A stretch of 8,657 nucleotides of DNA, from positions 1 through 8,657 of the forward strand of contig JAGAIH010000124.1 in assembly GCA_017626655.1 (NCBI GenBank), read 5' to 3'. The stretch is from Clostridia bacterium. GTDB taxonomy: Bacteria > Bacillota_A > Clostridia > Oscillospirales > CAG-272. Of this stretch, positions 1 through 8,657 are shown piece after piece; within the stretch, counting starts at the first letter, position 1; the number at the start of each line of letters is the position of its first letter. A model generated the notes under the pieces. It was given only the letters and a program-made list of their open reading frames with translations. It was not told the DNA's origin and made no database searches. The translations under genes and the position numbers were made by a program.

Positions 1-1
1 G

Positions 2-2731
2 ACCGCCATCCACGCGGGCGAAGCCATGTCCGAGGAGACCCTGGACGCCGCCCTGGACCGCCTCCTGGCCTTCGCCAACGCCTGCGCGGCGGGGGCTTCC
101 GCCACCGTGTCGGAGGAGACCGCCGAAGAGCCTGCCTTTATGGACGGATCCACCACTGACGAAGAAAAGACGGTCGATATCGGTGGGCCTTCCACCACTA
201 ACGACCAAGATGGGCCCGATACAGATACGGAATCCCCCACCGAGCCTACGGAGACCGCTCCCATAGAGCCTCCCTTCGACACCGCCACCGACCAAAGACC
301 CACCGCCCCGCCCGACTCCCTCCGACAGAGAGCCCTGGACGGCGCCACGGTGCTTTTGGAGAACCGCGACAAGCTCCTCCCCTTGACCAAGCCCACCCGT
401 GTCTGCATCCTGGGCGATATCGCCCGCGAGGGAGAGGACGTCCTCCCCCTGGCCAATGCCCTGACCGCCCACGGCCACACCTACCTGGGCTTCGCCCGCG
501 GCTACGATCCTGCCCTGGACCGAGACGACCGCCTCACTGCCGAGGCATTGGCCATGGCGGCCCAGGCCGACGTGGTCCTCCTCTTCGCGGGGACCCAAAC
601 AGGCCGCTCCCGCCTCCCCGCCGCCCAGCTGGCTCTGCTAGATGAGGTGGGACACCTGGGCAAGAAGACGGTGGTGGTCCTCTCCTCCGAGATCGCCCCC
701 GGCGTGGGCTTCCTCCGTACCATGGTCACCCCCGTGGCGGGCCTGCTCCTCACCCCCCTGTCGGTGAAGGGCGCCGCTCTCCACGCCGTGGAGACCCTGT
801 TGGGTGACCGCGCCCCCCTGGGACGCCTGACCGAGACCCTCACCGATCCCGCCGACCCCGCCGCCGACCGCCGCGGCTACAAGGTAGGCCCCTTCGTGGG
901 CTACCGCTACTACGATACCGTCGGCCTGGGCGCGGTCTACCCCTTCGGTCACGGTCTGAGCTACACCAAGTTCCGCTACTCCGCCCTGAAGGTCGACCCC
1001 CAGGGGGCTGTTACCTTCACGGTCCAAAATGTGGGCAAGCGGGCAGGGGTCGCCATCCCCCAGGTCTACCTGGGGATCAAGGGCTCCACCGTCCTGCGCC
1101 CCCAAAAGGAGCTGATGGGCTTCGCCTATATCCCCCTGCAACCCATGGAGGAGCGAACGGTCACCCTCTCCTTCGGCGATCCCCTCTACCTGTCCGCGGG
1201 CATCCGCGAGCAGGGAAGCTACCGCCTGTTCGTGGGAGAGTCGGTGGCCGATATCCGCCTGACCGCCGACTGCAAGGCGGGGGAGGGCGCCCTGCCCCCC
1301 GACGGTGCCAAGCCCCACGAATACCTCCCCACCGTCACCAACATCCTCACTGAACGCTACGTATTGGAGGCTGAGTATACGCCTATGAAACCCTCACTTC
1401 GGAACCTGCTCTTCGGCATCGCCGCCATGATCCTGGCGGTGAGCGTCAAGATCTACGATATCGTCTCCGTCTCGAACTCGGTGTTCCTCAGCATCGTGGC
1501 GGGACTTTTGGCCGTGGGCGCGGTGTTCTTCTTTGTCCTGGAGCTGACCGACCGCAAAAAGCAGTTCGCCCGTGAGCGGGCCGCCCTGGAGGAGGCCAAC
1601 GCCGCCCTTTTCGCCGAGGCCGACGATATCCCCGTCCCCTCGGCCGACGCCCTCTTTGAGCTGACCGCCGAAGCCGGTGACGAAGCAGACGGCGAGCAGA
1701 CCAAGGCCCCCGCCGACGAGTTCGACCATTTCCTGGACGCCGATAAGACGCTGACCTTCCCCGTGGCCGCCGCCGCCATCTCAGCCCTGGCCGCCGAAAA
1801 GGGCCTGGGGATCTCCCCCTCCACCGCACAGAGCCTCCTGGCCGCCATGTCTGCCTCCCGCTTGATGGTGTTGAAGGATGTGAGCGAGGAGCGTTTCACC
1901 GCCCTGACCGCCCTGCTCTGCGAGTATTTCGGTACCCCCCACGCCGTGGATGCGGTGGACGACAGCTACACCGACGAGGCCGCCCTGCTCTACGGTCAAA
2001 GCGAGGCCGGGGAGACGGTCCCCCGCGGTGCTTTGGAGGTCATCGAGGCTGCCCGCCGCGATCCCCGCTCCATCCACTTTGTCAATCTGTCCGCCGTGAC
2101 CTTTGCAGGCATTTCGGACTACTTCGTCCCCTACGCCCGCTATGCCCGCGCCCCTCACACCGCCTGCTCGGTCACCGCCCGCGACACCGAGGGGAGCGAG
2201 GTTGCCTACCTCCTGCCCGAGAACCTGTGGTTCGTGCTGAACCTCCGCGAGGGCGAGGGGCTCCACCTCCTGCCCGATTACATGGCCGAGGTGGCCGCGG
2301 TCCTGACCCCCGTCCTGGAGACGGCAGAGCCTACCTCCACCCACGCCGAATTCGCTCCCTTCCGCTACGGCCAGATGCTCTACCTCAGCGACCGCATGAA
2401 GGCCTCCTTCGCCCTGGAGGAGGACACCTGGAAGCGCATCGACCGCCTGGAGGCCTACGCCGCCCGCTTCGGTGGCTTCACCCTCACCAACAAGCTCTGG
2501 CTGGGCCTGGAGGCCTACCTGGCCGTCCTGCTCACGGGGGAGACCGATCCCGCCGCCGCCCTGGACGAGGCCTTAGCCGCCAAGCTCCTGCCCGCCCTCA
2601 TCCCCGCCCTGTCGGGAAAGATCCCCGCCGAGGAGCGGAGCTTCACCGAGACCCTGGACGCCATCCTGGGGGATGGCAACACCCCGATCTGCCGCAAGAC
2701 CGTCAAGGAGTCGGGGGCAGACCTCACCTGA
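2..2731 (+). CDS. GH3-like / FnIII-like / membrane hairpin / degenerate AAA+ fusion protein (5' partial)
   Basis: The frame is open to the left edge, so the true start lies upstream; residues here count from the Met codon at 26. The codons before and after it look like the end of a GH3 N-terminal domain (AG-x4-EETLD-x3-DRLL). An acidic Thr/Pro/Glu linker follows (about 24-97), then a GH3 C-terminal domain (about 98-315) with GATVLLEN-x4-LPL (106-120) and the hallmark YPFGHGLSYT (305-314), then an FnIII-like domain (about 316-425). Two hydrophobic helices (461-482, 486-507) flanked by Lys/Arg form a hairpin, which would put both large parts in the cytoplasm unless a further helix lies upstream. 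Residues about 575-861 align with the downstream AAA+ proteins, but the nucleotide-binding motifs are gone: DVSEERFT (618-625) for Walker A and LSA (688-690) for Walker B LDE. The GH3 nucleophile region is outside the window, and the usual acid/base loop before LPAAQ looks shortened, so sugar hydrolysis is doubtful. A scaffold or sugar-sensing role is inference. Domain calls at the N-terminal side are firm; the AAA-like call rests on manual alignment. Confidence 0.85.
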   Translation, partial: TAIHAGEAMSEETLDAALDRLLAFANACAAGASATVSEETAEEPAFMDGSTTDEEKTVDIGGPSTTNDQDGPDTDTESPTEPTETAPIEPPFDTATDQRPTAPPDSLRQRALDGATVLLENRDKLLPLTKPTRVCILGDIAREGEDVLPLANALTAHGHTYLGFARGYDPALDRDDRLTAEALAMAAQADVVLLFAGTQTGRSRLPAAQLALLDEVGHLGKKTVVVLSSEIAPGVGFLRTMVTPVAGLLLTPLSVKGAALHAVETLLGDRAPLGRLTETLTDPADPAADRRGYKVGPFVGYRYYDTVGLGAVYPFGHGLSYTKFRYSALKVDPQGAVTFTVQNVGKRAGVAIPQVYLGIKGSTVLRPQKELMGFAYIPLQPMEERTVTLSFGDPLYLSAGIREQGSYRLFVGESVADIRLTADCKAGEGALPPDGAKPHEYLPTVTNILTERYVLEAEYTPMKPSLRNLLFGIAAMILAVSVKIYDIVSVSNSVFLSIVAGLLAVGAVFFFVLELTDRKKQFARERAALEEANAALFAEADDIPVPSADALFELTAEAGDEADGEQTKAPADEFDHFLDADKTLTFPVAAAAISALAAEKGLGISPSTAQSLLAAMSASRLMVLKDVSEERFTALTALLCEYFGTPHAVDAVDDSYTDEAALLYGQSEAGETVPRGALEVIEAARRDPRSIHFVNLSAVTFAGISDYFVPYARYARAPHTACSVTARDTEGSEVAYLLPENLWFVLNLREGEGLHLLPDYMAEVAAVLTPVLETAEPTSTHAEFAPFRYGQMLYLSDRMKASFALEEDTWKRIDRLEAYAARFGGFTLTNKLWLGLEAYLAVLLTGETDPAAALDEALAAKLLPALIPALSGKIPAEERSFTETLDAILGDGNTPICRKTVKESGADLT
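1748..2608 (+). other. Degenerate (pseudo) AAA+ domain inside the first gene
   Basis: This is a domain within the first CDS. By eye it lines up with the AAA+ domain encoded at 2991-4076. The segment before Walker A ends M-x2-S-[KR] plus hydrophobics in both. The segment after Walker B keeps YF. The strand before sensor 1 is LP-x-N-[ML]-WF in both, and the last helices share N-[RK], Y-x2-V and AL-D-x3-A-x-K. Spacing agrees: 64 residues from the Walker A Thr to the Walker B Asp position, 89 from the sensor 1 strand Asn to the sensor 2 Asn, and 41 against 42 from the upstream T-L pair to Walker A. The key residues are lost: the Walker A Lys is Phe624, the Walker B Asp-Glu is Ser689-Ala690, and the GTANNDDST stretch is replaced by LNLREGEGL (738-746). 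It is probably a non-hydrolysing subunit or adaptor. Confidence 0.65.
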
Positions 2732-2736
2732 CACCC

Positions 2737-2744
2737 AAGGGAGG
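2737..2744 (+). promoter_or_regulatory. Ribosome binding site of AAA+ copy A
   Basis: AAGGGAGG stands six bases before the ATG at 2751. The same frame is open back to an ATG at 2673, inside the end of the preceding gene, but that longer start has no such site. This fixes the start at 2751. Confidence 0.85.
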
Positions 2745-2750
2745 CATTCC

Positions 2751-4076
2751 ATGCAACATCTGATCCATCCGACCGCCGCGCTCCTCTTCGGGGAAGGGGG
2801 CCTGCCCGCCCTCCTGACCTCGGGGACCGCCATCGTGGTCTACATCTTCCTCATACTCACCGTCATCGCCGTCCTGGTGCTGGTGGTGCTTTGGGGCGGC
2901 CGTGAGAAGAACCCGCCCAAGGGGGAGACAAAGTCCCCCGCCCTCGACGGCACCGCTCTCCCCTTTACCGAGGGAAAGGACTCCGCGGACACTGCCGTCG
3001 GCCGCTTCTGTATGCTGACCCGCATCGAGGAGAACCGCCACCGCTACGGCCATCCCCGCTACGATACCACCGTCACCCTGGATCGCTTCTGCGAGGACTT
3101 CCGCAACTACGCCGCCTACCAGTTGAAGCTCTACTATGACATCGACGATATCCGCCGCTTCATCGCGGGCATGGCGGTATCCAAGATCCTGATCCTCCAG
3201 GGTATGTCGGGTACGGGTAAGACCTCCCTGGCCCACGCCTTCGGCGAGTTCGTGGACAACCGCTCCACCGTCATCCCCGTCCAGCCCATGTGGAAGGAGC
3301 GCACCGACCTCATCGGCTACTACAACGAATTCACCAAGCGATTCAACGAGACCTTGCTTCTCGAAAAGATGTACGAGGCTAACTACTCCGGCGATATGTA
3401 CGTCACGGTGCTGGACGAGATGAACATCGCCCGCGTGGAATACTATTTTGCCGAGTTCCTCTCCCTCCTGGAGCTGCCCAACCCCGAGGAACGCTACCTC
3501 ACCGTGGTTTCCGACACCTGGCCCGGCGACCCCGCGGGACTCAAGGACGGCCGCATCAAGCTCCCCGTGAATATGTGGTTCATCGGCACCGCCAATAACG
3601 ACGACTCCACCTTCGCCATCTCGGATAAGGTCTACGACCGCGCCATGGTCCTGGACCTGGACCGTAAGAGCGAGCGCTTCGTGGCTCCCAAGACCAAGCC
3701 CCTCCACATCTCCGCCGACCATTTCGCCAAGCTTGCCGACGCCGCCACCAAGGAGTACGCCGTCAGCGCCCGCAACCGCGCCCGCTTGCAGATGCTGGAT
3801 CAGTACCTCATCGAGCATTTTCACATCACCTTCGGTAACCGCATCATGAAGCAGATCAACACCTACATCCCCGTCTTCATCGCCTGCGGCGGCGACGAGC
3901 TGGTGGCCCTGGACGATATCCTGGCCAAAAAGGTTATCCGCAAGCTGGAGACCCAGAACCCCATCTACCTCCGCGGCGCCGCCGAGGGCCTCCTGGGCTA
4001 CCTCGACGAGCTGTTTGGTCCCGACCGCATGACCGCCTGTAAGGAGGCCATCCAAAGACTCCGCCGTAACGCGTAA
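2751..4076 (+). CDS. Membrane-anchored McrB-like AAA+ NTPase, copy A
   Basis: The product is 441 residues long. A single hydrophobic helix (about 25-50) follows an N-terminal tail without Lys or Arg and precedes GGREK, so the tail should be outside and the AAA+ domain in the cytoplasm. A linker (51-80) leads to a conserved block (81-150) and an AAA_5/McrB-type core: Walker A GMSGTGKT (151-158), Walker B VLDEMN (Asp222, Glu223), the region following it with YYFAEFLSLLE, sensor 1 strand and GTANNDDST (279-287), a candidate arginine finger in YDRA (Arg297), and a sensor-2-like GNR (Arg364). The motifs look intact, so NTP hydrolysis is expected. McrB proteins are GTPases with MNxxDxS at the sensor 1 position; here it reads ANNDDST, so nucleotide preference is uncertain. 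The gene starts 19 bases after the GH3-like gene. Residues 81-441 are nearly identical to copy B. The substrate is unknown; ring formation with copy B and the gene 1 domain is inference. Confidence 0.88.
   Translation: MQHLIHPTAALLFGEGGLPALLTSGTAIVVYIFLILTVIAVLVLVVLWGGREKNPPKGETKSPALDGTALPFTEGKDSADTAVGRFCMLTRIEENRHRYGHPRYDTTVTLDRFCEDFRNYAAYQLKLYYDIDDIRRFIAGMAVSKILILQGMSGTGKTSLAHAFGEFVDNRSTVIPVQPMWKERTDLIGYYNEFTKRFNETLLLEKMYEANYSGDMYVTVLDEMNIARVEYYFAEFLSLLELPNPEERYLTVVSDTWPGDPAGLKDGRIKLPVNMWFIGTANNDDSTFAISDKVYDRAMVLDLDRKSERFVAPKTKPLHISADHFAKLADAATKEYAVSARNRARLQMLDQYLIEHFHITFGNRIMKQINTYIPVFIACGGDELVALDDILAKKVIRKLETQNPIYLRGAAEGLLGYLDELFGPDRMTACKEAIQRLRRNA
2991..4076 (+). repeat. Long direct repeat, unit A (AAA+ coding)
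   Basis: This 1086-base unit runs from the Thr-Ala-Val-Gly-Arg-Phe codons to the stop codon of AAA+ copy A and is repeated in the same direction at 6152-7237. By hand I count about 60 base differences (near 94% identity) and six amino acid differences in 361. Similarity stops one base past the stop codon and at the membrane-anchor junction. Confidence 0.9.
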
Positions 4077-4117
4077 CCGAACTCTCACAAGACCCTATTT
4101 GAAAGTTTTGGGAGATC

Positions 4118-4171
4118 CCCAAGGACCTTTTTTCAAAAAGGTCCTTGGGCGGGGTCAGGGGCAGAGCCCCT
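4118..4171. repeat. REP-like double hairpin
   Basis: The first palindrome has arms CCCAAGGACCTTTTT (4118-4132) and AAAAAGGTCCTTGGG (4135-4149), a perfect 15-base complement around two bases. The second is AGGGGC-AGA-GCCCCT (4157-4171). The paired A/T and G/C hairpins resemble dispersed intergenic repeats of high-GC Clostridia; that likeness is from memory, and only one copy lies in this window. It is not a standard intrinsic terminator because the T run is inside the stem and GCGGGG follows it. It could still slow transcription or protect the upstream mRNA end. Confidence 0.7.
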
Positions 4172-4191
4172 CGTTTCCCCATCCCCCCAAG

Positions 4192-4198
4192 AAAGGAG
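4192..4198 (+). promoter_or_regulatory. Ribosome binding site of the DUF2357-like gene
   Basis: AAAGGAG stands six bases before the ATG at 4205. It decides that start over an in-frame ATG at 4145, which falls within the first hairpin and would add 20 residues encoded by repeat DNA. Confidence 0.85.
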
Positions 4199-4204
4199 CC
4201 CGCC

Positions 4205-5866
4205 ATGAACCCATCCGACGCCTACTATCGGGCGCTTCTGGCCTACAAAAAGCTCACCGCCGAGCAGAGAGACTGCCGACGGGACAGCCATACCTTTGCC
4301 GAGGCCGAGGGCACCCGCCGCATCACGGTGTCCCGAGTGGACTGCACCGTGGACGAGGCCTGGATCAATGCCATCGAGGCGGGGCTCATCCACATCGAGA
4401 AGGCCATCAAGGAGGAGCGGCAGTTCATCTACTCCAACGGGGAGGTCATCCTCATCGAGAAGGTCAAGCAGGTATCCAAGGACTCGGTGGAGCATCTGGC
4501 CCGCCACGCCGAGCTGATTACCCGCGCCCCCGAGGGGGAGGATCTCATCCCCGATAAGCTCTATACGGTGGAGCGCCTCAGCGACTACGCCGTCTATGAG
4601 AACCGCTTCCTCTACATGCTCCTCTGCTACCTGCGGGACTTCGTCACCCTCCGCTACCAGAAGATTCTGGAGCTGACCAACCGCTATGAGGGACACTTGA
4701 TCCTGGATCGGGAGATTACCTCCTTCGGCCGTACCGTTACGGTGAAGCTGGACCTCACCGACCATAGGCAGGACGACCCCTACCTCCGTGAGCATAACCC
4801 CGCCAAGAGCCTCATCGACCGCATGGACCTCATCCTCAAGACCGTGCTGGCCTTCCTGGCCACTCCCCTCATGGAGAGCGCGGGCAAGGCCGCCATGCTC
4901 AAGCCCCCCATCACCAAGACCAACGTCCTGAAGATGGACAACAACTTCAAGGGCGCGGTGGCTCTTTACGATTACATCATCGCCTACGAGGGAGACGGCT
5001 ACACCGTCACCGAGAACACCCGGGAGATCGACCCCTTCGGGGACGCCCTCAAGGAGGATATGGCCGAGGCCGAGCTGCTTTTGGGCGAGCTGACCTACCG
5101 CTACGGCCTGGACCTCACCCCCGCCCTCAAGGCAGACCTGGAGCGGGACCGGAACGCCGCCCGTACCGCCGAGCTGAAATCCCGCGCCGACGCCCTGGAG
5201 CAGCTCCGCCGTCGCCTGGAGCGGGATGGGGAAGTACCCGAGACCTACATCCTGGAGCTGGAGAAGCTCACCCGCGCCCTCAGGATCGAGCTGGACCGCT
5301 TCGACCCCCTCAACGCCGAGCTGGACCGCCGCAAGCAGACCGAGCTGGCCCTCACCGACAAGATGGCCGCCCTCGCCGCCCGCATCGAGGGCTTCGACGA
5401 GGAGAGACGGCAGGCCGATGCCGCCTTCGCCCTGGCCGAGCAGGAAAACGAGCAACGCCACCGCCGCGAGCAGACCCATCTCATGGATGCCCAGACCGCC
5501 GAGAAGGCCGCCTGGGCCGAGAAAGCCGAGGCTGAGCGGGCCGACCACCGAGACGAGGTGGCCGCTCTCAGGGCCGAGATCGCCCGCAAGCAGGCCGAGA
5601 TCGACCGCATCTCCGCCGATTACAAGGCCCTGACCGCCGAGAAACGCCTTCTCCACGCCCAGGTCCTGGGCCAGCGAGCCGCCCAAAAGGGAGTCACCCC
5701 CGCCGAGATGGAGGCCATGACCGACAAGGACAGCTTCGACGAGCTGGAGCGGGAGCTGGAGGCCTTTACCAAGCTCTACGAAAGGGTCTGGAAGCAGACC
5801 AAGCGCAAGATCCGCAAGGATCTTCTGAACCCCAAATACATCAAAGGGCAGAGCGGCAAGCAGTAA
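4205..5866 (+). CDS. DUF2357-like (McrC-family-like) protein with long coiled coil
   Basis: The product is 553 residues long with no signal peptide or membrane helix, so it is probably cytoplasmic. Residues about 40-290 resemble DUF2357 proteins, partners of McrB-like NTPases. The supporting features are a Tyr-Glu-Asn-Arg-Phe motif (131-135) followed by a helix, the usual place for the family's ENRF signature, and TNVLKMDNNFKGAVALYDYI-type sequence around Asn240-Lys249, near the end of the domain. Residues about 308-483 are a long, highly charged Ala/Glu/Arg/Lys coiled coil broken near 340-350. The tail (about 524-553) is basic and ends in KYIKGQSGKQ. I see no PD-(D/E)xK nuclease motif, which commonly follows DUF2357. 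Placement between two McrB-like genes supports a partner or regulator of the AAA+ ring, like McrC for McrB. The coiled coil could mediate assembly or reach a distant target, and the basic tail could bind lipid or nucleic acid (inference). The family call comes from motif memory and is moderately sure; the reading frame is certain. Confidence 0.85.
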   Translation: MNPSDAYYRALLAYKKLTAEQRDCRRDSHTFAEAEGTRRITVSRVDCTVDEAWINAIEAGLIHIEKAIKEERQFIYSNGEVILIEKVKQVSKDSVEHLARHAELITRAPEGEDLIPDKLYTVERLSDYAVYENRFLYMLLCYLRDFVTLRYQKILELTNRYEGHLILDREITSFGRTVTVKLDLTDHRQDDPYLREHNPAKSLIDRMDLILKTVLAFLATPLMESAGKAAMLKPPITKTNVLKMDNNFKGAVALYDYIIAYEGDGYTVTENTREIDPFGDALKEDMAEAELLLGELTYRYGLDLTPALKADLERDRNAARTAELKSRADALEQLRRRLERDGEVPETYILELEKLTRALRIELDRFDPLNAELDRRKQTELALTDKMAALAARIEGFDEERRQADAAFALAEQENEQRHRREQTHLMDAQTAEKAAWAEKAEAERADHRDEVAALRAEIARKQAEIDRISADYKALTAEKRLLHAQVLGQRAAQKGVTPAEMEAMTDKDSFDELERELEAFTKLYERVWKQTKRKIRKDLLNPKYIKGQSGKQ

Positions 5867-5884
5867 GCCGCCCTGAATGGTGCT

Positions 5885-7237
5885 ATGAAACAGAAACTCA
5901 CCCCAAAAACACGCAAGCGGCTGATCGTCCTGACCGTGGTGCTGGAGCTGATTTTGGCGGCTCTGGTGATCTACGGCATCGCCAGTGGGATCCTGCTGGA
6001 CTCCCTGGCGGGGGGCATCGTGATCGTCATGCTCCTCCTCATCCCGGTCCTGCTGGTGGCGCTCCTCATCGCCGTGGTCTTTGGCAAGAAGAAGCCTGAA
6101 CCCGCCGCCGAAGCTCCCGCGCCACGGACTGAGGCCCCCTCCGAGGAGGAAACCGCCGTCGGTCGCTTCTGTATGCTGACCCGCATCGAGGAGAACCGCC
6201 ACCGCTACGGCCATCCCCGCTACGATACCACCGTCACCCTGGACCGCTTCTGCGAGGACTTCCGCAACTACGCGTCCTATCAACTGAAATTGTACTACGA
6301 CATCGACGATATCCGCCGCTTCATCGCGGGCATGGCGGTGTCCAAGATCCTCATCCTCCAGGGTATGTCGGGTACGGGTAAGACCTCCCTGGCCCACGCC
6401 TTCGGCGAGTTTGTGGACAACCGCTCCACCGTCATCCCCGTCCAGCCCATGTGGAAGGAGCGCACCGACCTCATCGGCTACTACAACGAGTTCACCAAAC
6501 GCTTCAACGAGACTCTGCTTCTCGAAAAGATGTACGAGGCCAACTACTCCGGGGATATGTACGTCACCGTCCTGGACGAGATGAACATCGCCCGTGTGGA
6601 GTACTACTTCGCCGAGTTCCTCTCCCTCCTGGAGCTGCCTGACCCCGAGGAGCGCTACCTCACCGTGGTCTCGGACACCTGGCCCGGCGACCCCGCGGGA
6701 CTCAAGGACGGCCGCATCAAGCTCCCCGTGAATATGTGGTTCATCGGCACCGCCAATAACGACGATTCCACCTTCGCCATCTCGGATAAGGTCTACGACC
6801 GCGCCATGGTCCTGGACCTGGACCGCAAATCCGAGCGCTTCGTGGCCCCCAAGACAAAGCCCCTCCACATCTCCGCCGACCACTTCGGAAGGCTTGCCGA
6901 CGCCGCCACCAAGGAGTACGCCGTCAGCGCCCGCAACCGCGCCCGTTTGCAGATGCTGGATCAGTACCTCATTGAGCATTTCCACATCACCTTCGGTAAC
7001 CGCATCATGAAGCAGATCAACACCTACATTCCCGTCTTCATCGCCTGCGGCGGAGACGAGCTGGTGGCTCTGGACGATATCCTGGCCAAAAAGGTCATCC
7101 GCAAGCTGGAGACCCAGAATCCCATCTACCTTCGCGGAGCCGCCGAGGGTCTTCTCAATTACCTCGACGAGCTGTTCGGTCCCGACCTCATGACCGCCTG
7201 TAAGGAGGCCATCCAAAGACTCCGCCGTAACGCGTAA
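5885..7237 (+). CDS. Membrane-anchored McrB-like AAA+ NTPase, copy B
   Basis: The product is 450 residues long. The N-terminus is basic (MKQKLTPKTRKR), then two hydrophobic helices (about 13-37 and 44-67) form a hairpin ending in GKKK, so both ends should be cytoplasmic. An Ala/Pro/Glu linker (70-89) leads to the part shared with copy A (90-450). Walker A is GMSGTGKT (160-167), Walker B VLDEMN (Asp231, Glu232), the sensor 1 stretch GTANNDDST (288-296), the candidate arginine finger Arg306, and sensor 2 Arg373. All are intact. Against copy A only six residues differ (A to S, N to D, AK to GR, G to N, R to L), none of them in these motifs. The first 89 residues are unrelated to those of copy A. 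The start is 18 bases after the previous stop, in the same frame, with only a weak ribosome binding site, so translation may depend on reinitiation. Function is as proposed for copy A; having two anchors on one motor suggests two subunit types in one complex. Confidence 0.88.
   Translation: MKQKLTPKTRKRLIVLTVVLELILAALVIYGIASGILLDSLAGGIVIVMLLLIPVLLVALLIAVVFGKKKPEPAAEAPAPRTEAPSEEETAVGRFCMLTRIEENRHRYGHPRYDTTVTLDRFCEDFRNYASYQLKLYYDIDDIRRFIAGMAVSKILILQGMSGTGKTSLAHAFGEFVDNRSTVIPVQPMWKERTDLIGYYNEFTKRFNETLLLEKMYEANYSGDMYVTVLDEMNIARVEYYFAEFLSLLELPDPEERYLTVVSDTWPGDPAGLKDGRIKLPVNMWFIGTANNDDSTFAISDKVYDRAMVLDLDRKSERFVAPKTKPLHISADHFGRLADAATKEYAVSARNRARLQMLDQYLIEHFHITFGNRIMKQINTYIPVFIACGGDELVALDDILAKKVIRKLETQNPIYLRGAAEGLLNYLDELFGPDLMTACKEAIQRLRRNA
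6152..7237 (+). repeat. Long direct repeat, unit B (AAA+ coding)
   Basis: Second unit of the 1086-base direct repeat, offset 3161 bases from the first. Differences from unit A are mostly at third codon positions and are uneven. Tracts identical for 77 to 92 bases (for example those matching 3003-3082, 3252-3328 and 3513-3604) alternate with dense patches, such as nine changes in the 30 bases at 6272-6301. Confidence 0.9.
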
Positions 7238-7250
7238 CACGAAAATTTCA

Positions 7251-7258
7251 AGAAAGGA
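7251..7258 (+). promoter_or_regulatory. Ribosome binding site of the transglutaminase-like gene
   Basis: AGAAAGGA lies 11 bases before the ATG at 7270, a little further than at the two upstream sites. No other start codon in that frame lies between the site and 7270. Confidence 0.65.
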
Positions 7259-7269
7259 CGGTCACGCCC

Positions 7270-8657
7270 ATGTCAAGAGAAAAGCTCATCCGCGTCCTCT
7301 GTATCGCGCTGGTCACCACGGTCCTCGCCCTGGCCTTGATCCTGGTCGTGGCTGTGGCAGGGGGAATGATCGCCTCCCCCTCGGTCCCCGAGGAGGGAGA
7401 CAGCGGCTTCGAGCCCTCCTTCCCCCAGGGGACCTTCGACTCCGGGGATATCCTGGAGTCCCTGGATCCCGACGACTTCACCCGTGAGCCCCACGGGACC
7501 CTCCCCCCCGAGCCCGAGATCACCCTCCCCGAGTGGGAGAGCGACTTCGAGTGGCCGACCCTTCCCCCCACACTGGAGACCGACCCCGACTTCGAGCTGC
7601 CCACCCTCCCCGAGGGCTGGGACACCCTGCCCGAGGAGTGGGAGACCCTGCCCCCCGAGTGGGGCGATGCGGGTGACGGCCTGCCCTTCGACCCCGATGA
7701 CCTGGCAGACCTCCTGGCAGGTCTGAACGGAGAACTGGGACTTCCCCCCGGCGCCCTGGCCGCAGGCGTGGCCTCCCAACTGACCGTCATGGAGATCTAC
7801 GCCGAGCGGGACGACCGCGTCTACCTGATGATGCAGGCCTTTGGCGACTACACGGGACAGGGCTGGAGCGAGGCGGTCGCCTATCCGGGCGAGTCTTATG
7901 GCTACGGCGGGATCTATTGCTATCCCCACTACCACATGGACGCTCTGACACCCTTCATGGGCTACCCCCTCGAGATCACCCCGAAAATGGAGGTCAGCGT
8001 CCTTCCGTACTACCTTACCACCCACGGCAGTGATGCGCTGAAGCTGAACAGCGACGTCAAGGCCGAGGGAGACGGCACCCTCCCCTACACCGTCTACTAC
8101 CGCCCCTACAGCACCTACGCGGGCGCGGATCGGGTGGATCAACTCTTCGCCACCCATGAGCGGGCCTATACGGCCTACGTTACGGAGCGGTACTGCGCCT
8201 TAGATCCCACCACGGCGGCCTACATGGACATGATCATCGAGCGGGAGGGCTTTGACAAGGATGACCCCGACATCATCCAAAAGGTAGCCGCCTACATCCA
8301 AAACTCCGCTGCCTATAACCTTGCCTACGACCAGAACCTGGACCGCGAGCCCAACGTGGCTCTGGCCTTCCTGGGAGCCTACAAGGAGGGCGTCTGCCGC
8401 CACTTCGCCACCGCCGCTACCCTCCTCTACCGCGCCTTGGGCATCCCCGCCCGCTACACCGTGGGCTTCATGACCGACGTCAGCGCGGGGGAGACCACCA
8501 CCGTCAAGGGCATGGACGCCCACGCCTGGGTGGAGGTCTACGTGGAGGGCTTCGGCTGGCAGTACGTGGAGGTCACGGGCTTCCCCGCAGGGGAGGGACC
8601 CACCGAGCCGGGCACGGGTACTGCCCCCGGCACCGGCGGGGACAGTACCGAGCCTCC
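7270..8657 (+). CDS. Membrane-anchored transglutaminase-like protein (3' partial)
   Basis: The frame stays open to the right edge, giving 462 residues with the end missing. MSREKLIR precedes one hydrophobic helix (about 9-36), so the rest should lie outside the membrane. Residues about 38-165 form an acidic Pro-rich stalk with a repeated T-L-P-x-x-W theme (near 85-89, 112-117, 119-124, 126-131); from 9 to 179 the only basic Lys/Arg residue is Arg72. A mixed region (about 166-330) precedes a transglutaminase-like core: GVCRHFATAATLLYRALGIP with Cys376, then DAHAWVEVY with His418, then W-x3-EVTG with Glu434 where many members have Asp. A Thr/Gly/Pro-rich stretch follows, and another membrane helix may lie beyond the window. 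The fold serves in peptidases, cross-linking enzymes and inactive scaffolds, so the reaction cannot be told. The short 32-base gap after AAA+ copy B places it in the same operon, suggesting an envelope-facing effector. The core assignment is strong. Confidence 0.88.
   Translation, partial: MSREKLIRVLCIALVTTVLALALILVVAVAGGMIASPSVPEEGDSGFEPSFPQGTFDSGDILESLDPDDFTREPHGTLPPEPEITLPEWESDFEWPTLPPTLETDPDFELPTLPEGWDTLPEEWETLPPEWGDAGDGLPFDPDDLADLLAGLNGELGLPPGALAAGVASQLTVMEIYAERDDRVYLMMQAFGDYTGQGWSEAVAYPGESYGYGGIYCYPHYHMDALTPFMGYPLEITPKMEVSVLPYYLTTHGSDALKLNSDVKAEGDGTLPYTVYYRPYSTYAGADRVDQLFATHERAYTAYVTERYCALDPTTAAYMDMIIEREGFDKDDPDIIQKVAAYIQNSAAYNLAYDQNLDREPNVALAFLGAYKEGVCRHFATAATLLYRALGIPARYTVGFMTDVSAGETTTVKGMDAHAWVEVYVEGFGWQYVEVTGFPAGEGPTEPGTGTAPGTGGDSTEP

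Follow-up and report, generated by a model that had tools for sequence, protein, structure and literature searches.

A GH3-like membrane protein of a Clostridia bacterium appears to be a double pseudoenzyme with a C-terminal AAA+ domain, encoded beside two intact McrB-like paralogues

Organization of the locus

The DNA analysed here (8,657 nucleotides of contig JAGAIH010000124.1 from a Clostridia bacterium, hereafter the window) contains five genes of an operon that is cut at both ends. Their positions and the features of the first gene product are given in Table 1.

Table 1. Features of the window (approximate values are marked ~; counts refer to the 68 dead domains described in the text)
Feature	Position	Strand	Remarks
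Gene 1: pseudo-GH3 / Fn3-like / TM hairpin / pseudo-AAA+ protein	2..2731	+	5' end outside the window
Glyco_hydro_3_C domain, PF01915	347..964	+	Pfam E 2.7e-16, aa 116-321
Fn3-like domain, PF14310	1055..1177	+	Pfam E 9.3e-8, aa 352-392
Transmembrane hairpin, two hydrophobic helices (~1406-1462, ~1478-1546)	1406..1546	+	helices 713-735 and 741-783 in the P0001 model
Pseudo-AAA+ domain (RecA-like core and C-terminal helical lid)	1733..2728	+	from homology, profile and model
Degenerate Walker A, DVSEERFT (GMSGTGKT in AAA-A)	1877..1900	+	Phe at 1895-1897 in place of Lys
Degenerate Walker B strand	2072..2095	+	Ser-Ala in place of Asp-Glu of AAA-A
Retained LPENLWF strand	2213..2248	+	Arg at 2246-2248 in place of sensor-1 Asn of AAA-A
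Putative arginine-finger position, Val	2291..2293	+	Arg 0/68; Val or Ile 58/68
Lid Asn-Lys pair (Asn-Arg in AAA-A)	2489..2494	+	Asn 68/68; Lys 66/68, Arg 2/68
AAA-A: N-terminal TM, intact McrB-like AAA+ core (~3003-4073)	2751..4076	+	PF07728 E 6e-7
DUF2357-like (McrC N-terminal-like) protein, predicted coiled coil	4205..5866	+	PF09823 E 8.7e-5, 22.3 bits (cut-off 23.3)
AAA-B: different N-terminal membrane anchor, AAA+ core (~6164-7234)	5885..7237	+	core 98.3% identical to AAA-A (protein)
Transglutaminase-like protein, hydrophobic N-terminus	7270..8657	+	PF01841 E 5.3e-21; 3' end outside the window

The catalytic motifs are intact in all 32 active AAA sequences, and residues N282, N283, D284 and D285 are invariant among them. 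With intact Walker A and Walker B and an N-x-D followed by one more Asp (N-x-D-D), AAA-A and AAA-B have the make-up of McrB-like proteins of the NxD type, a motif described for the CoCoNuT/CoCoPALM GTPases (PMC11090510, section 7); since N282 together with D285 satisfies NxxD as well, the assignment to the NxD branch is not exclusive. At an E-value of 0.001 the profile of the active pair matched a single PDB sequence, McrB (E 4.6e-4). PF09823 is annotated in part of the 120 homologues listed for the DUF2357-like protein, its coiled coil is suggested by SMC-like matches, and no nuclease family was matched in it by Pfam or NCBIfam. The transglutaminase-like protein retains Cys and His.

The GH3 part and topology of the gene 1 product

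The full-length relative P0001 consists of 1156 residues, and its N-terminal part is similar in fold to GH3 beta-glucosidases (7ms2, 8j9f; Foldseek E 5e-36 to 8j9f), the likeness extending to sequence (P0054 to 7ms2, E 1.7e-61). In contrast to these enzymes, the Asp of the SDW motif, which we take to be the GH3 catalytic nucleophile, is found in none of 62 gene 1 relatives, as is the His of KHF, while three of three ordinary GH3 controls keep the nucleophile. The counts rest on the relatives, as this portion of gene 1 is not included in the window; P0015, P0022, P0028 and P0049 were omitted from them and from the full-length alignments, and P0047 from the alignment behind the full-length model. 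The GH3 part is, as judged from these residues, catalytically dead in the relatives showing it, and the same absence of the nucleophile rejects the idea that gene 1 is a working GH3 enzyme to which an accessory domain has been added.

The hairpin of gene 1 in the window is flanked by basic residues on both sides, the L037 orthologue has only two hydropathy stretches, and P0001, as judged by eye, has no hydrophobic N-terminus. These three observations place both ends of the hairpin, and hence the pseudo-GH3 and pseudo-AAA+ parts, probably in the cytosol, and on these grounds an extracellular GH3 was rejected.

Decay of gene 1 into a pseudogene is contradicted by the 62 relatives, by the stop-free frames and by the pattern of codon positions. 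Strong matches of the GH3 type number 5 among 146 family-level genomes and none of the five has internal stops; between the window and L001 conservation is 0.85 at codon position 2 and 0.60 at position 3, as expected under purifying selection. None of the phage records of the collection searched encodes the dead domain, and gene 1 as a phage gene was rejected for this lack of a match.

The pseudo-AAA+ domain

It was proposed in the initial annotation that the GH3-like protein ends in an inactive AAA+ domain and is encoded next to two intact paralogues; this is borne out by sequence, profile, structure and recurrence in related genomes. In Smith-Waterman alignments residues 561-909 of the ORF score 109 against AAA-A and 109 against AAA-B. 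The corresponding means for shuffled sequences are 35.8 (SD 5.1) and 36.2 (SD 5.0), and the score was reached in 0 of 1000 shuffles for each protein, which excludes a chance resemblance or compositional artefact. BLASTP of the domain against AAA-A gives E 5e-7 with 19% identity across 308 residues, and profile-profile comparison (59 versus 32 sequences) gives a probability of 99.0 with E 6.1e-18 over 325 columns. The predicted model of the domain is confident (pLDDT 93.7) and its best structure matches are AAA+ proteins (McrB, MoxR-like, RavA and BchI). Foldseek gives low TM-scores (0.35 to McrB and 0.46 to 2r44, query-normalised). The AAA+ domains of MCM and dynein are close behind in the structure match lists; fold comparison by itself therefore does not say McrB, and the assignment follows from the sequence link to AAA-A/B. 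By sequence and by the predicted model, the C-terminal ~330 residues of the gene 1 product are homologous to AAA-A/B and have an AAA+ fold of the McrB/MoxR type.

The distance between the positions of the Walker A Lys and the Walker B Asp is 65 residues in the dead domain and 65 in AAA-A, and that between the positions of the sensor-1 Asn and the lid Asn is 81 in both. From Walker B to sensor 1, however, there are 52 residues in the dead domain versus 60 in AAA-A, i.e. 8 residues fewer, and for this reason the earlier description of an alignment to both active proteins without obvious breaks holds with respect to homology but is slightly too strong with respect to the breaks. The homologous stretch that had been delimited as 1748-2608 is real and wider, ~1733-2728, running up to the end of the gene.

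Replacement of the Walker A Lys, of the Walker B Asp-Glu and of sensor 1, as first noted for the window, is correct. In the count of 68 dead domains (P0049 left out) the Walker A Lys is never found and Phe occupies its column in 62; the Walker B columns are looser, with Asp in 20 and Glu in 4 but never the two together; the sensor-1 Asn is absent from all 68. The LP-x-N-[ML]-WF strand is indeed common to the dead and the active AAA+ domains (Pro in 62 and Trp in 67 of the 68). Judged by its residues, the AAA+ domain of gene 1 is catalytically dead and has not the composition of an active ATPase or GTPase site. The position 2291-2293, presumably that of the arginine finger, has lost its Arg too, so in a ring the dead domain should serve neither its own site nor that of a neighbour. 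Taken as a whole, the gene 1 product appears to be a double pseudoenzyme and a membrane protein, built of pseudo-GH3, Fn3, a TM hairpin and pseudo-AAA+.

Conservation of the arrangement in related genomes

The gene of the dead AAA+ domain lies directly 5' of AAA-A in all nine loci with the next gene visible (the window, L001, L037, L038, L039, L040, L065, L066 and L067, with L038 broken off after 109 residues); the contig of L002 ends past this gene. The DUF2357 protein and then AAA-B follow in the window, L001 (AAA-B cut), L037 and L065, and the transglutaminase-like protein comes next after AAA-B where visible in related genomes. Genes of the related loci were called by a longest-ORF rule, by which those under a longer antisense ORF are missed, and one of the two AAA+ genes is absent from the resulting list in each of L082, L083 and L085. 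In L066 a DUF2357 gene may have been overlooked for the same reason.

In three relatives the dead AAA+ domain is carried by a zinc-ribbon or Cys-rich membrane N-terminus and not by GH3. The dead domains form one clade in a tree of 33 rows (support 100; 96 for the GH3 type and 67 for the type without GH3). The branches of this clade are very long and its support is possibly inflated thereby. The GH3-type dead-domain profile scores 126 bits for L065, 95 for L066, 87 for L067 and 79 for active AAA-A. Because of the long branches and of L066 and L067 scores little above that of active AAA-A, a single origin of the dead domains is not secure.

Between the window and L001 the dead domain is 66% identical versus 97.5% for AAA-A. 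The DNA identity of the AAA-A and AAA-B cores within one locus is 94.4% in the window, 99.9% in L037, 99.9% in L065 and 98.5% in L066; between the genomes of this set the cores are 66-76% identical (protein). Near-identity of the A/B cores is seen in the four complete dead-subunit operons compared. It is found in L086 as well (94.1% protein identity across the 152 codons available), where the gene upstream of A/B carries no dead AAA+, and so homogenised A/B does not require the dead subunit. Two other pairs without a dead AAA+ directly upstream, L068 and L069, have diverged cores (58 and 60% DNA identity), as has L084 (64%), whose contig ends at AAA-A with the upstream gene out of sight. L071, a relative with a single AAA gene, has a DUF2357 protein alongside (43 bits) and two Peptidase_S26 (signal peptidase) neighbours, one above the Pfam cut-off and one below it.

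The dead subunit can be imagined at a fixed place in a heterohexamer with AAA-A and AAA-B, where it would form a permanent seam for want of both a nucleotide site and an arginine finger. Such a true mixed ring, one form of a partnership with AAA-A/B and already suggested in the initial annotation, with the dead paralogue as its structural or regulatory subunit, can be put forward tentatively: the entire AAA+ architecture is retained including the lid, whose Asn is always followed by Lys or Arg, and the dead domain adjoins AAA-A in every locus that shows the next gene, but it diverges rapidly, and L068, L069 and L086 have A/B pairs with no dead AAA+ directly upstream. The same fast evolution, together with the loss of the cis and putative trans catalytic residues, would suit a domain that has left the AAA machinery and now only helps a pseudo-GH3 membrane receptor to bind a protein or ligand, its place in the operon being historical. 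This seems rather unlikely, as it is the N-terminal module that varies (pseudo-GH3, zinc ribbon, Cys-rich) while the dead AAA+ beside AAA-A persists.

Comparison with known systems

Among the closest known systems are the CoCoPALM-like ones (PMC11090510, 2024), with which the locus shares an NxD-type McrB-like NTPase with an N-terminal TM and a DUF2357 McrC-like protein with coiled coil, and the single-AAA relative L071 the DUF2357 protein and the Peptidase_S26 neighbour. No signal peptidase is present among the five genes of the truncated operon in the window. As for the CoCoPALM feature of an FtsB-like TM and coiled coil on the GTPase, a TM is present in the AAA orthologues. Unlike those systems (PMC11090510), the operon has two AAA cores that are near-identical but differently anchored, a third AAA+ that is dead and joined to pseudo-GH3 or zinc ribbon, and a transglutaminase-like partner; the words 'transglutaminase', 'glycos', 'GH3', 'paralog' and 'inactivated GTPase' are all absent from the main text of PMC11090510. 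In the literature containing the string CoCoPALM, this paper and its preprint concern these systems. DUF2357 together with transglutaminase was not found in the literature searched, nor was PDC-M26. Among the matches listed, none was relevant by title for pseudoglycosidase, AAA+ and catalytically inactive, and the protein was not found by title for pseudo-AAA, inactive AAA+, GH3, McrB and transglutaminase; the searched text of PMC7159879, from the literature on MoxR/transglutaminase/AAA+ operons, contains neither 'McrB' nor 'DUF2357'.

Among the Foldseek matches of the dead domain E. coli McrB ranks first (6hz4, E 2.7e-5), and McrBC likewise has a DUF2357 partner. The locus differs from McrBC in its membrane anchors, in the dead paralogue and in a DUF2357 protein with no nuclease family match: the PD-(D/E)xK nuclease following DUF2357 in McrC of restriction systems was not found by Pfam and NCBIfam family searches. 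In contrast to MoxR-like AAA+ proteins (CHU_0153 2r44, RavA 3nbx), there is no vWA family match in the five window proteins.

Kinship with McrBC, whose relatives are restriction systems, raises the possibility that the operon serves in anti-phage defence, gene 1 being the sensor. AAA-A and AAA-B match the PADLOC candidate model PDC-M26A (155 and 158 bits), and LmuB is matched weakly in the coiled-coil part of the DUF2357 protein (12.7 bits, E 0.007). Nevertheless, no nuclease family is matched in the five proteins, AAA-A/B matching weakly the model of the McrB subunit, an NTPase; at E 0.01 PADLOC gives no match for gene 1 or for the transglutaminase-like protein; the proteins encoded alongside are transglutaminase-like or otherwise of membrane or surface type; and the phage collection is free of the dead domain. 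We consider a defence function improbable.

In magnesium chelatase (ChlI/ChlD, BchI/BchD) an AAA+ partner acts as an allosteric regulator, and gene 1 resembles this system in having an AAA+ partner of possibly regulatory kind and BchI among the fold matches of its dead domain. It differs in its membrane hairpin and pseudo-GH3, ChlD being involved in chlorophyll synthesis. ChlD forms a layer of its own or binds to one face relative to ChlI. The dead domain may similarly stay outside the A/B ring, in a second layer or docked on one face, which is the other form of the partnership. The BchI/ChlI structures among the fold matches point in this direction, and the TM hairpin with the large N-domain would suit a tether; as the present evidence fits a mixed ring equally, this placement is somewhat doubtful.

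Proposed role of the gene 1 product

We favour, with a probability of roughly 55%, the interpretation that the gene 1 product is a double pseudoenzyme tethered to the membrane and serves the two active membrane AAA+ proteins as a dedicated partner, regulatory or scaffolding in kind. AAA-A and AAA-B would share a single ring, attached to the membrane via their different anchors, with the DUF2357 coiled-coil protein as a McrC-like activator. The dead subunit may dock on or in this ring via its retained AAA+ body, fix a non-hydrolysing position there and couple the ring to whatever its cytosolic pseudo-GH3 or zinc-ribbon part binds. The output is likely to be work on surface or envelope proteins, considering that one partner is transglutaminase-like and that the single-AAA relative has a signal-peptidase-like neighbour. 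The dead domain diverges much faster than AAA-A, not what one would expect of a subunit wedged between A and B neighbours, and this counts against a partnership.

More speculatively, and in our view less likely than not, the operon may encode a membrane machine of three AAA+ paralogues, in which two active ones are kept near-identical by gene conversion, a permanently dead one forms a fixed asymmetric seam and couples the ring to an interchangeable cytosolic module (dead glycosidase or zinc ribbon), and the whole drives a transglutaminase-like step at the surface.

Domain annotation presents the gene 1 protein solely as GH3, yet neither of its enzyme folds retains the catalytic residues. AAA+ subunits that are inactive by nature are instructive, since they reveal the positions of a machine that need no catalysis. 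Nature provides here a series of operons: some have two active AAA+ genes and lack a dead one upstream, in others the dead AAA+ is present with a zinc-ribbon or Cys-rich anchor, and in others again its anchor is a pseudo-GH3. The contribution of the dead subunit to the machine is thereby directly testable. The locus also links a little-studied branch of McrB/McrC, not defence-like in appearance, to possible envelope work in gut Clostridia. If the machine of three paralogues were true, it would be a new McrBC/CoCoPALM branch devoted to the envelope and not to defence.

Hidden AAA+ domain of gene 1

In gene 1, the Glyco_hydro_3_C and Fn3-like domains are both above the Pfam cut-off, and beyond residue 530 Pfam has no match up to E 1, so the AAA+ domain proposed for this end in the initial annotation needed a direct test. 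Residues 561–909 align with each of AAA-A and AAA-B, the two intact McrB-like AAA+ proteins of the operon, with a Smith-Waterman score of 109, which is reached by 0/1000 shuffled controls (mean ~36, SD ~5). Profile-profile comparison of this domain (59 sequences) with AAA-A/B (32 sequences) spans 325 columns, with a probability of 99.0 and E 6.1e-18. The landmarks are spaced by 65, 52 and 81 residues in gene 1 and by 65, 60 and 81 in AAA-A. Both comparisons bear out the hidden AAA+ domain.

Coding sequences of the window and the AAA+ cores compared
Feature	Position	Strand	Description
Gene 1, truncated at 5' end	2-2731	+	coding sequence
AAA-A	2751-4076	+	coding sequence
DUF2357-like protein gene	4205-5866	+	coding sequence
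AAA-B	5885-7237	+	coding sequence
Transglutaminase-like protein gene	7270 to window end	+	coding sequence
AAA-A and AAA-B cores	3003-4073, 6164-7234	+	compared cores

Catalytic motifs were counted in 68 dead domains (window, related loci L001 and L002, 61 of 62 homologues and four genome loci). None of these has the Walker A Lys (Phe takes its place in 62), which 32/32 AAA-A/B sequences have. The sensor-1 Asn is distributed in the same way (0/68 vs 32/32), as is the Arg which we take, by analogy with McrB, to be the arginine finger (0/68 vs 32/32). In the Walker B columns the Asp remains in 20/68 domains and the Glu in 4/68, the two never occurring together in one domain. The initially proposed replacement of Walker A, Walker B and sensor 1 thus holds for the Walker A Lys, the sensor-1 Asn and the Asp-Glu pair, but single Walker B residues persist. 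The lid Asn is invariant (68/68) and is followed by Lys in 66 domains and Arg in two, AAA-A/B having Arg there. The absence of catalytic motifs together with the invariant lid Asn says that nucleotide chemistry has gone and the shape is retained.

N-terminal part and topology

As the window begins past the region of the GH3 barrel, the state of this part is deduced from relatives of gene 1, the closest of which is 96% identical across the C-terminal 430 residues. The full-length relative P0001 (1156 residues) has a degenerate GH3 barrel in its first ~280 residues, with a PF00933 match of E 0.095 in Pfam; among eight scanned proteins the best match has E 8e-7 and two have none. The structure model of full-length P0001 has pLDDT 82.3, and its N-terminal part resembles GH3 beta-glucosidases (Foldseek E 5e-36). 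Three residues are presumed here to be catalytic: the nucleophile Asp, the KHF-motif His and the SEDP-motif Glu. The Asp is found in 3/3 ordinary GH3 proteins and 0/62 relatives (Arg in 43), the His in 0/62, and the Glu is kept in 62/62. Judging by the missing Asp and His, the GH3 part of the relatives is also dead.

The N-terminus of P0001, judged by eye, has no hydrophobic stretch. The Fn3-like part and the AAA+ part are separated by a transmembrane hairpin (helices 713–735 and 741–783 of the P0001 model, about 1406–1546 in the window). Basic residues on both of its outer flanks suggest that both ends of the protein are cytosolic. In the orthologues at locus L037, hydropathy shows a single stretch near the start of AAA-A, two stretches in AAA-B and a single one in the transglutaminase-like protein.

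Operon order and distribution

AAA-A is found directly 3' of the dead AAA+ gene at 9/9 loci with the next gene visible, both of the GH3 type (window, L001, L037, L038, L039, L040) and without GH3 (L065, L066, L067). At L038 it was recognized from the 109 residues available (profile match, E 2e-20). The L002 contig ends shortly after gene 1; on another contig of that genome there is an AAA gene with 80% identity to AAA-A. The DUF2357 gene and AAA-B follow downstream in the window, L001 (AAA-B cut), L037 and L065, and in the window, L037 and L065 a transglutaminase-like gene comes next. All ten transglutaminase-like proteins examined, including that at window 7270-8657, retain the Cys and His motifs; the position which we take to be the third of the triad is Glu in 8/10 (window included) and Asp in 2/10.

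Upstream lie a CvpA-like membrane protein (L037, L038, L040; Pfam E 1.8e-4, below cut-off), a membrane protein of 225–243 residues (L037, L039, L040) and a transmembrane protein of ~215 residues (L037, L040, L039, L002). At L039:4184-9892, immediately before gene 1, a gene of 1902 residues joins the ~215-residue protein to leucine-rich repeats of the BspA type (PF13306) in 11 stretches, hinting at a machine with a surface-exposed arm.

The source material is uncultured Clostridia and genomes related to them, two loci coming from metagenome assemblies of water-deer rectum and goat colon; several loci stop within the operon, and gene calling followed a simple rule. The family, order and phylum samples overlap, each being drawn from a larger group. 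A strong GH3-type match (>400 bits) occurs in 5/146 genomes of the family sample, all five free of stops; any match at E 1e-5 occurs in 38/146, many of these being active AAA+ proteins. Strong GH3-type matches were found in 4/394 genomes of the order sample and 1/398 of the phylum sample, the latter being the centre genome itself, which is also the only one of 299 phylum-level genomes matched by the active AAA profile at E 1e-50.

Origin of the dead subunit

The dead AAA+ genes without GH3 encode 654 (L065), 584 (L066) and 558 (L067) residues, and the Walker A GKT is retained in 0/3. Their transmembrane helices come after the N-terminal module, which has a zinc-ribbon-like motif just below the Pfam cut-off in L066 (E 4.7e-5) and L067 (2.5e-4); the L065 protein has a Cys-rich start and no Pfam match. 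Of the 33 AAA+ domains placed in one tree, the dead ones all group in a single clade (support 100). Two points call for caution here: the branches of the dead domains are very long, and the GH3-type dead-domain profile gives 126 bits for L065, 95 for L066 and 87 for L067, the last two only slightly over active AAA-A (79). The simplest story, not a proven one, would be one origin of the dead subunit with its N-terminal module swapped later.

Near-identical active pair

The AAA-A and AAA-B cores are 94.4% identical in DNA in the window, 99.9% in L037, 99.9% in L065 and 98.5% in L066, although in the same operons the N-terminal parts share 29–43% protein identity where alignable (29% over 76 aligned residues for the window anchors). 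Between these genomes the cores are 66–76% identical in protein. We read this as probable repeated gene conversion. Near-identity of the cores despite divergent N-termini is a hint that they must stay interchangeable, like subunits of one ring.

Loci L068 and L069 lack a dead AAA+ gene directly upstream of their AAA-A, DUF2357, AAA-B and transglutaminase-like genes, and their cores have diverged (58% and 60% DNA identity). Between AAA-B and the transglutaminase-like gene, both operons without the dead subunit encode a 177–178-residue protein with one hydropathy stretch (L068:10715-11251, L069:5446-5979); at E 0.01 Pfam matches nothing in that of L068. The L084 cores have diverged too (64%), the gene upstream of AAA-A lying beyond the contig. 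L086:1-7005 goes against the pattern: its cores are 94% identical across the 152 codons that could be compared, and the upstream gene, a surface-type one with DUF4855 and F5/8 type C domains (Pfam), contains no dead AAA+.

Relation to known systems and possible function

Sensor 1 of AAA-A/B reads N-N-D-D. According to Bell et al. 2024 (PMC11090510), McrB GTPases have an NxD branch to which the CoCoPALM systems belong; transmembrane and coiled-coil segments occur in it, along with McrC-like partners and neighbours from the signal peptidase family. In the single-AAA relative L071 there are a DUF2357 protein, which at 43 bits is above cut-off, and two Peptidase_S26 neighbours, one above and one below the Pfam cut-off; a further protein there combines a GLUG motif with a weak match to a pectate-lyase-like adhesive domain. 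In the main text of PMC11090510, "transglutaminase", "glycos", "GH3", "paralog" and "inactivated GTPase" are absent, and a literature search pairing DUF2357 with transglutaminase found nothing. That article announces CoCoPALM as the topic of a forthcoming paper, which may cover the present findings.

The PADLOC candidate model PDC-M26A matches AAA-A/B and four active relatives (L068, L071, L073, L076) with 120–169 bits, which flags the family as a defence candidate. The literature search turned up no paper naming this model. Against such a role, no nuclease family matched the window proteins. A defence role shares the smaller part of the probability with an uncoupled receptor and something unforeseen. 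The larger part, roughly 55%, goes to gene 1 as a regulatory or scaffolding partner of AAA-A/B, acting within a mixed ring, as initially suggested, or as a separate layer, the two forms being about equally likely. In such a partner the pseudo-GH3 or zinc-ribbon part would serve as input or tether, and the DUF2357 protein as a McrC-like activator, the role given to the DUF2357 stalk of McrC by Bell et al. (PMC11090510). The dead domain, keeping the AAA+ body, would offer no site of its own and apparently no finger to its neighbour; if placed inside the A/B ring, it would interrupt the catalytic cycle at a set position.
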